Part shown: positions 1 through 64,000 of the stretch, in pieces
How positions within the stretch are numbered: the first letter of the stretch is position 1
Layout: each line of letters starts with the position of its first letter
Assembly (NCBI GenBank): GCA_014360645.1
Contig: JACIXD010000007.1
Coordinates: 62,001 to 126,000, forward strand
DNA length: 64,000 nucleotides
Direction of reading: 5' to 3'
Source: Actinomycetota bacterium
GTDB taxonomy: Bacteria > Actinomycetota > Geothermincolia > Geothermincolales > RBG-13-55-18
Notes under the pieces: generated by a model
Told to the model about the DNA's origin: nothing
Database searches by the model: none
The model's input: the letters and a program-made list of their open reading frames with translations, nothing else
Position numbers and translations under genes: made by a program

Positions 1-264
<264 letters not shown>

Positions 265-293
265 CACCTAGCGGTCCATGACCTGATTGCGTT

Positions 294-327
294 GAGGGGC
301 GCCCGTCCTGCCGGGCGCCTCTTTCTT
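294..327 (+). terminator. Rho-independent terminator after katG
   Basis: A 12-base-pair stem (294-305 with 312-323, one or two G-T pairs) closes a 6-base loop and runs into TTTCTT. It lies 30 bases after the katG stop. The reading frame of the DUF4143 relic on the other strand runs through it, which supports that relic being dead. Confidence 0.72.
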
Positions 328-361
328 CTGCGCATGATCCCCATCAACTGCTGGAAACCGA

Positions 362-600
362 TTGACCATACGCCTCCGCTCGGATCCGGATTCGAGGGAG
401 ATCGTCCGCAGCAGGAACGCATCCTCGAGATAGCCCAGGTAAGCGTGCAGGGTGTCTTTCGCGACCGGTATTCCCTGCGTCTTCAGATCATTATCGAACT
501 TGTTGATGCTGAATGAACCGGCAGGATTACCCAGAAGCTGTCTGACAAAATAGCGCAGCGCCAGGGTGTTTGAACCGCCTTCATAGCCCTCTCCTTTCAT
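362..600 (-). pseudogene. DUF4143-type AAA ATPase, internal fragment
   Basis: About 65 residues on the minus strand, from LALRYFVRQLLGNPAG to ERRRMVN, match the middle of archaeal/bacterial ATPases with a C-terminal DUF4143 domain. This is the winged-helix linker with the AYLGYLEDAFLLRTI block. The match stops abruptly at RMVN; the frame then runs into the katG terminator and ends at 268. There is no Walker-motif domain upstream, so the N-terminal half is missing as well. A start-like ATG with GAAAGGAG before it exists near 597, but no functional protein is expected. A second, different DUF4143 relic lies at 4058-4459. Confidence 0.7.
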
Positions 601-680
601 CCGCCGCGTTCGCAATACACGGTCGGTTTATCCATCAAGGCCTCAACCATGAGACGAGGCTCCATGCCTGTTCCTGTTCA

Positions 681-760
681 CGTCATTGCGAGAGGGCGCC
701 TCTTTTAACGTCATTGCGAAGCGGCCTCTTCGCCGCCGAAGCGATCTGGTGGCGCCCGGC
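681..760. repeat. GTCATTGCGA-type interspersed repeat
   Basis: The 11-mer CGTCATTGCGA occurs at 681 and again at 709. The second copy is followed by AGCGGCC...CGCCGAAGCGATCTGG, the layout of the small palindromic GTCATTGCGAG...GAAGCAATCT repeats scattered between genes in many bacterial genomes. The copies lie between the ATPase relic and the end of the repeat-protein gene. Only the short core is seen directly; the family assignment is from general knowledge. Confidence 0.4.
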
Positions 761-828
761 CCTCTCTATAAATCCTGTCGTCGAAGCCGCCTCAAGCACG
801 GGGCAAGGCTTGATCCCAATGCCTGGGG

Positions 829-3503
829 TTATTCCTCGGGGTTGACGGCATAACCCAACACGTCGTGGCCTCCGGTCCAGCCGGAAGGGCCGTAGGAGAA
901 GTACATGGGCCTCTCCACGATCACCGGCTGGGTGGAGGAGACCCTGGCCGAGGTGGGGATGCCGGGCCCGGCGTGGTCGTTCACCATCACGGTGGAGCGG
1001 GAGTTGGCCTTCACTGTGAAGGGCTCCCTGGTGATGGCGCCCCCTCCCTCCGGGTAGTAGGTGATGGTCACCACCGCGTCCGTCTCCCAGGGGTTCTGGA
1101 TGCACAGCCACTCCTCGAAGCCGTACCCGGTATAGCCCTCGGCGAAGAACCAGTCGAGCGCCGGGTAGGGGGTGCCGATGACGCAGTGCCCCCGGTCCAG
1201 CCCCATCCCGCCGTGCCGGGGTAGGCAAAGTACATGGGCCGCTCGGCGAGAAAGGGCGCGCCTGAACTGAGGCGCACCGAGACGTCCTGCTCGGGCCCCA
1301 CCCCCACTACGGCGTCGTTCACCAGCACCGTCTCGCGCTTTCCCGCGGGCACGGGATAGTCCCTCTCCACGGTCTCGCCCGTCCCCAGCATGTAGGTGGC
1401 GTGCACGTTGATATCTGCCGTCCCGGGGTTCTGCAGGGTGAGCCACTCCTCGAAGCCCCTCCGCGTCGTGCCCTCGGCGAAGAAATAGCCGTTCCTCAGC
1501 GAGGTGGCCCCCATCACGCAGTGCCCCCCGGTCCAGCCCCACAAAGCGGTCCCCTGGTAGTTGAAGTACATCGGCCTCTCCGCCACCACCGGCAGGGAGG
1601 AGGTCAGCTTGAGGGAGGTCTGGTACGACCCGCCGCCGAGGAGCTGGTTGACCAGGATGCTCGAGCGGCCGTGGGCGGGCACCGAGAGGCCGCCCACCAC
1701 CTTCTCCCCCTCCTCCTGGGTCTGGAAGCGGAAGGTGAGCTCGGCCGGGGATTCCCAGGGGTTCATGACGCAGACCCACTCCTCGAAGCCGGGGCCGGTG
1801 TAGCCCTCGGCGAAGTACCAGGTGGTCGAGGGAGCCTCCGCCCCAACCGCGTCGTGGCCCCCCGTCCAGGCACCGCGGTAGTCGAAGTACATGGGCCTCT
1901 CGGCGATGAAGGGGGCTTCAGCCTCGCAGACGAGCGAGACCGCCCTGTCCGCCCCCGCCAGGGCGTTGACGTCCCTGGTCACCCGGCTGCGGCCGGGCAC
2001 GTTGTGGATTTCTGTCCTGGGCGGACCGTCCCCGAAGAGGTAGGTCACCCTGACATCTACGGGGACGTTCGAGGGGTTGCCCAGGCACAGGTACTCCTGA
2101 AAACCCGCCCCGGTGTAACCCTCGGCGAAGAAGAAGCGGTAGGGGGCGGCCAGCTCCTTGCGGAATACCTGCTCCGTCGTGGTGGGCGTGGGGATGAGGT
2201 TGGTGGCACTTGAATGAAAGGCGACGTACCTGCCGTCGCCGGAGATGACCGGGTACTCGGAGTGGTCGTCGCCCTGCACCCCCGCCGCGCTCGCGGAGAC
2301 CAGCTCCATCTTCCAGGTCACCAGGTCCTTGCGGAAGATGTCCAGCTTGCCGTTGGCGTCCCCGTCAACCAGGTTGGTGGCGTTGGACTGCAGGGCCACA
2401 TATCGACCGTCTTCCGAGATGGAGGAATACTGGGAGCCGAGGTCTGCCGGGTTCCCCACGGCATCCGAGGAGACGAGCACGATGGCCCCACTCACCATGT
2501 CCTTGCGATAGACCTGACCGGCGGGCACGCCCGGGATGAGGTTGTCGGCGTTGGAGGTGAAGGACACGAACCTGCCGTCGCCAGAGCAGGAGGGAAATCC
2601 GTTGCTCATATTGGACTCCGCCCCCGCCGCGTTCGCGGAGACCAGCGCGACCTCCCCCGTCTCCATGTCCTTGCGGAAGATCTCCCGCCCGGAGGTGGCC
2701 GGCGCGACCAGGTCGGTGGAGTCGGAGGTGAAGCACACGAACCTGCCGTCGAGGGAGATATCCGGCTCGAAAGGATGGACGACACCGTTCCCCTGCGCCC
2801 CCGCCGCATTCGCCGAGACCAGCCTCACCTCCCCCGTCTCCGTGTCCTTGCGGAACACCTGCAGCCCCGAGGTGGCCGGAGTCACCAGGTTGGTGGCACG
2901 GGAATTGAAGGCCACGTAGCGCCCATCCGCCGAGATGGAGGATAAGCTGGAGGGGTGGTTCCCCTGCGTCCCCGCCGCGTTCGCCGAGACCAGCCTCACC
3001 TCCCCCGTCACCATGTCCTTGCGGAACACCTGCTGCTCCGAAGTGCCCGGCGTCACCAGGTTGGTGGAGTCGGAATAGAAGGCGACGTAGCGCCCGTCCG
3101 CAGAGATGGCGGTGGTGGTGGAGAAGCCGTTTCCCTGCTCGCCCGCCGCGTTCGCCGAGACCAGCCTCACCTCCCCCGTCTCCGTGTCCTTGCGGAACAC
3201 CTGCAGCCCCGAGGTGGCCGGAGTCACCAGGTTGGTGGCCCTGGACCTGAAGGCGACGTACCTTCCGTCCGAGGATATGACGGGGCAGCTGCTCGCCGAA
3301 TTCCCCAATGTGCCCGCGGCTTCCGAGGATACCACCGCGATGTCCCCCGGCGCGGCCTGTGCGCTCCCCGCCGGCAGCGCCAGGAGCAGAAGCGCCAGCA
3401 GCAGAGGCATCGTCGACTCGAGCAAGGCCGCATAACGCCTTTTACGGGGCGGGCCGCTGCTCACCCGGCCCCGCTTACAGCCGACTTTCCCACGCGTGCT
3501 CAT
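829..3503 (-). CDS. Secreted seven-bladed propeller plus FAEGYT repeat protein (one frameshift)
   Basis: The start is ATG 3503, with AGGAGG eight bases upstream; the frame also runs open to 3647 without a better start. A basic N-terminus is followed by a signal peptide (hydrophobic LLALLLLALP, cleavage near AQA-AP). Seven repeats of about 46 residues carry the DGRYVAF/DGRFVSF core with (V/I)FRKD, as in WD40-like/PD40 blades, which fits a seven-bladed propeller. Four units of about 100 residues follow. Each has an (F/Y)FAEGYT start, a GFEEWL..NP block, an ERPMYF..Y block and a WTGGH end, typical of extracellular proteins of anaerobic actinobacterial lineages. A one-base deletion in the C-run 1189-1193 shifts the frame inside the third WTGGH. 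The fourth unit continues in the other frame to TAA 829. With one base restored the protein has 891 residues. Function unknown; a cell-surface or secreted role is inferred. Confidence 0.8.
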
Positions 3504-4057
3504 CTCCCGAACCTCCTCGAAGAAACGAAATAAATATCCGTCTGGCGGCGTTGGGATATCCCTGGTGAAGCGGGCGCATAGCGTGGCCTGTTGTTCATAG
3601 GGTTCCGCGGATACCGCGGATAATATCCCCGCACATCCCTGTTTCATGCCTGATCGTTTTTACCCCTAAACGGGTTCTCGTAAACCGCCGCGCGCCGGCC
3701 TTTGTCTGACCGCTCCCAGGCACGAGGCGAGGCTTGGAATGATGAAGATCTGACGCCTCCGAAATAAAGCGCACCCGATTTCCTTGGACATCAAGTCATC
3801 CATATTCCGTGTCCGAGTAAATCGAGTGCGCTATAACATCATGATCTTGGCATCATGCAGCGACTTCGGCACTTGACTCTGATCCCTAAGGAGAACAAGC
3901 GCCACAGCGCTTGATCGATACGCCTTTGCACATCATCGATCCGCTGCGTCGAACTCTGCCCTGGTTAGCCATGCGTCGAATAATGTCGGGTTAGCGCGTC
4001 GGGTTTCGCTAGCAATAGAGACGGCGGTTGTACGGCATCCAGCGTTCCTGCCCGCGC
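3504..4057. other. Gene-free stretch with a long palindrome
   Basis: There is no convincing gene here. The left part precedes the propeller gene and should hold its promoter. The middle holds the inverted repeat at 3768-3832. On the minus strand, 3835-4022 reads almost open (ANPTLFDAWLTRAEFDAADR, a stop, then about 35 more residues). It looks like decayed coding DNA, but I do not recognise the family. Confidence 0.5.
3768..3832. repeat. 65-base imperfect palindrome
   Basis: The arms 3768-3790 and 3810-3832 are reverse complements over 23 bases with three mismatches, around a 19-base centre. The outer 14 bases (AGCGCACCCGATTT against AAATCGAGTGCGCT) differ at one position. There is no T-run, so it does not look like a simple terminator. 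An IS end pair, a small palindromic repeat or a structured RNA are all possible. Confidence 0.6.
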
Positions 4058-4459
4058 TCAGGAGCCCAGCCACCACCATGGGACCGCGACGACCTTGCGG
4101 TGGAGCCTGCGGATGGCGCTCCCAGCATGTACCAGCACGCCCCGTATCGCCCTGGGGTGTTCTTCAAGGAAAGCGAGGAGGTTCTTGATGTCGTTGTATG
4201 AAGGCCGGGTGGTCAACTTGACCTCGACCGCCACCAGGTCCCTGCCCTGCTCCAGGACGAAATCCACCTCCCTGCCTCCGGTGGTCCGCCAGAAATAGAT
4301 CCCCGTGCGCGGGACCTGCAGCTCCGCGTCCGCGCGCAGTTGCAGATAAACCAGGCATTCGAAGAGGCCGCCCAGCTCGCGCCCTTCACGCAGGGAATCG
4401 AGGTCGTGATAACCGGCAAGAAAGGCGTTCAGCCCCGGATCGACAATATATCCATATCG
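4058..4459 (-). pseudogene. DUF4143 ATPase, C-terminal fragment
   Basis: The frame opens after a TAG at 4460-4462 and has no start codon. It reads YIVDPGLNAFLAG, then RELGGLFECLVYLQLR, FWRTTGGREVDFVLEQ and VAVEVKLT, ending at 4058. This is the complete C-terminal DUF4143 half, including its restriction-enzyme-like core (the E...VDFVL...VEVK pattern), of an AAA ATPase. The ATPase domain is absent. Sequence details suggest a different subfamily from the fragment at 362-600, and the order on the strand is wrong for one gene split by an insertion. It is therefore a separate relic. Confidence 0.72.
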
Positions 4460-4569
4460 CTATCTTGTCAGATACAGTCTTTAGCATCCGGCAAAGCCTC
4501 CGTGAAACCCTTTGTAGCGCCGCTTTGGCATAAAAAGGATTCTATGTCATCATGACCGGCTCTTGAGAC

Positions 4570-5075
4570 GGGATTTCTGGTTGTCGCCGAGGGAAAATCT
4601 AGTCGACGTCAAACAACCTGGGAGTTCATCGACCTTCTCGAGTACCAGGAGGATGTTTTAGGGCTGAACGTCGACCAGGCAACGCCCGATGCGCTGAGGC
4701 CGCAATCCAAAGAAAGGACCCTGAGAGAGGTAGCCTATATATATATATATATGAGACTGACCTTACCTGCTTTTCCTTGAATGCATACTGAGCTCCACCC
4801 AGAAGATAGAGGATTATGTCGGCGGCATGTCGTTCGAGGATTTCCCGGGCGACAACAGGACGGTGGACGCCGTGCTCAGAAACCTGGAGATAATCGGCGA
4901 AGCTTCGAAGAATATCCCGCCCGAGATCCGAGAAGGACATCCCGATAACCCTGGGGGAGAATGACGGCCTCAGGAATATCGTATCCTACGAGTATTTCGG
5001 CATCGACCTCTCCATAATATGGCGGATCATCACCGTCAACCTACTGCCGTATCCAACTGTCTTGACTATTTGTTG
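4570..5075 (+). pseudogene. Decayed MntA-HepT toxin-antitoxin module
   Basis: From 4573 the plus strand reads FLVVAEGK, FIDLLEYQEDVLGLNVD and TPDALRPQSKERTLREVAYI. This is the C-terminal half of a MntA-type antitoxin nucleotidyltransferase; its GS...DxD active site is gone. A (TA)8 run at 4736-4752 marks the junction. HepT follows in pieces: QKIEDYVGGMSFEDF, TVDAVLRNLEIIGEASKNIPPEIRE, then after a frameshift near 4940-4960 GLRNIVSYEYFGIDLSIIW. HepT's RxxxxH motif reads RNIVSY, with the histidine lost. At least two frameshifts separate the pieces. Known MntA/HepT pairs are type VII systems in which MntA AMPylates the HepT RNase. This copy cannot work. Confidence 0.75.
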
Positions 5076-5210
5076 ATCAGCAGCATTCGCAGGCTTTCAT
5101 ATTGATTTGGCCATTTGTCTGGAAATCCCCCGTTCTTCTTGCTTCTCGGTTGCTCTTGGTCTTGCTCGCTTGAGCACAGCTATATCGACTATCTGTTGAC
5201 CGAAGCCGCG

Positions 5211-6047
5211 CTATTGCGGGTCCAGTTCCTCGATGAATTCCTTGAATATCTCGAATGCATACCGGCGGAACTGCCGATCATCCCATCCCGGAAAAGCGTT
5301 TGGTGGTCTCTGGCGGAATACCATCCAGATCCCCTTGGCATTGGGATTCCCGAAATAATCGGCCATATTCGTCAGGAAAGACTTGAACCACTTTGCATGG
5401 GTGGCGCTCGAACGCCTGAGAGTACTGAGTTCCTCCAATATCTCTGGCTTTAATTCGGGACATCGCGCCAGTATATCGAAGATGTAGTAGAGATCTTTTT
5501 CCTTCTTGGCCGCTACCTGGCGCCTGGGGAACGTCAGTCCCTTGTTGAAGATGAAGGCCCCCGGTGAAGGTACCAGTAGTGCGGCTGGTGCAGTTACACT
5601 GTGAAGCGGATGGTCGTCTATCACGACTTCCATGGCGTTGGAAACGATGATGTCGGCATATCTTAATGGGAGAGCAAGCAGGTTATCCTGAACCTCGATG
5701 GCCCTATCCCCTCCCCTTCCGGTCTTGGAGGTGAAGAACTCCAACTCGAGGTGGTTGCCCTCGATCTCTCCCGAGTAGATGTATGCCGGTCGTGGCGAGG
5801 AGTCGCGTGGCTCGGGGTGCAATCCCGCATCCAAGAGTAGCTCGTTGAGGTTCTTGCCTTTGTTTGCGATCCGCCTTGCAACCATCAAATCGAATTCCTT
5901 GGTCAGTAACGGGGTCCTGGCCTTATCTCCCAAAAGATAGTGATAGTAGATAAGAGGCGCCCAACCACCCGCGAAGACGACCTCGGAGAGATACTCGCCA
6001 AGGATTTCAACGACTTTGAACAGGCTGTGCTTGAAGGTCTCCTCCAC
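5211..6047 (-). CDS. AbiEii-like nucleotidyltransferase (putative toxin)
   Basis: A 278-residue protein with a nucleotidyltransferase-fold N-terminus: GGWAPLIYYHYLL followed by TKEFDLMVARR, where E and D spaced by one residue stand in the metal-binding DxD position (normally TKDID). A basic KKEKDLYYIFDIL segment and a helical C-terminus follow, as in GSU2403/AbiEii-type proteins. It sits six bases after an AbiEi-type winged-helix gene on the same strand, as in type IV toxin-antitoxin or abortive-infection pairs. GC content is lower than that of housekeeping neighbours, consistent with transfer. The toxin role is inferred from family and context; substrate unknown. Confidence 0.7.
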   Translation of the reverse strand: MEETFKHSLFKVVEILGEYLSEVVFAGGWAPLIYYHYLLGDKARTPLLTKEFDLMVARRIANKGKNLNELLLDAGLHPEPRDSSPRPAYIYSGEIEGNHLELEFFTSKTGRGGDRAIEVQDNLLALPLRYADIIVSNAMEVVIDDHPLHSVTAPAALLVPSPGAFIFNKGLTFPRRQVAAKKEKDLYYIFDILARCPELKPEILEELSTLRRSSATHAKWFKSFLTNMADYFGNPNAKGIWMVFRQRPPNAFPGWDDRQFRRYAFEIFKEFIEELDPQ

Positions 6048-6053
6048 CGTGTA

Positions 6054-7118
6054 TCATCCCTCGATGAGTCTTTTCAACCGGTGCTTGTAAAGATATTCAG
6101 CCTGTTCCAGTCCCCGCAAAGGATACTTATAGAGGTCGAGATATAGTTGTAGATCCGATACGACCCAGAGACCGTCTACCTGATGCATCCCATGGAAGGC
6201 TGAGTGCTTGTAGTACGGGTAGCATAAAATGACGTTTGCCCCTCTTTCTACTTCTCTCAACTTAAGCCGTTGCTCAAGGGATTTCCGTCCGCTCTCATCC
6301 CTCAGATATATATGCACCTCGTTATAGATGGAATGAGGAGCCACCAGGTTGGCTCCGGCCTGGAAGGACAGGGCGTATGATATGCCTTTATACCTCCCCA
6401 CATCGCGCAATCTGTCGAGTATCTCCCCGGGATTCCCAGCCAGGCAGAAATAGCCGTGTTCCTCGTTCTTGCGGTAGTCATATACGCTCGCCCAGTCCTC
6501 GAGAAGGCTTTTCGCATCCAACAACTTGTACTTGTTGCCCTCTTTTCCAAAATAGCCCCTCATCTCAAGCTCCCTCATAATGCGGGAGACAAATCCCGGG
6601 TCTAGATCAGCTGCTTGGGCCACCTCTCTGACGCCCCATGGCCTGCCCCTCTCTTCAAGAGCCGCCCTGAGTATCAGTGATGCTTTATCGGAGAAAGGCC
6701 CGCGCCCCAGCCTTCTTTCCGGATACCTGTCAGGAAAGCCCTCACGTTCTATATATATTCCTTCGTGCACGATATAGGCGTTCCCTGAAAGGTCGATGAA
6801 AGAGATCCCGGCGTCCTTGCACTCCTCCCTCTTCTCCTTGCTGAGGTAATCCGACAGGATCAGCGGGACAAAGCCACCATCCCGATGGGCATAGGACACA
6901 AGTCTTGCCAGTTTGCCCCGCAATATCGCCGAACTCCTTGATGGAAGCACATCAATGGCTGCCCTGAATCCCTTGCCGTTTATTGATATCGAAGCGACAT
7001 AATCGGGTGACAGGGCTTCTCTTTTCCTGGCAGGGGATATCCCGAACTTCAACCCAGGAACGGGAAGGATCTCCCCGATGCCATTCTTTAATCCGTCGAC
7101 GATTTCCGCCTCTTTCAT
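6054..7118 (-). CDS. AbiEi family antitoxin / transcriptional regulator
   Basis: A 354-residue protein. Start ATG 7118 is chosen because AGGAG lies five bases upstream; an in-frame ATG further up lacks a site. The N-terminal ~150 residues resemble the conserved part of AbiEi-type regulators. A winged helix lies at roughly residues 155-215 (SLILRAALEERGRPWGVREV, FVSRIMRELEMRGYF). The C-terminal half (FQAGANLVAPH, DLQLYLDLYKYPLRGLEQAEYL) is typical of type IV antitoxins. In the family the antitoxin represses its own operon and neutralises the nucleotidyltransferase toxin; here that partner follows directly. A perfect AT-rich palindrome lies 37 bases upstream of the start. Confidence 0.78.
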   Translation of the reverse strand: MKEAEIVDGLKNGIGEILPVPGLKFGISPARKREALSPDYVASISINGKGFRAAIDVLPSRSSAILRGKLARLVSYAHRDGGFVPLILSDYLSKEKREECKDAGISFIDLSGNAYIVHEGIYIEREGFPDRYPERRLGRGPFSDKASLILRAALEERGRPWGVREVAQAADLDPGFVSRIMRELEMRGYFGKEGNKYKLLDAKSLLEDWASVYDYRKNEEHGYFCLAGNPGEILDRLRDVGRYKGISYALSFQAGANLVAPHSIYNEVHIYLRDESGRKSLEQRLKLREVERGANVILCYPYYKHSAFHGMHQVDGLWVVSDLQLYLDLYKYPLRGLEQAEYLYKHRLKRLIEG

Positions 7119-7154
7119 TGTTGCTCCTATATATAATGTTGTCCTTATGGGCAT

Positions 7155-7168
7155 CATAATATATTATG
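7155..7168. promoter_or_regulatory. AT-rich palindrome, candidate AbiEi operator
   Basis: CATAATATATTATG is a perfect 14-base palindrome 37 bases upstream of the antitoxin start, inside the only AT-rich stretch there (TATATAT also at 7129-7135). It overlaps where a minus-strand -10 element would lie. AbiEi-type proteins autoregulate through inverted repeats, so this is a reasonable operator candidate. Binding is inference. Confidence 0.45.
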
Positions 7169-7279
7169 GCAACATTCGCGTCAAGGCTTGGGCGTTCCCC
7201 CGAGCAGTCCATCAGTTGGAGTGTCGGGTTAGGTCGTGAAGGGCAGAGATTCCTTCCCATAATGAATGACAGTTTCCTG

Positions 7280-7317
7280 AAAAAACGACCAGGTCAGAGG
7301 AATATCCCTCTGACCTG
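7280..7317 (-). terminator. Rho-independent terminator of tRNA-Tyr
   Basis: A perfect 11-base-pair stem (7307-7317 with 7290-7300, CAGGTCAGAGG) has a 6-base loop. Read on the minus strand it is followed, four bases on, by six T residues (7285-7280). It lies 13 bases past the CCA end of the tRNA. Confidence 0.8.
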
Positions 7318-7329
7318 CGCTTTTATCCC

Positions 7330-7414
7330 TGGTGGGGGAGGATGGATTCGAACCATCGAAGGCTGCGCCAACGGATTTACAGTCCGTCCCCTTTGGCCAC
7401 TCGGGTACTCCCCC
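7330..7414 (-). tRNA. tRNA-Tyr (GTA anticodon)
   Basis: An 85-base tRNA with encoded CCA (7330-7332). The acceptor stem GGGGGAG pairs perfectly with CTCCCCC, and the D arm has CCCGAGTGG. The anticodon arm ACGGA-CTGTAAA-TCCGT carries GTA. A long variable arm of the bacterial tRNA-Tyr type and a GATGG-TTCGAAT-CCATC T arm follow. It is a single gene with its own terminator. Confidence 0.97.
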
Positions 7415-7532
7415 GCATAAGCTCTTCTTGACTATCCGCCCCGTCTCGGACGCGCTTCCTCTCGTAGTTGCGTATTGATATTAATAGATCTTGTTCCCGG
7501 ATCCTCTAACGCTCGACCGAGGTCCTCTCGCC

Positions 7533-7886
7533 TCAATCCTCGAGGCACCGTTGCAAATTATCGTAAATGGGAAAGACTTTGTCCAGACCGGTTACCGTGA
7601 ACACTTTGCGGATATTCCGCTTGCTGCATATCAGCTTTATGCTCCCGCCCTCCATGCTCGTCTTTTTCAACGCCGCGACCACCACCCCCAACCCGGTGGA
7701 ATCCATGAACTCCAGGCCGTTCAGGTCGATGACGATGTCCTTCCGCCCGGACTCGATGACCTCGTACACCACCTCTTTGAACCTGGTGGAGGTGGAGAGG
7801 TCTATCTCACCCTCCAGAGTGATCACGGGAACGCCGTTCAGCTCCTCGACCTGAGTGCGCAGGAAAACTCCCCCTGGCTCGTTCAA
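7533..7886 (-). CDS. STAS-domain anti-sigma factor antagonist
   Basis: A 117-residue single STAS domain (SpoIIAA/RsbV type). GVPVITLEGEIDLST forms the first strands, and IDLNGLEFMDSTGLGVVV holds the conserved phosphorylatable serine in DSTGLG. Start TTG 7886 has GGAAGGAG five bases upstream; the nearby ATG is followed at once by a stop. When unphosphorylated, such proteins bind the anti-sigma kinase and free the sigma factor. The likely partners, a SpoIIAB-like kinase and a SigF/B-like sigma factor, start 760 bases away on the opposite strand. Confidence 0.9.
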   Translation of the reverse strand: MNEPGGVFLRTQVEELNGVPVITLEGEIDLSTSTRFKEVVYEVIESGRKDIVIDLNGLEFMDSTGLGVVVAALKKTSMEGGSIKLICSKRNIRKVFTVTGLDKVFPIYDNLQRCLED

Positions 7887-8649
7887 TTCATCTCCTTCCC
7901 TGTGGTATCCCTGAACCTCGGTGCTACTTTACAAGTTTATCATGCCCGGGCAATCATCCTACAGGCTGCCGTCGGTCCTGCCGTGTTGCCCGCTATCCCC
8001 ACTGCAAGAAATGCGGAGTCCCCCGGAAGGTTACCCGCCCCGATACGGCGCCTCACCGGCGGAACCCCGCTCGCCCGAGCTGCTCTACCCCTTTTCCCTC
8101 AGGCACGCAAGGCCCTCCTCCCCGACGCCCCTCAATCGCCATATCCCGTCCAGATATCCCGTCCGAACCACCGCCCGATGGGGCGGCACGCCGCTAAGAG
8201 ACCGTCTTCTCCGCACCCTCTTTCGCTCTCCCCCGCTGCCGGCTACCGGCGATCAGGCAGGAAAGCCCTCTCCTCGGCGCAAGCCCGCCTTATCTATTGC
8301 TGCGAAAAAATGCTCCCCGCCTCCGCGGCTGGGACCGGGGAAGCGCAGCTCAGTCCAAGGTAATCGTTCGAGACAGGTTGCGTTATCAATGCCGTTGTCG
8401 ATGATCAATGTCCCTGTTTCGGCGGTTTCAGAAGCCTCCGAGAAGGGAAAATAGATTGTGTTCCGGCAGGTGAGAACACGGAGGCAGGCAAGCGCGGCGC
8501 CGTGACCCGTATCTCTCAGGCCTCCGCTCCGCCACCGGGCTGCATCTCGAGAGATAGGCGGGCGGGTCCGGCGGTAGACGGCGTGATGGGAGAAGGCGGG
8601 ACCGAGGGCGGCCATTAAAAAAGGGCCGCCAGGGGGAGAGTGAGGTGCT
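7887..8649. other. Long divergent intergenic region
   Basis: There are 760 bases between the divergent antagonist and anti-sigma genes. Open frames exist on both strands but have poor composition (proline- and arginine-rich, no recognisable domain), so I call no gene. The region should hold promoters for both directions. I could not fix a -35/-10 pair with confidence. Confidence 0.45.
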
Positions 8650-9036
8650 TTGGGTGACAACGGGGAAGTTATCCGTCTGAGGGTGCCCGCGGAGCAGTTC
8701 TCGCGGCAGCTCATCAGGCTGGCTGTCTACCTCGTGGCCAGCCGCATGGATTTCAACCTCGCGCAGCTCGAGGACCTGCGCATCGCCATCGACGAGGCCA
8801 GCAATTACGCTCTGGTGCATTCCGCCGAACGGTCCAACCTCGAAGTTGAAATACAACCGGGCAAGGAGTACCTTGAAATCGTGGTGACTTCGCGGTTGTC
8901 CGAGAACGGCGAAGCGCGCGCGGTGGTGCCGGAGTCCTTCAGCCGAATGATCATGGAGTCCGTAGTGGACGCCGTGGACCTGGAACGGGGGGAATCAGTC
9001 TGCCGCATCTCCCTGCGTAAGAAACGGGAGCAGTAG
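8650..9036 (+). CDS. RsbW/SpoIIAB-like anti-sigma factor kinase
   Basis: A 128-residue GHKL-type serine kinase. The N-box is near residues 45-60 (LRIAIDEASNYAL), the standard LxxAVxEAxxNA pattern of anti-sigma kinases with a tyrosine after the Asn. The rest is short, as in RsbW/SpoIIAB. Start TTG 8650 follows GAGGTG closely. It precedes the sigma-factor gene by 43 bases on the same strand, which identifies its likely target. It should sequester the sigma factor and phosphorylate the STAS antagonist encoded divergently. The ATP-lid glycines are weak, so full kinase activity is not certain. Confidence 0.82.
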   Translation: MGDNGEVIRLRVPAEQFSRQLIRLAVYLVASRMDFNLAQLEDLRIAIDEASNYALVHSAERSNLEVEIQPGKEYLEIVVTSRLSENGEARAVVPESFSRMIMESVVDAVDLERGESVCRISLRKKREQ

Positions 9037-9079
9037 CCGGGCTTGCCGCAGCGCGACGCCGCCGGGAGGAGTTGCGTCC

Positions 9080-9865
9080 TTGCGGGAAGACGAGGATAAA
9101 CGCCAGGAAAGACGACGCCGGGTAAGGGAGCTCTTCGAGGCCTTGAGGAGAACCGGCGACCCTTCCATCCGCGACGAGCTCATCTCCCTCAACATACACC
9201 TCGTGGAATACCTGGCACGCAAGTTCGCCAACCGGGGCGAGCCACTTGAAGACCTCCTTCAGGTGGGGTACATCGGCCTCATCAAGGCCATAGACCGCTA
9301 TGACCTGGACCGCGGCGTGGAGTTCAGCACCTACGCCACCCCCACCATCGTGGGCGAGCTGAAAAGGTACTTCCGGGACAAGGGTTGGGCCATCCGCATC
9401 CCACGCCGCCTGCAGATGCGCGACCAGGAGCTGAACCAAGCCATAGACGCCCTGACGCAGGAGCTGCGGCGCTCCCCCACCTTAAAGGAGATCGCGGATT
9501 ACCTGGAGACCAGCCTCGAGGAGGTGGTGGAGATACTGGAAAGCGCACACGCCACTAACTACCTCAGCCTGGACAGCATATACGGCGAGGGCTCCGAGGA
9601 CCGCGGCTTCTGTCTCCTGGATTACCTGGGCGGAGACGACGACGAGTTCTCCCTTGCCGAGGACCGCGATACCCTGGAAAAGCTCATCGCCTGCCTTTCG
9701 GAAAGAGAGCAAAGGGTCGTCTATATGCGTTTCTTCCGCGGCATGACCCAGATCGAGATCGCCAGGGAACTCAACATCTCCCAGATGCACGTCTCCCGCC
9801 TCCTGCGCAAGATACTGGATAAGCTGCGCGGCGAGCTCTCGCTGGATAGGGAGGAGCTCAGGTAA
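9080..9865 (+). CDS. SigB/SigF/SigG-subfamily RNA polymerase sigma factor
   Basis: A 261-residue sigma-70 group 3 protein. Region 2 has HLVEYLARKF, EDLLQVGYIGLIKAIDRYD and GVEFSTYATPTIVGELKRYFRD, the signature of the SigB/F/G group. Region 3 has RRLQMRDQELNQA. Region 4 has LSEREQRVVYMRFF followed by the helix-turn-helix QIEIARELNISQMHVSRLLR. Start TTG 9080 follows GGGAGGAG by about ten bases. With the upstream kinase it forms a partner-switching module, likely for general stress or envelope stress. The last 30 bases of the gene are repeated imperfectly just downstream. Confidence 0.93.
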   Translation: MREDEDKRQERRRRVRELFEALRRTGDPSIRDELISLNIHLVEYLARKFANRGEPLEDLLQVGYIGLIKAIDRYDLDRGVEFSTYATPTIVGELKRYFRDKGWAIRIPRRLQMRDQELNQAIDALTQELRRSPTLKEIADYLETSLEEVVEILESAHATNYLSLDSIYGEGSEDRGFCLLDYLGGDDDEFSLAEDRDTLEKLIACLSEREQRVVYMRFFRGMTQIEIARELNISQMHVSRLLRKILDKLRGELSLDREELR

Positions 9866-9874
9866 GGGGGCCTA

Positions 9875-9892
9875 TCCAACTTTTGAGTTGGA
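9875..9892 (+). terminator. Weak hairpin after the sigma factor gene
   Basis: TCCAACT-TTTG-AGTTGGA is a perfect 7-base-pair hairpin ten bases after the stop, with only a short mixed pyrimidine stretch behind it. It is a possible weak terminator. Confidence 0.35.
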
Positions 9893-9970
9893 CTTACTCC
9901 GCTACGGCTCGCTGGTGAGGGAGGAGCTCCAGTAAAGGGAACCCGCAACCTGGAAAAGGGAAGGCATGCG

Positions 9971-10159
9971 GCGCTTTGCTCGCTTTGGGGGTTGGGAGCT
10001 CGAGGGACGGGCTTCCGCATGTGGATTCTCGGTCATGCCGGTGGGTGGACGTGAGGCGCTTTGCTCGCTTTGGGGGTTGGGAGTTCGAGGGACGGGCTTC
10101 CGCATGAGGATTCTCGGTCATGCCGGCGGGTGGACGTGAGGCGCTTTGCTCGCTTTGGG
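9971..10159. repeat. 85-base tandem repeat, 2.2 copies
   Basis: The unit starting GCGCTTTGCTCGCTTTGG occurs at 9971-10055 and 10056-10140 with three differences in 85 bases. The first 19 bases of a third copy lie at 10141-10159. The array fills most of the 397-base gap between the sigma factor and the DUF72 gene. Minus-strand frames through it only restate the repeat and are not called. Confidence 0.9.
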
Positions 10160-10262
10160 AGGGGGTTCCTATATAAGATTTCGGGAACGCCAACTGGTCA
10201 TCGTGCAGCGCGTTGCTTGCCCTGCGGTGAGGGCCTCCAAGAGCAACGCCCGCTGCATGGGT

Positions 10263-11093
10263 CTATTCATCCTCGAAGAGCGGCGCCTGGACGTCTCCCC
10301 CGCCCAGGGGTGACACCCGCTCCGAGGGCAGCATGCCCGCGAGCATCACCGCGTTGCGGGGCGCCTTACCTCGGTAATGGTTGTTGAAGATGGCGTAGGT
10401 CCTCTCGGCCCCGTCATCCAGCTCCAGAAGGCCCGGCACCCACTCCGCCAGCTCCTCCTCGCTGTAGAGATAATCGTACCTCTCCCATGACTCCCGTTTG
10501 CGGTCCCACCAGGTCTCGTAGTTGCGCCCGTGGAAGCGCACGTACCCTATATCCCCGGTGAGGATGACGTGGGGCTTCACCAGCCCCTTCAGGCGGGGTT
10601 CGTCCACGCAGCAGAAGCCCAGGCGGAGTTCCCTCAGCAGCTCCAAGGTCTGGTCGGTGACCCACCCCTCGTTGCGGAACTCCACCACCACCTCCTGCGC
10701 GGGAAGGCGCTCGCGCAGGAGGCGCAGGTATTCCCGGTTGGCCTCGTTGTTCTTGAATCCCCAGGGGAACTGCGCCAGTACGCAGGCCAGCTTGCCGTTG
10801 TCCTCCAGAGGCCTGAGGACCTCGCGGAAACGCTCGAAGTCCCCGGCGTTGTCCTCGTAGGCATGGGTCAAGCCCTTGTAGGCCTTGACGATGAAGCGGA
10901 AATGTGGGGAGGTGCGCCTGGCCATGGAGAGCATGCTCTTCGGGGACGGGAGGGCGTGCCAGGTGCTGTTGATCTCCACCACGGGAAAGCGAGCGGAATA
11001 GTACTCCAGCATGTACTTCCTGTCCATACCCTCGGGATAGAACGCCCCTTTCCAGTCCTGGTAGCTGAACCCCGCCGTACCGATAAAGATCAT
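10263..11093 (-). CDS. DUF72 family protein
   Basis: A 276-residue TIM-barrel protein of the DUF72/YecE family. It has the hallmark N-terminus IFIGTAGFSYQDWKG..YP, then EINSTWHALPS, FRFIVKAYKGLTH, LAQFPWGF, VVEFRNEGW, and a late YVRFHGRNYETWW block ending with YAIFNNHYRGKAPRNA. ATG 11093 is chosen because it begins the conserved first strand; the 24 in-frame residues upstream are arginine- and glycine-rich filler. The molecular function of the family is not established. It lies alone between repeats and the Veg gene. Confidence 0.9.
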   Translation of the reverse strand: MIFIGTAGFSYQDWKGAFYPEGMDRKYMLEYYSARFPVVEINSTWHALPSPKSMLSMARRTSPHFRFIVKAYKGLTHAYEDNAGDFERFREVLRPLEDNGKLACVLAQFPWGFKNNEANREYLRLLRERLPAQEVVVEFRNEGWVTDQTLELLRELRLGFCCVDEPRLKGLVKPHVILTGDIGYVRFHGRNYETWWDRKRESWERYDYLYSEEELAEWVPGLLELDDGAERTYAIFNNHYRGKAPRNAVMLAGMLPSERVSPLGGGDVQAPLFEDE

Positions 11094-11289
11094 CCCGCCT
11101 CGCCCCCTGCCTCGCCGTCCTGCACCGACCGGCCTCTCTCCGGTATCGCGCCCTCTGAGAGGCACCCCCGGAGCCGCCGTGCAGGCTCCCGCCGCACGTC
11201 ACCCTAACGGTTTTGCGCCCTTTCCCGCAGTATAATCGAAATCCCCGCCACCGGTGAGGCGGCGGGGATGGTCGGATGTCCCGGGGCTA

Positions 11290-11547
11290 CTAGTTCTCAA
11301 GGATCTTGACGTCGTCTATGGCGACGTCCACGTAGCTGTAGGCGACCCTCTCGTCCACGTTGCGGCGGTTCTTGAAACGGAAGAGAAAGACGGTGGGGTA
11401 GACGCCCTCGACGATGCCCTCCTTCTCCTCCCAGTGGGTTTTGGGCTTGGACTCCTTAACGGAGATGCGCACTACCTTTCCCACCAGGCCCTTCATGGTC
11501 TCCATGATGTCCGTGATGTTGGTGGTCTCGATTCCCGTCGGCTTCAT
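11290..11547 (-). CDS. Veg-like small protein
   Basis: An 85-residue protein of the Veg family (DUF1021). It has a helical N-terminus (ITDIMETMKGLVGKVVRI), then the beta-rich core EGIVEGVYPTVFLFRFK, and RVAYSYVDVAIDDVKIL, matching the conserved TYPSVFVV and VSYSYADVLT blocks. ATG 11547 has GAGGTG eight bases upstream; an in-frame GTG four codons earlier overlaps that site. In Bacillus Veg influences biofilm gene expression; its role here is unknown. Confidence 0.85.
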   Translation of the reverse strand: MKPTGIETTNITDIMETMKGLVGKVVRISVKESKPKTHWEEKEGIVEGVYPTVFLFRFKNRRNVDERVAYSYVDVAIDDVKILEN

Positions 11548-12175
11548 CCTGTCTATCACCTCTGCTCTTCCCGGATATACAGAAAAAACATTTTACCACC
11601 GTTTTTCCTGTACCGCCAGCATTTATCATATTATATGGACGGAAAATACGGCGATTATGTTCCGCCAATTTTCCTCAACCCGGACAATTCTTCGCCGGGC
11701 TGAGCCCGGTTTCCTCTATTTTCCCCGCGTGCCCGCGAAAAACCGACGCGGTCGGAAAAACAGGTTACTTATTAAGTTTAGCATCTTTTCCTGAAAACCG
11801 CATCATACGGCGGTGAAGGCCCTTCCCGCGTGCCCGCGAAAAACCGACGCGGTCGGAAAAACAGGGTTCTTATTAAGTATAGCATTTTCCTGAAAACCTG
11901 AAAACCGCATCATAAGGCGGTCTCTCAAACTTTTTCAACCCAAAGCGCCTACTGAAGTTACAGCATCATAAGGCGGTGAAGACTCCCATCAGGGGCGCTG
12001 GTGCGCTACCGACCGCCCCATCCGGAGGGCTGCACCGCGAGGTCCCCGGGCGCAGGCACTTGACGAGCAAAGAATACGGCCTCCAGCTCTCGGCCCGGCC
12101 TGGGTCGAGCGCACGGGAGTACAGGTGCGCGACGGGGTAGAGTATGCGGCTCCGTTCGACTCCCCAAGTGCGGCC
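11548..12175. other. Gene-free stretch with direct repeats
   Basis: There are 628 bases with no convincing gene. The Veg promoter should lie at 11600-11660, where a minus-strand TATAAT (11630-11635) sits in AT-rich DNA. The middle holds the ~95-base direct repeat described separately. The right part (11990-12175) is ordinary GC-rich DNA behind the protease stop. Confidence 0.5.
11722..11983. repeat. About 95-base direct repeat with embedded hairpin, two copies plus a tail
   Basis: Copies at 11722-11814 and 11823-11920 share GCGTGCCCGCGAAAAACC..., a TTATTAAGT stretch and CATCATA(A/C)GGCGGT. A third partial copy of the last part lies at 11962-11983. Each full copy contains CCGAC-GCG-GTCGG flanked by A-runs (11743-11755 and 11844-11856). 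On the minus strand that is a stem followed by five T residues. The repeats sit just past the 3' end of the minus-strand PDZ-Lon gene, so they may act as its terminators. Confidence 0.8.
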
Positions 12176-13270
12176 TTACCGTGAGGCCAGGGAGCGCAGG
12201 TATTCGACCGCCTCCCTCAGGGTGGATACCCCGTGGAGCTCCATGTCCGTGGATATCCCGGCCAGATCATCCTGGTTTCCCAGGGGGTATATGAAGACCT
12301 CCGCTCCTTCGCTTTCCGCGGCGCGGATCTTCATGGGCAGGCCACCGATGGGCCCCACCCCGCCGTCCAGGGTTATCTCCCCCGTTCCGGCCACCTTTTT
12401 GCCCGCCGTGAGATCCAGGGGAGTGAGGGCATTGACCAGGGAGAGGGTCATCATCAACCCCGCGGAGGGGCCCCTGACCGTTTCCAGGTCCCAGTTCACC
12501 CTGACTCCGGTAGAGTAGGTGAAATAGTCCCTGATGGAGACGCCGATCACCCTGCGCTCCAGCGCAGGTTCGTATACCGGCACCATCTCCACCACCCGCT
12601 CCTCCTCCTGCAGGAGCGAAGCCAGGTCGGGCCTCTTCTCGCTGCCGTCGGTGGGCGCCTGCGCCGCCTCCTTTACCCTCTGCCCGTCAAGGGCCCTAAG
12701 GGTGAGGGCGACATTTTCCCCCTCCGGTGCCGCGTTGATGAGGGAATTGAGGCTTCCTCCGTCCGTGACCGGCTCGCCGTTCACAGCCACGATCACCTCT
12801 CCCGCCCGCACCAAGCCCTGGGCGGGATAGCCTCCGGCCACCGCCACCACCAGCGCCCCCATCCCCCACACCTCCACAGGGACGCCTACTTCCCGCAGGC
12901 CTGCCACGGTGGCGGTGTCCTGGCTCACGAAGGTGATGGCGGTATCCACGATATCCTGTACCTCGGTGTCCAGCTCATCCCCCAGGTAATCCCGCACCCT
13001 GATGACGTCCAGCCCGCCGTCAAAGAGGGAGAGCGCGCAGTCGATGAGGTTTGATTCCTGGATGGACACCGAGGTGAGCAGCAGCTCCCCCTCCGGCTTG
13101 AAGGTCTCGGCGCCCTCCACCTCCAGGTCCGCCTGGAGGTCGAAGGCCGGCCCGGGACTCTCCAGCAAAAACCCGGAGGGGACCACCATGACCATGAATG
13201 CCAGCGGCAGGAGCAGGGGCAGCGCCAGCCTGACCAGGGCAATGGGGTCACATCTTCGATCTTCGATCAC
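12176..13270 (-). CDS. PDZ and Lon-type (S16) serine protease, YlbL-like
   Basis: A 364-residue protein. An N-terminal membrane anchor (about residues 13-35, LVRLALPLLLPLAFMVMVV) is followed by the family's SPGPAFDL segment, a PDZ domain in the middle (GMGALVVAVAGGYPAQGLVRAGEVI) and a C-terminal Lon proteolytic domain. The catalytic Ser is in RGPSAGLMM. The catalytic Lys is in GLPMKIRAA, after GEITLDGGVGPIGG. This is the layout of YlbL/SdrC membrane proteases facing the extracytoplasmic side. GTG 13270 is the only start that keeps the anchor, but there is no good ribosome site. Codons 2-10 lie exactly in the left inverted repeat of a MITE-like element. Confidence 0.88.
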   Translation of the reverse strand: MIEDRRCDPIALVRLALPLLLPLAFMVMVVPSGFLLESPGPAFDLQADLEVEGAETFKPEGELLLTSVSIQESNLIDCALSLFDGGLDVIRVRDYLGDELDTEVQDIVDTAITFVSQDTATVAGLREVGVPVEVWGMGALVVAVAGGYPAQGLVRAGEVIVAVNGEPVTDGGSLNSLINAAPEGENVALTLRALDGQRVKEAAQAPTDGSEKRPDLASLLQEEERVVEMVPVYEPALERRVIGVSIRDYFTYSTGVRVNWDLETVRGPSAGLMMTLSLVNALTPLDLTAGKKVAGTGEITLDGGVGPIGGLPMKIRAAESEGAEVFIYPLGNQDDLAGISTDMELHGVSTLREAVEYLRSLASR

Positions 13271-13575
13271 AGATCCAAATAGTTCCTTGCTTTGATCTTC
13301 CCATGCGCTTCATCTCTTGCCGGGCCCCCAAGCAGCCTCGGCCCTCGACCACGATTCGCAAATCGCCAGAGATCCAAACGGACCCGGTCTCCGGTTACGA
13401 CACATCCATCATATTAAAAAACGATTATACGTCATCCGCCTTCTCTCACCCCGCGGCAAGGCCGGCACTCGAAACCCGGCCTCATCCAATGGGCCCGACA
13501 ACCTGATTCATGGACCCATCGGCAAGAAGCCCTTCCTCGAGCCCATACACCGAAGATCGAAGATCCGACCCCATT
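13241..13575. mobile_element. MITE-like element with 27-base terminal inverted repeats
   Basis: Bases 13241-13267 and 13549-13575 are reverse complements at 24 of 27 positions (core GAAGATCGAAGAT). The 281 bases between them encode nothing recognisable. There is no transposase, which fits a non-autonomous miniature element. The right end falls on the amrS stop codon; the left end lies in the coding start of the protease gene. No clear target-site duplication is visible. The element could simply be a long-range inverted repeat of other origin. Confidence 0.55.
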
Positions 13576-14561
13576 CACATCAGAACATCCGCTTGCCTGC
13601 CGCACTTGCCGCACCTGCCCTCCTCTATCCCTACCACGACGGCGCGGTAGCCGCGCCGGCTCACCAGGAGGTTGCCGCAGGAGGGACAGAGGGTGTCGGA
13701 CCCATCCCTGTCGACCACGTTCCCGAGATAGACGTAGTAGAGCTTTTCCCGCGCGATCTCCCTCGCCCGCAGCAGGGACTCCAGGGGCGTGGGCTCTACG
13801 GTCATCTTGTAGGATGGGAAATAGGCCGAGAAGTGCAGCGGGGTCTCCGGCCCCAGGGAGGCCACGAAATCCACCAGCTCGAGAAAGAGCTCGTCGGAGT
13901 CGTTGAGGGTGGGGATGACCAGGTTGGTCACCTCCACGTGTATGCCCGCCGCCTTCGCCGCCCGGCAGGTGGCTAGCACCGGCTCCAGCTTGGACTTGCA
14001 GATCCTACGGTAGAAGTCCGGGTCCATGGACTTCACGTCGATGTTCATGGCATCCACGTGGGGAGAGAGCTCCGCGAAGGGCGCGGGGTTGATGGAGCCG
14101 TTGGTGACCAGCACATTGACCAGTCCCTTTTCCCTCGCCAGTCGCGCGCACTCCAGCACGAACTCGTACCAGATGGTGGGCTCGTTGTAGGTGTACGCGA
14201 TGCCTACGGACCCGTGGGCCAGGGCCTCCTCCACCGCCTGTTCCGAGGAGATCTCGGCGGTACGGGCATCGGGCTGGAGCATGTGCCAGTTCTGGCAGAA
14301 GTCGCAGTGCTGGTTGCATCCCCGCGTGCCCAGGGAATAGATGGGCGAGCCGGGATAGAAATGGTAGAGGGGTTTTTTCTCTATGGGGTCCATGCTGCGG
14401 GCCATGGCGCGGTTGTAGACCTCCGAGTAGAGCACGCCGTCCACGTTCACCCGCACCTTGCAGAACCCCCTCCGGCCTTCCGCGATCACGCAATCCTGGG
14501 GACAGAGCAGGCAGTGCACCCTGCCCTCCTCCGCCTTCTCGTAATAAAGCGCCTCTTTCAT
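13575..14561 (-). CDS. amrS: AmmeMemoRadiSam system radical SAM enzyme
   Basis: A 328-residue radical SAM protein. An N-terminal Cys motif (CLLCPQDC, FCKVRVN) precedes the cluster motif CNQHCDFC near residue 90. YTYNEPTIWYEF, GLVNVLVTNGSI and MNIDVKSMDPDFYRRIC follow, all typical of the PflA-like AmrS group. A C-terminal zinc-ribbon-like part has CPSCG and CGKCGRQ. ATG 14561 follows AAGGAGG with ideal spacing. The usual AmrA and Memo partners are not in the window. It starts 49 bases after feoB on the same strand and could be cotranscribed. The substrate is not established in the family. Confidence 0.9.
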   Translation of the reverse strand: MKEALYYEKAEEGRVHCLLCPQDCVIAEGRRGFCKVRVNVDGVLYSEVYNRAMARSMDPIEKKPLYHFYPGSPIYSLGTRGCNQHCDFCQNWHMLQPDARTAEISSEQAVEEALAHGSVGIAYTYNEPTIWYEFVLECARLAREKGLVNVLVTNGSINPAPFAELSPHVDAMNIDVKSMDPDFYRRICKSKLEPVLATCRAAKAAGIHVEVTNLVIPTLNDSDELFLELVDFVASLGPETPLHFSAYFPSYKMTVEPTPLESLLRAREIAREKLYYVYLGNVVDRDGSDTLCPSCGNLLVSRRGYRAVVVGIEEGRCGKCGRQADVLM

Positions 14562-14610
14562 CGCCCCTCCTTTCACCCTCTCTATTCTACCCCGGGCCGG
14601 GACCCGGCTT

Positions 14611-16635
14611 TCAGAACAGGGCTATCACCAGGTGGGCGAGGCCCCCCAGCAGAAGGGCCAGAAGGACGGTGGAGCCGGTGATGGCCAGGGTGCTCCTTGC
14701 TCCCAACTCCTTCCAGAGGACCGCGAAGGTGGCCACGCAGGGGATATACACCGCGCACACCAGGGCGAAGACAAATATCTGCCCCCTGCTCATGAAATCC
14801 AGCAGGGAGGAGCTCTCGCTGATGCCCGGGATGGCCTGGCCGGCCAGCACCAGCAGCAGGGCCAAGGCCAGCTCCTTGCGCAGGAAGGCGAAGATGAGCG
14901 CCAGCAGGGCTACGGCGGGGATGCCCAGCCACCATTCCGCCACCGGCCGCAATGGGGTGGTCAGCCTGATGATCCACCCGCTCTCGTAGAGCAGTCCGAG
15001 CAGAAAGCTGCCCGCCACGATGAAGGGAGCCGCTATAAAGAGGAAATCCTTGAGACGCATCCAGGTCTTTTTCAACACGTTGATCAGCGAGGGGCGCCGG
15101 AAAGGGAACATCTCCATCACCAGTCCCGTGGATTCCCCCGGCATGACCCGGTTGAGGAAAAGGCCGGCCGCCAGCACCAGCCCGAAGAGCAGCGCCAATA
15201 GTACCAAGGCCGGAAGCACCCCTGCATAGCGCGACACCCCGCCCATGATCACCGCCACCCGCGCGCTGCAGGGTACTAGCACGACGAGGGAACAGGCGAT
15301 GATGCGCTCGCGCCGCGTCGAGAGCACCCTCGTACCCATCACCGCCGGGACGTTGCAGCCCACGGCGGAGATGAGGGGGATGATGGCCCGGCCGTGCAGG
15401 CCCAGGCGGTGCATGACCCTGTCGGCGAGGAAGGCTATGGAGTTGAGGTAGCCGCTGTCCTCCAGCACCCCCAGGATGAGGTAGAAGACCAGCAGGTAGG
15501 GAAGGGCTATCTCCAGCACCGCCCCCAGTCCGTCCACGGCCCAGATGAGCGACCGCGCCCAAGCCCCCGTTCCGAGAAGGGATTCTATGCCCCTCGCGGC
15601 CGGCCCTCCCACCGCGCTCTCCCAGAAGCGGGAGAAGAGAGAGGCGAGCTCGCCTCCTCCCCAGAACAGGGCCAGGAAGACCAGGCCCATTACCGCCGCG
15701 GCGATGGGCAGGCCGCTCTTGAAGGAGGTGGTATATCCCCACAACCTCTCCCCCGGCCGCAACCGCTCCTGCTCCCCGCGCTCCTGGACGGCCGCCGCTA
15801 TACTACCGGCAATGCCGTGGCGCTCCCGGGCGAGGATGAGGGCCGCCTTCTCCCCGTGCTCCTTCTCTATCTCCCTGGCGACGCTGCGGGCGTAGGCGGC
15901 GATCTCCGCCCCCTCTTTCTCCTCGCCCAGCGCCCCCAGAAACTCCTCGTCCTCCTCCAGCAGCAGGATGGCCAGGGCGCGGGGCGAGAGCTCCTGCGGC
16001 AGGCCCCCCATCCTCCTCTCGATGCGCCTCGCCAGCCTGCGGATACGGGACTCGAGGTCCGCGGCGTAGGAGAAGGGGATGATGGGATAGTCCTCGCTCC
16101 CCTCGGCGACGGCGAGCGCCTGGTGCATGAGCTCGTCCAGGCCGTCCCCCCTCAAGCCCACGGTGGGGACCACCGGCACCCCCAGAAGCTCCGAGAGGAG
16201 CTCGATGTCGGTGTGGATCCCTGCGCGCTCGGCTTGGTCCACAAGGTTGAGGGCGGCCACCACGGGACATCCGAGGTCCAGGAACTGCAGCAGCAGGTAA
16301 AGGTTGCGGGCGAGGTTGTTGGCGTCCAGGATGACGATGACCACGTCGGGTTTGCCCTGCAGCACCCCGCGGCGGGCCACCAGCTGGTCCTCGGAAACCG
16401 CTCCCAGGGCATAGGTACCGGGCAGGTCCATGATGCCGATGCGCCGCCCGTCCATCTCCGTCACCGCGAGGTTGAGTTCCACGGTCATGCCGGGATAGTT
16501 TGCGGTCATCACCCCCATGCCGGTGATGCGGTTGAAGATGGTCGATTTGCCCACGTTGGGGTTGCCCGCCAGGGCGAAGACGTATTCTACCTTCTCGCGG
16601 ATCCTCTCCAGCTGCTCCAGGGGTCTTTCCTTCAT
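14611..16635 (-). CDS. feoB: Ferrous iron transport protein B
   Basis: A 674-residue FeoB. The N-terminal G domain has GNPNVGKST (G1), MTANYPGMTVE (switch I), DLPGTYAL (G3) and NLVD (G4). A helical spacer and a C-terminal membrane domain with many segments follow, with the conserved GCNVPAVMGTR and VPCSARVAV motifs on the iron path. Start ATG 16635 overlaps the regulator's stop in an ATGA, with GGGAG before it, so translation is coupled. The protein imports Fe2+ under anoxic conditions. There is no separate feoA; the FeoA-like fold is part of the upstream regulator. Confidence 0.96.
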   Translation of the reverse strand: MKERPLEQLERIREKVEYVFALAGNPNVGKSTIFNRITGMGVMTANYPGMTVELNLAVTEMDGRRIGIMDLPGTYALGAVSEDQLVARRGVLQGKPDVVIVILDANNLARNLYLLLQFLDLGCPVVAALNLVDQAERAGIHTDIELLSELLGVPVVPTVGLRGDGLDELMHQALAVAEGSEDYPIIPFSYAADLESRIRRLARRIERRMGGLPQELSPRALAILLLEEDEEFLGALGEEKEGAEIAAYARSVAREIEKEHGEKAALILARERHGIAGSIAAAVQERGEQERLRPGERLWGYTTSFKSGLPIAAAVMGLVFLALFWGGGELASLFSRFWESAVGGPAARGIESLLGTGAWARSLIWAVDGLGAVLEIALPYLLVFYLILGVLEDSGYLNSIAFLADRVMHRLGLHGRAIIPLISAVGCNVPAVMGTRVLSTRRERIIACSLVVLVPCSARVAVIMGGVSRYAGVLPALVLLALLFGLVLAAGLFLNRVMPGESTGLVMEMFPFRRPSLINVLKKTWMRLKDFLFIAAPFIVAGSFLLGLLYESGWIIRLTTPLRPVAEWWLGIPAVALLALIFAFLRKELALALLLVLAGQAIPGISESSSLLDFMSRGQIFVFALVCAVYIPCVATFAVLWKELGARSTLAITGSTVLLALLLGGLAHLVIALF

Positions 16636-17432
16636 CGCTCCCGCTTTCCGCCCTTCCATCCCCTGCCGCGCCGCGCTCCTTGAGACCCCTTCCGCGTCCA
16701 GATCTTGGATGCCACCTCCCGGCCCAGGGCATACTGGGTATCTCCCACCCTCACCAGCAGGGGTCCTCCGAAGGGAGCGATGTCGATGACCTCGATATCG
16801 GTGTCGGGCAGCAACCCCAGGGAGGCCAGGTACTGCAGGAGCTGCGGCTCCTCCTCCTCCACCCGCGCGATGCAGCCCTTCTCGTCCACGCGAAAATCGC
16901 ACAGGGGCTTTATCTCCACTTCCTTGATGTGCCCGTTCTCATCCGGTATGGGGTAGCCGTGGGGACAGGTCTCGGGGTTGCCGAGCATCTCCGCCAGCTT
17001 CTCCTCCACCTCCGGGGAGAGTACGTGCTCCAGCCTGCAGGCCTCGCGGTGCGCCGACTCCCAGTCCAGCCCCAACACGTCGGTGAGGAAGCGCTCCGAG
17101 AGGCGGTGGCGCCGTACCAGGGTGCGCGCGGCGCGCTGTCCCTTGGGAGTGAGGCTTATCTCGCGGCGGGCCCGGCCCTGTCCCTTCGCCGGGCCTCCGC
17201 CGGGTCCCTTACCGTGGCCCTTCGCCCCTCCCTTCCCCAGTCCCCTACCTGGCGTTCCGGCTGCGTCGGCATAGCGCACGTATCCCTCCGTCTCTAGGCG
17301 CCGCAGCATGTCCAGCACCGTAGGGGTGGTCACCCCCAGGTATTCCGCCAGACGGGTGGGGGTCAGGGCACTCTCTTCGCAGCTCAGCTTGAACAGCGCC
17401 TCCAGGTATTCCTCCATCTTCTCGGTGATCAT
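16632..17432 (-). CDS. DtxR/MntR-family iron-dependent repressor with FeoA domain
   Basis: A 266-residue metalloregulator. The winged helix (MEEYLEALFKL, TRLAEYLGVTTPTVLDMLRRL, GYVRY) is followed by the metal-binding dimerisation domain: RHRLSERFLTDVLGLDW, then H-EACRLEH, then the CPHGYPIP block near residue 150. A C-terminal SH3/FeoA-like domain runs from about 190 to 250. The wing carries an unusual insert of about 30 residues rich in Gly and Lys, between YADAAGTP and REISLTPKG. The tail is also Arg/Gly/Lys-rich. ATG 17432 is preferred (GGGGAG upstream) over an ATG nine codons earlier. It lies upstream of and overlaps feoB, with a matching operator upstream, so it probably represses both genes when iron is ample. 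Confidence 0.92.
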   Translation of the reverse strand: MITEKMEEYLEALFKLSCEESALTPTRLAEYLGVTTPTVLDMLRRLETEGYVRYADAAGTPGRGLGKGGAKGHGKGPGGGPAKGQGRARREISLTPKGQRAARTLVRRHRLSERFLTDVLGLDWESAHREACRLEHVLSPEVEEKLAEMLGNPETCPHGYPIPDENGHIKEVEIKPLCDFRVDEKGCIARVEEEEPQLLQYLASLGLLPDTDIEVIDIAPFGGPLLVRVGDTQYALGREVASKIWTRKGSQGARRGRGWKGGKRER

Positions 17433-17464
17433 CCTTCTCACTCCCCGTATTACGGCCATAACCG

Positions 17465-17483
17465 ATTACTTAGACTAATCTAA
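17465..17483 (-). promoter_or_regulatory. DtxR/IdeR-like operator upstream of dtxR-feoB
   Basis: Read on the minus strand this is TTAGATTAGTCTAAGTAAT. It matches the DtxR/IdeR consensus TTAGGTTAGGCTAACCTAA at 13 of 19 positions, including both central TTAG/CTAA half-sites. It ends 33 bases before the chosen dtxR start, the right place for autorepression. Binding itself is inferred. Confidence 0.65.
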
Positions 17484-17641
17484 TATTATCACATCGCTGA
17501 TTCAATGGTTTCATGATTTACAGGATTACTCTTAATGGTTATATGAGGCCAGATAATGGAATGAACCCCGGTATGTCGGACATCGCAGGAAACCCTTATC
17601 CGGAAACGTCCCTCGCGCAGCAGTCAGCTCCGCACATGGAT

Positions 17642-19012
17642 CTAAAGGGTCGATCCCTTCTTGGAGAGCACCGCCGATAGAGTCCTGGCGATGATCTTGA
17701 GGTCGAGCAGCAGCGACTGGTTCTGGATATAAAGGAGGTCGAACTTGAGCTTGTTTTCCGTGGTGGTGGCATAACTGCCGTAGACCTGGGCCAGGCCGGT
17801 CAGTCCCGGGCGCACGGCAAAGCGCTCATCGTAACCGGCTATCTCCTGCGAATAACGGTTTACCAGCTCTGGCCTCTCAGGGCGGGGCCCGACGAAGCTC
17901 ATGTGTCCCGCCAGGATGTTCAACAGCTGCGGGATCTCGTCCAGGCGGAAGCGCCTCAGGAAGCGACCCAGCGGGGTCACCCTCTCGTCATCGGGGGAAG
18001 AGAGCACGGGGCCGGTTTCCGCCTCCGCTCCCTCGTACATGGTACGGAACTTGAGCATGGTGTATTCCCTGCCGTCCTTTCCCACCCTGGCCTGGCGGTA
18101 GAAGATGGGCCCGGGCGAGTTGGTTTTCACCGCCAGCGCGAGAAGCGCCCAGAGCGGGAAGAACACCGCCAGGAGCAGGAGGGCCATGACCACATCCAGC
18201 ACCGTCTTCATGGTGCGGCGGTAACCCGGCGGCGGCTGCTTCACCAGGCTGACCAGCGGCACGTCCCCGATCCCGACCTCGTCGATGCGCCCGACCATGA
18301 TCTCGTACAGGTCCGGCACCACGTCCACGCGCACGCGAGCCCTTCGCACTCTGATGAGGTCCTCTATCAACTGCCGCTCCCGCACGGGGATGGTGATGAT
18401 GATGTATTTCACCTGATAGGTGGCGGCAAGGTAGGGCACCTCATCTATTTTTCCGATGACCCTGACGCCCTCGACCTCTTCCACGTCACGTTCGTCATCC
18501 CGCTTGACCGCCCCCACGATACGATATCCCAGCCTACCCTGCTTCTCGATCTCCCTCACCAGATGACGAGCTGTCTCTCCCGTCCCCACGATCAAGACCG
18601 GTACATCCCCGAAGTTGGGGGGCGCCACCTTGAGTTGCAGCAGGCGCCAGGCCAGGAGCAGCGAGACCTGCATGAACCACGTGATGACGAAGACCAAACG
18701 GGGAAAGGAGAACGATCTCAGGACGAAGGTCAGGGCCACCACCGCGAGCAGTCCGAAGGTAACGGCCTGCAACAAGGCGCCGAGGATGTTCCATCCATCC
18801 GCCATGCGCTGCTGGTCGTACCCCCCGAAGGCATAGATGAAGAGCAACTGGATGAGCGTGATCCACACGGCCATGCGGAGATAGGGATCGAAGTTGAAAC
18901 GCGGGAGCGTTCCTCCGTATCGCAGCAGGAAGGAGAGGACGATCCCCGCGTTTATGAGCAGGGCGTCGAAGACGACCGTCAAGGCCACCCGGCTTCTCTT
19001 TTTCAACGCCAT
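17642..19012 (-). CDS. Polyprenyl-phosphate sugar phosphotransferase (WcaJ/WbaP type)
   Basis: A 456-residue membrane enzyme that would start glycan assembly by moving a sugar phosphate to undecaprenyl phosphate. Four N-terminal membrane segments are followed by a Rossmann-like domain (VLIVGTGETARHLVREIEKQ). The C-terminal catalytic domain begins at the membrane hairpin KTVLDVVMALLLLAVFFP and has GPIFYRQARVGKDGREY, LKFRTMY, RRFRLDEIPQLLNILAGHMS, FVGPRPERPEL and RPGLTGLAQV. The start is uncertain; ATG 19012 gives a compact N-terminus. It opens the polysaccharide locus, and the sugar specificity cannot be read. Confidence 0.93.
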   Translation of the reverse strand: MALKKRSRVALTVVFDALLINAGIVLSFLLRYGGTLPRFNFDPYLRMAVWITLIQLLFIYAFGGYDQQRMADGWNILGALLQAVTFGLLAVVALTFVLRSFSFPRLVFVITWFMQVSLLLAWRLLQLKVAPPNFGDVPVLIVGTGETARHLVREIEKQGRLGYRIVGAVKRDDERDVEEVEGVRVIGKIDEVPYLAATYQVKYIIITIPVRERQLIEDLIRVRRARVRVDVVPDLYEIMVGRIDEVGIGDVPLVSLVKQPPPGYRRTMKTVLDVVMALLLLAVFFPLWALLALAVKTNSPGPIFYRQARVGKDGREYTMLKFRTMYEGAEAETGPVLSSPDDERVTPLGRFLRRFRLDEIPQLLNILAGHMSFVGPRPERPELVNRYSQEIAGYDERFAVRPGLTGLAQVYGSYATTTENKLKFDLLYIQNQSLLLDLKIIARTLSAVLSKKGSTL

Positions 19013-19210
19013 CACCGTTCCCACACCACCCCGCACGCAGCCCCGCGGGCAGGACTGCCGGTAATTACCCTATGGGTCAACCGTTCAACGGCGGCCTTCC
19101 TCTCCCCTGACCGACATCTTTCCGGTAGAACCTGCTTTTGAAAGACGCCGTCTGGCAGGCGGGTCATCCGCGGGTGACCTCATGGTCGAGGCCGGAATGC
19201 CGCCGCTACC

Positions 19211-20344
19211 TCACCTACCGTATATGATTTCGTTATAGATGTCCGCAACCCTGTCCGCCATCTGTTCGAGGTTGAACTCGGCCAGAACGCGTTCACGCGC
19301 ACGTCGCCCCATCTCCTCCCGCAGAGCCCTGTCCCTGACAAGCCGCTTGATGGCGGCGGCAAGGGCTCCGGCATCCCCGGGAGGAACCACGAAACCCGTT
19401 ACCCCGTCCAGGTTAGCATAGGAGGTGCCTGTGCCCAGCTCCGTGCTCACTGTAGGCTTGCCGCAGGCCTGCGCTTCCAGGAGAACCAGCCCGAAGGCCT
19501 CGCTCCTCGCCGTGGAAGGGAGGACCAGCATGTCGCAGGCGTGGTAGTAAGCTGGCATCTCTTCGTCCCTTACCCAACTCACGAGATGAAGCCTGCCGGA
19601 AACGCCCTTCTCTTCTGCCAGTCTGCGCAGTCTCTTCTCCAGGGGCCCCTTCCCGATAACCATGATATGCGCGTCCACCGAGCACATGGCCTCTATGAGG
19701 CATTCGAGTCCCTTGTAATAGACCAGGCGACCCACGAAAAGGACCAGCGGGGCATCGGAGGCAGACTCTTCCCTTATCTCGCCAGCCCTTTTCTGGATGG
19801 ACGCGTTCAGCTCGAAGCGGCGAGTATCGATCCCGAAATGGACCACCCGGCATGACGACCAGAATTCCCTGAGCACCGGTGAGGTCGCGACAAGATTCGG
19901 GGACGAAACGAGGATGGCCCTGTTCCTGGCGAGGAACTCGCTCATCAGCCGCCGGTACGCGCGCAGGAAAAAACGCTGTCTGACGACGTCGCTGTGGTAC
20001 CAGGTGACCATGGGAGCGCGCTTGCTCATCTTCAAGGCTGCTATCTCTCCCAGGGGAAAGGGAGAATGAAAATGGTAGATATCGGCCATGGACCGCAGCA
20101 ACCGCAGCGGGAAAGTGGGGGCCAGGGGCTCGGACCATACCCTTCCCAGGCTCGCCACCCGCGTGACCTCAACCCCGTCCACCATATCCGACCGCGTGCT
20201 AAGGCCTTCGTTGCAGACGAGGGCGGAGGCTACGACGTCATCCCTGCGGTTCAGCCCCTCGCAGAGGAGCTTCACCACCTGCTCAACTCCTCCCACGTGG
20301 GGGTGATAGAGTTTGTTTACCTGTAATACCCTTATGGCGGACAG
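19211..20344 (-). CDS. Glycosyltransferase, GT4 family (probable CTG start)
   Basis: A 377-residue GT-B enzyme. The N-terminus IRVLQVNKLYHPHVGGVEQVV is the usual acceptor-side opening of GT4. LVLFVGRLVYYKGLECLIEA and then RSEAFGLVLLEAQACGKPTV (the EX7E motif) mark the donor domain. The conserved opening lies upstream of the first ATG/GTG/TTG in frame. CTG 20344, with GGAGGAGG eight bases upstream, is the best start. That site overlaps the end of the preceding TPR protein gene, so the two are translationally coupled. A shorter start at GTG 20296 would remove the conserved loop. It probably extends the lipid-linked glycan. Confidence 0.88.
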   Translation of the reverse strand: MSAIRVLQVNKLYHPHVGGVEQVVKLLCEGLNRRDDVVASALVCNEGLSTRSDMVDGVEVTRVASLGRVWSEPLAPTFPLRLLRSMADIYHFHSPFPLGEIAALKMSKRAPMVTWYHSDVVRQRFFLRAYRRLMSEFLARNRAILVSSPNLVATSPVLREFWSSCRVVHFGIDTRRFELNASIQKRAGEIREESASDAPLVLFVGRLVYYKGLECLIEAMCSVDAHIMVIGKGPLEKRLRRLAEEKGVSGRLHLVSWVRDEEMPAYYHACDMLVLPSTARSEAFGLVLLEAQACGKPTVSTELGTGTSYANLDGVTGFVVPPGDAGALAAAIKRLVRDRALREEMGRRARERVLAEFNLEQMADRVADIYNEIIYGR

Positions 20345-20347
20345 GTC

Positions 20348-22843
20348 TTATCCTCCTCCCCCGGGGCTTCCCCCTCGCTCCAGCGCATCCAACCTCTCCC
20401 GCGCCTCCGCGCTTTCGGGATTCATTTCCAGTTCACGCAGGTACTCTTCCCTGGCTCGCGCGAGATCGCCGGTTCTTTCGTAGACCTTCCCTTTCATGAG
20501 ATGCACTCCCGTGCAACCCGGCAGCAACTCCTCCACCCTGTCCAGCTCATCCAGGGCCCTATCCACCTCTCCCAACTGGACCAGCACGTAAGCCCGGTAG
20601 TAATGGAGGGTGGGGTTGTCGGGCAGGCAGAACAGGGTGTCGTCAACCACCCGTAAAGCCTCCTCACCCCGGCCCTGGAAGAGAAATATCTCCATGCTCC
20701 TCCGCACCGCGTCGAGAAGATAGCGGAACTCCGGGCGGCCCCTGAAGGGGACGATATTCACATCTGCATAGTACGGAGTGAGGCGGAGGGTCCTCGCATA
20801 GGACTCCAGCGCTGCCTCATACTCGCCCTGCGCAAAGAACGATTCGCCCTCGAAGAAGGTAGGTGCGGGGTTGTTTGGGTACAGTCTCTCCGCTTCCCTC
20901 AGCGCTGCTCTTCCATCCTCGTGCCAACCGAGGTTGAGCAACAGAGTGCCCTTCCAGAGGTGGCTGTAAGCGTTTTGGGACTCCAGGGCGATGGCGCGGT
21001 CAAGATGGTAAAGGGACCCCTCCGCGTATTCATCCTCCCTGCCTTCCTCCCCCCATCCGTACACCAACATGCCCTGCAGCACGTAACCCATTTGCTGGTG
21101 AGTGCCGGGATCTGCTTCCCAGAAACGCAACGCCCTCTCGTACTCCTCCACCGCCAGTTGCTCCTCCCCCATGAAATCGGCCTCATCCGCCCGGTCCCTG
21201 GCGCTCAGTGAAAGAAAGAACCTGGCGTTGAAATAACCCGCTACCGCTACCAGGGTGAAGGCCAGAAGGCTCGCCGAGAGGAAAACCGCGCGCCGCAGCC
21301 CCATCTCCCCGACACCGCTCGGCCCACTCCCGCGCATCCCTCTTTCCGCCGTACCGCCATCCTGCTCACCGAGGCGGCGCTCTTCTGCTTGGGAGATCAT
21401 CGGGCCCCCGCACCCCTCTTCCCCACAGGCCATACCGCTGGCGACCCGCTCCCCGCTCCCATCTTCCTGTCCCTCTCGCGTCACCCCGCTCACGCCCCTC
21501 TTCCCACATACGCCCTCAACTCTCGCGGGCACCTCGCCTTCGACGCTCGAGAACAGCGCTCCGGCGCTCGTCCAGAAGACCGCGGCGCACAAGGGACTGA
21601 ACCATGAGATGTCCACGAGATTGTGGACCAGGAAACCCGAGCACAGCGCCCAGAGGACGACCGCGAAAACGCCCTCGGGTCCAGACCTCCTCGTGGCCAA
21701 GACGCCTCGGATGCGAGATAACAAAAGCGCCGTCACGAGTAGCAGTATCGCCAGTCCCGCTATCCCCAGTTCGGCCGCCGTCTCCAGGAGGTAGTTATGG
21801 GCATGAACGGAAAAGAACGCGCGGTGTTGATATCGCTGCATGGCGACCCCGAAGCCGCCCAAGCCCACCCCGCCCAGGATATTGTCGCCGAACATATCCA
21901 GTCCGCCCCGCCATATCCCTGTCCTTCCGCGCATGCTGCCGGCCGCAGCGGTGATGTCGAGTCCGGAATATTGCGATCCCGAGGCGGATCCGTTCACGTC
22001 GGCGTATTCCTCTCCTCCCAAGGGCGAGTGAAAAGAAAGCACGAGACATGCCACGGACACCACAGCCAGCACGGCGACGATCACCGCCAGCCTGCCTCTC
22101 CAGACTCCCCTGGGCACGAGCAACACTATCGTCGCCGCCACCATGACGGATACCGCCCACCCTCCCCTGGACTGAGTCAGGTAGAGGGAGACCATCTCCA
22201 GGGCCAGGGCAGCACCCCAGATCCACTTCGAAACCCTCCTGCCGGTCGTCAACAGCAGAGCCAGGCTCATCGGCCAGGCAAGGTTCAGGAAAGATGCAAA
22301 GACATTGGGGGTGATGAAACGCGAGTTCACCCGGTCCGTGATGGCATAATCCAGTCCGTGTTGCCGCAGGAACAGCACCAGGTTCTCGAAGAAAAACAGG
22401 TATTGCGCGATGCCGTAGAAACACAGGGAGGCTGCGGTGGCGGTCACCATGGCCATGAAGATACGCATGGCCCGGGCCTCTCGCAGCAAGGCGCGACCGA
22501 GAAAAAAGGAGAGGAGAAAAACGCCGAGGCGCTGGAGCGCATCTACGCCCCCGAAAGCGCTCTCACTCCAGAAAAGCGAAACCGCGCCGAGGGCCACAAG
22601 GATCGCCAGCGCCGCCAAGAAGGCCGAAGAGGGCCTTCTTAAGACAAGGTGAAAACGACCGCGAAACCAGCGGAGCAGGGCGATCGAAGCAATCAGGTAG
22701 ATCATGGTATAGAGCAGGTAGCGCCAGCGAAAATCCCCCGCACCGTCGGTGCTTGCCACAAAAAAAACGGTGGTGCCAAGGAACAGAACCACGGCGTCGG
22801 AAACGCTCGGTCTTATCCCTTCTATCGCCTCTAGAGTCTTCAC
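20348..22843 (-). CDS. O-antigen ligase-like membrane protein with TPR domain
   Basis: An 831-residue protein. The N-terminal ~430 residues hold about twelve membrane segments with the Wzy/WaaL-type O-antigen ligase core (TQSRGGW, then GLGGFGVAMQRYQH and HAHNYLLETAAELGIAGL). A Gly/Glu-rich linker of about 85 residues (430-515) precedes one more membrane segment (VFLSASLLAFTLVAVAGYF). A C-terminal tetratricopeptide domain follows with about five helical repeats (EEYERALRFWEADPGTHQQMGY, YHLDRAIALESQNAYSHLW). It may polymerise the glycan or transfer it to a carrier. The next gene's ribosome site lies in its last codons. Confidence 0.88.
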   Translation of the reverse strand: MKTLEAIEGIRPSVSDAVVLFLGTTVFFVASTDGAGDFRWRYLLYTMIYLIASIALLRWFRGRFHLVLRRPSSAFLAALAILVALGAVSLFWSESAFGGVDALQRLGVFLLSFFLGRALLREARAMRIFMAMVTATAASLCFYGIAQYLFFFENLVLFLRQHGLDYAITDRVNSRFITPNVFASFLNLAWPMSLALLLTTGRRVSKWIWGAALALEMVSLYLTQSRGGWAVSVMVAATIVLLVPRGVWRGRLAVIVAVLAVVSVACLVLSFHSPLGGEEYADVNGSASGSQYSGLDITAAAGSMRGRTGIWRGGLDMFGDNILGGVGLGGFGVAMQRYQHRAFFSVHAHNYLLETAAELGIAGLAILLLVTALLLSRIRGVLATRRSGPEGVFAVVLWALCSGFLVHNLVDISWFSPLCAAVFWTSAGALFSSVEGEVPARVEGVCGKRGVSGVTREGQEDGSGERVASGMACGEEGCGGPMISQAEERRLGEQDGGTAERGMRGSGPSGVGEMGLRRAVFLSASLLAFTLVAVAGYFNARFFLSLSARDRADEADFMGEEQLAVEEYERALRFWEADPGTHQQMGYVLQGMLVYGWGEEGREDEYAEGSLYHLDRAIALESQNAYSHLWKGTLLLNLGWHEDGRAALREAERLYPNNPAPTFFEGESFFAQGEYEAALESYARTLRLTPYYADVNIVPFRGRPEFRYLLDAVRRSMEIFLFQGRGEEALRVVDDTLFCLPDNPTLHYYRAYVLVQLGEVDRALDELDRVEELLPGCTGVHLMKGKVYERTGDLARAREEYLRELEMNPESAEARERLDALERGGSPGGGG

Positions 22844-23167
22844 GCTCTCATCTTTCAGGACCGCTAACGCTCATTCCTTCCAGCTCTATATAAATCGACC
22901 GCGAATGATATCCCTTGATCATCAGTTCCGGGGCCAGCGGGCATGCCCAGAACCGGCTGCCTGCACAACATGACGCGTAAGGCCCGGCACAGAAGCCCGG
23001 TCACCATACGGATACGCGTGGGCGGTACCGGGATCGCGACCCGAAACCAGCCTGACGATTCCATATGGCCGATTCCGAAAGGCAGGTTTATGAGGATGGT
23101 CAGGAGGGACGATAATAAGGTGTCGGAAAAACGGCAGGCCAAGAGGCCCGCGATCGGGGAAGCGCGT
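22844..23167. other. Divergent intergenic region in the glycan locus
   Basis: There are 324 bases between two divergent genes. The plus-strand frame of the following glycosyltransferase stays open through it, but that part has no conserved sequence. No clear promoter or repeat found. Confidence 0.4.
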
Positions 23168-24286
23168 ATGAAGAGCGTGTTGATGGTGGCAGGCACTTCC
23201 TCCTTGGCCGGAGGAGAACGGAACATGCTCGACCTGGCGGAGGCGGCTCGCGAAGCGGGCTGGCGGGTGGAGGTGTCCATGCCCGGGGAGGGAAGACTGG
23301 CGGAAAAGACGCGTGCGATGGGTCTGCCGCAATGGTTTGTGCCCATGCCCAGGATACCGCATCCGCTATCCGTGCTGACTTTGCGGAGGATAATCAAACA
23401 GGGCGGCTTCCCCATCATCCACGCCCACGGCCATTTCGCGGGGCTGCACGCACGCCTCGCCGCCATGGGGCTGGAGGGGGTGAAGACCGTTTATACCTTG
23501 AACGGGATACATTACCCCCACTACCGCAGCCGTTTGAAGAAGAACCTCTTCATCCAGGGGGAAAAAGCGTTGAAACGGTTCACGGATCTCTTCATCTGCG
23601 TCTGCGATCATGACGTGGACATGGGTACGCGCCTGGGCATAATCGACCCCGCGAGGACGGCGATGATCTATAACGGCGTCGAGGTCGAGGTGGAGGTGGA
23701 TGAGTCCCGGGTAGCTCAACTGCGCCGCCGCTACGACAGGGGCGGCGGCATAGTCCTGCACGTGGGACGCTTCATGTACCAGAAGGACCACCACACCCTC
23801 ATCGAGGCCGTGCCCTCCGTACTCCGCGAACACCCCGACGCTACCTTCCTCCTGGCCGGGGGCGGCGAGCTCATGGAGCGCGAGAGGAGGCACGCGGAGA
23901 GCCTGTGTATACCGGGAGAAGCCCTGGTCTTCCTGGGCGAGAGCGACGAGGTGGACGAGCTCATGGCCGCATGCGATTTCCTCGTCCTTCCCTCGCTCTG
24001 GGAGGGTCTGCCATACGTAGCCCTGGAGGCCATGCGGGCGGGGAAGGCGGTCATCGCCACCCCCACCGGGGGTACGCCGGAGGCGGTGGCTCATGGGGAG
24101 AACGGCCTGATCATAGAGGCGCGCGACCCTGGAGCCCTCGCCTCCGCGGTCAACCGCCTCCTCGACCACCCGGATGAGGCCGCGGCCATGGGGCGCCGCG
24201 GTCGCGAGCTGGTCGAGCGCTTTGACCTGCACGAGATCACGGCGCGCACGTTGGCCCACTACGAGGAACTTCTGGAGGCTGGGTAG
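23168..24286 (+). CDS. Glycosyltransferase, GT4 family
   Basis: A 372-residue GT-B enzyme. The N-terminal domain has SVLMVAGTSSLAGGERNM and IIHAHGHFAGLHARL. The donor domain has VLHVGRFMYQKDHHTLIEAV, FLLAGGGELME, and SLWEGLPYVALEAMRAGKAV with the EX7E motif, then GGTPEAV. ATG 23168 has GGGGA just upstream; the frame runs further upstream but lacks a site and conservation. It is the only plus-strand gene within the polysaccharide block and convergent with the next gene. Sugar and acceptor unknown. Confidence 0.92.
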   Translation: MKSVLMVAGTSSLAGGERNMLDLAEAAREAGWRVEVSMPGEGRLAEKTRAMGLPQWFVPMPRIPHPLSVLTLRRIIKQGGFPIIHAHGHFAGLHARLAAMGLEGVKTVYTLNGIHYPHYRSRLKKNLFIQGEKALKRFTDLFICVCDHDVDMGTRLGIIDPARTAMIYNGVEVEVEVDESRVAQLRRRYDRGGGIVLHVGRFMYQKDHHTLIEAVPSVLREHPDATFLLAGGGELMERERRHAESLCIPGEALVFLGESDEVDELMAACDFLVLPSLWEGLPYVALEAMRAGKAVIATPTGGTPEAVAHGENGLIIEARDPGALASAVNRLLDHPDEAAAMGRRGRELVERFDLHEITARTLAHYEELLEAG

Positions 24287-24302
24287 GAGGGGCGCCTTCG
24301 GT

Positions 24303-24319
24303 GGACCGGCCTCCGGTCC
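24303..24319. terminator. Hairpin between convergent genes
   Basis: GGACCG-GCCTC-CGGTCC forms a perfect 6-base-pair hairpin in the 51-base gap between two convergent genes. There is no T-run, so it is only a possible bidirectional terminator. Confidence 0.3.
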
Positions 24320-24337
24320 GTTATCGAGTCATTGCGC

Positions 24338-25669
24338 CTATCGGCGGGTGAGGCCGTCCAGGACAGCCGCCAGTTCGCCTGCCTGCCTGGCGCGGTTGAA
24401 CTCCTCCAGGCGGCTGCTATCTACCCACAGCTCGTCCCCCGCGCGGAAGCGGCGGATGAAGTCCAGTATGGCCTCGCCGATGCCCTCCACGTCGCCGGGA
24501 TCAACGGCAACGCCCGCTCCCAACTCCTCGATGAGCTCCTTGGTGACGCCCTCGCCCACCAGGGCTAGGATGGGTCGGCGCGCGCCGAAGTACTCGAACA
24601 TCTTGCCGGTGTAGATCTTGCGGCTCATATCCCCCTCGGCCAGCTGCAGGAGCAGGAGGTGAGACGAGCGCATGAGCTTGAGGCACTCGTCATGGTCGAC
24701 GTATCCGGAGACCTCGATCAGGGAGCCGAGCTTCTCCTGCGCGAAAGCCCGGTGGCTGTCGACGTCGAGCGGTCCGATATAGCGCAGTCGGATCTCGTCC
24801 TCCCCGACTCTGCCCTTCTCGATCAGGTCTTCCAGGGCCCGGAGCAGCGCCGCCGGGTAACGGTCCCGATACAGCTTGCCGGTGAAGGTGATGGTGAACC
24901 TCTCCTCCAATGCGACCTCTCCCTCGAAATCGTCGGGATCGAACCCGTAGGTGATGAGGCGGCATTTCCCCGCCGCAGCCGGCCCCAGGCTCTCCTCAAA
25001 CCAGCGCATCTGCCAGGGCATGGCGCATATAACCGCGCCGGCCCTGCGCAGCATCATCCTCTCGAGGAACATCAGGAGCCGCCGGTTTATGTCGCCTTGC
25101 GGCATCTCCTGGGGATTGTCGATCCAGATATCCTGAAACTCGCATGCCCACGGCAGGCCTGTTAATGCCGAGCACGCCATACCCACCAGGTTGGTGGTGT
25201 ACGGGGGGGTGGTGGTGAATATGGCGAGTGGATCGTGCTTCCGGACCGCCTTCAGGGCGGCGGCCAGCGCGAAGGGGAACCACCCCACCTTCTCGTCCGG
25301 TACGAAGAGCGCCTTCAGCTTCGCGAGCAGGGGGAGCGGGAGGCCGGTATAGGAGTAGATGATCCTCCCGCCTTGGCCATCGGCCTTGCTCCTCGATAAG
25401 GCTGACTTCAGGCGCCTCGCCAACCGGATCAGGCGCGTGGGCTCAAGTGAGAAGGTCCGGTAGACTGCGACGTCGCGCGGGATGTCCCTCTCCAGGCTGC
25501 GGTCGGGTATGCTGGTGGGCGCATCCCTCACCGTGACCACTACCGGCTCCCAGCCGTGCGCGCGAAGGTACTTGACGTGCTTGGTAGCCCAGACGGAGGT
25601 GATCCCGCCCATGGGGGGGAATTCGTAGGCGATGAACAGGACTTTGTCGCGCTTGCCCGCTTCAGGCAT
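24338..25669 (-). CDS. Glycosyltransferase, GT-B fold
   Basis: A 443-residue GT4-like enzyme. The N-terminal domain opens KVLFIAYEFPPMGGITSVWATKHVKYL, typical of the group that includes WcaI-like transferases. FQDIWIDNP and the donor domain with TITFTGKLYRDRYPAALLRAL, VDHDECLKLMRSSHLLLL and GKMFEYFGARRPILAL (with E in the usual nucleotide-sugar contact) follow. ATG 25669 has GAGGTG five bases upstream; the 72 in-frame residues before it are unconserved. It likely adds a sugar in the same surface glycan. Confidence 0.9.
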   Translation of the reverse strand: MPEAGKRDKVLFIAYEFPPMGGITSVWATKHVKYLRAHGWEPVVVTVRDAPTSIPDRSLERDIPRDVAVYRTFSLEPTRLIRLARRLKSALSRSKADGQGGRIIYSYTGLPLPLLAKLKALFVPDEKVGWFPFALAAALKAVRKHDPLAIFTTTPPYTTNLVGMACSALTGLPWACEFQDIWIDNPQEMPQGDINRRLLMFLERMMLRRAGAVICAMPWQMRWFEESLGPAAAGKCRLITYGFDPDDFEGEVALEERFTITFTGKLYRDRYPAALLRALEDLIEKGRVGEDEIRLRYIGPLDVDSHRAFAQEKLGSLIEVSGYVDHDECLKLMRSSHLLLLQLAEGDMSRKIYTGKMFEYFGARRPILALVGEGVTKELIEELGAGVAVDPGDVEGIGEAILDFIRRFRAGDELWVDSSRLEEFNRARQAGELAAVLDGLTRR

Positions 25670-25791
25670 AACGCACCTCGCCGATATCCCCGTCAGGCAG
25701 CGAGCGGTAACGATATTGAGGAGCGGGAGCAGGGCATTCGGTGTCTTTGATTCCGAGGTGTCCCATACGAGCATCCTCCGATCGGCCGGAT

Positions 25792-26652
25792 TCAGTCGCC
25801 CAATGCGGCGGTGACACAGAGGTGCCAACCGAATCTGCGCTCCATCCAGCGGAAAAGCGGCTCGGGCAGATAGCGGAAATACCATTCTTTTACATAGCGG
25901 TACTCCACATAATCAGCAATGCGATAGGGAAATATGTGATCGACCCAGATCTCGGTGACCGTTAGGTTATTCCTTTCCAGCAGTTCCTTGATCTCTCTGC
26001 GAGTATACGTATAGGTTATGGGGCAACCCGTCTGCGCCTCTGAATTTCTTGCCACCAGCTCGTCAAGCCTCCAGAATCTGCCATGCCCTTCCACAAGTAG
26101 AATCCATAATACTTTCCAGGCATGACGGTGATACACCATGATCTTGACCGTTCCGCCAGGTCTTAAGTACCGCCGCATCTGCTCGACAACGCGCTCGGGA
26201 TGGGGAGTGTGGTGGATGACCCCAAAGGAATATATCAGGTCAAACTTATCAACGGGAACGAAGTCCGACAGCCTCTCGGCGTCTCCACAGTAGAATTGGA
26301 TCGCATCCTCCAAACCGAAAACCTCTGCACGGCGGCAAGCGATCTTCAAGGATTCATCAGAGATGTCAACTGCCGTAACACGAGCCCCGTTCCTGGCGAA
26401 ACTGATGGTATCGGTCCCGATTCCGCAGCCTATCTCTAGGACTTTCTTATCCTTCCAATCGGCGAAGTGCGCGAACCTCGGGATGTGCGGTTCGACGAAA
26501 TATTTTCTCTCTTCCACTCCCTGGAAATATTCCCTCGTGCCGATGGGTTCAGGGGAATGCCTGATATTGCACGGCCTGCTGTCCCAGAAGTCCCGCACAG
26601 CCTCTATGGGGGTGTTCTCGAAGATGGCTTTTTTTTTCGTTCTCCTCACCAC
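25792..26652 (-). CDS. Class I SAM-dependent methyltransferase
   Basis: A 286-residue protein. The SAM-binding core is VLEIGCGIGTDTISFARNGARVTAVDIS (motif I), then LIYSFGVIHHTPHPERVVEQM and LRPGGTVKIMVYHR. The N-terminal FWDSRPCNIRHS segment and the HH after GVI resemble methyltransferases found in glycan and lipid clusters. The C-terminal part has a Trp/Tyr-rich EWYFRYLPEPLFRW stretch that may touch the membrane. It starts with GTG (two adjacent) followed by a run of Lys codons with nine As. GC is lower than in the flanking genes. The substrate is unknown, probably a sugar of the surface glycan. Confidence 0.86.
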   Translation of the reverse strand: MVRRTKKKAIFENTPIEAVRDFWDSRPCNIRHSPEPIGTREYFQGVEERKYFVEPHIPRFAHFADWKDKKVLEIGCGIGTDTISFARNGARVTAVDISDESLKIACRRAEVFGLEDAIQFYCGDAERLSDFVPVDKFDLIYSFGVIHHTPHPERVVEQMRRYLRPGGTVKIMVYHRHAWKVLWILLVEGHGRFWRLDELVARNSEAQTGCPITYTYTRREIKELLERNNLTVTEIWVDHIFPYRIADYVEYRYVKEWYFRYLPEPLFRWMERRFGWHLCVTAALGD

Positions 26653-26712
26653 CTTCCTTAGATCACCGCCAACGAGCCAACGTCGCGAAAAGCGTCTCCA
26701 CCCACGGTCCCG

Positions 26713-27729
26713 TCATCTCTCCGTCAGCGCCGTCTCCAGTCTGGCCGCCACCTCGTCCCGGTCCTTGTTGGCGAAGTACCAGTCGATGGTGCGGTGCAGG
26801 CCATCCATGAACTTCATCCTGGGCTCCCAGCCCAGGAGCTCCTTGGCCAGGGAGTTGTCCGCCACGCGGTTCAAGGGACCGGTGGGCATCTCGGGATGGA
26901 GCTCGATCTTTGCCCGGTGCCCGGTGTAGCGCATGACCTCCTCCACGGCGTCGAGGACGCGCGTGCGCTCCATGGTGCCCAGGTTGACCGCGGTGCCGTC
27001 GTCGATCTTCTCCGCCGCCAGGATGGTGCCCTCCACGATGTCGCCCACGTAGGTCCAGTTGCGGATCTGCTCCCCGTTCCCCCACACCACGAAGGGGTCC
27101 TGGCGCACGAAGGCGCGGGCAATCATGGCGATGACCGCGTGGTCCTCCTTGCCGCGCTCGCCGTAGACGGTGAAGTAGCGGCAGGAGGCGGTGTTCATCC
27201 CCCACTCGTCGTGGTAGGCCTTCAGGGTGAACTCGGCCATGAGCTTGGCCCATCCGTACATGTTGTCGGCGTCGTAAGGGGGGCCCACCTTGTCCTCGGT
27301 GAGGTAGAGGATCTCCCCGGGGTCGGTCTGCAGGAAGTTGGGATAGACGCAGCCCGAGGAGGCGTAGACCACCTTCTCCACCCCGGCGCGGCGGCAGGCG
27401 TCGAAGAGCATGCCGTCCATGGCCAGGTTGGTGGCGCAGGCGGCCTGGTGCAGGTCCACGTATCCCCTCCCCCCGTGGGCGGCGGCGAGGTGGAAGACCA
27501 CCTGCATGTTGCGCACCGAGAACTCGCACACCTCCTGGCGCAGGAGGTCGCCCCGTATGAACTCCACCTTGCCCGCGTCGATGTGCCCCTGGATGTTCTC
27601 CAGCCTGCCGCTGGAGAGGTCGTCCACCACCCTGACCTTGGCACCCCTCTCCACCAGGGCGTCCACCAGGTGGGAGCCGATGAAGGAAGCTCCACCGGTC
27701 ACCAGCGCTCTCTTGCCCTCCCAGTTCAA
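26713..27729 (-). CDS. NAD-dependent nucleotide-sugar epimerase/dehydratase
   Basis: A 338-residue extended SDR. NAD-binding GGASFIGSHLVDALV and VVDDLSSG lie at the N-terminus. The catalytic residues lie in SSGCVYP and YGWAK (YxxxK), and RYFTVYGERG and the late RNWTYVGDIV follow. The AAHGGRGYVDLHQ segment is closest in pattern to GDP-mannose 3,5-epimerase relatives, but the exact reaction cannot be fixed. Start TTG 27729 has GGAGG seven bases upstream, inside the end of the preceding dehydrogenase gene; the two genes are coupled. Confidence 0.9.
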   Translation of the reverse strand: MNWEGKRALVTGGASFIGSHLVDALVERGAKVRVVDDLSSGRLENIQGHIDAGKVEFIRGDLLRQEVCEFSVRNMQVVFHLAAAHGGRGYVDLHQAACATNLAMDGMLFDACRRAGVEKVVYASSGCVYPNFLQTDPGEILYLTEDKVGPPYDADNMYGWAKLMAEFTLKAYHDEWGMNTASCRYFTVYGERGKEDHAVIAMIARAFVRQDPFVVWGNGEQIRNWTYVGDIVEGTILAAEKIDDGTAVNLGTMERTRVLDAVEEVMRYTGHRAKIELHPEMPTGPLNRVADNSLAKELLGWEPRMKFMDGLHRTIDWYFANKDRDEVAARLETALTER

Positions 27730-27732
27730 CGA

Positions 27733-29088
27733 TCAACCTCCGTCTATTGTTTCCTCTTTCTCTCCGTATCCGACCCCCAGGGCACGGTAGGTCGCGTGAC
27801 GCCGTACCTCGGAGGGATCGAGAATGCGCCAGCAGTCTATGACCACCCGGCTCTTCCCTCCCTCGCCAAAGAGGGCCAGGTCCATTTTACGGTACTCTTC
27901 CCACGGAGTGGTAATGATGACGACGTCCGACGACTTTATGCATTCCTCAAGCGGCATAAGGGCCTCGAAGCCGGCGAACTCGCGCGCAATATCCTCGATA
28001 CGGGCGGCGGGGTCGTGGCATGAGAAGCGGATACCTTCCTCCTCGAGACGGTTGGCCAGAAGCATGCCCTGACTCTTTTCCACCACGTTGGTTTCGGGCT
28101 TGTAGGTAAGGCCGAGTATACCCACGGTTCCCCCCGGGGGCAGGTGCTCCTTCAACACCTTCGCCAGATTCTCCACCTGGGCGCGGTTGACGGCGTCGGT
28201 GGCGTCAGCGAGGGTGGCGGAGACGCCCACCTCGCGGGCGACGTAGGAGAGAGCCTGGTTGTCGCGGGGAAAGCAGGGCCCGCCGTAACCGAGCGCTCCC
28301 TTGAGATATCTGTGCCCTATGCGCTTGTCCTTCCCCAGCGCCTCGGTGACCACGTCGACGTCGGCGCCGGGCAGGCGCTCGCAGATGCGCGCCAGCATGT
28401 TGGCGAAGGAGATCTTGGTGGTGACGAAGGTGTTCACCGCGAGCTTGGTGATCTCGGCGTTGATGATGTTCATGCGGGCGATGGGGGGATCGTTCTCGCA
28501 CAGGCGCTCGTAGACTCCCTGGAGCATCTCTCCCGCCCGCGCATCGGACTCCCCGATGAGCACGAAATCGGGGTTCAGGGTGTTGCGGATGACGCTGCCC
28601 AAGGCGATGAACTCCGGATTGTAGCACAGGCCGAAATCTTTCCCGCACGCTTTCCCGGAATTTTGCTCCAGAACATCCTTTATGGGGCCTCCGGTAGACC
28701 CCGGCAGCACAGTGGACGTGATCACCACTAGGTGATAGCCGCTTTTGGAACGTAGGGCTTTGCCGATGTTCTCGCATGCAGCCAGCATATAGGATAAGGA
28801 AAACCTCCCCCCAGATTCGGAGGGGGTGGGGACGATGACGAAGGTTGTATCGGTCCATGAAACCGCCGCTTCGAAATCCGAGGTGGCGGTGATGCGCTTC
28901 TTGTTCTCCGCGATGAGCTCAGGCAGACCGGGCTCGAATACAGGAGCCAGCCCCGCCGACATCGCCTCTATCACCCTGGGGTTTGAATCCACCCCTACGA
29001 CCTCGAACCCACGTGATGCAAGACAGGCCGCCAGGGGTGAGCCCAATTTTCCCAGACCTACGACGGAAATCTTGTTGGTTTTCAGCAT
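27733..29088 (-). CDS. UDP-glucose/UDP-N-acetylmannosamine-type 6-dehydrogenase
   Basis: A 451-residue nucleotide-sugar dehydrogenase. The N-terminal Rossmann domain (ISVVGLGKLGSPLAACLA, VVGVDSN) is followed by FEPGLPELI, STVLPGSTGG and NPEFI. The central domain has EITKLAVNTFVTTKISFAN with the catalytic Lys. The active-site cysteine is in GYGGPCFPRD. The C-terminal domain has GLTYKPETNVVEKSQG. Two NAD-dependent oxidations would give a uronic acid nucleotide. The preference for UDP-Glc or UDP-ManNAc is not decidable by eye. Its start lies two bases after the upstream gene's stop. Confidence 0.94.
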   Translation of the reverse strand: MLKTNKISVVGLGKLGSPLAACLASRGFEVVGVDSNPRVIEAMSAGLAPVFEPGLPELIAENKKRITATSDFEAAVSWTDTTFVIVPTPSESGGRFSLSYMLAACENIGKALRSKSGYHLVVITSTVLPGSTGGPIKDVLEQNSGKACGKDFGLCYNPEFIALGSVIRNTLNPDFVLIGESDARAGEMLQGVYERLCENDPPIARMNIINAEITKLAVNTFVTTKISFANMLARICERLPGADVDVVTEALGKDKRIGHRYLKGALGYGGPCFPRDNQALSYVAREVGVSATLADATDAVNRAQVENLAKVLKEHLPPGGTVGILGLTYKPETNVVEKSQGMLLANRLEEEGIRFSCHDPAARIEDIAREFAGFEALMPLEECIKSSDVVIITTPWEEYRKMDLALFGEGGKSRVVIDCWRILDPSEVRRHATYRALGVGYGEKEETIDGG

Positions 29089-29089
29089 T

Positions 29090-29971
29090 TCACTTTCCGT
29101 TCTCCTTGATTAAACCGACTCTTCGGCCGGATCGGACGACTGCGGTGGCCAGAGAGGGGCAGTGCCGCACCACGAACCTCCTCAACCTCACTGAAGTCCT
29201 CCGAGGTTTCAGGCCTTCCCGTGTGAGGAGCAGGCCGGCATCAGAGCTGCTGCTGTTGACCGCCTGCCGGCCGGCCAGCCTCTTGTTTACCCGAACTTCC
29301 GGCCCCTTCCAGTGCTCACCTTTTTCGCAGGAAACCGAAGACAGATTATATTCATGGTCCTGGTGCACCGCCATGACCACCTCCGTGGCGTCCACGACCG
29401 GCACCTTCCTCCTGCAGGCATCGAAGATGAGCCAACCGTCCCATGCGGTGCGACCGATAGCAAACGGGGGTATGCCGTCTTTCCAGAGTTGCCGGTTGAA
29501 GACGAAATAGTCGATGGCCTGCGCGGAATGTAGCCTGCCCTTCTCGGCGACGACCGAGCGCAACTCCTCCTCCCATCGCGCCTCCGAGAAGTCGATGGGC
29601 TCGGTGACCGACACGTCCCACCTCCTCCCCACCATGAGGAAAGTGCCGAGGTCCTTTACCGCCTCGACCGCCACTATAAAGTCCTTCATAAGGATAATAT
29701 CGGCGTTAACGTAAGCGAGGATCGAATGGCTCGCAAGGCGCGATGCCTCCATGAAGAGCGCGCTCACGAGAGGCGTACCGTGCTCGTTACAGACGATGTC
29801 GTGATAATGTCTCAATCCCAGTTCCGCGGTTAGTTGCTCCGTCCCCTCCTCATCTCCGAAAATGATTATCTCACATGAGGGATAGAGGAGGCTCCAACTC
29901 ATGACAGCATTTTTCTGGATGGTCGCGAATTGCCCCCGGCAAGGCTTAAGGGTGGTGAATATGGTTATCAC
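29090..29971 (-). CDS. Putative GT-A-like glycosyltransferase
   Basis: A 293-residue protein. It opens with ITIFTTLKPCRG and IIIFGDEEGT, and a DXD-like element sits in YVNADIILMKDF. GRRWDVSVTEPIDF and AIDYFVFNRQLWKDGIPPFAIGRTAWDGWLI follow. These features fit GT-A-type transferases of surface-polysaccharide clusters. The C-terminal ~60 residues are basic (RRTSVRLRRFVVRH) and may contact the membrane. It is packed between a GT2 gene (9-base gap) and the dehydrogenase. Specific family membership is uncertain. Confidence 0.7.
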   Translation of the reverse strand: MITIFTTLKPCRGQFATIQKNAVMSWSLLYPSCEIIIFGDEEGTEQLTAELGLRHYHDIVCNEHGTPLVSALFMEASRLASHSILAYVNADIILMKDFIVAVEAVKDLGTFLMVGRRWDVSVTEPIDFSEARWEEELRSVVAEKGRLHSAQAIDYFVFNRQLWKDGIPPFAIGRTAWDGWLIFDACRRKVPVVDATEVVMAVHQDHEYNLSSVSCEKGEHWKGPEVRVNKRLAGRQAVNSSSSDAGLLLTREGLKPRRTSVRLRRFVVRHCPSLATAVVRSGRRVGLIKENGK

Positions 29972-29980
29972 GGCCTCTCC

Positions 29981-30952
29981 TCATTCCGCTCCATACGGTA
30001 TCCTGCCGAAAATCTTGAGGGCCTGGCGTCCCACCCAGCGGCGAACAGGCCTCGGAAGTAGCAGCAACATGTACCTTCTCAGCACCCATGCCTGGTATTT
30101 GCCCGGCATTACCAGGTAACCTTTGAGGGCATACTGAAAAGCTTTCCACCTGTAGCCGATGGATAGCAGGGTATCCGCGGTCCAGCTGGCGACTCCCGCG
30201 TAGGCGCGCTTCCTCAATTTTCGGATCTCGAGCGGCGTCTCGGGATCGTCGAAGACGCGGTCCATCACCATCCGCTTGGTCTGGTACATCTTCGGTATCT
30301 CCTCTATCTGGCGCCCTCCCGACCCGGGGTGTAAACGGTAGCGGGCGAGGAAACCGGGGATGTGTTTCATGGGAAAGCGCATGCCGATCCTGATCCACAT
30401 CTCGTAGTCGGGACACGTTACCAGACTTTTATCAGCATACAACCCCACCTGCTCGAAATGAGTTCTGCGGATGAAGGCCGCCTGGGCAGGGGGTACCTGT
30501 TCGACGCACAGCACTTTCTTGAAATCATAGGGATCCGGCCCTAGAAACATGCCAAGATCCTCCCCGTTCTCCCCCATGAAGAGGAGATCCCCGTATACCA
30601 CCGCAGCATCCGGATAGCAGGCCATGTTTTCGACCGCCCAGGAAACGGCGCCTGGGAGCAGCTCGTCGTCAGCGTTAAGGACCAGGATGATCTCGCCCTT
30701 CGAGCGCTGCAGGGCGCGGTTCAGCCCGTCTGCCTGGCCTTCGTCCGGCTCTGAGATCCAGTCTATGCGGCCGTCATACTGGCGCAGGATTTCTATGGTG
30801 CCGTCGGTGGAGCCGCCGTCCTGCACGATATGCTCTATACGGGGATAATCCTGCGCCAACACACTTTCGATGCATCCCTGAATATAACGGGCGCTGTTGT
30901 AGCAGGGCGTGACGATCGACACCAGTGGCTCTTTGTTATCCATGGTACTCAT
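29981..30952 (-). CDS. Glycosyltransferase, GT2 family
   Basis: A 323-residue GT-A enzyme. It has VSIVTPCYNSARYIQGCIESVLAQDYPRIEHIVQDGGSTDGT (start of the family-2 fold). GLNRALQRSKGEIILVLNADDELLPGAV holds the DXD-type NADD metal site. The later acceptor part has PAQAAFIRR, CPDYEMWIRIG (ED-like base) and a basic helical C-terminus. ATG 30952 has GGAG about ten bases upstream; a second in-frame ATG lies three codons on. It works in glycan chain building. Confidence 0.93.
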   Translation of the reverse strand: MSTMDNKEPLVSIVTPCYNSARYIQGCIESVLAQDYPRIEHIVQDGGSTDGTIEILRQYDGRIDWISEPDEGQADGLNRALQRSKGEIILVLNADDELLPGAVSWAVENMACYPDAAVVYGDLLFMGENGEDLGMFLGPDPYDFKKVLCVEQVPPAQAAFIRRTHFEQVGLYADKSLVTCPDYEMWIRIGMRFPMKHIPGFLARYRLHPGSGGRQIEEIPKMYQTKRMVMDRVFDDPETPLEIRKLRKRAYAGVASWTADTLLSIGYRWKAFQYALKGYLVMPGKYQAWVLRRYMLLLLPRPVRRWVGRQALKIFGRIPYGAE

Positions 30953-31049
30953 ACTTTGATGGCTCCAATATTAACCCGATAACTCTTGTTCCTGTTCATC
31001 CATTCACCGACCCAGTATCAATGGTGCACCCAGCCCTGTTCTCGCGGCA

Positions 31050-32318
31050 TCAACCTCGTGCATCTCGCTTCTTTAACGCGACCTGGAAGTCGCACGGCAC
31101 GTTCAGGATACCCGTCCAGTGGTCGAGCCGGTGCGTGAGGGGTTCGCTGGCTACGATCAACTCAGGAGGACAGTGCCATTGATCGAGGAGCTCCCCCTCG
31201 TCGTATAGGCTGACGTGCCATGAATATGTGCCCGGTTTCAGCGGAAGAGTCGGAAGACGATAGATGAACTCGTTAATACCCGGCTGCAACTTGAGGTTAT
31301 CGATGGCCCAGGACCACATTAGTTGATTATCCATACTGAAAAGGGCGATCCCGTGGTGCCCGTGCTCTACAGGCTTGGTGACCCGCACGTTCATCCTGAT
31401 GACCACGGGCCCCAGGGTGGCGATCATGTTCTTCTGGGGCATGCGCGGTTCTATTACCTCCCAATCGAGAAAGCGGGTTGCGGGGGAGGCCTGCCCATCG
31501 GCCGATTCCCTTTCGCACAAGGTCAATGTGGACGCTGACCCCTCGTAAGCGCTGACCACTTCCACCGTAGGCCCGTCGAGTTCCAAGCATCCATTGTGGA
31601 TCCAGAAACAGCGCTCGCAAAGCCTGCGAATCTGGTTCATCTGGTGGCTGACGAACAGTACAGTGCGACCGCCCCGGGAAATCTCGCTCATCTTCCCCAG
31701 GCACTTTTTCTGGAACTCGATATCGCCTACAGCCAGCACCTCATCTATGAGCAATATCTCGGGTTCCAGGTGAGCCGCTATCGCGAATGCTAGACGTACC
31801 TGCATGCCGCTCGAATAATGTTTCATCGGCGTGTCGATGAACCTTTCGATCTCCGCAAACTCCACGATTTCGTTATATTTCCTCTCGATCTCCGTCCTCC
31901 TCATGCCGAGGATGGCCCCATTAAGCCAGATGTTTTCCCTCCCCGTCAGCTCGGGGTGAAATCCAACCCCTACCTCAAGCAGGGAACCGACGCGACCCCA
32001 CACATCGGCATAACCTTCGGTGGGTTCGGTGATCCGCGAAAGGATCTTGAGCAGCGTTGTCTTCCCGGCTCCGTTGCGTCCGATAATGCCGACAACCTCA
32101 CCCTGCCTGATCTCAAACTCTATGTCCTTTAAAGCCCAGATGCTCTCACCGAGATCGGCTCCCGCATATGCCTCGCCCTTCAGCATTCCAGTCAAACGGC
32201 GAACGGGCGCCGTGATGGCTCTGGTCATGCTATCACGCAAGGTGCGATAACCTGCCCGCGCTTCTCCGATACGGTACTTTTTACTCAGCTTCTCAACACG
32301 GATCGCCAGCTCGCTCAC
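31050..32318 (-). CDS. wzt: Wzt-type polysaccharide ABC exporter, ATPase subunit
   Basis: A 422-residue protein. The ABC ATPase has Walker A GRNGAGKTT near residue 80, Q-loop region GVGFHPELTGRENI, signature YSSGMQVRLAFA and Walker B ILLIDEVLAVGD with the H-loop in FVSHQ. A C-terminal beta-sandwich of about 150 residues (NVRVTKPVEHGHHGIALFS, PLKPGTYSWHVSLYDEGE) matches the Wzt carbohydrate-recognition domain, which in known systems reads the chain end before export. GTG 32318 follows AAGGA. It ends the operon with the permease upstream. Confidence 0.94.
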   Translation of the reverse strand: MSELAIRVEKLSKKYRIGEARAGYRTLRDSMTRAITAPVRRLTGMLKGEAYAGADLGESIWALKDIEFEIRQGEVVGIIGRNGAGKTTLLKILSRITEPTEGYADVWGRVGSLLEVGVGFHPELTGRENIWLNGAILGMRRTEIERKYNEIVEFAEIERFIDTPMKHYSSGMQVRLAFAIAAHLEPEILLIDEVLAVGDIEFQKKCLGKMSEISRGGRTVLFVSHQMNQIRRLCERCFWIHNGCLELDGPTVEVVSAYEGSASTLTLCERESADGQASPATRFLDWEVIEPRMPQKNMIATLGPVVIRMNVRVTKPVEHGHHGIALFSMDNQLMWSWAIDNLKLQPGINEFIYRLPTLPLKPGTYSWHVSLYDEGELLDQWHCPPELIVASEPLTHRLDHWTGILNVPCDFQVALKKRDARG

Positions 32319-32356
32319 ATCTGTATGTCCTTCTCATCGGTACCCATCAACCCTGC

Positions 32357-33259
32357 CTAGACAACATCGGCGAAGATCCTCTCGGTGCGCCGGAAAAAAT
32401 ATGCGCCACCTACAAGTATGAGGACAGCCATCCCACTCGAGACTGCGATCATCGGCCCGATGCGGGCCTCCATGCCCAATAGCACCCAGCGGAAACCTTC
32501 CACCACCCCGGCCATAGGATTGATGCCGTAGATCATTTTCCAGACACTGGAAGAAATAATGCCGCTCGGGTACGCGATCGGGGTGGCGAAAAGCCATGCC
32601 TGCATAAGAAAGGGAACAGCGTACTTCACGTCCCGATACATAACGTTCAGCGCTGATAACCACAATGCCACGCCCACGGTGGAAACCAGCGCAAGCAACA
32701 GGAAAAGCGGAAGGAACAGCACCGCCAGGGTCGGTCCTCTACCGTAATAGATCATCATGCCCACCAGGACAATGAAAGCGAGCAAGAAATCAAGCATTCC
32801 TGAGAGGATCGATGACAAGGGTAGAACCATTCTCGGAAAATAGACTTTCTTTATCATGTTCGCTTCCGCCACAAGGCTTGTAGATGCCATACCCACTCCG
32901 TTGGCGAAGAAGGTCCATACGATCATCGCAGAATAGACGAAAAGGGGGTATGGGATACCCTCGGAGGGAACGCCCAGCAATCTCCCGAAAAAGACGCTGA
33001 ATATGACCATGGTGATGAAGGGCTGCAGGATGGCCCAGGCGCCGCCTATGATGGTCTGCTTGTACCTGACCTTGATGTCCCGCCAGGTGAGGAAATAGAG
33101 GAGCTCGCGGTACTGCCAGATGTCCCCGAGACGCAGCGATGCCCAACCTTTGGTGGGCATTATGCGGGTAAGAGCAGGCTTCTCCGCCAACTTAACGCAA
33201 TCCCCGATCGTGCCCCCGCTTCGCTGCATACTCTCGATACCTTCCTGTTCAGCCATCAT
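32357..33259 (-). CDS. wzm: Wzm-type polysaccharide ABC exporter, permease subunit
   Basis: A 300-residue ABC-2 permease with six membrane segments. The N-terminal amphipathic YRELLYFLTWRDIKVRYKQTIIG, AILQPFITMVIFSVFFGRL, and LWLSALNVMYRDVKYAVPFLMQAWLFATPIAYP are family hallmarks. ATG 33259 (second of two ATGs counted from inside) has GAGG upstream; a TTG five codons earlier is less likely. It pairs with the ATPase 38 bases downstream to move lipid-linked glycan across the membrane. Confidence 0.94.
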   Translation of the reverse strand: MMAEQEGIESMQRSGGTIGDCVKLAEKPALTRIMPTKGWASLRLGDIWQYRELLYFLTWRDIKVRYKQTIIGGAWAILQPFITMVIFSVFFGRLLGVPSEGIPYPLFVYSAMIVWTFFANGVGMASTSLVAEANMIKKVYFPRMVLPLSSILSGMLDFLLAFIVLVGMMIYYGRGPTLAVLFLPLFLLLALVSTVGVALWLSALNVMYRDVKYAVPFLMQAWLFATPIAYPSGIISSSVWKMIYGINPMAGVVEGFRWVLLGMEARIGPMIAVSSGMAVLILVGGAYFFRRTERIFADVV

Positions 33260-33542
33260 CCGGCAACCTCTCAAAGCTCTAGCCTAACGCATAAGATTAC
33301 ACTCTTACGGGTCGTTACACCTCAATGATATTATCCATCTATCTGTTCATTGAATCGACCTTATCCTTTATCTTCAGAAGGCATCCACTCTTGCGCCCAG
33401 ATGTAGATTCGGTGTGGGCCTGCAGGAACTGAAGTTAATACCTGATCCTGGATTTCTGGTAGGTGGCTTTACGACCCGCTTGATAGGTGAAAAAATGCTC
33501 CTGTGACATCCTGCCGTTGCGGCTTGGCTGAAGGAGATGGCC

Positions 33543-34310
33543 ATGAGAGAGAACCCTTTCGACCTCACCGGCAAGGTGGCGGCGGTAAGCGGGGCGGGCC
33601 GCGGCATCGGCAAGGCCATCGCCCTAGCCCTGGCCCGGGCGGGCGCCGACGTGGCGGTCTTCTCGCGTACCGAGGCCCAGTTCTCCGCCACCGCGGCGGA
33701 GATCGAGGAGCTGGGCTGCGGGGCGCTGGGGATTTGCGCCGACGTGAGCAGGGCGGAGGACGTCGACGCCATGCTCTCCGCGGTCCTGGGCAGGTTCGGC
33801 CGCCTGGACATCATGGTCAACAACGCCGGCCTCAACCCCAGTTACGCACGCGTGGAAAAGGTCAGGGAAGAGGACTACGACCTCATCATGGACGTCAACG
33901 TCAAGGGGGTCTTTCTCTGCTCCCAGCGGGTCATCCCGGTGATGAAGGAGCAGGGGGGCGGCTGCATCATCAACGTCGCCTCCGCCGCCGGCCTGGTGGC
34001 GCTGTACAAGTGCAGCGCATACGCCGCCAGCAAGGGGGCGGTCATCCAGCTCACCCGCACCATGGCCCTGGAGCTCGCCCCTTTCAACATCCGGGTCAAC
34101 GCCCTCTGCCCTGGGTTCGTGACCACCGAGATGACCGAGGGCCTGCTGGAGCACCCCCGCGAGGGAGAGCGCGTGCTGTCGCTCATCCCCATGGGCCGCA
34201 CCGGGGAGCTGTCCGAGATCGCCCCCGCGGCGGTCTTCCTCGCCTCCGAGGCCGCCTCCTACATCACCGGGGCGGTGCTCGCCGTGGACGGAGGCTGGAC
34301 CTGCTGGTAG
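33543..34310 (+). CDS. Short-chain dehydrogenase/reductase
   Basis: A 255-residue classical SDR. It has the cofactor motif SGAGRGIGKAIALALARAGADVAVFSR, NNAG, the catalytic Ser in NVASAAG, Tyr and Lys in YAASKGAV, and PGFVTTEMTE. DGG at the end closes the NAD(P) pocket side. ATG 33543 is preferred over ATG 33537 because AAGGAG ends just before the first ATG and is six bases from the second. It is encoded alone between the export genes and a convergent DUF362 gene. Substrate unknown. Confidence 0.93.
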   Translation: MRENPFDLTGKVAAVSGAGRGIGKAIALALARAGADVAVFSRTEAQFSATAAEIEELGCGALGICADVSRAEDVDAMLSAVLGRFGRLDIMVNNAGLNPSYARVEKVREEDYDLIMDVNVKGVFLCSQRVIPVMKEQGGGCIINVASAAGLVALYKCSAYAASKGAVIQLTRTMALELAPFNIRVNALCPGFVTTEMTEGLLEHPREGERVLSLIPMGRTGELSEIAPAAVFLASEAASYITGAVLAVDGGWTCW

Positions 34311-34370
34311 GCAGTGCCCGCGGGCGGGCCTGTCCCAAGCCGTTCACCCAGCCCTAGATCCCTCCGTCCC

Positions 34371-35450
34371 TCAGTCTATGGACACCAGCTCGTATTTCCT
34401 GCTGCCCAGCCCCATCTCCTCTGCATAGGCAAGCTGGTCCTGCCATTTCACCTGGGGGAACATCTCCCCGAAGAGGTCGCGTCCCGCCCGCTCGTTGACC
34501 AGGTCCATGCTCGCCTGGTCCACGGCCACGATATCGCGGCCCGCCAGGATGCCGATGTCCTCCACCACAGGAGCGTCGCTGAAATCCCAGCAGTCACAAG
34601 CGGGGGTGATGCGCATGAGGAAGTTGAAGAAGACGCTCTTCTCCTCCTTGCCCTTGAGCGCGCCCATGGCGTATTCCACGATCTTGCGCTGAGCCACGCC
34701 CAGGTCGGTGACCAGACGGGCGGCGATGGCGCCCTCGAAACACATCACCGTGCATTCCCCGCACCCCATGCACAGCTCGTGGTCGATGACCGCCTTCCTC
34801 TCCCCGCCCTTGCCGGCAAGGGATATGGCCCCCGCGGGGCACCAGCGGATGCACTGCCCGCAGGCGGTACATCTCTCGCGGTTCACCTCCGGCTTGATGT
34901 CGGAGTGCATCTGCTGCTTGCCGCCCCGGCTGCCCAGCCCCATGCCCACGTTCTTGATGGCGCACCCGAAGCCGGTGAGCTCGTGTCCGGTGAGGTGGGA
35001 GACCGCCACCAGGGCGTCCGCGTGCACGGCGGCGGAGGCGATCTTCACGCGCTGCAGGAGCATCCCCTCCACCTCCACCTCCTCGAAGTCGTGCCCCTTA
35101 AGCCCGTCGGCGATGATCACGGGGGCGCCCAGAGACTCCTGGGTGAACCCGTGGGCCGCCGCGGTCAGGAGATGGTTGACGGCGTTGGACCTGCTGCCCA
35201 CGTAGAGGGTCCCCGCGTCGGTCACGAAGGGCTTGCCGCCCGCCTCCTTCACCGCCTCCACCAATCTGCGCAGGTACACCACGGGCACGAAGGCGGTGCT
35301 GCCCGCCTCGCCGAAATGGGTCTTTATGGCAACCAGGTCCCTGCGCTTCACCGCCTCGCCGAGGCCGGCCCGGGAGGCCAGCTCCGCCAGCTTGGCCACC
35401 ATGCCGCGGTGCGGCCTGCAGCGCATGTTCGCGAAAAAGACCTCGGACAA
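34371..35450 (-). CDS. DUF362 protein with two [4Fe-4S] ferredoxin motifs
   Basis: A 359-residue protein. The N-terminal DUF362 domain has AIKTHFGEAGSTAFV, TDAGTLYVGSR, VAVSHLTGHELTGFGCAIKNVGMGL. CTACGQCIRWCP and CMGCGECTVMCFEGAI, two ferredoxin cluster motifs, follow in the middle. The C-terminal half continues the DUF362 domain (CDCWDFSDAPVVEDIGILAGRD). TTG 35450 follows AGGAGG by seven bases. The family is common in anaerobes; its redox partners are unknown. Confidence 0.9.
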   Translation of the reverse strand: MSEVFFANMRCRPHRGMVAKLAELASRAGLGEAVKRRDLVAIKTHFGEAGSTAFVPVVYLRRLVEAVKEAGGKPFVTDAGTLYVGSRSNAVNHLLTAAAHGFTQESLGAPVIIADGLKGHDFEEVEVEGMLLQRVKIASAAVHADALVAVSHLTGHELTGFGCAIKNVGMGLGSRGGKQQMHSDIKPEVNRERCTACGQCIRWCPAGAISLAGKGGERKAVIDHELCMGCGECTVMCFEGAIAARLVTDLGVAQRKIVEYAMGALKGKEEKSVFFNFLMRITPACDCWDFSDAPVVEDIGILAGRDIVAVDQASMDLVNERAGRDLFGEMFPQVKWQDQLAYAEEMGLGSRKYELVSID

Positions 35451-35627
35451 ACCCGTCCCTCCTTTCGCTCCTCAAGCGGAAAAGCATCGCTCCTCGACCG
35501 GCAGCGTCTAATCGCTCTACCGGAAAGAGATCATCCCTCGTCCGGGAACGCCCTGAGCCCGGCCGGGCATCAACATAATCTTCCACGGAGGGGATGAAAA
35601 TGGCAAACCGGGACCTCGACCCGGGGC

Positions 35628-38084
35628 TCAATCCGCGTATCCTCGCTTGCGCATCTCCGCGAGCGCCTTGCGCGCCTCGTTACGCACGATGGGGTCGTCG
35701 TCTTCCAGGTGAGCCTTGAGGAGACCCGCCACCTCCGCCCCCCCGATCTGTCCCAGGGCGAAGCAGGCCGCCGCCTTCACGCGGGGGTGCACCGTCCTCC
35801 GACGCAGCGCGAAGGTCTTCCTGCGCAGCAGTTCCGACAGGGGCCCCAAGGCCTTTTCCGGTCCCAGGCGGGCGAGGGCCAGGCATGCAGCCTCCTCAAC
35901 CCGCGGGTGCTCCTCTCCCCCCGCGGGAGACTTTCCCTGCACGATGGAGAGCAGGACCTCCACGGAGCGGGGATCGTCCACCGTCCCCAGCCCGCGCACC
36001 GCCTCTCTTCGCACCTCGGGGTCCTCGTCCTCCAGGCTCGAGAGTAAATGGGGCAGCAGGGTGGGGTCGCCGGGGGATATCCTGGCCATGGCGCGCAGCG
36101 CCTGCGCCCTTACTCCCGGTATGGGGTTGTTGAGCACGGACCTGGCCAGGGAGAGCGCGGTGTTGCCGCCCATAAGCTCCAGCAGGCGCAGGACCCTCTG
36201 GTACACCTCCTCCCTGGCGTTGCTCTCCAGCAGCCCGGCCAGGTCCCGGTATATCTCCTCTCCCAGGTGCCGGCAGGCCTCCGCCAGCTGGGGGGTGATG
36301 GCGATGTCCTCCTCGTCCCTGACCTTCTCCACGATCTCCTGCGCGGACAGCGTGGGCTCCATGTAGCGCAGGACCCGCGACGCCAGGACGGCCAGCCCCT
36401 CGTCACGCCCGAAGAGGGCGTCCACCAGGGGACGGCCCACGTCCCAGGGATTGAGGCCCGCCAGGGCCCGGGAAGCGGCCGCCCTGGTCTCGCCGCCCGC
36501 TGCCTCGTCCTCCGCCGCGGCCATGAGCCACTCGCACACCCGCGCGAACTCCTCATGCCTCCCCTCGAGAAAGAGGTCGTTGGCAAGTATTCCCAGGAGA
36601 GACATCAACCCCGCCTTCACCCCTGGATCGCTCTCCCCTGCCGCCAGAGCCCTTATCCTCTCCGCCTGGGCGAGGATCTCAGCGCGGTGCCCGCGCTCCC
36701 GGAGATAGAGATGCAGCTGCTGCAGGAAGCCGCAGGCCCGGGCGCGGAAATCGCCCCTCTCGCTCTCCAGGTTGCGGGAGGTGACCGCGATGATCCTGCG
36801 GGTCAGCTCGCCCTCGCCCAGTTCCAGCAGCTTCCCGGCCACCCCGATCACCTCTTCGTCGGACAGCCCCTCCAGGGCGCGCAGCGAGCCCGAGGACCTG
36901 ATGTCGCTGACCACGGCATAGATGCGCATCTCCTTACCCGCCACGGGATGGCTGCGCGTCAGCTCGGCGACAAGCCCCGACTCCTGCAGCCGCCTGGTTA
37001 TCTCCGGGTGGTAGGCGGGGTCCGACTCGGCGTAGAGGTCGCCGATGATGGCGTTGAGGACCGCGGCTATGTCCTCGTAGTCCTGGGGCGGCATGCTCTC
37101 CCGCTCCGCCAGCAGCCGGCGGTACTTCTCCACCACCTGGTCCGTCAGCTTGAGCACGTTCTCCCCCTCCACGGAGGAGACGATCTCCCTGCGCACCGCG
37201 GGGTCCTTGACCAGCTGCGGGGTGGCTTCCGCCAGTACCTCCACCAGGGTCTCGGCCTCCAGAGCCGCGAGGATGTTCACCATCTCCTCGCTCAGGATCT
37301 CCTTGAGCTTTTCGTCCGCCAGCCTTTCCACCAGGCCGTACATGCGGTCCACGGTATCCCGGATGAGGCGCGCCTTCTCGGGCCCCACCGTGCCCCCCGA
37401 GCTCTCGAAGCCCATCATGATGGAGGCGAAGGCGGCGTTGATGCGCTCCGGATCGGACATGAGCCGGGAGACCTCCTCCGGGGGGACCTCCACCTCGGGC
37501 GCCTTCCCCACCAGGAAACTGACGAACACCTCGTCTCTCAGGAGGTCGAGAGCCTCGTCGCCTCGCCTGCCGGGCTTCCCGGGAGCGAGCTCCTGGTCCT
37601 TGCTGAGCGAGACGTAGATCTTCTCGTCCACCCTGACGTGCTCCACGCCTCTTTCCGCGAGCATCGCGCCCAGGCTTCCCTCCAACGTGCGGTCGGCGCG
37701 CTTGCTGCTGAAGACCTCCAGGAAGCGGCGCAGCTCATCCTCCTCCAAGCCCCGTTCGAAGGTGATGCTGCGCGCCTCCCAGAGAGCAAGGTCCTTGAGG
37801 AAAGCCACGGTGTTGGGCCGCGTCTGGTCCCTTTCGTCCAGCGGGTTCTCGTTGATGAGCAGCTTGCCCTCCAGCTCGCAGAAGGTGATGCCCCCCCAGG
37901 CCCCCAGGGCCGCCCGCAGGTCGTCCAGCGCCCTGGCCACGGACTCATGCACGATCTCGGAGGTGGGTGGATAGAGATGGAAGTTGACCATTGCGGCGTG
38001 CAGCGATCCCAGGATGGACATGGACTGGGCAGCCAGCTCCTCGCCGCCCGCTCTGCTCGCCGATCCCGCTGTGTCTTCGGGCAT
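35628..38084 (-). CDS. HEAT-repeat protein
   Basis: An 818-residue, highly charged, all-helical protein. The N-terminal ~190 residues have a fold I do not recognise (SILGSLHAAMVNFHLYPP, ITFCELEGKLLINENPL). The middle is Glu/Arg-rich helices. The last ~200 residues are HEAT/PBS-lyase-type repeats (EDPEVRREAVRGLGTVDDPRSVEVLL, HPRVKAAACFALGQIGG, DDDPIVRNEARKALAEM). No signal peptide or membrane segment. ATG 38084 has AGAGG upstream; a GTG at 38150 would add 22 residues. Probably a scaffold for protein interactions; a role in signalling is a guess. Confidence 0.82.
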   Translation of the reverse strand: MPEDTAGSASRAGGEELAAQSMSILGSLHAAMVNFHLYPPTSEIVHESVARALDDLRAALGAWGGITFCELEGKLLINENPLDERDQTRPNTVAFLKDLALWEARSITFERGLEEDELRRFLEVFSSKRADRTLEGSLGAMLAERGVEHVRVDEKIYVSLSKDQELAPGKPGRRGDEALDLLRDEVFVSFLVGKAPEVEVPPEEVSRLMSDPERINAAFASIMMGFESSGGTVGPEKARLIRDTVDRMYGLVERLADEKLKEILSEEMVNILAALEAETLVEVLAEATPQLVKDPAVRREIVSSVEGENVLKLTDQVVEKYRRLLAERESMPPQDYEDIAAVLNAIIGDLYAESDPAYHPEITRRLQESGLVAELTRSHPVAGKEMRIYAVVSDIRSSGSLRALEGLSDEEVIGVAGKLLELGEGELTRRIIAVTSRNLESERGDFRARACGFLQQLHLYLRERGHRAEILAQAERIRALAAGESDPGVKAGLMSLLGILANDLFLEGRHEEFARVCEWLMAAAEDEAAGGETRAAASRALAGLNPWDVGRPLVDALFGRDEGLAVLASRVLRYMEPTLSAQEIVEKVRDEEDIAITPQLAEACRHLGEEIYRDLAGLLESNAREEVYQRVLRLLELMGGNTALSLARSVLNNPIPGVRAQALRAMARISPGDPTLLPHLLSSLEDEDPEVRREAVRGLGTVDDPRSVEVLLSIVQGKSPAGGEEHPRVEEAACLALARLGPEKALGPLSELLRRKTFALRRRTVHPRVKAAACFALGQIGGAEVAGLLKAHLEDDDPIVRNEARKALAEMRKRGYAD

Positions 38085-38545
38085 GGCCTCTCTCCCGCTT
38101 CCCGGTGGCTCTTCCCAGATTTCTACACTGTCTATCGGTATCCCTTGCACGGCGACTTAACCCGTCCCCGGGAACCGTGATGTGAGCGCGGTCCTCAGGC
38201 GGCATCCCGAGAAGGCGTGCAGCCCTGGCGACGTGGACGGCGGCATGGAGACACCGGGAAAGCGGGAGGCCGACCCTGCGGATACTCGCGGCACATACGA
38301 GGCGCAGCCCGGTCGGGCCGGCGTGCCCCGCGCGCGCCGCACCGGGCCTTTTCGCGGCACCGGGATCCGGCGCACTCCCCGCTGCCCGTTCCCGCGGGCG
38401 GCGCGATGCGGCGGCGTGATACAGTATGGTCATCCAGGATGCCGCGGGCATCGCCGCAAAGAGGGGTTTTCCGAACAGTGAAGCCCGAAAAGGAGAAGGT
38501 CCCCGCGGGGGAAGGGAGACCCGTACCGAGGGCCATCGGGCGCCG
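38085..38545. other. Divergent intergenic region
   Basis: There are 460 bases between the HEAT-repeat gene and the alpha/beta hydrolase gene. The composition is very GC-rich and the frames are arginine/proline-rich shadows. Probably promoters for both genes; none identified. Confidence 0.4.
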
Positions 38546-39382
38546 GTGAAGGCGAAGATCGCGAGGAGAAAAGAGGCGCGGTTGGGAAGCGTAAAGGTCC
38601 GGGGAGCCAGGATAGCTTATGAGGAACGGGGGAAAGGAGACCCCGTGATCCTCCTCCACGGCTGGAACGCCACCGGCAAGCAGTGGCTCCATAACCTGAA
38701 GGCGCTGGGCCAGCGCCACCGCGCCATAGCCCCCGACCTTCCCGGCCACGGCGATTCCGAGATGGGGGATTTCGCCTTCCACCTGGACGGCATGGCGGAT
38801 TTCCTGGAATCCTTCAGGAAAGCCCTGCGCCTTCCGCCCTTTCACCTCGTCGGCCACTCCCTGGGAGGATGCATCGCGCTGCGCTACGCGGCGACCCGGC
38901 CTGAAATGGTGAGAAAGCTGGTGCTCGTATCCACCCCCACACGCAGGGCCGGCATCGGACTCAAGGCTTACCTCCCCGGTCTGCCCCGGCTGGTCTCCCT
39001 CACCTACCGTTTCCGCAACGAAAGCGTGCTCAAGTGGATGTTCTACCGCGGGCTTCATAAGCCCGAGTACCAGGACCTCGAGTTCGTGCGCGCCAACGTC
39101 AGGGCGGCCTTGAAGAACACCTGCGGCGCCCTCGCCGCCGCGGCGGGGATGATAAGGAAGCTGGACCTCACGGAGGACCTGCGGGCGGTGGCGAACCCCA
39201 CCCTCATCGTCTTCGGCGACAAGGACAGGAGCGTGAATCCCGGGGAAGCCCTGCGGCAGAAGCAGGAGCTCCCACGTCCCTACCTGGCCATGATCACCGC
39301 GAGCGGGCACTGCCCACACTGCGAACGTCCCGATCTCTTCAATGCCGTGGTGAGGGAATTCCTGGAAGCCGAGGAGCCGTGA
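38546..39382 (+). CDS. Alpha/beta-fold hydrolase
   Basis: A 278-residue alpha/beta hydrolase. It has VILLHGWNATGKQW (oxyanion region), APDLPGHGDSE, the nucleophile elbow GHSLGG, an Asp in FGDKDRSVNPGEAL and a His in ASGHCPHCERPDLF, giving a complete triad. The start is not firm. GTG 38546 is used; TTG 38582 with AGAGG upstream begins right at the first conserved strand. Substrate unknown. Confidence 0.88.
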   Translation: MKAKIARRKEARLGSVKVRGARIAYEERGKGDPVILLHGWNATGKQWLHNLKALGQRHRAIAPDLPGHGDSEMGDFAFHLDGMADFLESFRKALRLPPFHLVGHSLGGCIALRYAATRPEMVRKLVLVSTPTRRAGIGLKAYLPGLPRLVSLTYRFRNESVLKWMFYRGLHKPEYQDLEFVRANVRAALKNTCGALAAAAGMIRKLDLTEDLRAVANPTLIVFGDKDRSVNPGEALRQKQELPRPYLAMITASGHCPHCERPDLFNAVVREFLEAEEP

Positions 39383-39498
39383 TCCGGAAAAGGCCTCGCG
39401 GGGCGCTCGATCGTGGGGCTTCCGTGACGCGCAGGGTTCGGTCGACACATCCGTCCGGGGCCGATGCGCTCGCGCCCTACCTGCCTCACGGGCCGTTT

Positions 39499-40722
39499 TC
39501 ATTCCTGAGCACCGGTCGCTTCCGCCGAGGCGAAGGGAGCGAGGAAATCGGTGAACACCGACTCGCAGGGATGGCCGTAGGTCACCAGCATGCGCCTGCT
39601 TCCCGGCAGCATGATGATGGAGCAGGTAGTGGTGAAATATGGCCCGTGCCGGCATATGGTGTTGTCGTCGCCCCGACCGCTCTCGCCGTGGTCACAGAAG
39701 ACGTCGAGGAGTTCCCGCATGCTCACCGTCTCCAGCGCGCCCAGCAGCATCTCCGCCCTTTCGTAGCGGAGCTCGCTCGACTCGTGTACGCGCACCCCCC
39801 GCATAGCCCGCACGTTCTTGCCGGTGTAATAGGCGTTGCGCGGGATGTCGTAGGAGGTCATGTCGCGGCACAGGTAGTGATTGGCGTTGATGAGCAACCC
39901 GTCTTGCGGCTCCCTCACGCCGCTGAAGTTAGAGGACAGCTCCACCGTGGCCATGTCTCCCGAGGCATCGGCCACCAGCAGGATGGCCCCTCCGCAGCGC
40001 TTGCCCTCGCCGAGGAAAGAGACCGCCTCCCGGGTGGTGGAACATCTTTCCAACGCCTCCTGCACCAGTATGGAGACGGGGACGTTCACCTTGGGAAGGT
40101 CCGTGCCGTGTCCGTAGTTGTAGCTGATGCACAGCCCGTGTTCGTTCATCCCGTCGTGGCATCCCGCCATGGAGGCGATGGTGACGCTGAGGGTAGAGGC
40201 CACGGAGGGAGAGGAGCACAGGCGGGTCACGTAATAGGGCCGGAAGGACTCCGGGTAATCGAAGTTCTTGATCAGCATGGGCTCTCCCAGGGCGCTCCTC
40301 TCCGCGCCCACTCCCGCGGCGGTACAGGCGCCGAGGCGGTAGTTTATCCGCGTCATGGCCAGCTCGGTCGAGAGCGCCAGGAAGAGGTGGGAGATGTCCA
40401 CGTCTGCGCCCCTGGCGATACCTTCCAAGCGGTTCTTCTGGTCGGGGTAGTGCTCCGCGAGGTCGTCGAGCATCTCGCCCACCGCCCTCCTGGCCGCCAG
40501 GTTGAGATAGGCCTTGAGCGGCAGCAAGGGGGGTTTGTCCACCTGCAGGGCCTCGATCTCCGGCAGGCTCGCGACCAGGTGCCTTATCGCCTCCCCCATT
40601 TGCAGACCCTGCTGGTAACCGAGCTCGTAATGGTCGCCCTGCAGGTCGAAGAGACGTACCTGCCTCCTGCCCGGATTGGGGTCGTCCCCTATGGTGGTGC
40701 CGAGTTCAAGCGGTCCAAGCAT
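39499..40722 (-). CDS. C45-type autoproteolytic acyltransferase/hydrolase
   Basis: A 407-residue Ntn-hydrolase of the penicillin acyltransferase (C45) family. The presumed autocleavage nucleophile is Cys in LGACTAAG near residue 130. LIKNFDYPESF, CHDGMNEHGLCISYNYG, SILVQEALERC and INANHYLC follow, all in family order. ATG 40722 has AGGAGG six bases upstream. Such enzymes hydrolyse or transfer N-acyl groups; the natural substrate here is unknown. It starts close to the divergent ADP-ribosylglycohydrolase gene. Confidence 0.88.
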   Translation of the reverse strand: MLGPLELGTTIGDDPNPGRRQVRLFDLQGDHYELGYQQGLQMGEAIRHLVASLPEIEALQVDKPPLLPLKAYLNLAARRAVGEMLDDLAEHYPDQKNRLEGIARGADVDISHLFLALSTELAMTRINYRLGACTAAGVGAERSALGEPMLIKNFDYPESFRPYYVTRLCSSPSVASTLSVTIASMAGCHDGMNEHGLCISYNYGHGTDLPKVNVPVSILVQEALERCSTTREAVSFLGEGKRCGGAILLVADASGDMATVELSSNFSGVREPQDGLLINANHYLCRDMTSYDIPRNAYYTGKNVRAMRGVRVHESSELRYERAEMLLGALETVSMRELLDVFCDHGESGRGDDNTICRHGPYFTTTCSIIMLPGSRRMLVTYGHPCESVFTDFLAPFASAEATGAQE

Positions 40723-40810
40723 CAAGGACCTCCTCTTTCCGTCATGCCGCAAACCCTCGAATATATTAACCTAATATCGAGGCGACAGCGAGAGCCGGGG
40801 AGGGTACGAG

Positions 40811-41755
40811 ATGTCGGAGAAAAGAGGTCCGTCGTTGGAGAGGTTCCAGGGATGCCTGCTGGGCCTGGCGGTGGGCGACGCCCTGGGCATGCCCCTGGAG
40901 GGCATGCGCGCCTCGGAGATAAGGAAACGCTTCGGGCGGGTGAGGGATTTCCTCGCCGCCCCTTGGAGGATGCTGGATGCGGGTCAGTGGACGGATGACA
41001 CCAAGATGATGCTCTGCCAGGCGCGCAGCATCGCGGCCAGGGGCGGCTTCGACCTCGAGGACACGGCGCAGGCGTTCCTGGCCTGGTACGAATCCGGGGA
41101 TTGGAGGGGCATCGGCGGAGCCACCTACGATGCCATGCGGCGGCTGCAGGCAGGCGCCCCGGCGCGGGAGAGCGGCATGCGGGGCGAGATGGCGGCGGGC
41201 AACGGAGCCGCCATGCGCATCGCTCCCCTGGGTCTCCTGCACTGCCTCGACCTCGCGAGGTTGCGCGCCGACGTCGAGGCATCCGCGCGCATCACCCACG
41301 ACAACCCGGAGGCGGTGGCGGGCGGCCTGGCCGTCGCCTACGCGGTGGCCCGGGCGGCGCGCGGCGACCTCGAGCCATCGAGCCTCATCGGCGACACCAC
41401 GGCCTTCATCGGGGACTCAAGGGTGGCGGAGAGGCTGGAGCTGGCGCAGCGCTTCCTGCGGCAGGGCATGGAGAGCGAGGAGGCGCTGGCGCGCTTGGGC
41501 ACCGGAGGCTACGTGGTTGAGACCGTCGCCAGCGCCTTCTTCTCTTTCCTGCGCTCGCCGGAGGACTTCGAGGAGACCCTCTCCCGCGCCGTGGGCGGCG
41601 GCCTGGATACGGACACCACCGGAGCGGTGGCGGGAGCCATCAGCGGCGCCTTCAACGGCCTTTCCTCCATACCCGAGAGGTGGAGGCGGGGAGTGGAGGC
41701 GGCGGAGGAGATCCTGGACCTCGCGGCGCGCATCCACGCTCTGATCGGGCCCTGA
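40811..41755 (+). CDS. ADP-ribosylglycohydrolase family protein
   Basis: A 314-residue DraG/ARH fold. It has GCLLGLAVGDALGMPLEG, metal-binding WTDDTKMML near residue 60, the helical core with RGEMAAGNGAAMRIAPLGL and THDNPEAVAGG, and the second metal site GGGLDTDTTGAVAGAISGA. Both acidic motifs are intact, so it should remove ADP-ribose from a protein or small molecule. ATG 40811 has GGGAGGG seven bases upstream. The target is unknown; no ADP-ribosyltransferase is seen nearby. Confidence 0.93.
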   Translation: MSEKRGPSLERFQGCLLGLAVGDALGMPLEGMRASEIRKRFGRVRDFLAAPWRMLDAGQWTDDTKMMLCQARSIAARGGFDLEDTAQAFLAWYESGDWRGIGGATYDAMRRLQAGAPARESGMRGEMAAGNGAAMRIAPLGLLHCLDLARLRADVEASARITHDNPEAVAGGLAVAYAVARAARGDLEPSSLIGDTTAFIGDSRVAERLELAQRFLRQGMESEEALARLGTGGYVVETVASAFFSFLRSPEDFEETLSRAVGGGLDTDTTGAVAGAISGAFNGLSSIPERWRRGVEAAEEILDLAARIHALIGP

Positions 41756-41843
41756 GCCCGGGGGTGCCCGGGGCGGTTTGAGCGGCACGCGGCGGGGATA
41801 AAATGACCGTAGAAGGGGCGTTCGGTCAAAAGGGGGGATGGTC

Positions 41844-41984
41844 ATGGAGACGCCCGAGATCGAGTTCATGCTCTATCTGCTCACGCGCTACATCAAGACC
41901 AACGGCATCGATCCGGCAAAGGTGACGGTGGCGGAGCTGATGGAGAACATCAACGTGAACCTCACGCCCATCGGCGGGGGCTGA
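41844..41984 (+). CDS. Small acidic protein, 46 residues
   Basis: An ORF of 46 residues in the gap after the glycohydrolase. ATG 41844 has GGGGGG about seven bases upstream; another ATG two codons earlier overlaps that site. The sequence (METPEIEFMLYLLTRYIKTN, then DPAKVTVAELMENINVNL) predicts two amphipathic helices and good codon structure. No family recognised. Confidence 0.5.
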   Translation: METPEIEFMLYLLTRYIKTNGIDPAKVTVAELMENINVNLTPIGGG

Positions 41985-42025
41985 TGGTCCGGGAGGAGCG
42001 ATCGGTCCGCTGACCCGGGAAGGCC

Positions 42026-43804
42026 TTACGCGTCCCCCAGGAAGTAGCGGCGGGGGTCGAAGATCCTCACGTCGTAGAGCTCGTCGAGGGTGGGCTCATC
42101 CACCTTGCGCAGCCCGCGAGCCACGGAGAGCTCCCACCCGCAAGCGGCGCGTATGGCCTCCACCGCCTCGCGCTCCGAGGGCGCCAGCGCGGGGAAATAG
42201 GCCGTGAGCACGAATCCGTCGCCGTCCGTGGGTTTCTCGAAGACCCCCATGGTGGTCACCAGGGTGCGCACCCTTTCCCCGGGGGCGGTGATATAGGAGA
42301 CGCGCTCCGGGGTGCGCAGCCCGTCCTGGCTCACCGTCACCAGCACCTCCCGCGCCCCCAGGGCCACGTCGCAGGCGCCCCCCGAGCCCACCAGAAAGAG
42401 GCCGTACTCCGGCAGTCTGGTGGAATTGATGTTGCCGGCTCGGTCCACCTGCCCCGCGCCCAGGGCCCCGATGGCGCGGCTGCTGCGGGCGCCCACCATG
42501 GACCCGAGCACGGTCACGATGTCGGTGAGCATGGTGCAGGTGGGGATGTTGCGGAAGTTGAAGATGAAGGGGTCCCCGGGGCGCGGGGCGTATCCGAAGA
42601 AGCCCACCTCCGCCATGAGGTCCACGTCGATCCCGTCGCGGCGCAGGTCGTACCACGCCTTCCAGGCGGCCAGGTTGGAGGCCCCGATGCCGGCCAGGAT
42701 GGCCCGGTACCCCTCCTTCCTCACCTTCTCCGCGAGCAGGCGCGACGCCTCCACCACCATGAGCTCTCCGGCGCTGTATGCCGGGGAGGCGTCGATCCCC
42801 GGGGCGCGTGAAGCCAGTTCGGACTTCCAGGAATCCGAGGCCGCCCTGCCCTTGAGGTGCCATATCCTCTCGTAGCCGAGCTTCTCGATATAAGCGTCGT
42901 GGTCCTCCACGTCCAGGACCCACTCCCTCACCCATTCCTCCATCTTCTCCTCGCTGCGGCACGCCTCCCTGAGCTCGAGCATGAAATCCTCGTCCTCGGC
43001 ATAGGCGTCGAACTCCTTTAACCCCTGGTTGGAGGCCCCCGAGGGGTGCACCCCGAGGGGAGCCGGGCACACCGCCCTCACCAAGTATCCCGGTATCTTC
43101 ACGAAATGGGAGTAGCGGCGCAGGAAGGAGGTGGGGACGACCTCCTCCACGGTGACCAGCACTCCCTCCCGGGCCGCGAAAGCCGCGTGCACGCCCTCGG
43201 CGTAGGGCGGCGTGAGTAGGACGTTGCCGGCCGCGTCCGCCGCCCAGGCATGCAGCAGGGTGAGGTCGGGGCGCAGGGCCCGCACCATCCCCACCTCACC
43301 CCCCGGCAGGTCCAGGAGGTGGAAATCCTCCGCGTTCTCCTCCTGCATGGAGCTGCCCCGCAGGGAATGGGTGGGCATCCACTCCACCCCCAGCGCCCCC
43401 GCCATGAGGCGCTGCGGCAGGGTGAGCACCGTCCAGTTCTCGATCTCCACCCGCCCCGCGCGGAAGGCCTCCTGGTAGATGCGGTTGGGCCCGGGGAAGG
43501 GGTAGGAATCGCCGCAGAAGGTGGTGATGAGCCTGCGCGCCAGTCCTCCCCGCACGAAGAGCACCATGTTGGCGATGAACCCCAGGGAGGATACGGTAAA
43601 ACCCGGGTCGCTGCCCCAGAAACGGCGGCAGATCTCGTAGACCGCGGCGTTGGGGCGCATGTAGGCGTGGCCGATATGCAGATGCATGGCGGGCCTGATA
43701 AGGGTGGAGACGGCCTCCTTCAGGTCCGCGACCTTGCTCCCGGAGGGCTCCTTCTCCGCCAGCTCGACCTTGTCCGCCACCCGCTCCTCGAAAACGCCGA
43801 ACAT
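42026..43804 (-). CDS. Class I CoA-transferase, fused alpha and beta subunits
   Basis: A 592-residue protein that joins two CoA-transferase-like halves. The first (~1-320) has the alpha-subunit pattern (IGHAYMRPNAAVYEICRRFWG, GLARRLITTFCGDSYPFPGP, GNVLLTPPYAEG). The second (~345-592) has the beta pattern (AILAGIGASNLAAWKAWY, DLMAEVGFFGYAP with a Glu where glutaconate CoA-transferase has its catalytic one, and VGSGGACDVALGAREVLVT). It resembles glutaconate CoA-transferase or the IpdAB ring hydrolase of steroid breakdown, which are normally two proteins. A CoA-ester of a carboxylic acid is the likely substrate. Confidence 0.85.
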   Translation of the reverse strand: MFGVFEERVADKVELAEKEPSGSKVADLKEAVSTLIRPAMHLHIGHAYMRPNAAVYEICRRFWGSDPGFTVSSLGFIANMVLFVRGGLARRLITTFCGDSYPFPGPNRIYQEAFRAGRVEIENWTVLTLPQRLMAGALGVEWMPTHSLRGSSMQEENAEDFHLLDLPGGEVGMVRALRPDLTLLHAWAADAAGNVLLTPPYAEGVHAAFAAREGVLVTVEEVVPTSFLRRYSHFVKIPGYLVRAVCPAPLGVHPSGASNQGLKEFDAYAEDEDFMLELREACRSEEKMEEWVREWVLDVEDHDAYIEKLGYERIWHLKGRAASDSWKSELASRAPGIDASPAYSAGELMVVEASRLLAEKVRKEGYRAILAGIGASNLAAWKAWYDLRRDGIDVDLMAEVGFFGYAPRPGDPFIFNFRNIPTCTMLTDIVTVLGSMVGARSSRAIGALGAGQVDRAGNINSTRLPEYGLFLVGSGGACDVALGAREVLVTVSQDGLRTPERVSYITAPGERVRTLVTTMGVFEKPTDGDGFVLTAYFPALAPSEREAVEAIRAACGWELSVARGLRKVDEPTLDELYDVRIFDPRRYFLGDA

Positions 43805-44244
43805 GGGTAACCACCTCGAATTTCGCCCGTGCCGCGGGCGTCGGGATTTCTGCTATACTATATCACACTGCGCGTCCCGCACCTGCCGGGAGGCGCCGGC
43901 ACGGCGGCTCCGGGAGCGCTCTTCCGGCGTCCGGACTGGAGGCCCGCTGCCGGAAAGCCGGAGAGCGGAGATCCTTGCCGGCATCTTATCCAGGAAATCC
44001 CTGGCAGCCCGAGAGGAGCCGCCGTGGAGCTCGACATGGCGAGTTGCCCCGCCCGCGGATCGGCATGGGGAGAGGACGCCTGCACCTCCCCCGCCTAGAC
44101 CCGGAGCGCCCACGGGCAATGCGCCGGGGAGGCGGAAAACGAGGCAAGGCCGCCGCGTGGATGGAAAAAGGGAGGGGGCCTGACGGTGCGCCAGGCCGGA
44201 CGGGCGCAAGAGCGCCGGGTATAGCGATAAAGGAGATGAGGTCG
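43805..44244. other. Divergent intergenic region with a TATACT element
   Basis: There are 440 bases between two divergent metabolic genes. TATACT (43855-43860) overlaps ACTATA for the other strand (43858-43863), a possible pair of divergent -10 elements; no good -35 goes with them. The long plus-strand open frame here is an upstream extension of the oxidoreductase frame without conserved sequence. Confidence 0.35.
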
Positions 44245-46248
44245 TTGCTGAAGAAACTGCTCACGCCGCTCAAGGTCCACAACCTGGAACTCCGGAACCG
44301 CATGGTGATGACCGCCATGCACCTGAACTTCACCCCCGACGGGAGGGTGAACGACCGCATCGTGGCCTTCTACGAGGAGCGGGCACGGGGCGGCACCGGG
44401 CTCATCATCGTGGGAGGGAGCATCATCGACGATTACGCCGGAGCCTACTGGCTGCTGGACATGCGCGACGACTCCTGCATCGAGGGACATTCCATCCTCG
44501 CCGAGGCCATCAAGCGCCACGGGGCTGCGGCGGCCTGCCAGCTCTACCACGCCGGGCGCTACTCCCACTCCATGACCATGGAGGGGAGACAGGCGGTGGC
44601 CCCCTCGCCGGTGCGCTCCCGTTTCACCAACGAGGAACCGCGCGAGATGACGATCGAGGACATCGAGCGCACCATCCAGGCCTACGCGGAAGCGGCGCTG
44701 CGGGTGAAGAAGGCCGGGTACGACATGGTGGAGGTGCTGGCTTGCACGGGCTACCTCATCTGCCAGTTCCTCTCGCCGGTCACCAACCTGCGGACGGACG
44801 AGTACGGCGGCTCCTGGGAGAACCGCATGCGCTTCGGGCTGGAGGTGGCGGACGCGGTGCGCGCGGCGGTAGGCACCGACTTCACGGTGGGCTTCCGCAT
44901 CGCGGGCCACGACTACATCGAGGGCGGCAACACCAACCGGGAGTGGGCCCTCTTCGCCGCCGAGCTGGAGAAGCACGGGGTGGACCTCATCAACGTCACC
45001 GGCGGCTGGCATGAGACCAGGGTGCCGCAGCTCCCCATGTCCGTGCCCCGCGCCGGGCTGGCCTACCTCGCGGCGGGGGTCAAGCAGAAGGTGAACATCC
45101 CGGTCATCGCCTCCAACCGCATCAACGACGTCTTCGTGGCCGACGAGATACTGCGCATGGGCATGGCCGACCTGGTGGCCATGGCGCGCGGCCTCATCGC
45201 CGATCCCGAGATCGCCCTCAAGGCGGCCGAGGGGAGGTACGAGGAGATAACCCACTGCATAGGGTGCAACCAGGGCTGCTTCGACCATGTCTTCTACCTG
45301 CAGCCGGTAACCTGTATGCTCAACCCCCGCGCCGGGCGCGAACTCGAATACAAGCCGGAGCGGGCGAAGGCCCCGAAGCGCGTGGCGGTGGTGGGCGGGG
45401 GTCCCGCGGGCATGAAGGCCGCCCTGACCGCGGCCCAGCGCGGCCACGAGGTGACCCTTTTCGAGAAGAGCGACGTCCTGGGCGGACAGCTCAACCTCGC
45501 CGCCGTGCCGCCGGGGCGCGAGGAGTTCTGGACGGCTGTGGAGGACCTCGACGTCCAGCTGGACGGCGCGGGGGTGGAGCTCCGCCTGGAGACGGAGGCC
45601 ACGGCGGAGATGCTCAAGCGCGAGGGATTCGACGCCGTGGTGGTGGCCACGGGGGCGCGCCAGGCCGTCCCCCCCATCCCGGGAATCGATGGGCCCAACG
45701 TGGTCATGGCCTGGGACGTCCTGGAGGGCAGGGAGGACCCCGAGGGCAGCAACATCGTCATCATCGGGGGAGGCGCCGTGGGCTCGGAGACCGCCATGTA
45801 CGTGGCCAGCATCGGCACCATCTCCGGGGATACCCTTCTTTACCTCTTCATGAACAACGGCGAGGACGTGGAGACCCTGCGCGAGCTGTGCAGCCGCGGC
45901 ATCAAAAAGGTCACGGTCATCGAGATGCTGGACAAGGTATGCCGCGACGTCGGCATCTCCACCCGCTGGACCATCCTGCAGGACATGCGCAACCTCGGTA
46001 TAGAGATACGCAGGAACGCGGTGGCGAAGCGCATCGAGAAGGACAGGGTGGTCATCGACGTGGACGGCCGCGAGGAGGAGATCCCCGCCGACACGGTGAT
46101 CATCGCCGCCGGCTCGTGCCCCGCCGGTGAGCTTTACGAGGAGCTCAAGGATTCCGGCATGGATGTCTACGTGGTAGGCGACGCCAAGGCGGCTCGCAAG
46201 GCCATAGAGGCCATCCAGGAGGGTTACGAGGTCGGCCTCCGGATATAG
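44245..46248 (+). CDS. Old Yellow Enzyme/2,4-dienoyl-CoA reductase-type FMN-FAD oxidoreductase
   Basis: A 667-residue protein. The N-terminal TIM barrel binds FMN (LLTPLKVHNLELRNRMVM, LYHAGRYS, EVLACTGYLICQFLSPVTNLRTDEYGGSWENRMRF, FRIAGHDYIEGG). A Cys cluster (CIGCNQGC and later C) holds a 4Fe-4S centre. The C-terminal FAD/NAD half has VAVVGGGPAGMKAALTAAQRG and VIIGGGAVGSETAMY. TTG 44245, ten bases after AAGGAG, begins the conserved MLKKL-like start; ATG 44236 lies only one base after that site. It likely reduces an enoyl-CoA or similar bond. The neighbouring CoA-transferase is compatible with this. Confidence 0.92.
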   Translation: MLKKLLTPLKVHNLELRNRMVMTAMHLNFTPDGRVNDRIVAFYEERARGGTGLIIVGGSIIDDYAGAYWLLDMRDDSCIEGHSILAEAIKRHGAAAACQLYHAGRYSHSMTMEGRQAVAPSPVRSRFTNEEPREMTIEDIERTIQAYAEAALRVKKAGYDMVEVLACTGYLICQFLSPVTNLRTDEYGGSWENRMRFGLEVADAVRAAVGTDFTVGFRIAGHDYIEGGNTNREWALFAAELEKHGVDLINVTGGWHETRVPQLPMSVPRAGLAYLAAGVKQKVNIPVIASNRINDVFVADEILRMGMADLVAMARGLIADPEIALKAAEGRYEEITHCIGCNQGCFDHVFYLQPVTCMLNPRAGRELEYKPERAKAPKRVAVVGGGPAGMKAALTAAQRGHEVTLFEKSDVLGGQLNLAAVPPGREEFWTAVEDLDVQLDGAGVELRLETEATAEMLKREGFDAVVVATGARQAVPPIPGIDGPNVVMAWDVLEGREDPEGSNIVIIGGGAVGSETAMYVASIGTISGDTLLYLFMNNGEDVETLRELCSRGIKKVTVIEMLDKVCRDVGISTRWTILQDMRNLGIEIRRNAVAKRIEKDRVVIDVDGREEEIPADTVIIAAGSCPAGELYEELKDSGMDVYVVGDAKAARKAIEAIQEGYEVGLRI

Positions 46249-46353
46249 GGGTCATCCCCTGGATACGGAATGGATGTCCATGTCATGGGTTCCAGGGGCA
46301 CAGCGCCTTCATCCACGGCAAGAGAGAACGGGGCCGCCCACGTCATGACGGCT

Positions 46354-47079
46354 TTACGAGCCTGAACCCTTGTGTCGGTCGAGGGTAGTGCGGGCGCGGC
46401 GCACGAGGTCGGAGATGATGGCGTCCATCTTGAAGCCGTGCTCCACCACCGTATCCATCATCGCCTTCTGCTGCTCGTTCAGTGGACCGGCCTTCTCCTT
46501 GCCCACCGTGCCGGCGTAGGAGATGATCACCGTGAGCGGGGTGCGCAGGTCGTGGGACATCACGGAGCGGATCTCCTCCAGGGTCCGCAGGGCCTCCTCC
46601 AGGGCATCTTCACCGGAAGCGGTGACGGCCCTTTCGGGTCCCGCGGCTTTCCGGCCCTCTTCCCCCGCGCATCCTCCGGCCTCTTCCAGCCTGCCGGAAG
46701 CGATGAACTCCCGCACCTGCATGGGAAAGGCCTCGGGATCCACCGGCTTCTTGATGAAGCCGTCGAAGCGGGCCAGGACATCCTTCCTCTCCTCCTCCCT
46801 GATGGTGGCGCTCAGGGCCACCACGGGCACGTCCCGCAGCCCCGGCACGTCGCGCAATCCCTCGGCCAGCGAGCCGCCGCTTCTTCCCGGCATGTGCAGG
46901 TCGAGCAGGACGAGGTCCGGGCGGCGCCGTTCGGCGAAGCGCAGCGCCGCGTCCGCGTTCCCCGTGGCCATGACCTCGAACCCCACGGCCTCGAGTAGGC
47001 CGCGCACGATCTCGCGCTCCACACCGCTGTCGTCTATGTACAGGACCAGCTCTTTTCGCGTGTTCCTCATCTCCTGCAT
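46354..47079 (-). CDS. Response regulator-HisKA protein lacking an ATPase domain
   Basis: A 241-residue protein. A REC domain (LVLYIDDSGVERE, phospho-acceptor Asp in VLLDLHMPG, Lys in FIKKPVD) is followed by a linker and a HisKA dimerisation domain with the phospho-His motif SHDLRTPLTVI near residue 185. After the second HisKA helix the protein ends; no HATPase_c N, G1 or G2 box follows. It might dimerise, sequester phosphate, or be phosphorylated by another kinase. ATG 47079 is chosen as the closest to the REC domain; starts at 47121 and 47208 are possible, and none has a clear ribosome site. Confidence 0.8.
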   Translation of the reverse strand: MQEMRNTRKELVLYIDDSGVEREIVRGLLEAVGFEVMATGNADAALRFAERRRPDLVLLDLHMPGRSGGSLAEGLRDVPGLRDVPVVALSATIREEERKDVLARFDGFIKKPVDPEAFPMQVREFIASGRLEEAGGCAGEEGRKAAGPERAVTASGEDALEEALRTLEEIRSVMSHDLRTPLTVIISYAGTVGKEKAGPLNEQQKAMMDTVVEHGFKMDAIISDLVRRARTTLDRHKGSGS

Positions 47080-47352
47080 GATATCACCGTAGTTAACATC
47101 GGACGTCGCGTCATCGGGCATTAGCAAGCGCGGTACACCGCGTAAACCGGCATACAAAGACGCTCTCCCCTTCCTCCCGCCTCCCGCCGCCTTAGCGTCC
47201 TTTCCCATCCAATGACCGGTGCCGCCCGTGCAGAGGCGGGGCCGTGACTTTGACCGCCTTCCTTTCGCCTCCCGGCCGCGTTGCTCTATAATTCACCCCG
47301 TGACAGGTCCCGTTCATATACCGACAGCGACCTTGAAGGAGAGGTGCCTGGA

Positions 47353-47982
47353 TTGGATATCGTGACCTTCTGCGATTACGGGTTCGGGAGCAACACCTAC
47401 CTGGTGGTGAACGAGGAGCGCCGGGAAGCGGTGCTGGTGGACGCGGGCGTCGCGGCCTCCCAGGTCCTCGACCACCTGGAGAAGGAGGGGCTGGAGCTGA
47501 AAGCCATCCTGCTCACCCACGGCCACCCCGACCACCTTTTGAGCCTTAAGGAGATCGCCGACGCCACCGAGGCTCCGTGCTACATGCACCAGGAGGACGC
47601 CCGCCTGCTCGCGCACATCCCCCCCATGCTCCTGCGTATGCTGGGGCTGGAAAAGCTGGAGCTTCCCGAGGAGTTCCTGCCCCTGGAGGACGGGCAGGAG
47701 CTGGACCTTGCGGGCATGCGGTTCAAGGTGCTCCTCACCCCCGGCCATTCCGGCGGGAGCGTGTGTTTCCTGACCGACGGGGTGCTCTTCGCCGGCGACC
47801 TCATCTTCCGCGGCTCCATCGGGCGGACGGATTTTCCAGGCGGGTCCATGCAGACGCTGCTGCGCTCGGTGAAGGAGAAGGTCTTCACCCTCCCCAGCGA
47901 CACTCGCATCCTCCCCGGGCACATGGACGCCACCGTGGTGGGCTGGGAGAAGCGGACCAACCCCTTTCTCATGGGCATATGA
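47353..47982 (+). CDS. MBL-fold metallohydrolase
   Basis: A 209-residue glyoxalase II-like protein. It has the metal motif THGHPDH, then His in TPGHSGGS, Asp in LFAGDLIF and His in LPGHMD, a full metallo-beta-lactamase ligand set. TTG 47353 lies about seven bases after GAGGTG. Substrate unknown; hydroxyacylglutathione-type or persulfide-type thioester chemistry is typical for such short forms. Confidence 0.92.
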   Translation: MDIVTFCDYGFGSNTYLVVNEERREAVLVDAGVAASQVLDHLEKEGLELKAILLTHGHPDHLLSLKEIADATEAPCYMHQEDARLLAHIPPMLLRMLGLEKLELPEEFLPLEDGQELDLAGMRFKVLLTPGHSGGSVCFLTDGVLFAGDLIFRGSIGRTDFPGGSMQTLLRSVKEKVFTLPSDTRILPGHMDATVVGWEKRTNPFLMGI

Positions 47983-48085
47983 AGTCCGGGTCTGAAGGAA
48001 AATCCCTCCCCGCCGTGTAAGTTATCTCTGTAACGACACGTTGCGCGTCCCACAGGGACGCGGGCTTGAAAAGCGAGGGCGGGAA

Positions 48086-49102
48086 TTGCGCGTAGCAGAA
48101 ATGAGCCAGCAGAGGCGGATCATCGTATCCCTAGCGATCATCACCGCGCTGGTGGTCTTCGCGCCTTTCGGGTACATGCTCATCGAGGACATGAGCTACT
48201 CTGAGGCTCTGTACATGACGGTGATCACCGTTTCCACCGTCGGCTTCAAGGAGGTGAGGCCCCTGTCCACGGCGGGGATGTATTTCACCATCCTGGTCAT
48301 CGTCATCGGCGTCTTCGACCTCTTCTTCATCATCTCCAGCCTGATCACCTATACCTTCAAGGAGGCCTTCAGAGATACCCTGGGGAGGAGAAGGATGGAC
48401 CTGAGAATAAGGAAGCTGGAAGGCCACCACATCGTCTGCGGCTACGGCCGCGTGGGAGAGGTGGTGTGCGAGACCCTGGCAAGACACGGCGCCGATTTCG
48501 TGGTCATCGAGAAGGACCCCGAGCGCCTCTCCGAGGCCGAAGAGAGGGGATACCTGTTTCTGGAAGGCGACGCCACGGAGACGGAGACCCTGCTGCAGGC
48601 GGGGATAAGTAGAGCGAGGGGGATCGTCTGCGCCCTGGAGAGCGACGCCGACAACCTTTTCACCACCCTCACGGCGCGCTCCCTGAACCAGGAGGTGATG
48701 ATCGTGACCCGCTGCGTGAGCGCCGACTCCGTGGAGAAGCTGCAGTACGCGGGCGCGGACCGGGTGATCTCGCCCTACGCCATCAGCGGCAGGCGCATGG
48801 CGAGCTACCTGCTCCGGCCGGGGGTCTTCGACTACTTGGACCTGGTCTCGCACGGGGTCTCCCTCGATTACCGCCTGGAGGAACTCCAGGTGCAGCCCGG
48901 AGCGCGCCTCGCCGGCAGGACCATCGGAGAGATGGACATCAAGGCTCGCACCGGGGCCATGATCATCGCCGTGCGCAAGGAGAAGGGGGACAGCTTCAAC
49001 ACCAGCCCCGATAAGGACACCCGCCTGGATGCCGGCGACTTGCTCATAGCCCTGGGGACAGAAAAAGACCTCTCCGTGCTGGAGGAGCTGGCCATCTCCT
49101 GA
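48086..49102 (+). CDS. Two-TM potassium channel with RCK (TrkA-N/TrkA-C) domains
   Basis: A 338-residue protein. Two membrane segments (IIVSLAIITALVVFAPFGYML and FTILVIVIGVFDLFFIISSL) flank a pore loop whose filter reads TVGFKE rather than the usual TVGYGD. A RCK N domain follows (HHIVCGYGRVGEVVCETLARHG, FVVIEKDPE, LEGDATETETLLQAGI). A TrkA-C domain at the end has GARLAGRTIGEMDIKARTG and LIALGTEKDLSVLEEL. TTG 48086, near GAGGGCGGG, is used; ATG 48101 has no site. Gated by a cytosolic nucleotide or ion ligand. Confidence 0.9.
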   Translation: MRVAEMSQQRRIIVSLAIITALVVFAPFGYMLIEDMSYSEALYMTVITVSTVGFKEVRPLSTAGMYFTILVIVIGVFDLFFIISSLITYTFKEAFRDTLGRRRMDLRIRKLEGHHIVCGYGRVGEVVCETLARHGADFVVIEKDPERLSEAEERGYLFLEGDATETETLLQAGISRARGIVCALESDADNLFTTLTARSLNQEVMIVTRCVSADSVEKLQYAGADRVISPYAISGRRMASYLLRPGVFDYLDLVSHGVSLDYRLEELQVQPGARLAGRTIGEMDIKARTGAMIIAVRKEKGDSFNTSPDKDTRLDAGDLLIALGTEKDLSVLEELAIS

Positions 49103-49181
49103 AGGCGGGCCTGGGGTGCCCGGCAGACCACCGTATGTATTATCATGTATTACGAGCTTACAGCGTGCAGGAGGTGGGCCG

Positions 49182-50393
49182 TTGAGCGACATCGATCTTC
49201 TCGCCAGGCTTGCGGGCAAGGCCGCTTCCAGGATAATCCTTCTGGTCATGGACGGCCTCGGGGGGTTGCCCCACCCCGACACCGGCCTCACGGAACTGGA
49301 GACGGCGTGCACCCCGAACCTCGACGCGCTGGCGGCTGAATCGGCGTGCGGCCTCATCCACGCCATCGGGCCGGGCATAACGCCCGGAAGCGGGCCCGCG
49401 CACATGGCCCTCTTCGGATACGATCCCGTGAGGTTCGAGGTGGGCAGGGGGGTGCTCTCCGCCCTGGGGGTGGGGATGGACCTGGGTCCCGACGACCTGG
49501 CGGCGCGGGTGAACTTCTGCACCGTGGAGGGAGGGGTGATCACCGACCGGCGCGCGGGAAGGATCCCCACCGAGACCAACGCCCGCCTTTGCGAGAGACT
49601 TTCCGCCATCGCTCTCCCGGGGGTCAAGGTGGTCATCAGGCCGGAGAAGGAGCACCGCGCGGCCCTGGTCTTCACCGCGCCGGGGCTCTCCGACCGCGTC
49701 ACCGACACCGACCCCCAGAGGACCGGCCTTGCGCCCCTGCCGTGCGAGCCGCTTCCCGACGGGGGAGAGGAGGCCGAGCGCACCGCCTCCATCGTAAACT
49801 CCTACCTGGATCAGGCGAGGGAGGTGCTGGCGGACGAACACCCCGCCAACATGATCGTGACGCGCGGCTTCGCCAAGCTCCCCCATATCCCCAGGATGAC
49901 CGAACTCTACGGCCTGCGCGCGGCGGCCGTCGCCACCTACCCCATGTACCGTGCCGTGGCCAGGCTGGTGGGCATGGAGGTGCTGGACACCGGTCCCTCC
50001 TTCGCGGACCAGGTGGGGGCCCTGCGGGAGGCATGGGACGGCTACGACTATTTCTTCGTCCATTACAAGTACACCGACAGCCGGGGGGAGGACGGTGACT
50101 TCGATGCCAAGGTGGCGTGCATCGAGGAAGTGGATGCCGAGCTTCCGCGCCTGATGGAGCTGGATCCGGAGGTGCTGGTGGTGACCGGCGACCACTCCAC
50201 CCCCGCCCTGCTCAAGGGGCACAGCTGGCACCCCTCCCCCCTGCTGCTGCGCTCGCGCCGGGAGAGAAGCGACGGTGTTGAGAGCTTTGGAGAGACGGCG
50301 TGCCTGCGCGGATGCCTGGGCGTCTTTTCCGCCGTGGAGCTGCTGCCCCTCATGCTCGCCAACGCTGGGCGCCTGGAGAAGTTCGGCGCCTGA
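49182..50393 (+). CDS. apgM: Archaeal-type 2,3-bisphosphoglycerate-independent phosphoglycerate mutase
   Basis: A 403-residue alkaline-phosphatase-superfamily enzyme. The opening is LLVMDGLGGLPHPDTGLTELETA with a metal Asp; the catalytic Ser is in GSGPAHMALFGYDP. EVGRGVLSALGVGMDL and RVNFCTVEGGVITDRRAGRI mark the ApgM group, and metal ligands near the end lie in VVTGDHSTP and HSWHPSPLLL. It interconverts 3- and 2-phosphoglycerate in glycolysis or gluconeogenesis. TTG 49182 has GGAGGTG five bases upstream. Confidence 0.95.
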   Translation: MSDIDLLARLAGKAASRIILLVMDGLGGLPHPDTGLTELETACTPNLDALAAESACGLIHAIGPGITPGSGPAHMALFGYDPVRFEVGRGVLSALGVGMDLGPDDLAARVNFCTVEGGVITDRRAGRIPTETNARLCERLSAIALPGVKVVIRPEKEHRAALVFTAPGLSDRVTDTDPQRTGLAPLPCEPLPDGGEEAERTASIVNSYLDQAREVLADEHPANMIVTRGFAKLPHIPRMTELYGLRAAAVATYPMYRAVARLVGMEVLDTGPSFADQVGALREAWDGYDYFFVHYKYTDSRGEDGDFDAKVACIEEVDAELPRLMELDPEVLVVTGDHSTPALLKGHSWHPSPLLLRSRRERSDGVESFGETACLRGCLGVFSAVELLPLMLANAGRLEKFGA

Positions 50394-50474
50394 TATATCA
50401 ACGCGACCCCTGAGCCTCGCGACCTCTTCTTTCCGGCCTCGGACTTCACTGCCCGCCGCGCTCCACTGCCCCAT

Positions 50475-52604
50475 CTACTCGCCTATGAGCGAATCGCCGG
50501 GTGACAGGAAATCTTTCCTTATCCAGATATCGTTGCTGCCGACATATCTATAATGGATATAATTGGCATCAATATATTCCATGATCACGGGCAGCCTTTC
50601 GTGATTGTCCATGTCCGAAGCGCGGTTTGCCCAGTTGTCGTTGGAGTAGAGTATGAATTTGACGGGTTTGTTCTGCAGATCCTCGACCACCTCTTCCTGG
50701 TAGAAGTACGGCGCGGCAAGGGCGATCGCCAAAAAGCGTATCGGGCAGGGAACATCCAGCAGATAGTACCAAGACGCCTCGGAGGTGAGGGTCAGGAAAC
50801 GCTCTCCTTCCTCCAGGTTTTGCTTTATGAATGCCGCGGCTTCCTGATAATCCTCGGGAACGATCACATCGTCATGTACATGCAACGGGAAGTTGGCCTC
50901 GATGACCTCACGGTGATAGAGAACCGCCATGGATGAGTTGATGACGAATATGGCCGCGATGAAGGCGGCCGTGAAGCTTCGCAATGGCCCTCCCTCGCCT
51001 TGCGCGTAGGAGATCTCTTGCAGGTAACCGGCGAAAAAATATTTCGTAAGCATACAGAACAGGAAGAGATATGAGAATAACGCCGTATAGGACAGATGAT
51101 TGATGTCCGGACGATGCAGGATGCTTCTCAGGTAAACCACCGAGACAAGCCACATGCCGAGCTCGTCCAGGTGCACGCGCAGAAAAGCGCGGAGTCTCGT
51201 GCTGATCCTATCTCCTGCCCCGCGCAAACCCTTGATGGTCATGAGAACGAACCAGAAAGTGCCCAGCGCCGTGGGTAGCAGGAACTTCGCGTGACTCTTC
51301 GTAAGGATCCGACCGTCGAGCAGCGCATAATACCTGGGAAGCGTAAGAAACGCAAATCTGACAAACTCGACGAAGCCGTCCCTGATCACCATGCCGATCA
51401 AGGCAAGACCGAGAAAAACACCCAACCCGGAGCAGAACAGCATCTTTCGGCCGTATGCGGTGTTTCGAAAGAACAAGAAGTAGAGGGAGGGAAAGAGCAG
51501 GGCATATATGATTGTGAGGTAGGCCCCCCGGTCAACCGAATAGACGAGCGAGGCGAAAGGGACGAAAGAGAACAAGAATGCCGCCAGCCAGAGCCTGGTT
51601 GGACGGACAAGGCGACCCATGACATGACCGTGCAACGCCGTCAGTGAAAGAAGCCACGTAAACGTGGTTATGTCCCGCGGCAGGACGTTCAAAGAACGGG
51701 TAAACGTGTCGATTTCGAGCTTCGAGAGCGCAAAGAGGTAGATGGCCAGAAAGGCGGCGGGGAGGATGAACCCATAAGCCCGGCGCCGTAAGGAATGACA
51801 GAAGAAGAAGAGCGAGAACCCGAGAAGGACCACCTTGGAGGCAATACCTAGAGCCGTTTCGCCGGTGATCGGGAAAAGGGGCCGCAGGGTGGCGAAGAGA
51901 AGGGCGAAGGTCAACAGCGACAGGACGAGGTTGTTTCTTTGCATACGCAGAACAAGCAGGCCCATCAGGGCATAGGTCACGATCTTGAGGATCGATTCCA
52001 GGGTGCGGGACGCGCCTATGGACCGGCCGAACATCTTGAACGCCAATACCGACCTCAGGGGGTCCTGCACCATCCCGTGCACCATGACGAATCCCTTGTA
52101 TGGAACCTGTCCATGCATATACGAGACGGCCGTGCCGAGCGTTTCGCCATCGTGGACGGGATCGAAAGCCCCCAGATAGAAAGGAGTGCGTATCGACAAA
52201 GCCGCGAGTATGAAAATACCGATCAACAGGCATGCCCAGAAAAAGCCCCAGATCGAATCGCAAACACCGGACTCCTCGACTCTCGCCTCCGCCGTCTTAC
52301 CGGCGAAGAGAAATCCGTTTATCCTCCGGTTTCTCAACAAGAAGAGCAGTAACAGCAGCGCTGACGGCAGGAAGACCATGGTGGCAAGCCTGAGCGTATT
52401 GCTGCTCGGGTTATACCGTTGTCTTGGAAGCGCCCCGTTTACCGACCAGGGATTGCTGAAAGGAAGGCGTATCTTATCCCAAAAGATCAGGCTTATGATC
52501 ACACCTGCCGCGAATACCGCCGCCAGCGCCAGGTGCCTGAGGGAAGAAGTCTTCGCGATCGCCCTCAGGAAACCGCTATTCCCCTTCGTAGAGCAAGGCC
52601 TCAT
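50475..52604 (-). CDS. Large membrane protein, possible GT-C glycosyltransferase
   Basis: A 709-residue protein with about twelve to fourteen membrane segments. The first extracytoplasmic loop contains DPVHDGETLGTAVSYMHGQVPYKGF, an acidic DxxxDxE-type pattern at the site used by GT-C enzymes such as arabinosyl- and mannosyltransferases. The C-terminal ~160 residues are soluble (VPEDYQEAAAFIKQNLEEGERFLTL). ATG 52604 has GGAAGG nine bases upstream. The gene is AT-richer than its neighbours. It lies between apgM and the fdh operon with no related genes beside it. The function is inferred only from topology. Confidence 0.6.
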   Translation of the reverse strand: MRPCSTKGNSGFLRAIAKTSSLRHLALAAVFAAGVIISLIFWDKIRLPFSNPWSVNGALPRQRYNPSSNTLRLATMVFLPSALLLLLFLLRNRRINGFLFAGKTAEARVEESGVCDSIWGFFWACLLIGIFILAALSIRTPFYLGAFDPVHDGETLGTAVSYMHGQVPYKGFVMVHGMVQDPLRSVLAFKMFGRSIGASRTLESILKIVTYALMGLLVLRMQRNNLVLSLLTFALLFATLRPLFPITGETALGIASKVVLLGFSLFFFCHSLRRRAYGFILPAAFLAIYLFALSKLEIDTFTRSLNVLPRDITTFTWLLSLTALHGHVMGRLVRPTRLWLAAFLFSFVPFASLVYSVDRGAYLTIIYALLFPSLYFLFFRNTAYGRKMLFCSGLGVFLGLALIGMVIRDGFVEFVRFAFLTLPRYYALLDGRILTKSHAKFLLPTALGTFWFVLMTIKGLRGAGDRISTRLRAFLRVHLDELGMWLVSVVYLRSILHRPDINHLSYTALFSYLFLFCMLTKYFFAGYLQEISYAQGEGGPLRSFTAAFIAAIFVINSSMAVLYHREVIEANFPLHVHDDVIVPEDYQEAAAFIKQNLEEGERFLTLTSEASWYYLLDVPCPIRFLAIALAAPYFYQEEVVEDLQNKPVKFILYSNDNWANRASDMDNHERLPVIMEYIDANYIHYRYVGSNDIWIRKDFLSPGDSLIGE

Positions 52605-52908
52605 CGATCTGCCCTTCCATCAGAGCAAATACGCCGGCACCAACGCTCCCTTAAGATCGACCGCCTTTTTCAATGGGTTCGCCCGAGGACGACCTAAACC
52701 TCCATGTTTTTCCCTGGAACCCCAACCCAATATAAGGAGAGAAAAGAGGCCGGTGTCAAACAGCAGGACCTCATCTCGGCCTTGCTTATCAGTCCATGGC
52801 TTCTGTCAGTTCAAGCAGCAAAAGAGAGTTGCCGGAAAAGAGTGTCAGCTAGCCGATCTCGGATCCTCAGCCATTCTGCAGATCGATCCGAAGATCATGG
52901 TATTCAAT
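52605..52908. other. Gap between the membrane protein gene and fdhA
   Basis: There are 304 bases behind the end of the fdh operon and ahead of the membrane protein gene. Lower GC than the operon. It should hold the promoter of the membrane protein; I see no clear terminator for the operon. Confidence 0.4.
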
Positions 52909-54981
52909 TCAAGGCCGAGGACCTGGCCCCGTTATCCTTGCCGCGCAGACCTTGAGCTCGGGGATCTTGGCCACCGGGTCCAGGGCGGCGTTGGTGAGCA
53001 GGTTGGCCGCCGCCTCCGCGAAGTGGAAGGGCATGAAGATGATCCCCTTGCCCACCCTCTCCGTCACCCTGGCGTCCACCTCCACGCTGCCCCGCCGCGA
53101 GGAGACGGTTACTAGGTCCCCGTCGCGGATGCCCAGCTCCGCCGCGTCGGCGGGGTTCACCTCCACGAAGGCGCGGTCTATCTCCCGCACCAGGGAGGGC
53201 GAGCGTCTGGTCATGGTGCCGGTATGGTAATGGAAGATGAGGCGACCGGTGGTGAGCACCAGGGGGTATTCCGCGTCGGGCATCTCCGCCGGCTCGCGGA
53301 ACTCGCAGGGGGTGAATCTTCCCTTCCCGATGGGAAACGAGTCCACGTGCAGGATGGGGGTCCCGGGGTGGTCCTCGGCCGGGCAGGGCCACTGCAGCCC
53401 CCTCGTCCCCAGGCGCGCGTAGGTCATGCCGGCGTAAGAGGGCGTTACCTTGCGGATCTCCTCGAAGACCTCCTCGGGGGAGGAGAACTCGAAGCCCGCG
53501 GCGCCCATCCTGCGGGCGATCTCGCATATGATCTCCCAATCCGCCCGGGCCTCTCCCACAGGGGCGATGGCCTTCCGGATGCGCTGCACCCTACGCTCGG
53601 TGTTGGTGAAGGTGCCGTCCTTCTCGGCGAAGGATGCCGCCGGAAGCACCACGTGGGCGAGCTCGGCCGTCTCGTTCTCCATGATGTCCGACACCACGAG
53701 GAAATCGAGCTTCTCCAAGGCCTCACGCACGTGGTTGATGTCGGGGTCGGAGACCATGGGGTTTTCGCCCATGACGAAGAGCGCGCGCAGACCGCCCTCC
53801 GCCGCCCGCCCGGTCATCTCCACCACGGTAAGCCCCGGCTGCCTGGAAAGCCCTTCCACTCCCCAGGCCGCCTCGAACTTGGCCGCCACCTCCTCGTCGT
53901 TGACCCGCTGGTAGCCGGGATAGACGTTGGGAAGGCCGCCCATGTCGCAGGCGCCCTGCACGTTGTTCTGTCCGCGCAGGGGGTTCACGCCGCTTCCCGG
54001 CTTGCCGATGTTGCCCGTGAGCAGGGCCAGGTCGGCCAGGGCGAGGACGTTGTCGGTGCCGGTGGTGTGCTGGGTTATGCCCATACAGTAGACGATGGAG
54101 GCCCGCTCCGCCCCCGCGTAGAGGCGAGCCGCCGCCGCCAGGTCCGCCGCGGGGATGCCCGTGAGCTGCTCCACCCTCTCGGGAGTGTATTCAGCCACTG
54201 CCTTCTTGAACTCCTCGAAGCCCTCGGTGCGCGCGGCGATGAACTCCCGGTCCTCGAGCCCCTCGGATACGATCACGTTGGCCAGGCCGTTGATGTACGC
54301 CACGTCGCTCCCCGGCCTGGGGCGCAGGTATATCTCCGCGAACTCGCTGAGGTGGATGGCGCGGGGGTCGATGACGATGAGTTTTGCCCCCTTGCGCGCC
54401 GCCGCCAGTATCTTTTCCCCGATGATGGGATGCTGCTCGGTGGTGTTGGACCCCACCACCAGGATGACCTCGGCCTCCTCCAGCTCTCCGATGGAGTTGG
54501 TCATGGCCCCGCTGCCGAAAGCTGTCGCCAGACCGGCGACGGTGGGGCTGTGTCATAAACGTGCGCAGTGGTCCACGTTGTTGGTGCCGACCACCGCGCG
54601 CGCCAGCTTCTGCAGCAGGTAGTTCTCCTCGTTGGTGCAGCGGGCAGAGGCGAAAAAGCCCAGCGCGTCGGGTCCGTGCTCCTTCGCCGCCTTCGCAAGC
54701 CCCTCGGCCACCGCCGCCAGGGCGGTATCCCAGTCCGCTTCCACCAGCTTCCCGTCTCTGCGCACCATGGGCCTGGTCAGGCGGCGCTCGCTGTGCACGA
54801 ACTCGTGCGCATTCCAGCCCTTGATGCAGAGGGACCCCCTGGAGACGGGATGGTCCTTCTGGGGAAGGGTGCCCACCAACCTCCCGCCCCTCACCTCGAG
54901 CAGCACCCCGCAACCCGTCCCGCAGTACGCGCAGGTCGAGGGGACCGCGCGGTAGCTCAAGCCCTTGCCGTTCTCGCCCAT
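52909..54981 (-). CDS. fdhA: Selenocysteine-containing formate dehydrogenase, catalytic subunit
   Basis: A 690-residue molybdopterin oxidoreductase read through one in-frame TGA (54553-54555) as selenocysteine 143. The N-terminal [4Fe-4S] motif is CAYCGTGCG plus a later C in SLCIKG. The sequence around the TGA, [24 protein letters not shown], is that of Sec formate dehydrogenases. Downstream are MTNSIGELEEAEVILVVG, MGITQHTTGTDNVLALADLALLTGN, PLRGQNNVQGACDMGG, and the C-terminal cofactor-binding domain from about 580 (PLVLTTGRLIFHYHTGTMTRRS). It oxidises formate or reduces CO2 and passes electrons to the FdhB-like and Hdr subunits encoded upstream. No signal peptide, so cytoplasmic. Confidence 0.94.
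54524..54555 (-). promoter_or_regulatory. UGA selenocysteine codon and bacterial SECIS hairpin
   Basis: On the minus strand the TGA (54555-54553) is followed, after 12 bases, by GTCGCC-GGTCT-GGCGAC (54540-54524). This is a perfect 6-base-pair stem with the GGUCU loop recognised by SelB in the Escherichia coli fdhF element, at a similar spacing. It lies inside the reading frame, as bacterial SECIS elements do. Confidence 0.88.
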
Positions 54982-54985
54982 GTCC

Positions 54986-55792
54986 TCACTCCCGTTCCAA
55001 CTTCTCGATATCCTGCTCGCTGCCCAGGAAACTCAGGGGGCTCCTCTCCTCCGCGCTCTCCCCGGCGCGGTAGCCCAGCTTCTCCTCCATGATCTCCTGC
55101 ATCTTGCGATAGAGGGAGCGCAGGGGGATCTCCGCCGGGCAGGCCTCCTCGCACAGGCCGCAGTCGATGCACCTCCCGGCCATGTCCAGGGCGCGGATGA
55201 TATGGAAGGAGGGGAACTCCGGCGGGATGACCCCGGGTTCCACCAGGTGGGGGTTCTCCAGGGAGCAGTCCTTGCAGAAGCACATGGGGCAGATGTTGCG
55301 GCAGCCGTAGCACTTGATGCAGCGCGCGAACTGCTCCTTCCACCACTCCAGCCTCTCGGCATCGGAGAGCGCCTCCACCCTCAAGATGACCTCGCGACCC
55401 GGCGCCGCCTCCGCCTTCTCTCCCAGGGCGACCTCGGAGGGATAGGGGCGGGGGCAGCCGCACCTCTCCGCCTCTTCGGCGCTGCAGGCCACTCCCACCA
55501 GCACCAGGCGGTCGAGGTCCACCTGCTCCAACTTGGAGAGCTCGACGAGTGCCCGCTCATCGCAGCCGCGCACCAGCACCGCGAACCTTCCCTCGGGGTA
55601 TTCCCGCAGCAGCTCCATGAGTATCTTCCCCAGGGGGTAGCGCGCCTCGCCCACCGCCGCCTGCTCCAGGTCGGGGGATTCGGGGTCGGTGATGAGCGCC
55701 GGGAGCAGCGTCCCGTCCTCCTCCCTCAAGCAGAGGAAGGCGTCGACACCTTCCTTCAGCTTCTCCCTTACCAGTGACTTGAGGTCACTCAT
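54986..55792 (-). CDS. FdhB-like iron-sulfur subunit of formate dehydrogenase
   Basis: A 268-residue protein. The N-terminal half has an FrhB/FdhB-like pattern (VDAFLCLREEDGTLLPALIT, RFAVLVRGCDERALVELSKLEQVD, LVLVGVACS). Two ferredoxin-like Cys groups follow, CIKCYGCRNICPMCFCKDC and CIDCGLCEEACP. Start ATG 55792 overlaps the mvhD stop in an ATGA, so translation is coupled; fdhA starts four bases after its stop. It should wire electrons between FdhA and the Hdr module. Flavin binding is possible from the FrhB-like part but not visible as a motif. Confidence 0.88.
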   Translation of the reverse strand: MSDLKSLVREKLKEGVDAFLCLREEDGTLLPALITDPESPDLEQAAVGEARYPLGKILMELLREYPEGRFAVLVRGCDERALVELSKLEQVDLDRLVLVGVACSAEEAERCGCPRPYPSEVALGEKAEAAPGREVILRVEALSDAERLEWWKEQFARCIKCYGCRNICPMCFCKDCSLENPHLVEPGVIPPEFPSFHIIRALDMAGRCIDCGLCEEACPAEIPLRSLYRKMQEIMEEKLGYRAGESAEERSPLSFLGSEQDIEKLERE

Positions 55793-56241
55793 GCCCCCAC
55801 CTCCGCCTTCTTCCTGCGCAGCGGCGAAGGCCCCAGCGCCCTTATCTCCTCGGTGAAGGAGCGGATGACCTCGGCGTACTTCTCGCCCTCCGCCGCCGAG
55901 ACCCACTCCAAGCGTAGCCTGCCCTCCTCCAGCCCCAGGAACTTCAATGCCTCCCTTAGCACCTGGAAGCGTTTGGCGGTCATGTAGTTGCCCTTGAGGT
56001 AGTGGCAGTCCCCGATATGGCAGCCGGCGATGAGCACCCCGTCCATGCCCTCCTGGAAGGCCTTGACGACGAAATAGGGCGAGATGGTGCCGGTGCACAT
56101 CACCCTCACGTCCAACACGTTGGCGGGGTACTGCAGGCGCGAGACCCCCGCAAGGTCCGCCCCGGCGTACGAGCACCAGTTGCAGAGAAAGGCGAGTATG
56201 CGGATCTCCTCTTCTTCCCTTGCCTTGCTCTCCTCGGCCAC
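55789..56241 (-). CDS. mvhD: MvhD/FlpD-type electron transfer subunit
   Basis: About 150 residues. RILAFLCNWCSYAGADLAGVSRLQYP, VRVMCTGTISPYFVVKAFQEGMDGVLIAGCHIGDCHY and KGNYMTAKRFQVLREALKFLGL hold the cysteines that bind the [2Fe-2S] cluster of MvhD. In methanogens MvhD links hydrogenase, or formate dehydrogenase, to HdrA. GTG 56241 has GGAGGTG six bases upstream; GTG 56250 is the alternative. It overlaps the next gene and follows hdrA by about 20 bases. Confidence 0.92.
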   Translation of the reverse strand: MAEESKAREEEEIRILAFLCNWCSYAGADLAGVSRLQYPANVLDVRVMCTGTISPYFVVKAFQEGMDGVLIAGCHIGDCHYLKGNYMTAKRFQVLREALKFLGLEEGRLRLEWVSAAEGEKYAEVIRSFTEEIRALGPSPLRRKKAEVGA

Positions 56242-56260
56242 GGAACCCACCTCCTCGCTC

Positions 56261-59200
56261 TCAATCCCGCCAGGCGGACGCCGCCGCCTCGATCTGCTCG
56301 AATATCTGGTCGGCGCGGAAGCCCTGCAGGCGGCTGGCGCCCGCCGTGCAGGCCGCGGTGCAGGTTCCGCAGCCCTTGCACAGCGAGGAGTTCACCACCG
56401 CTACCCTCCGCTCCGCGTCGTAGGTCACGGCCTCGAAGGGACAGAGCTCCACGCAGATGCGGCACCCCGAGCACCTCTCGGCGTCCACCACCGCCACCAC
56501 GCCCTCGGTGACTATCTTCTCCTTGCTCAACACCGACTCCGCGCGCGCTGCCGCCGCCGCCGCCTGGGCCACCGACTCCTCAACGGACTTGGGGGCATGG
56601 GCCAGCCCGCACACGAAGACCCCGTCGGTGGCGAAATCCACCGGCCGCAGCTTCATGTGCGCCTCCAGGAAGAAGCCCTCGGCGTTGCGGGGCACCTTGA
56701 GCATGGGCGCGAGCTCGGCGTTGTCGGGGTTGGCGGTGACGCCCACCGAGAGCGCCACCAGGTCGGCGTTGAGGACCACCGTCTCCCCTCCCAGGTTGGC
56801 GTCGGGCACCCTCACCTGCAGCGTGCCCGCCACCTCGCGCACCTCGGGACGCACCACGTCATCGAAGCGGATGAAGACCACGCCCGCCTCCCGCGCCTCC
56901 CGGTAGAGGTCCTCGCGGAACCCGTAGGTGCGGATGTCGCGGTAGAGCACGAAGACCTCGGTGGAGGGGCTCAGCTCCTTGAGGGCCAGGGCGTTCTTCA
57001 CCGCCTCGGTGCAGCACACCTTGGAACAGTACGGGCGCTCCTCCTCCCGCGAGCCCACGCACTGGATCATCACCACCCGCCCCGTGCGCCGCAGAGACTC
57101 GTTTTTTTGCGCGATGCGCTCCTCCAGCTCCCACTGGGTGAGTACGCGAGGGCTCTCGCCGTACAGGTATTCCGAGGGCCGGTACTGCCCTCCCCCCGTG
57201 GCCACGATCACCGCGCCGTGCTCGAGCAGGGTCTCCCTGCCCTCGCCGTCCCGGATGAGGGTCTTGAACTGGCCCACGAATCCTCCCACGTCCACCACCC
57301 GGTGGCCCTTTAACACGGTGATGAGCTCCTCGCGTTCCACCGCATCCACCAGCCCGCGCAGGTACTCCTGTACGTCTTTTCCGTCGCGGTTGAAACGGAT
57401 GTTGCGCGCCAGGCCTCCCAGCTCCGCTTCCTTCTCCACCAGGTAGACCTGGAACCCGGAGCGGGCCAGGTTGAGGGCGGCGTTCATCCCCGCCACCCCG
57501 CCGCCGATGACCAGGCCGCGCGGCACGACCCCGCTCTCGCCCTCCGCCAGGGGCTCCAGACGGCGCGCCTTCTCCACCGCCATCTTCACCAGGTATTTGG
57601 CCTTGCGGGTGGCGTTCTCCGGCTCCTTCATGTGCACCCAGGAACAGTGCTCCCTGATGTTGGCCATCTCGAAGAGATATTTGTTCACCCCCGCCGACCG
57701 CAGGGTCTCTCGGAAGAGGGGCTGGTGGGTGCGGGGGGTGCATGATGCCACCACCAGGCGGTTGAGCCCGTGCTCATCCACCACCTGCCTTATCCATTCC
57801 TGGGCGTCCTGGGAACATGCGTAGAGGCGCTCCTCCGCGAACACCACGCCGGGGAGGCCGCGCGCGTATTCCACCACCGCCGGCACGTCCACGAAGCCCC
57901 CGATGTTGGAGCCGCAGCGGCAGATGATGGCTCCCACGCGCGGCTCCTCGCCGCTGACGTCCCTTTCCGGCGGATGCTCGCGGCGCGTGAGCAGGCTCCC
58001 CCTCGCCCCGTGCAGGGCCTGGGAGGCGATGCCCGCCGCGGCGGTGGCCTGGGTGACGGTGTCCGGGATGTCCTTGGGCTCCTGGGCCGCCCCGCATACC
58101 AGTACCCCCGGCCGAGAGGAGAGCACGGGGAGGAAGGAATCGGCCTCCGCGAAGCCGTAGCCGTTGACCTCCAGTCCCAGTCCCTCCCGGAGCCCGCATG
58201 GCGCCTCCAGCCCTATGGACAGCACCACCAGGTCGAACTCCTCCTCGCGCGTGCATCCCTCCTCGTCGGCGTAGCGCAGGAGGAGGTTTCTGGTACGCTG
58301 GCGCTCACGGATCCCCGAGACGAGGCCGCGCACGTAGCGAACACCCGACCTCTCCCCGGCGTTGACGTAATACTTCTCGAAGTCCTTGCCGTAGGCGCGC
58401 ATATCGATGAAGAAGATGGTGGGCTCGATGGTGGGCAGGTGCTCCTTGGCGATGAGGGCCTGCTTGGTGGCGTACATGCAGCATACGCTGGAGCAGTAGC
58501 CGTTGCCCACCGTGACGTCGCGGGAGCCCACGCACTGGATGAAGGCGAGCTTTTTCACCTCCCGACCGTCGGAGGGGCGCGTCACGTGACCCTGGGTGGG
58601 GCCGTTGGCCCCCAGGATGCGCTCGAACTCCAGCGAGGTCACGACGTTCTCATACACCCCGTAGCCGTATTCCGTCTTGCGGGCGGCATCGAAGGGCCTG
58701 TATCCCTGCGCGGCGATGACCATGCCCACGCGGTAGACCTCCTCGCGCTCCTTCTGCTCGAAATCGATGGCTCCCGCCTGGCAGACCTTGGCACAGTTGC
58801 CGCATTTTCCCTTCGTCAGCATGCGGCAGACCTCGCCCTCGATGACCGCCGCCCCCGGCACCGCCTGAGGGAAGGGTACGCGGATGCAGCGCGTCTGGTT
58901 GAGGTCGGCGTTGTAGGGGTCGGGGATCTTTACCGGGCACTTGGCGGTGCAGTCGCCGCACCCGGTACATCTATCGATATCGACGTAACGGGGGCGGATG
59001 CGCAGCCGCACGCTCATGTCTCCCGGCTCCCCTTCGACGGAGAGCACGTCCGCCATGGTGATGACCTCGATGTTGATGTTGGAGGCCACCTCCACCATCT
59101 TGGGGGAGAGGATGCACATGGAGCATTCGTTGGTGGGAAAGGTCTTGTCCAGCATGCCCATGACCCCGCCGATGGAGGGGGACGAGTCCACGAGATAGAC

Positions 59201-59587
59201 CCTGTACCCCAGGTCGGCCAGCTCCAAGGAGGCCTGGATGCCCCCCACGCCGCCCCCCACAACCATCACCGCGCCCACCGGGCCTTCGAGTGCCGGGCCG
59301 CCGTTTCCGGGCGTGCCGCTCTTTTCGACTGCCTTTCCGTGTCGGTCATTCCCTGTTTTCGTCGCCTGTTCCATCTTCTCGGGGGTCTTCTTGTTCCCGG
59401 CGGCCTTGACCTCGGCGGCCGATTTCTTCTCCCCGGCGGCCTTCCTTCCGCCACCGGTCGTCCTCTCCCTGTTCCCGGCGGCCTTTTTCTCTGTGTTGCT
59501 CTTTCTCTCCACGGATCCCATGCCTGTATCCTCCGCGCCCTTCGTACGCGCCGCGCCTTTCTTCCCGCTTTTCTCTTTCTCCGCCAT
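56261..59587 (-). CDS. hdrA: HdrA-like flavoprotein, double-length with basic N-terminal extension
   Basis: A 1108-residue protein, longer than methanogen HdrA (about 650). Residues 1-~100 are a Lys/Ala/Gly/Glu-rich, probably disordered tail. The first FAD-binding motif VMVVGGGVGGIQASLELADLG is near residue 108. CTGCGDCTAKCP and CGNCAKVC follow, then CVGSRD with CSSVCCMYATKQ. A middle part has ICRCGSNIGGFVDVPAVVEYA and VVASCTPRTHQPLFRETL. A second FAD motif, GLVIGGGVAGMNAALNLARSG, comes next, then CVGSREEERPYCSKVCCTEAVK, and two C-terminal ferredoxin motifs, CSGCRICVELCP and CKGCGTCTAACTAGA. This is the HdrA2-like, two-module arrangement linked to flavin-based electron bifurcation. Confidence 0.93.
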   Translation of the reverse strand: MAEKEKSGKKGAARTKGAEDTGMGSVERKSNTEKKAAGNRERTTGGGRKAAGEKKSAAEVKAAGNKKTPEKMEQATKTGNDRHGKAVEKSGTPGNGGPALEGPVGAVMVVGGGVGGIQASLELADLGYRVYLVDSSPSIGGVMGMLDKTFPTNECSMCILSPKMVEVASNINIEVITMADVLSVEGEPGDMSVRLRIRPRYVDIDRCTGCGDCTAKCPVKIPDPYNADLNQTRCIRVPFPQAVPGAAVIEGEVCRMLTKGKCGNCAKVCQAGAIDFEQKEREEVYRVGMVIAAQGYRPFDAARKTEYGYGVYENVVTSLEFERILGANGPTQGHVTRPSDGREVKKLAFIQCVGSRDVTVGNGYCSSVCCMYATKQALIAKEHLPTIEPTIFFIDMRAYGKDFEKYYVNAGERSGVRYVRGLVSGIRERQRTRNLLLRYADEEGCTREEEFDLVVLSIGLEAPCGLREGLGLEVNGYGFAEADSFLPVLSSRPGVLVCGAAQEPKDIPDTVTQATAAAGIASQALHGARGSLLTRREHPPERDVSGEEPRVGAIICRCGSNIGGFVDVPAVVEYARGLPGVVFAEERLYACSQDAQEWIRQVVDEHGLNRLVVASCTPRTHQPLFRETLRSAGVNKYLFEMANIREHCSWVHMKEPENATRKAKYLVKMAVEKARRLEPLAEGESGVVPRGLVIGGGVAGMNAALNLARSGFQVYLVEKEAELGGLARNIRFNRDGKDVQEYLRGLVDAVEREELITVLKGHRVVDVGGFVGQFKTLIRDGEGRETLLEHGAVIVATGGGQYRPSEYLYGESPRVLTQWELEERIAQKNESLRRTGRVVMIQCVGSREEERPYCSKVCCTEAVKNALALKELSPSTEVFVLYRDIRTYGFREDLYREAREAGVVFIRFDDVVRPEVREVAGTLQVRVPDANLGGETVVLNADLVALSVGVTANPDNAELAPMLKVPRNAEGFFLEAHMKLRPVDFATDGVFVCGLAHAPKSVEESVAQAAAAAARAESVLSKEKIVTEGVVAVVDAERCSGCRICVELCPFEAVTYDAERRVAVVNSSLCKGCGTCTAACTAGASRLQGFRADQIFEQIEAAASAWRD

Positions 59588-59597
59588 CTCCGGCCTC

Positions 59598-60470
59598 CTA
59601 CGCCAAGCCCTTCGCGTATAGCAGCGGCCGCGGGTCCACCAGGTGTTTGGCGAACCACTCCTCCGTCCCTTTCATGCCCAGTGCGAGGGCCATGAGCTCG
59701 GTGAAGAAGAACACCGGCAGGTCGTGTTCCAGACGGAAGAACAGCCTGCCCTCCCGCTGGCGCATCTCCAGGTTGGCCAGGCACATGGGACAGGCCACCA
59801 CGATGCAGTTGGCGTCCGCTTCCTCCGCCGCCTCGAAAAGGCGGTTGACCAGCTTCACCACGATGTCGGTCCTGGTCAGCGAAAGACTGCCCCCGCAGCA
59901 GTCCGTCTTGTAGGACCACTTTCTCACCTCGGCGCCCATGGCCGAGAGCAGGTCGTCCATGAGGCGCGGGTTGTCGGGATCGTCGTTGGAGATCATGCCC
60001 CGCGGGCGCACCATGAGGCAGCCGTAATAGGATACGGGCCTCAACCCCTCCAGGGGCCTGGCTACCTTTTCCTTCAGCGCCTCCAGGCCCACTTCCTCGG
60101 CGATGACGTCCAGGAGGTGGACGATCCTGCCCTCGAAACGGGGATCGGAGCCCACGATGCGCTCCACCTGCGCTGCCGTGGAAGGGTCTTCCAGGATCTC
60201 CTTCTGGGCCTTCTTGAGGTTGTGGTAGCAGGCGGCGCAGACCACCACCAGGTCACCGCCCCGCTGCCTGGCCTTGGCCAGGTCGCGCCCGGGAAGGGAG
60301 AGGGCCAGCAAGTGGTTGGTCATGTGCGCCGAGGAGGCGCCGCAGCAGTTCCAGTCCGGCAGGGTCTCGAGCTTGAACCCCAGCCTCTCCGAGACCTTGA
60401 GGGCGGACTCCCCGTATTCCTCCGCCGAGGAGAGCTGGGAACATCCCGGATAAAAACTGTAGGTCTTCAT
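59598..60470 (-). CDS. hdrB: HdrB-like subunit with two CCG domains
   Basis: A 290-residue protein. YSFYPGCSQLSSAEEYGESAL opens the first CCG domain, with LPDWNCCGASSAHMT and VVVCAACYHNLKKA. The second has VSYYGCLMVRP, SYKTDCCGGSLSLTR and VVACPMCLANLEMRQ. These Cys sets bind the noncubane [4Fe-4S] clusters where heterodisulfide is cleaved in HdrB. The bacterial physiological disulfide is unknown. It is spaced 10 bases from hdrA and 172 from hdrC. Confidence 0.93.
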   Translation of the reverse strand: MKTYSFYPGCSQLSSAEEYGESALKVSERLGFKLETLPDWNCCGASSAHMTNHLLALSLPGRDLAKARQRGGDLVVVCAACYHNLKKAQKEILEDPSTAAQVERIVGSDPRFEGRIVHLLDVIAEEVGLEALKEKVARPLEGLRPVSYYGCLMVRPRGMISNDDPDNPRLMDDLLSAMGAEVRKWSYKTDCCGGSLSLTRTDIVVKLVNRLFEAAEEADANCIVVACPMCLANLEMRQREGRLFFRLEHDLPVFFFTELMALALGMKGTEEWFAKHLVDPRPLLYAKGLA

Positions 60471-60642
60471 ACGGCCCTCCCTTTCGCCGTCTGCGGGCTT
60501 AAATTGCCGTGCGGGTCCACCGGGCTCGCATACCTCCCGCCCCGCTCGCCCTCTCCCGCCTTACGGTTAGTGTCTACCGCCTCGCCGGCACCGCTTATCC
60601 CGGATGCGGAAAAAGCCCCGGGGGAATACCGCCGCCCGGCCC

Positions 60643-61179
60643 TCATGACTTCGTCTCCTTGAAGATGCGCCGGACCTCGCGGTTGCCCCTGACCACGCTG
60701 GGGATGAGCTTGATCTTTCCTTTCTTGAGCATCTCCACCGCCAGCCCGATGTCGCTCAAGAGGTCCCCCGATAAGCTCTTGTACGCCCCCATGAGCACGG
60801 GCTCGCTGATGCGCCCCGTGGCCTGGATGTTGCCCAGGAAACAGCGGTGGAAGAGGGGTATGTTGCGCTCCGCGGGCTTCACGCCCTCCTCCAGCGCCAT
60901 GGCTCTGAGGGTATCCATCACCCGCGCCACGTCGATGTCGTTGGGGCAGCGCGCGGTGCAGGTCTCGCAGGAGGCGCAGATCCAGATGGTATGGGACGCG
61001 AGCAACCTCTCCTTCTGCCCGTACTGCGCCAGCTTCATCACCTGGTGGGGGAGGATATCCATGGCGAAGTTGAATAGGCAGCCCGTGCTGCACTTCCCGC
61101 ACTGGAAACACAGGCGCGGCTTCTCCCCGCTGCGCCTCTCGATCTCCCGCTCCAGTCCCGTGTCCAGGGTGTTGATCAT
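60643..61179 (-). CDS. hdrC: HdrC-like ferredoxin subunit
   Basis: A 178-residue protein. Two [4Fe-4S] motifs, CFQCGKCSTGCLFNF and CASCETCTARCPNDID, sit in a helical frame, and a LIPSVVRGNREVRRIFKE tail is typical of HdrC. ATG 61179 follows GGGAGGTG by seven bases; the in-frame extension upstream is not conserved. It is first in the operon and should pass electrons from HdrA to HdrB. The promoter should lie in the AT-rich stretch at 61430-61560. Confidence 0.92.
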   Translation of the reverse strand: MINTLDTGLEREIERRSGEKPRLCFQCGKCSTGCLFNFAMDILPHQVMKLAQYGQKERLLASHTIWICASCETCTARCPNDIDVARVMDTLRAMALEEGVKPAERNIPLFHRCFLGNIQATGRISEPVLMGAYKSLSGDLLSDIGLAVEMLKKGKIKLIPSVVRGNREVRRIFKETKS

Positions 61180-61911
61180 TCCAGCACCTCCCATCCTACG
61201 GCGGAGACCCTCCCGGCTCTCGTCCATCTGCCGAAACCGGGAGGCGGTCATGGGTCACCGACATGCCTTACCCGTGCTCAACAGCTTCCTCTCTCGTCTC
61301 CACCGACTCCTCTTTTCCGACCTCCTCTTCACGACCGCTGCCACCGTCTTGTGGACGAAACGCCGTCCGAGACGCACAAGACGGAAAGATTCTATGCCCG
61401 CTGTGGGCCATCCGCCATAATCCATATCATCCGATAACGTATAAACCCGCACTTCAAATACCTACACGGGTTTTCGGGTGGCGTTACCCCTTCCATCTTT
61501 TAATATCACATTTGACTATTAAGTTCTAGTTAATGTCCGTTAACCTAATGCACCTCAATTGTAACCCTTTTCCGCGCCGCCATCCAGTACCCGCCCATCC
61601 AGTACCCGCCGAAAGATCGCGAGATGTTTGCGGGCTCCTTGGAGGCCGCAGGCAAAGCCCGGTTTTTCACTCACCGGGGGCATGCCGCCCCGCCGGTCAC
61701 ATCTCCCTTTTTTGCCACGCGAAATGATCGTCTCTTCCCGCCTCCCTCTCGGAGATATCTCGCCCCGGCAGAGGTGTTTTCCGTCAGTCCGCCCGTGGAA
61801 CGTGGCGCGTGGCCGCCTCGCGAGGGTTTACCGCACGGCCAGATCTGCCGCGCCGGAAGCATGTCCGAGCAGGATGGAGGTCGGGACCTGGGAGAGGCGG
61901 GGAGCTTTTCT
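61180..61911. other. Gene-free stretch upstream of the hdr operon
   Basis: There are 732 bases. An AT-rich part at 61430-61560 (TTTTAATATCACATTTGACTATTAAG) is the likely promoter zone of the minus-strand hdr operon. A 15-base tandem duplication, CCATCCAGTACCCGC, fills 61580-61609. The right half has only poor, arginine-rich open frames; no gene called. Confidence 0.45.
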
Positions 61912-62571
61912 TCATTCCACCATCCAGAGGAGGTTTTCCGTCTCCTCCTCCGCGCCCGCGGCCCTGAGGAGGTAGGCCGCCAGCTGGGTGGCGAGTATCT
62001 TCAGGTCGTCGGTATTGAGATAACGCGAGCAGCAGCGGTCGAACAGCACCCGACAGTCGGCCGGGAACTCCTCGTCCCCACGGTGTAGGACCACCAGCAG
62101 CGGCACGCGTGGAAAGGCGCGGAAGACGAAGGACTCGTCGCCGTAATCCGCCCTCGCCCCCGCCAGCGGGGCGGCGGCGGCGGTGAGGGCGCCCGTGCTG
62201 TGCCCGAACACCCTGGCCAGGGGCTGCTCCACGGTGGGCACCAGGGTGGCGGCGTAGAACTTCCCTCCCGGAAGGTCGCGATAGGCTACCCACTCCCCCG
62301 TCTCCTCCGCGCCGCATGAGAGCTTGACATACCGCAATGCCAGCACCCGTAGGGAGAAGCTGTCTATTTCTTCGGGCACCTTCACGCGCCCTTCCGGCAT
62401 CGCGACCTCGATCTCACGCCCGAAGGAAGGGATGACCAGCCTGAGTCCGCCCTCCGGGGTCTCCTGGGCGGAGAAGAGTCCCAGGCGGGCCTGCGCCCGA
62501 AGGTCAAGCCCCCTGATCTCATCGACGGCCCTCTCCAGGGTCGCCCTCTCACGTTCAACCGGGTCGGTCAT
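61912..62571 (-). CDS. DUF3786 domain protein
   Basis: A 219-residue protein of the DUF3786 family, common in anaerobes. RGLDLRAQARLGLF, LVIPSFGREIEV, RVLALRYVKLSCGAEETGEWVAYRDLPGG, VPLLVVLHRGDEEFPADCRVLFDRCCSRYLNTDDLKILA are in family order. The close Cys residues may bind metal, but this is not established. Function unknown. Confidence 0.85.
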   Translation of the reverse strand: MTDPVERERATLERAVDEIRGLDLRAQARLGLFSAQETPEGGLRLVIPSFGREIEVAMPEGRVKVPEEIDSFSLRVLALRYVKLSCGAEETGEWVAYRDLPGGKFYAATLVPTVEQPLARVFGHSTGALTAAAAPLAGARADYGDESFVFRAFPRVPLLVVLHRGDEEFPADCRVLFDRCCSRYLNTDDLKILATQLAAYLLRAAGAEEETENLLWMVE

Positions 62572-62687
62572 GGGTCAAATATCCTCCGCTCCCCGCGCGG
62601 GTGCGCCCCTCTACAGTCGCCCCGATAACGGCGGGCAACGCCGTGTTAAGCGTAATCCACCCCACCCCGAGCGGTTTCCCTAAGCAC

Positions 62688-62828
62688 CTACCGTTTTTCG
62701 GCTGCCGAACGCTCCACATCCGGTAGGCTGAAGGCGGTGTCGTTCTTAGGCTTGCGTGAGATCGCCTGCTTCGAGTACCTGCCCCGCCCGTTCCAGAAGT
62801 CGGGCACCAGCATGCGGGAATCCTTCAT
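62688..62828 (-). CDS. Small basic protein, 46 residues
   Basis: ATG 62828 has GAGGTG four to five bases upstream. The ORF (MKDSRMLVPDFWNGRGRYSK..., Arg/Lys-rich, ending SAAEKR) stops at 62690-62688. It lies right after a very AT-rich, promoter-like stretch, which supports expression. No family recognised. Confidence 0.45.
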   Translation of the reverse strand: MKDSRMLVPDFWNGRGRYSKQAISRKPKNDTAFSLPDVERSAAEKR

Positions 62829-63567
62829 ACGCCACCTCGCTCGTCATCAACCGTCTTTATAACATCAGTTTAATATAGTTTACTATACATTACAATAATT
62901 ACTTTTCTTTATAATAATCAACATATCTTTTCCGGTATCCGTTCCTCCAGGACCTTCCTCAGATCGGGCAAACCGCACCATCTCCTGCCCCGGGGAGAAA
63001 TGTCCGTTCACCTATCTCCGCCATCGTCCATACCCTCTTGCCGCTGCCGCGCATTTTCGCGAACGCGCCACACGCCGGCGACTCGCCGCCGTTGGCCGGT
63101 TGTAACTGCCCCCGACCGGCCGTGACCGTTATGGTCCCGACGCCGCCCCGGGACACCGACGCCGCGTTCTCTCGCTTAACGACGCGGTTTTTATTCTCTC
63201 ACCTCCCGGAGACGTGAGGGCGATATCGGTGCCGGTTCGCGGGCATCCCTTCATCCGCGCGCGGGCGCCGTTCCCAATCCGCGACCCACCTTATGCACAG
63301 GCCGTTCTCTCGGGGGCAAGCCTTCTTATATATCCGGGTATCGCCGACGTGAGCCGCATTGCGGGCGCCGCAACCACACGGGGGGGACACTATACATTGT
63401 GTATTGAAAGCTATTTTCAGAGCAGGGTTCAAGGAACGCCTTCGCCTTGCCGTTCTTATGGAGGAGCGGTTAAGTGGCGGCGGCGGGACGACGGCGGCGC
63501 GGCCCCCAGGCCGGCACGACAGCTTTGGCAAGTGGACCTGGCTCTCTCCCCGGAGGTGCGGTGAGAG
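62829..63567. other. Promoter-rich gap before pilD
   Basis: There are 739 bases. An AT-rich segment at 62855-62930 holds ATAGTTTACTAT (62875-62886) and several TATAAT-like elements, probably the promoter of the 46-residue ORF on the minus strand. The rest is GC-rich with no gene I can support. Confidence 0.45.
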
Positions 63568-64000
63568 ATGTTCGGAAAAGTCTATTACACCGTGGTGGCC
63601 TTTCTCTTCGGGCTGGTGGTCGGGAGCTTCGACAACGTGGCCATCTACCGCATCCCCGAAAAGATCTCCCTGTGGTCGCCCCGCTCCTTCTGCCCCTCCT
63701 GCGGCACCACCATAGCCTGGTATGACAACATCCCCCTGGTGAGCTTCCTGGTGCTCCGGCGCAGGTGCCGCCGCTGCGGCGCCCTCATCTCCTGGCGCTA
63801 TCCCGCGGTGGAACTCTTAAGCGGCCTGCTCTTCGCGGCGGTCTACGTCGGGGTGGGTTTCCAGTGGACGGCGGAGTTGCTGCCGTATCTCTTCATGGTA
63901 ACGGTGCTCGTCATCGTCTCCGCCATCGACCTGCGGCTGCAGATCATCCCCAACCGGGTCATGTACCCCGCCATCCCCGCGGCGCTGGCGGCCATGGGCG
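63568..64000 (+). CDS. pilD: Type IV prepilin peptidase, N-terminal part (cut by window end)
   Basis: 144 residues of a PilD/GspO-type aspartic peptidase (A24). The first membrane segment contains FGLVVGSFDNVAIYRIP. The zinc-binding CPSCG...RCRRCGALISWRYP loop follows, then ELLSG and FMVTVLVIVSAIDLRLQIIPN. The Asp in SAIDLR is the first catalytic residue; the second lies beyond the window. ATG 63568 follows GGAGGTG by about ten bases. It suggests type IV pili or a related secretion system encoded to the right. Confidence 0.93.
   Translation, partial: MFGKVYYTVVAFLFGLVVGSFDNVAIYRIPEKISLWSPRSFCPSCGTTIAWYDNIPLVSFLVLRRRCRRCGALISWRYPAVELLSGLLFAAVYVGVGFQWTAELLPYLFMVTVLVIVSAIDLRLQIIPNRVMYPAIPAALAAMG

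Follow-up and report, generated by a model that had tools for sequence, protein, structure and literature searches.

At the junction between amrS and the gene for a PDZ-Lon membrane protease, two inverted copies of a short repeat stand where relatives carry the native start of the protease. We put the probability at roughly three in four that these two arms are copies of a terminal-repeat family spread by a Y1 transposase, that insertion removed the native start and tail of the protease and that the repeat now codes for its start. The window, which is the whole 64,000-nucleotide stretch of DNA analysed here, is part of contig C7 in a draft genome of 3.38 Mb.

Repeat arms at the amrS–protease junction

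Direct sequence comparison of positions 13241–13267 with 13549–13575 revealed inverted repeats that match at 24 of 27 bases (the first arm reads AATGGGGTCACATCTTCGATCTTCGAT and the reverse complement of the second AATGGGGTCGGATCTTCGATCTTCGGT), and a repeat search of the window reported the pair as a 25-nt core with 92% identity. The arm unit did not occur in shuffled windows, where 0.00 were expected. Read on the minus strand, 13270–13241 is GTG ATC GAA GAT CGA AGA TGT GAC CCC ATT, the start followed by I E D R R C D P I, and codons 2–10 of the protease are exactly the 13241–13267 arm. At the far side, the amrS stop TGA (13577–13575) has its last base in common with the outer base of the other arm. 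The sequence-only reading had described all of this, namely 27-base arms with 24 identities, one of them forming codons 2–10 right after the GTG and the other touching the amrS stop, and the comparison bears it out. It had also described the ribosome site as missing; the site is indeed weak, but it is not absent, as the best Shine-Dalgarno-like stretch for the GTG, an AAGGA, is present 13 nt upstream.

The GTG is the only in-frame ATG, GTG or TTG ahead of the transmembrane helix, and we infer that it is the start codon used, while a rarer codon, ATT or CTG, may provide an alternative. At least three further copies of the unit (two at L008, one at L038) are likewise followed by GATCAC, the hexamer that yields this GTG, and the protease start codon may therefore also have come with the repeat. 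If the repeat codons are translated, the N-terminal peptide of the protease would contain IEDRRCDPIALVR. Between the two units one promoter-like site was found, compared with 0.1 expected in shuffles.

Table 1. Coordinates of the features at the junction, as positions in the window.
Feature	Position	Strand	Basis
PDZ-Lon membrane protease, 364 aa, conserved part from residue 11	12176–13270	−	Lon_C PF05362, PDZ_6 PF17820, homology
Protease-side repeat unit, head GGGGTCAC; read backwards gives codons 2–10, IEDRRCDPI	13241–13267	+	Sequence, copy alignment
GTG (inferred start) with weak ribosome site	13268–13270	−	Sequence
Unique DNA between the two units	13268–13548		No match in genome, 19 relatives or other repeat loci
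Promoter-like site ATGACG-16-TATGAT, 9/12, aimed at protease	13408–13435	−	Consensus match only
amrS-side repeat unit, head GGGGTCGG, directly behind amrS stop	13549–13575	−	Repeat searches; position rule as in 21/91 copies
amrS (radical SAM), upstream operon member	13575–14576	−	ORF list; Radical_SAM PF04055, E 7.7e-24; adjacency to protease in relatives

Relatives keep a native protease start

All 14 relatives examined that gave a long match have amrS next to the protease gene on its upstream side, and several of them have an ATGA or GTGA in which the amrS stop and the protease start overlap. The proteases of these relatives have their own cytoplasmic tail ahead of the helix, which varies in length and sequence. 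For the same genus the sequence at the end of the tail is ...LGS-ALARLALPLLL, and the window protein reads MIEDRRCDPI-ALVRLALPLLL. Homology to the window protease sets in around residue 11 (residue 11 or 12 for the closest relatives); together with the native tails of the relatives, this places the repeat where the native start and tail were. The sequence comparison therefore shows that the native start and cytoplasmic tail of the protease are gone and that repeat codons stand in their place, in agreement with the earlier proposal that an insertion replaced the start region. The variability of the tail across relatives may explain why such a change was tolerated. Native tail and gene adjacency are thus recovered from the relatives, but the ancestral junction is blurred, as the distance from the amrS stop to the helix is 456 nt in G001 and 154 nt in G002, both of the same genus. 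With such spacers, part of the opening-up of the junction may predate the repeats.

The repeat codons could instead be a matter of annotation only, with translation starting downstream and the unit lying in the leader. Such an arrangement is reported for many REPs at apparent ORF N-termini in PMC3733652, and the same VIEDRRCDPI also occurs in an amidase at L038, where a plausible ATG follows it. In the protease, however, the next ordinary in-frame start after the GTG does not come until about codon 26, which falls within the hydrophobic helix (residues 10–30 by hydropathy peak), and homology to relatives already runs from residue 11; we regard this explanation as quite unlikely here. We also considered that the insertion disabled the gene and left a young pseudogene. 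The loss of translational coupling and of the native tail, along with the weak ribosome site, would fit this outcome, but the 354-residue protease body is an open frame with Lon_C and PDZ domains, and its comparison with G001 gives dN 0.14 and dS 0.86, a dN/dS of about 0.17, a ratio that is blind to very recent decay. By this measure the protease body is under purifying selection, and a pseudogene is very improbable.

A repeat family that favours gene ends

The ends of the pair recur across the genome, as a search for further copies found 125 matches with up to 3 mismatches to the 24–25-nt unit (T)GGGGTCRNATCTTCGATCTTCGAT, compared with 0 for a reversed-pattern control in the same 3.38-Mb genome. 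The copy alignment and the position and pair statistics cover the first 100 places listed of the 125, plus the loci examined. Alignment of 97 copies among the matches listed defined a sharply bounded GGGGTC(A/G)NATCTTCGATCTTCGAT, mostly with T before it and with little conservation outside the 24–25-nt unit. Inside the unit is a direct repeat of ATCTTCG, and the profile of the 97 listed copies contains no self-palindrome. Position 7 is A in 71 of the 97 copies listed, and most heads read GGGGTCAC or GGGGTCAG.

Neighbouring units among the matches listed favour a facing arrangement with the GGGG heads outward (18 facing pairs versus 3 opposite). Tight inverted pairs of 83–100 nt are numerous in both the genome of the window and its relatives, solo units are common in the genome, and facing pairs of 246–272 nt are also present among the matches listed. 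One 95-nt unit pair occurs twice in the genome and nearly identically in another MAG (L162), which is what composite copying would give. The L162 contig (JACIXY010000063.1, labelled Bacillota MAG-64) itself has two copies of this pair, and their near-identity to the actinobacterial ones points to a misbinned contig or a recent transfer. Exact repeat copies in public MAGs were found in Candidatus Solincola quzhuomuensis, a few other Actinomycetota and one genome labelled Bacillota, and the source of the window is therefore probably close to the Solincola lineage; searching with the protease gave no named relative.

The placement of the units relative to genes is strongly biased. Of the 91 listed units, 21 start no more than 15 nt behind a long-ORF stop, compared with about 5–6% at control positions (binomial p 3e-8), and by the same rule 3 of 91 listed units lie on the opposite side. 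The amrS-side unit of the window obeys this after-stop rule.

Many of the open reading frames across the units are spurious, and the analysis was restricted to cases with conserved genes. At L003, L019, L042 and L052 (G000), conserved-looking genes appear to end in unit-coded residues; examples, named by eye, are an SNF2-like helicase and a UspA-like protein. For the empty-site comparison at other loci L019 was used, and L027, which has many gene-family matches, was left out. At L019:1497-1596 a unit pair fills the spacer, with about 99 nt unmatched, and the corresponding G002:C14:31902-32290 has 387 nt of other DNA, so that the comparison yielded no exact empty site. From this junction, insertion may often accompany spacer replacement.

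Two units flanking unique DNA

The sequence-only reading had described the 335 bases as one MITE-like element. This stands for the ends, which belong to a mobile-type repeat with 125 copies, but not for a single 335-base body: the interior of the pair has no match elsewhere in the genome, in 19 relatives or at the other examined repeat loci, and a single MITE body was rejected on that ground. Given this unique interior and the 83–100 nt of the tight pairs, two units flanking unique DNA is a safer description than a 335-base MITE. Inspection by eye found no target-site duplication at the outer ends of the 335-nt pair or in the flanks of the listed tight pairs. We also set aside the idea that the interior is left over from the ancestral tail: its match to G002 (GAGATGAAG..CGCA.G.GGAAG) is short and of a strength that 6 of 200 shuffles also reached, and G001 yielded none.

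The amrS/protease junction might still have received a single non-autonomous element of 335 bases in one insertion, with an interior unique to this copy. Consistent with this, the arms are inverted in the favoured heads-outward arrangement, facing pairs of 246–272 nt exist, and the arms are predicted to pair in a single-strand fold. However, the interior lacks a second copy; among the 18 facing pairs in the matches listed, the window pair spans the greatest length, and the tight pairs measure 83–100 nt; and there are solo units, one of which can by itself replace a gene start. We therefore consider one 335-base element unlikely.

The sufficiency of a solo unit is seen in a second gene, a 4HBT-family thioesterase (G000:C6:48604-49053; L039:1510-1962). 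Its N-terminus reads MDVRSKIEDVTPG, the middle part of which comes from a solo unit; this unit is read in another frame than the protease unit, and the protein then joins the G001 sequence at VRGIIAAD. Neither G001 nor G002 has the unit-supplied N-terminus. As a solo unit suffices to make a new start in the thioesterase gene, this case favours two separate units at the protease locus, where the units presumably inserted separately, each as a solo unit, or as one pair of unusual length.

A candidate transposase for the repeat

Judging by proximity, a resident HUH transposase (Y1, IS200-like) probably spread the repeat. The partner enzyme is probably of this type, and not a DDE enzyme that works on the ends of a MITE. 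The candidate gene (C16:15890-16843), which has a Y1_Tnp match over the cut-off, lies inside one of the densest unit clusters and is flanked by inverted units, one of which ends ~30 nt before the ATG and the other of which overlaps the 3′ end. Its nearest homologue (72%) is in G009, the genome with the second-largest unit count among those searched, and a unit follows 2 nt behind the matched region. The other Y1 genes examined had no units within the flanks examined, and G006 has 29 units yet no Y1 homologue at E ≤ 1e-10.

The C16 frame (L060:1465-2421) runs into the repeat array, and its C-terminus is repeat-coded. In G001, the same-genus homologue of this unit-flanked Y1 gene (L125, G001:C61) has an internal TGA and the genome has only 10 units; whether the Y1/unit system of G001 is decaying is a question that these features raise.

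Proposed history and a possible switch

In the history that we favour, the ancestral protease would have started at or near the amrS stop and had a poorly conserved cytoplasmic tail. One unit would have inserted directly behind the amrS stop, the preferred landing place of the family, and a second, inverted unit at the start of the next gene, the protease. Insertion with loss or displacement of a stretch would have removed the native start and tail, so that the protease would now begin at the GTG on the inner edge of the repeat, read IEDRRCDPI and continue into the conserved transmembrane helix.

Folding models predict an effect of the arms on the protease start codon. In the modelled amrS read-through message the arms pair and codons 2–10 are almost completely buried (mean unpaired 0.04), and in a modelled message from near the interior promoter-like site these codons are more open (0.33); in this shorter modelled message the upstream ribosome-site region shows no such gain (0.27 versus 0.46). 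There is a slim chance that the arm pair is a switch, in which the read-through message hinders the protease start and an internally begun message without the stem allows the protease to be made. If so, the scar of a transposition would have given a coupled gene independent control.

Comparison with known repeat systems

The repeats belong with the RAYT/TIRYT-type repeats at gene edges, a known kind. The closest parallels are TIRtrons, in which genes for TIR-associated tyrosine transposases (TIRYT) are flanked by inverted terminal repeats, some of which have GGGGWSAS in common and are found singly, as dimers and in clusters, according to PMC3733652. Similarly, the C16 Y1/HUH gene is flanked by inverted units, and the heads GGGGTCAC and GGGGTCAG in the genome of the window fit GGGGWSAS, whereas the amrS-side GGGGTCGG has one mismatch to it, at position 7. 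The present lineage and the unit sequence do not appear in the available part of the TIRtron description.

REP/REPIN and RAYT systems (PMC2817692, PMC3116915) also comprise a short unit present about 100 times, inverted doublets of ~90 nt, a tyrosine transposase beside a cluster and landing near gene 3′ ends, a preference reported for REPs in PMC3733652 as well. The doublets can likewise form a hairpin at a preferred spacing, here 83–100 nt. Unlike REP/REPIN units, the present unit begins GGGGTC and lacks a GTAG/GTGG head and, in the 97 listed copies, a self-palindrome. Bacterial MITEs share the short, non-coding form and the inverted ends, but the window pair has no conserved body, no target-site duplication was seen and the probable partner transposase is HUH-type. 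For Rickettsia palindromic elements, PMC3733652 describes repeat DNA translated within conserved proteins, including at N-termini, and repeat DNA is read as part of a conserved protein here too. The present repeat has another sequence, however, and takes the place of a native start and tail rather than adding an internal stretch.

As REP-type repeats at or within gene ends are already published, the value of this case is that of a well-documented instance rather than a new principle. It adds a population of TIR/REP-type repeats from an uncultured lineage of actinobacteria, in which a tiny transposase-linked repeat would have opened a coupled operon and supplied a new protein start in a conserved gene.

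Follow-up and report, generated by a model that had tools for sequence, protein, structure and literature searches.

The window analysed here is a stretch of DNA of 64,000 nucleotides from a genome that is closest, among named organisms, to Candidatus Solincola species (Actinomycetota, Candidatus Geothermincolia). Its minus strand carries a six-gene operon, hdrC-hdrB-hdrA-mvhD-fdhB-fdhA (61251-52909), in which fdhA lies last. The start codon of fdhB (ATG at 55792) shares bases with the mvhD stop, and a gap of 4 nt separates fdhB from fdhA. All HdrABC-MvhD-FdhAB subunits are encoded together, and at least 12 relatives of the class whose neighbourhoods are complete keep this six-gene order. The features are:

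60643-61251, minus strand: hdrC (TIGR03290/NF041779 below cut-off, plus Fer4 pairs; order conserved in relatives)
59598-60470, minus strand: hdrB, both Cys-rich CCG motifs intact (PF02754, TIGR03288; HdrB of 7bkb and 9sfi)
56261-59587, minus strand: hdrA, 1108 aa, double HdrA-like flavoprotein, Cys only (NF040770; HdrA of 5odc, 8rvu and 7bkb)
55789-56250, minus strand: mvhD/FlpD (PF02662, 177.6 bits)
54986-55792, minus strand: fdhB, 268 aa, two [4Fe-4S], C-terminal part (start ATG at 55792 read from the sequence)
52909-54981, minus strand: fdhA, formate dehydrogenase alpha subunit, 690 aa, Sec at residue 143
54553-54555, minus strand: Sec codon TGA (TGA in 73/110 homologues, a Cys codon in 37/110, nothing else)
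54524-54540, minus strand: apical hairpin of a bacterial SECIS, 6 bp, loop GGUCU (Rfam SECIS_3, 47.3 bits; covariation)

The fdhA region (54981-52909) is a single frame that ends in TGA and has one further TGA inside it (54555-54553). Standard gene calling cuts it into ORFs of 142 and 531 aa; automatic callers would give two ORFs for fdhA, an annotation that is put right here. An earlier note on this DNA had taken the region for one frame and not for two genes or a nonsense mutation, and the family match agrees: TIGR01591 (Fdh-alpha) runs through the TGA, covering residues 16-683 with 901.6 bits (cut-off 666.25), and FdhA belongs to this family over its whole length. The closest solved chain is 9t1s_L, from a formate dehydrogenase in which the corresponding residue is non-standard (X); 7qv7, the FdhF of hydrogen-dependent CO2 reductase, comes next. 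The homologue alignment places the TGA, as had been proposed, at the Sec position of Sec formate dehydrogenases, within a U143-H-S-P (UHxP) motif.

The methanogen HdrABC-MvhD-FdhAB complexes (PDB 7bkb, 9t1s) have the same subunit set and provide the best solved matches of the main subunits; in 9t1s, FdhA also carries its non-standard residue at the Sec site. The two kinds of system differ in several respects. FdhB has about 268 aa here against 383-414 in the methanogens, and it matches only the C-terminal [4Fe-4S] part of FdhB in the solved Hdr-Fdh complexes (9t1s_M, 7bkb_E, 8rvu_E). The methanogen-style flavin/F420 module is missing from this match: no FrhB/FdhB flavin/F420 domain was detected in FdhB, for which Pfam gives Fer4 only, and its N-terminal 140 residues (54986-55792, minus strand) matched no Pfam or NCBIfam family. 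HdrA is doubled here (1108 aa), and a CoM/CoB heterodisulfide is not expected. At the start of HdrA (window 59300-59587, minus strand), a Lys/Ala/Glu-rich low-complexity tail of about 95 residues with no recognised domain stands where HdrA usually has its N-terminal region.

Exactly 12 nt 3' of the internal TGA lies the hairpin GTCGCC-GGTCT-GGCGAC (54540-54524). The perfect hairpin with a GGUCU loop that had been reported twelve bases on is present as described, with a perfect 6-bp stem. Across the 64 kb, no other TGA has a perfect 6-bp hairpin with a GGTCT loop 9-15 nt behind it, the chance expectation being a mean of 0.05 per window (first-order Markov windows). The SECIS of Escherichia coli fdhF is presumably built in the same way, as a hairpin close behind the UGA with a GGUCU loop; the stem sequence here differs from it. 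A scan with a bacterial SECIS model, which the earlier note had proposed, gave a divided answer. SECIS_3 (RF01989) was the best Rfam family at the hairpin, over its full length, in a threshold-free search (47.3 bits, E 3.1e-10), but this score lies below the Rfam gathering score of 63, and a search of the window at the gathering threshold called no SECIS. Folding energy was set aside as uninformative (z -0.54 for the stretch alone). Since the hairpin energy is unremarkable, proof of the SECIS is comparative, from TGA against Cys homologues, and not energetic.

This comparison used 110 FdhA homologues, drawn from the genome's relatives and from GTDB genomes. Alignment of homologues, also proposed earlier, found 73 TGA and 37 Cys codons at the site and never a frame disruption; the TGA-carrying sequences come from many phyla. 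The GGTCT loop is present in 69 of 71 distinct TGA sequences and in 6 of 37 Cys sequences, and all six stem pairs are formed in 66/71 and 2/37, respectively. Covariation was tested on 69 distinct TGA sequences against the 37 Cys sequences. Paired stem cells numbered 406/414 in the TGA group and 137/222 in the Cys group; the former value compares with a shuffled mean of 353 and was reached by none of 2000 shuffles. The loop T, which is the synonymous third position of the loop Gly codon, is found in 69/69 TGA sequences and 7/37 Cys sequences. Where two third-codon positions face each other in the stem, they pair in 69/69 TGA sequences, with five pair types, and in 17/37 Cys sequences. Under one and the same protein constraint, the DNA that follows the codon thus differs between the two groups. 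The hairpin has been retained only alongside TGA, covariation of its stem at synonymous sites is confined to the TGA homologues, and a bacterial SECIS directly downstream is conserved together with the UGA. In close relatives, two TGA copies reach 47 bits with SECIS_3, against 27-30 bits for two Cys copies. The TGA-specific conservation of the hairpin is therefore taken to exclude nonsense mutation, sequencing error, and code reassignment.

One of these alternatives holds that the gene is broken, or that its codon is truly TGC and the TGA a sequencing error. The TGC found at this site in a sister species (G002) would fit, but the same codon is TGA in 73 homologues from many phyla with a hairpin held by synonymous-site covariation, and the genome carries complete Sec machinery, which together make this explanation very improbable. 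In this genome (3.38 Mb, 98% complete), selD, a SirA/YedF-like gene, selA, selB, and tRNA-Sec(UCA) are clustered within 5.6 kb on contig C8 (139273-133630), and fdhD is present on contig C1. The earlier expectation that the organism has SelA-D although none is in the window is confirmed by this cluster, with selA, selB, selD, and tRNA-Sec together on another contig. Among 39 relatives, an FdhA with TGA is absent from all six that have no SelB above the curated cut-off (G017, G018, G026, G030, G033, G034); two of these, G017 and G018, are without selA as well. SelD of the same genome (L009:12354-13274, minus strand) has an in-frame TGA (SGUAAK) and is probably a selenoprotein itself. A second FdhA with an in-frame TGA (G000:C3:38021-40081, plus strand, in L159) is 62% identical, has a longer frame, and lies away from hdr genes.

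A reassigned code, in which UGA would be a sense codon throughout the organism and the TGA nothing special, is more improbable still. Five of the six operon genes terminate with TGA, so UGA is still a stop here, and the SECIS stands behind the codon in TGA homologues only.

The window thus most probably encodes a bacterial cytoplasmic HdrABC-MvhD-FdhAB complex with a selenoprotein catalytic subunit, in which Sec is inserted at the UGA via SelB (probability about 0.93). The frame, the codon, the covarying SECIS, the genome machinery, the operon, and the family membership are direct observations; Sec insertion by SelB at the fdhA UGA, as predicted from sequence, is as good as certain. In the proposed mechanism, SelB on the hairpin just behind the codon would deliver Sec-tRNA-Sec to the UGA, and the selenolate would then be able to ligate the presumed Mo or W of the FdhA active site. 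Formate would be oxidised (or CO2 reduced) at FdhA. Electrons would pass from the iron-sulphur clusters of FdhB through MvhD to the HdrA flavin, where they would probably be bifurcated, one branch going to ferredoxin and the other to an acceptor of higher potential at HdrB. We infer from the operon, and from biochemical work on the methanogen complexes, that this complex serves as an electron-bifurcating formate dehydrogenase; its formation and the acceptor at HdrB are putative as well.

A Sec catalytic unit tied to Hdr genes in a non-methanogen had earlier been singled out as remarkable, but such systems are already published (PMC5736913, PMC2702500). Sec-containing HdrBCA-MvhD-FdhBA was described in 2017 in deep-sea Chloroflexi single cells and in Desulfobacula toluolica Tol2 (PMC5736913). 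Going by their description, those non-methanogen loci share with the present one a Sec FdhA beside FdhB, MvhD, HdrA, HdrB, and HdrC, and their FdhB was reported with an iron-sulphur domain, as here (PMC5736913). They differ in host, which here belongs to Actinomycetota, Geothermincolia, and the gene order here is hdrC-hdrB-hdrA-mvhD-fdhB-fdhA. The sulphate reducer Desulfobacterium autotrophicum HRM2 likewise has Sec FdhAs and hdrA-mvhD-fdhB-fdhA neighbourhoods (PMC2702500); in several of its loci HdrA and MvhD are themselves selenoproteins, whereas both are Cys forms here. A cluster of mvhD with hdrABC was seen earlier in the actinobacterial clade RBG-13-55-18 (PMC7325909). The known Sec-Fdh-Hdr operon is now extended to a deep actinobacterial class.

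Sec and Cys have been exchanged many times in the FdhA family: the tree carries 17 changes, at least 11 of them forced by well-supported branches. Sec is dispensable for the FdhA enzyme in this lineage, because the sister species G002, which has the nearest copy (88% identical), uses the Cys form (TGC). Origin of this Cys copy by a replaced DNA patch was considered and rejected: identity is about 0.70 over the SECIS and 0.86 overall, but equally low windows occur elsewhere in the gene, so relaxed constraint explains the low SECIS identity as well.

The less ordinary point is a rare tRNA in the same genome that may be able to put Cys at the same codon. This tRNA-Sec-like tRNA-Cys(GCA) lies outside the window, at G000:C16:27563-27655 (plus strand; L021:1501-1593). 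It was the second match above the cut-off in the tRNA-Sec search, which covered C16:27563-27650, and tRNA-Sec is its best Rfam family (59.2 bits, cut-off 47). It has a GCA anticodon, U73, an encoded CCA, a long variable arm with a helix, and a 5-bp/4-nt D arm; U73 and an encoded CCA are also seen in the relatives' copies, most of which have an acceptor stem of 8 bp. The features of selC*-type tRNAs are therefore found: a GCA or UCA anticodon, U73, a tRNA-Sec-like body, an 8-bp acceptor stem, and a long variable arm. Pair 1-72 of the acceptor stem is A-C in this genome's copy. The helices covary, with double changes at 12/30 pairs (reached by 0/500 shuffles). Counting this genome, 12 of 31 class genomes have such a tRNA (11 of the 30 relatives). 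It is not the sole tRNA-Cys of the genome, a possibility rejected on finding a canonical one (C6:208731-208758), and because of this canonical tRNA-Cys, ordinary Cys codons can be read without it.

The published selC* tRNA-Cys group likewise has a GCA anticodon, U73, a tRNA-Sec-like body, and a coexisting tRNA-Sec and SelB (PMC7609411, PMC11415595), and the C16 tRNA fits with this group. The hosts given are Firmicutes, Thermodesulfobacteria, Nitrospirae, and Proteobacteria, with Actinomycetota not among them (PMC7609411). Three relatives have a 4-bp T stem with the extra A known from the selC* group, whereas this genome's copy has a 5-bp T stem. In a phylum-level relative (G032; L175, plus strand), a tRNA of the same kind precedes a second SelB gene (G032:C16:7792-9672) by about 80 nt. 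Its position directly upstream of an extra selB closely resembles what has been described for selB* in Desulfobacterales and Syntrophobacterales.

For a tRNA of the same kind in Desulfotomaculum nigrificans, PMC11415595 (citing Vargas-Rodriguez 2018) reports decoding of a Sec UGA as Cys through SelB. An ambiguous UGA might be envisaged here on this precedent: tRNA-Sec(UCA) would supply Sec and the tRNA-Sec-like tRNA-Cys(GCA) would supply Cys, with the same SelB and SECIS and perhaps according to selenium supply. This is possible, though the odds lean against it. The resemblance of the C16 tRNA to tRNA-Sec, its GCA anticodon, U73, CCA, and covarying helices speak for it, as does the canonical tRNA-Cys that already serves ordinary Cys codons; Cys FdhAs in the same family make a Cys enzyme plausible. 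On the other hand, the GCA anticodon mispairs with UGA, the first acceptor pair in this genome is A1-C72, and 19 of 31 class genomes are without the tRNA, many of them keeping a Sec FdhA. Charging of the C16 tRNA by CysRS, its binding by SelB, and its decoding of the codon are putative functions, suggested by analogy; part of the FdhA might carry Cys instead of Sec. The wider proposition, that in Geothermincolia the Sec UGA of Hdr-linked FdhA is a codon of two meanings, Sec or Cys, with the same SelB and SECIS, is rather unlikely.

SelB-dependent insertion of Sec remains the preferred reading of the fdhA UGA. If the C16 tRNA works as reported in Desulfotomaculum, the active-site residue would not be readable from DNA alone. 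If the codon does have both meanings, the enzyme could be made with or without selenium, and dual decoding would give the lineage an intermediate stage in the Sec/Cys exchanges that recur on the tree. How Sec and Cys come to be exchanged in evolution can be tested in this family on close relatives with Sec, with Cys, and with and without the selC*-type tRNA.
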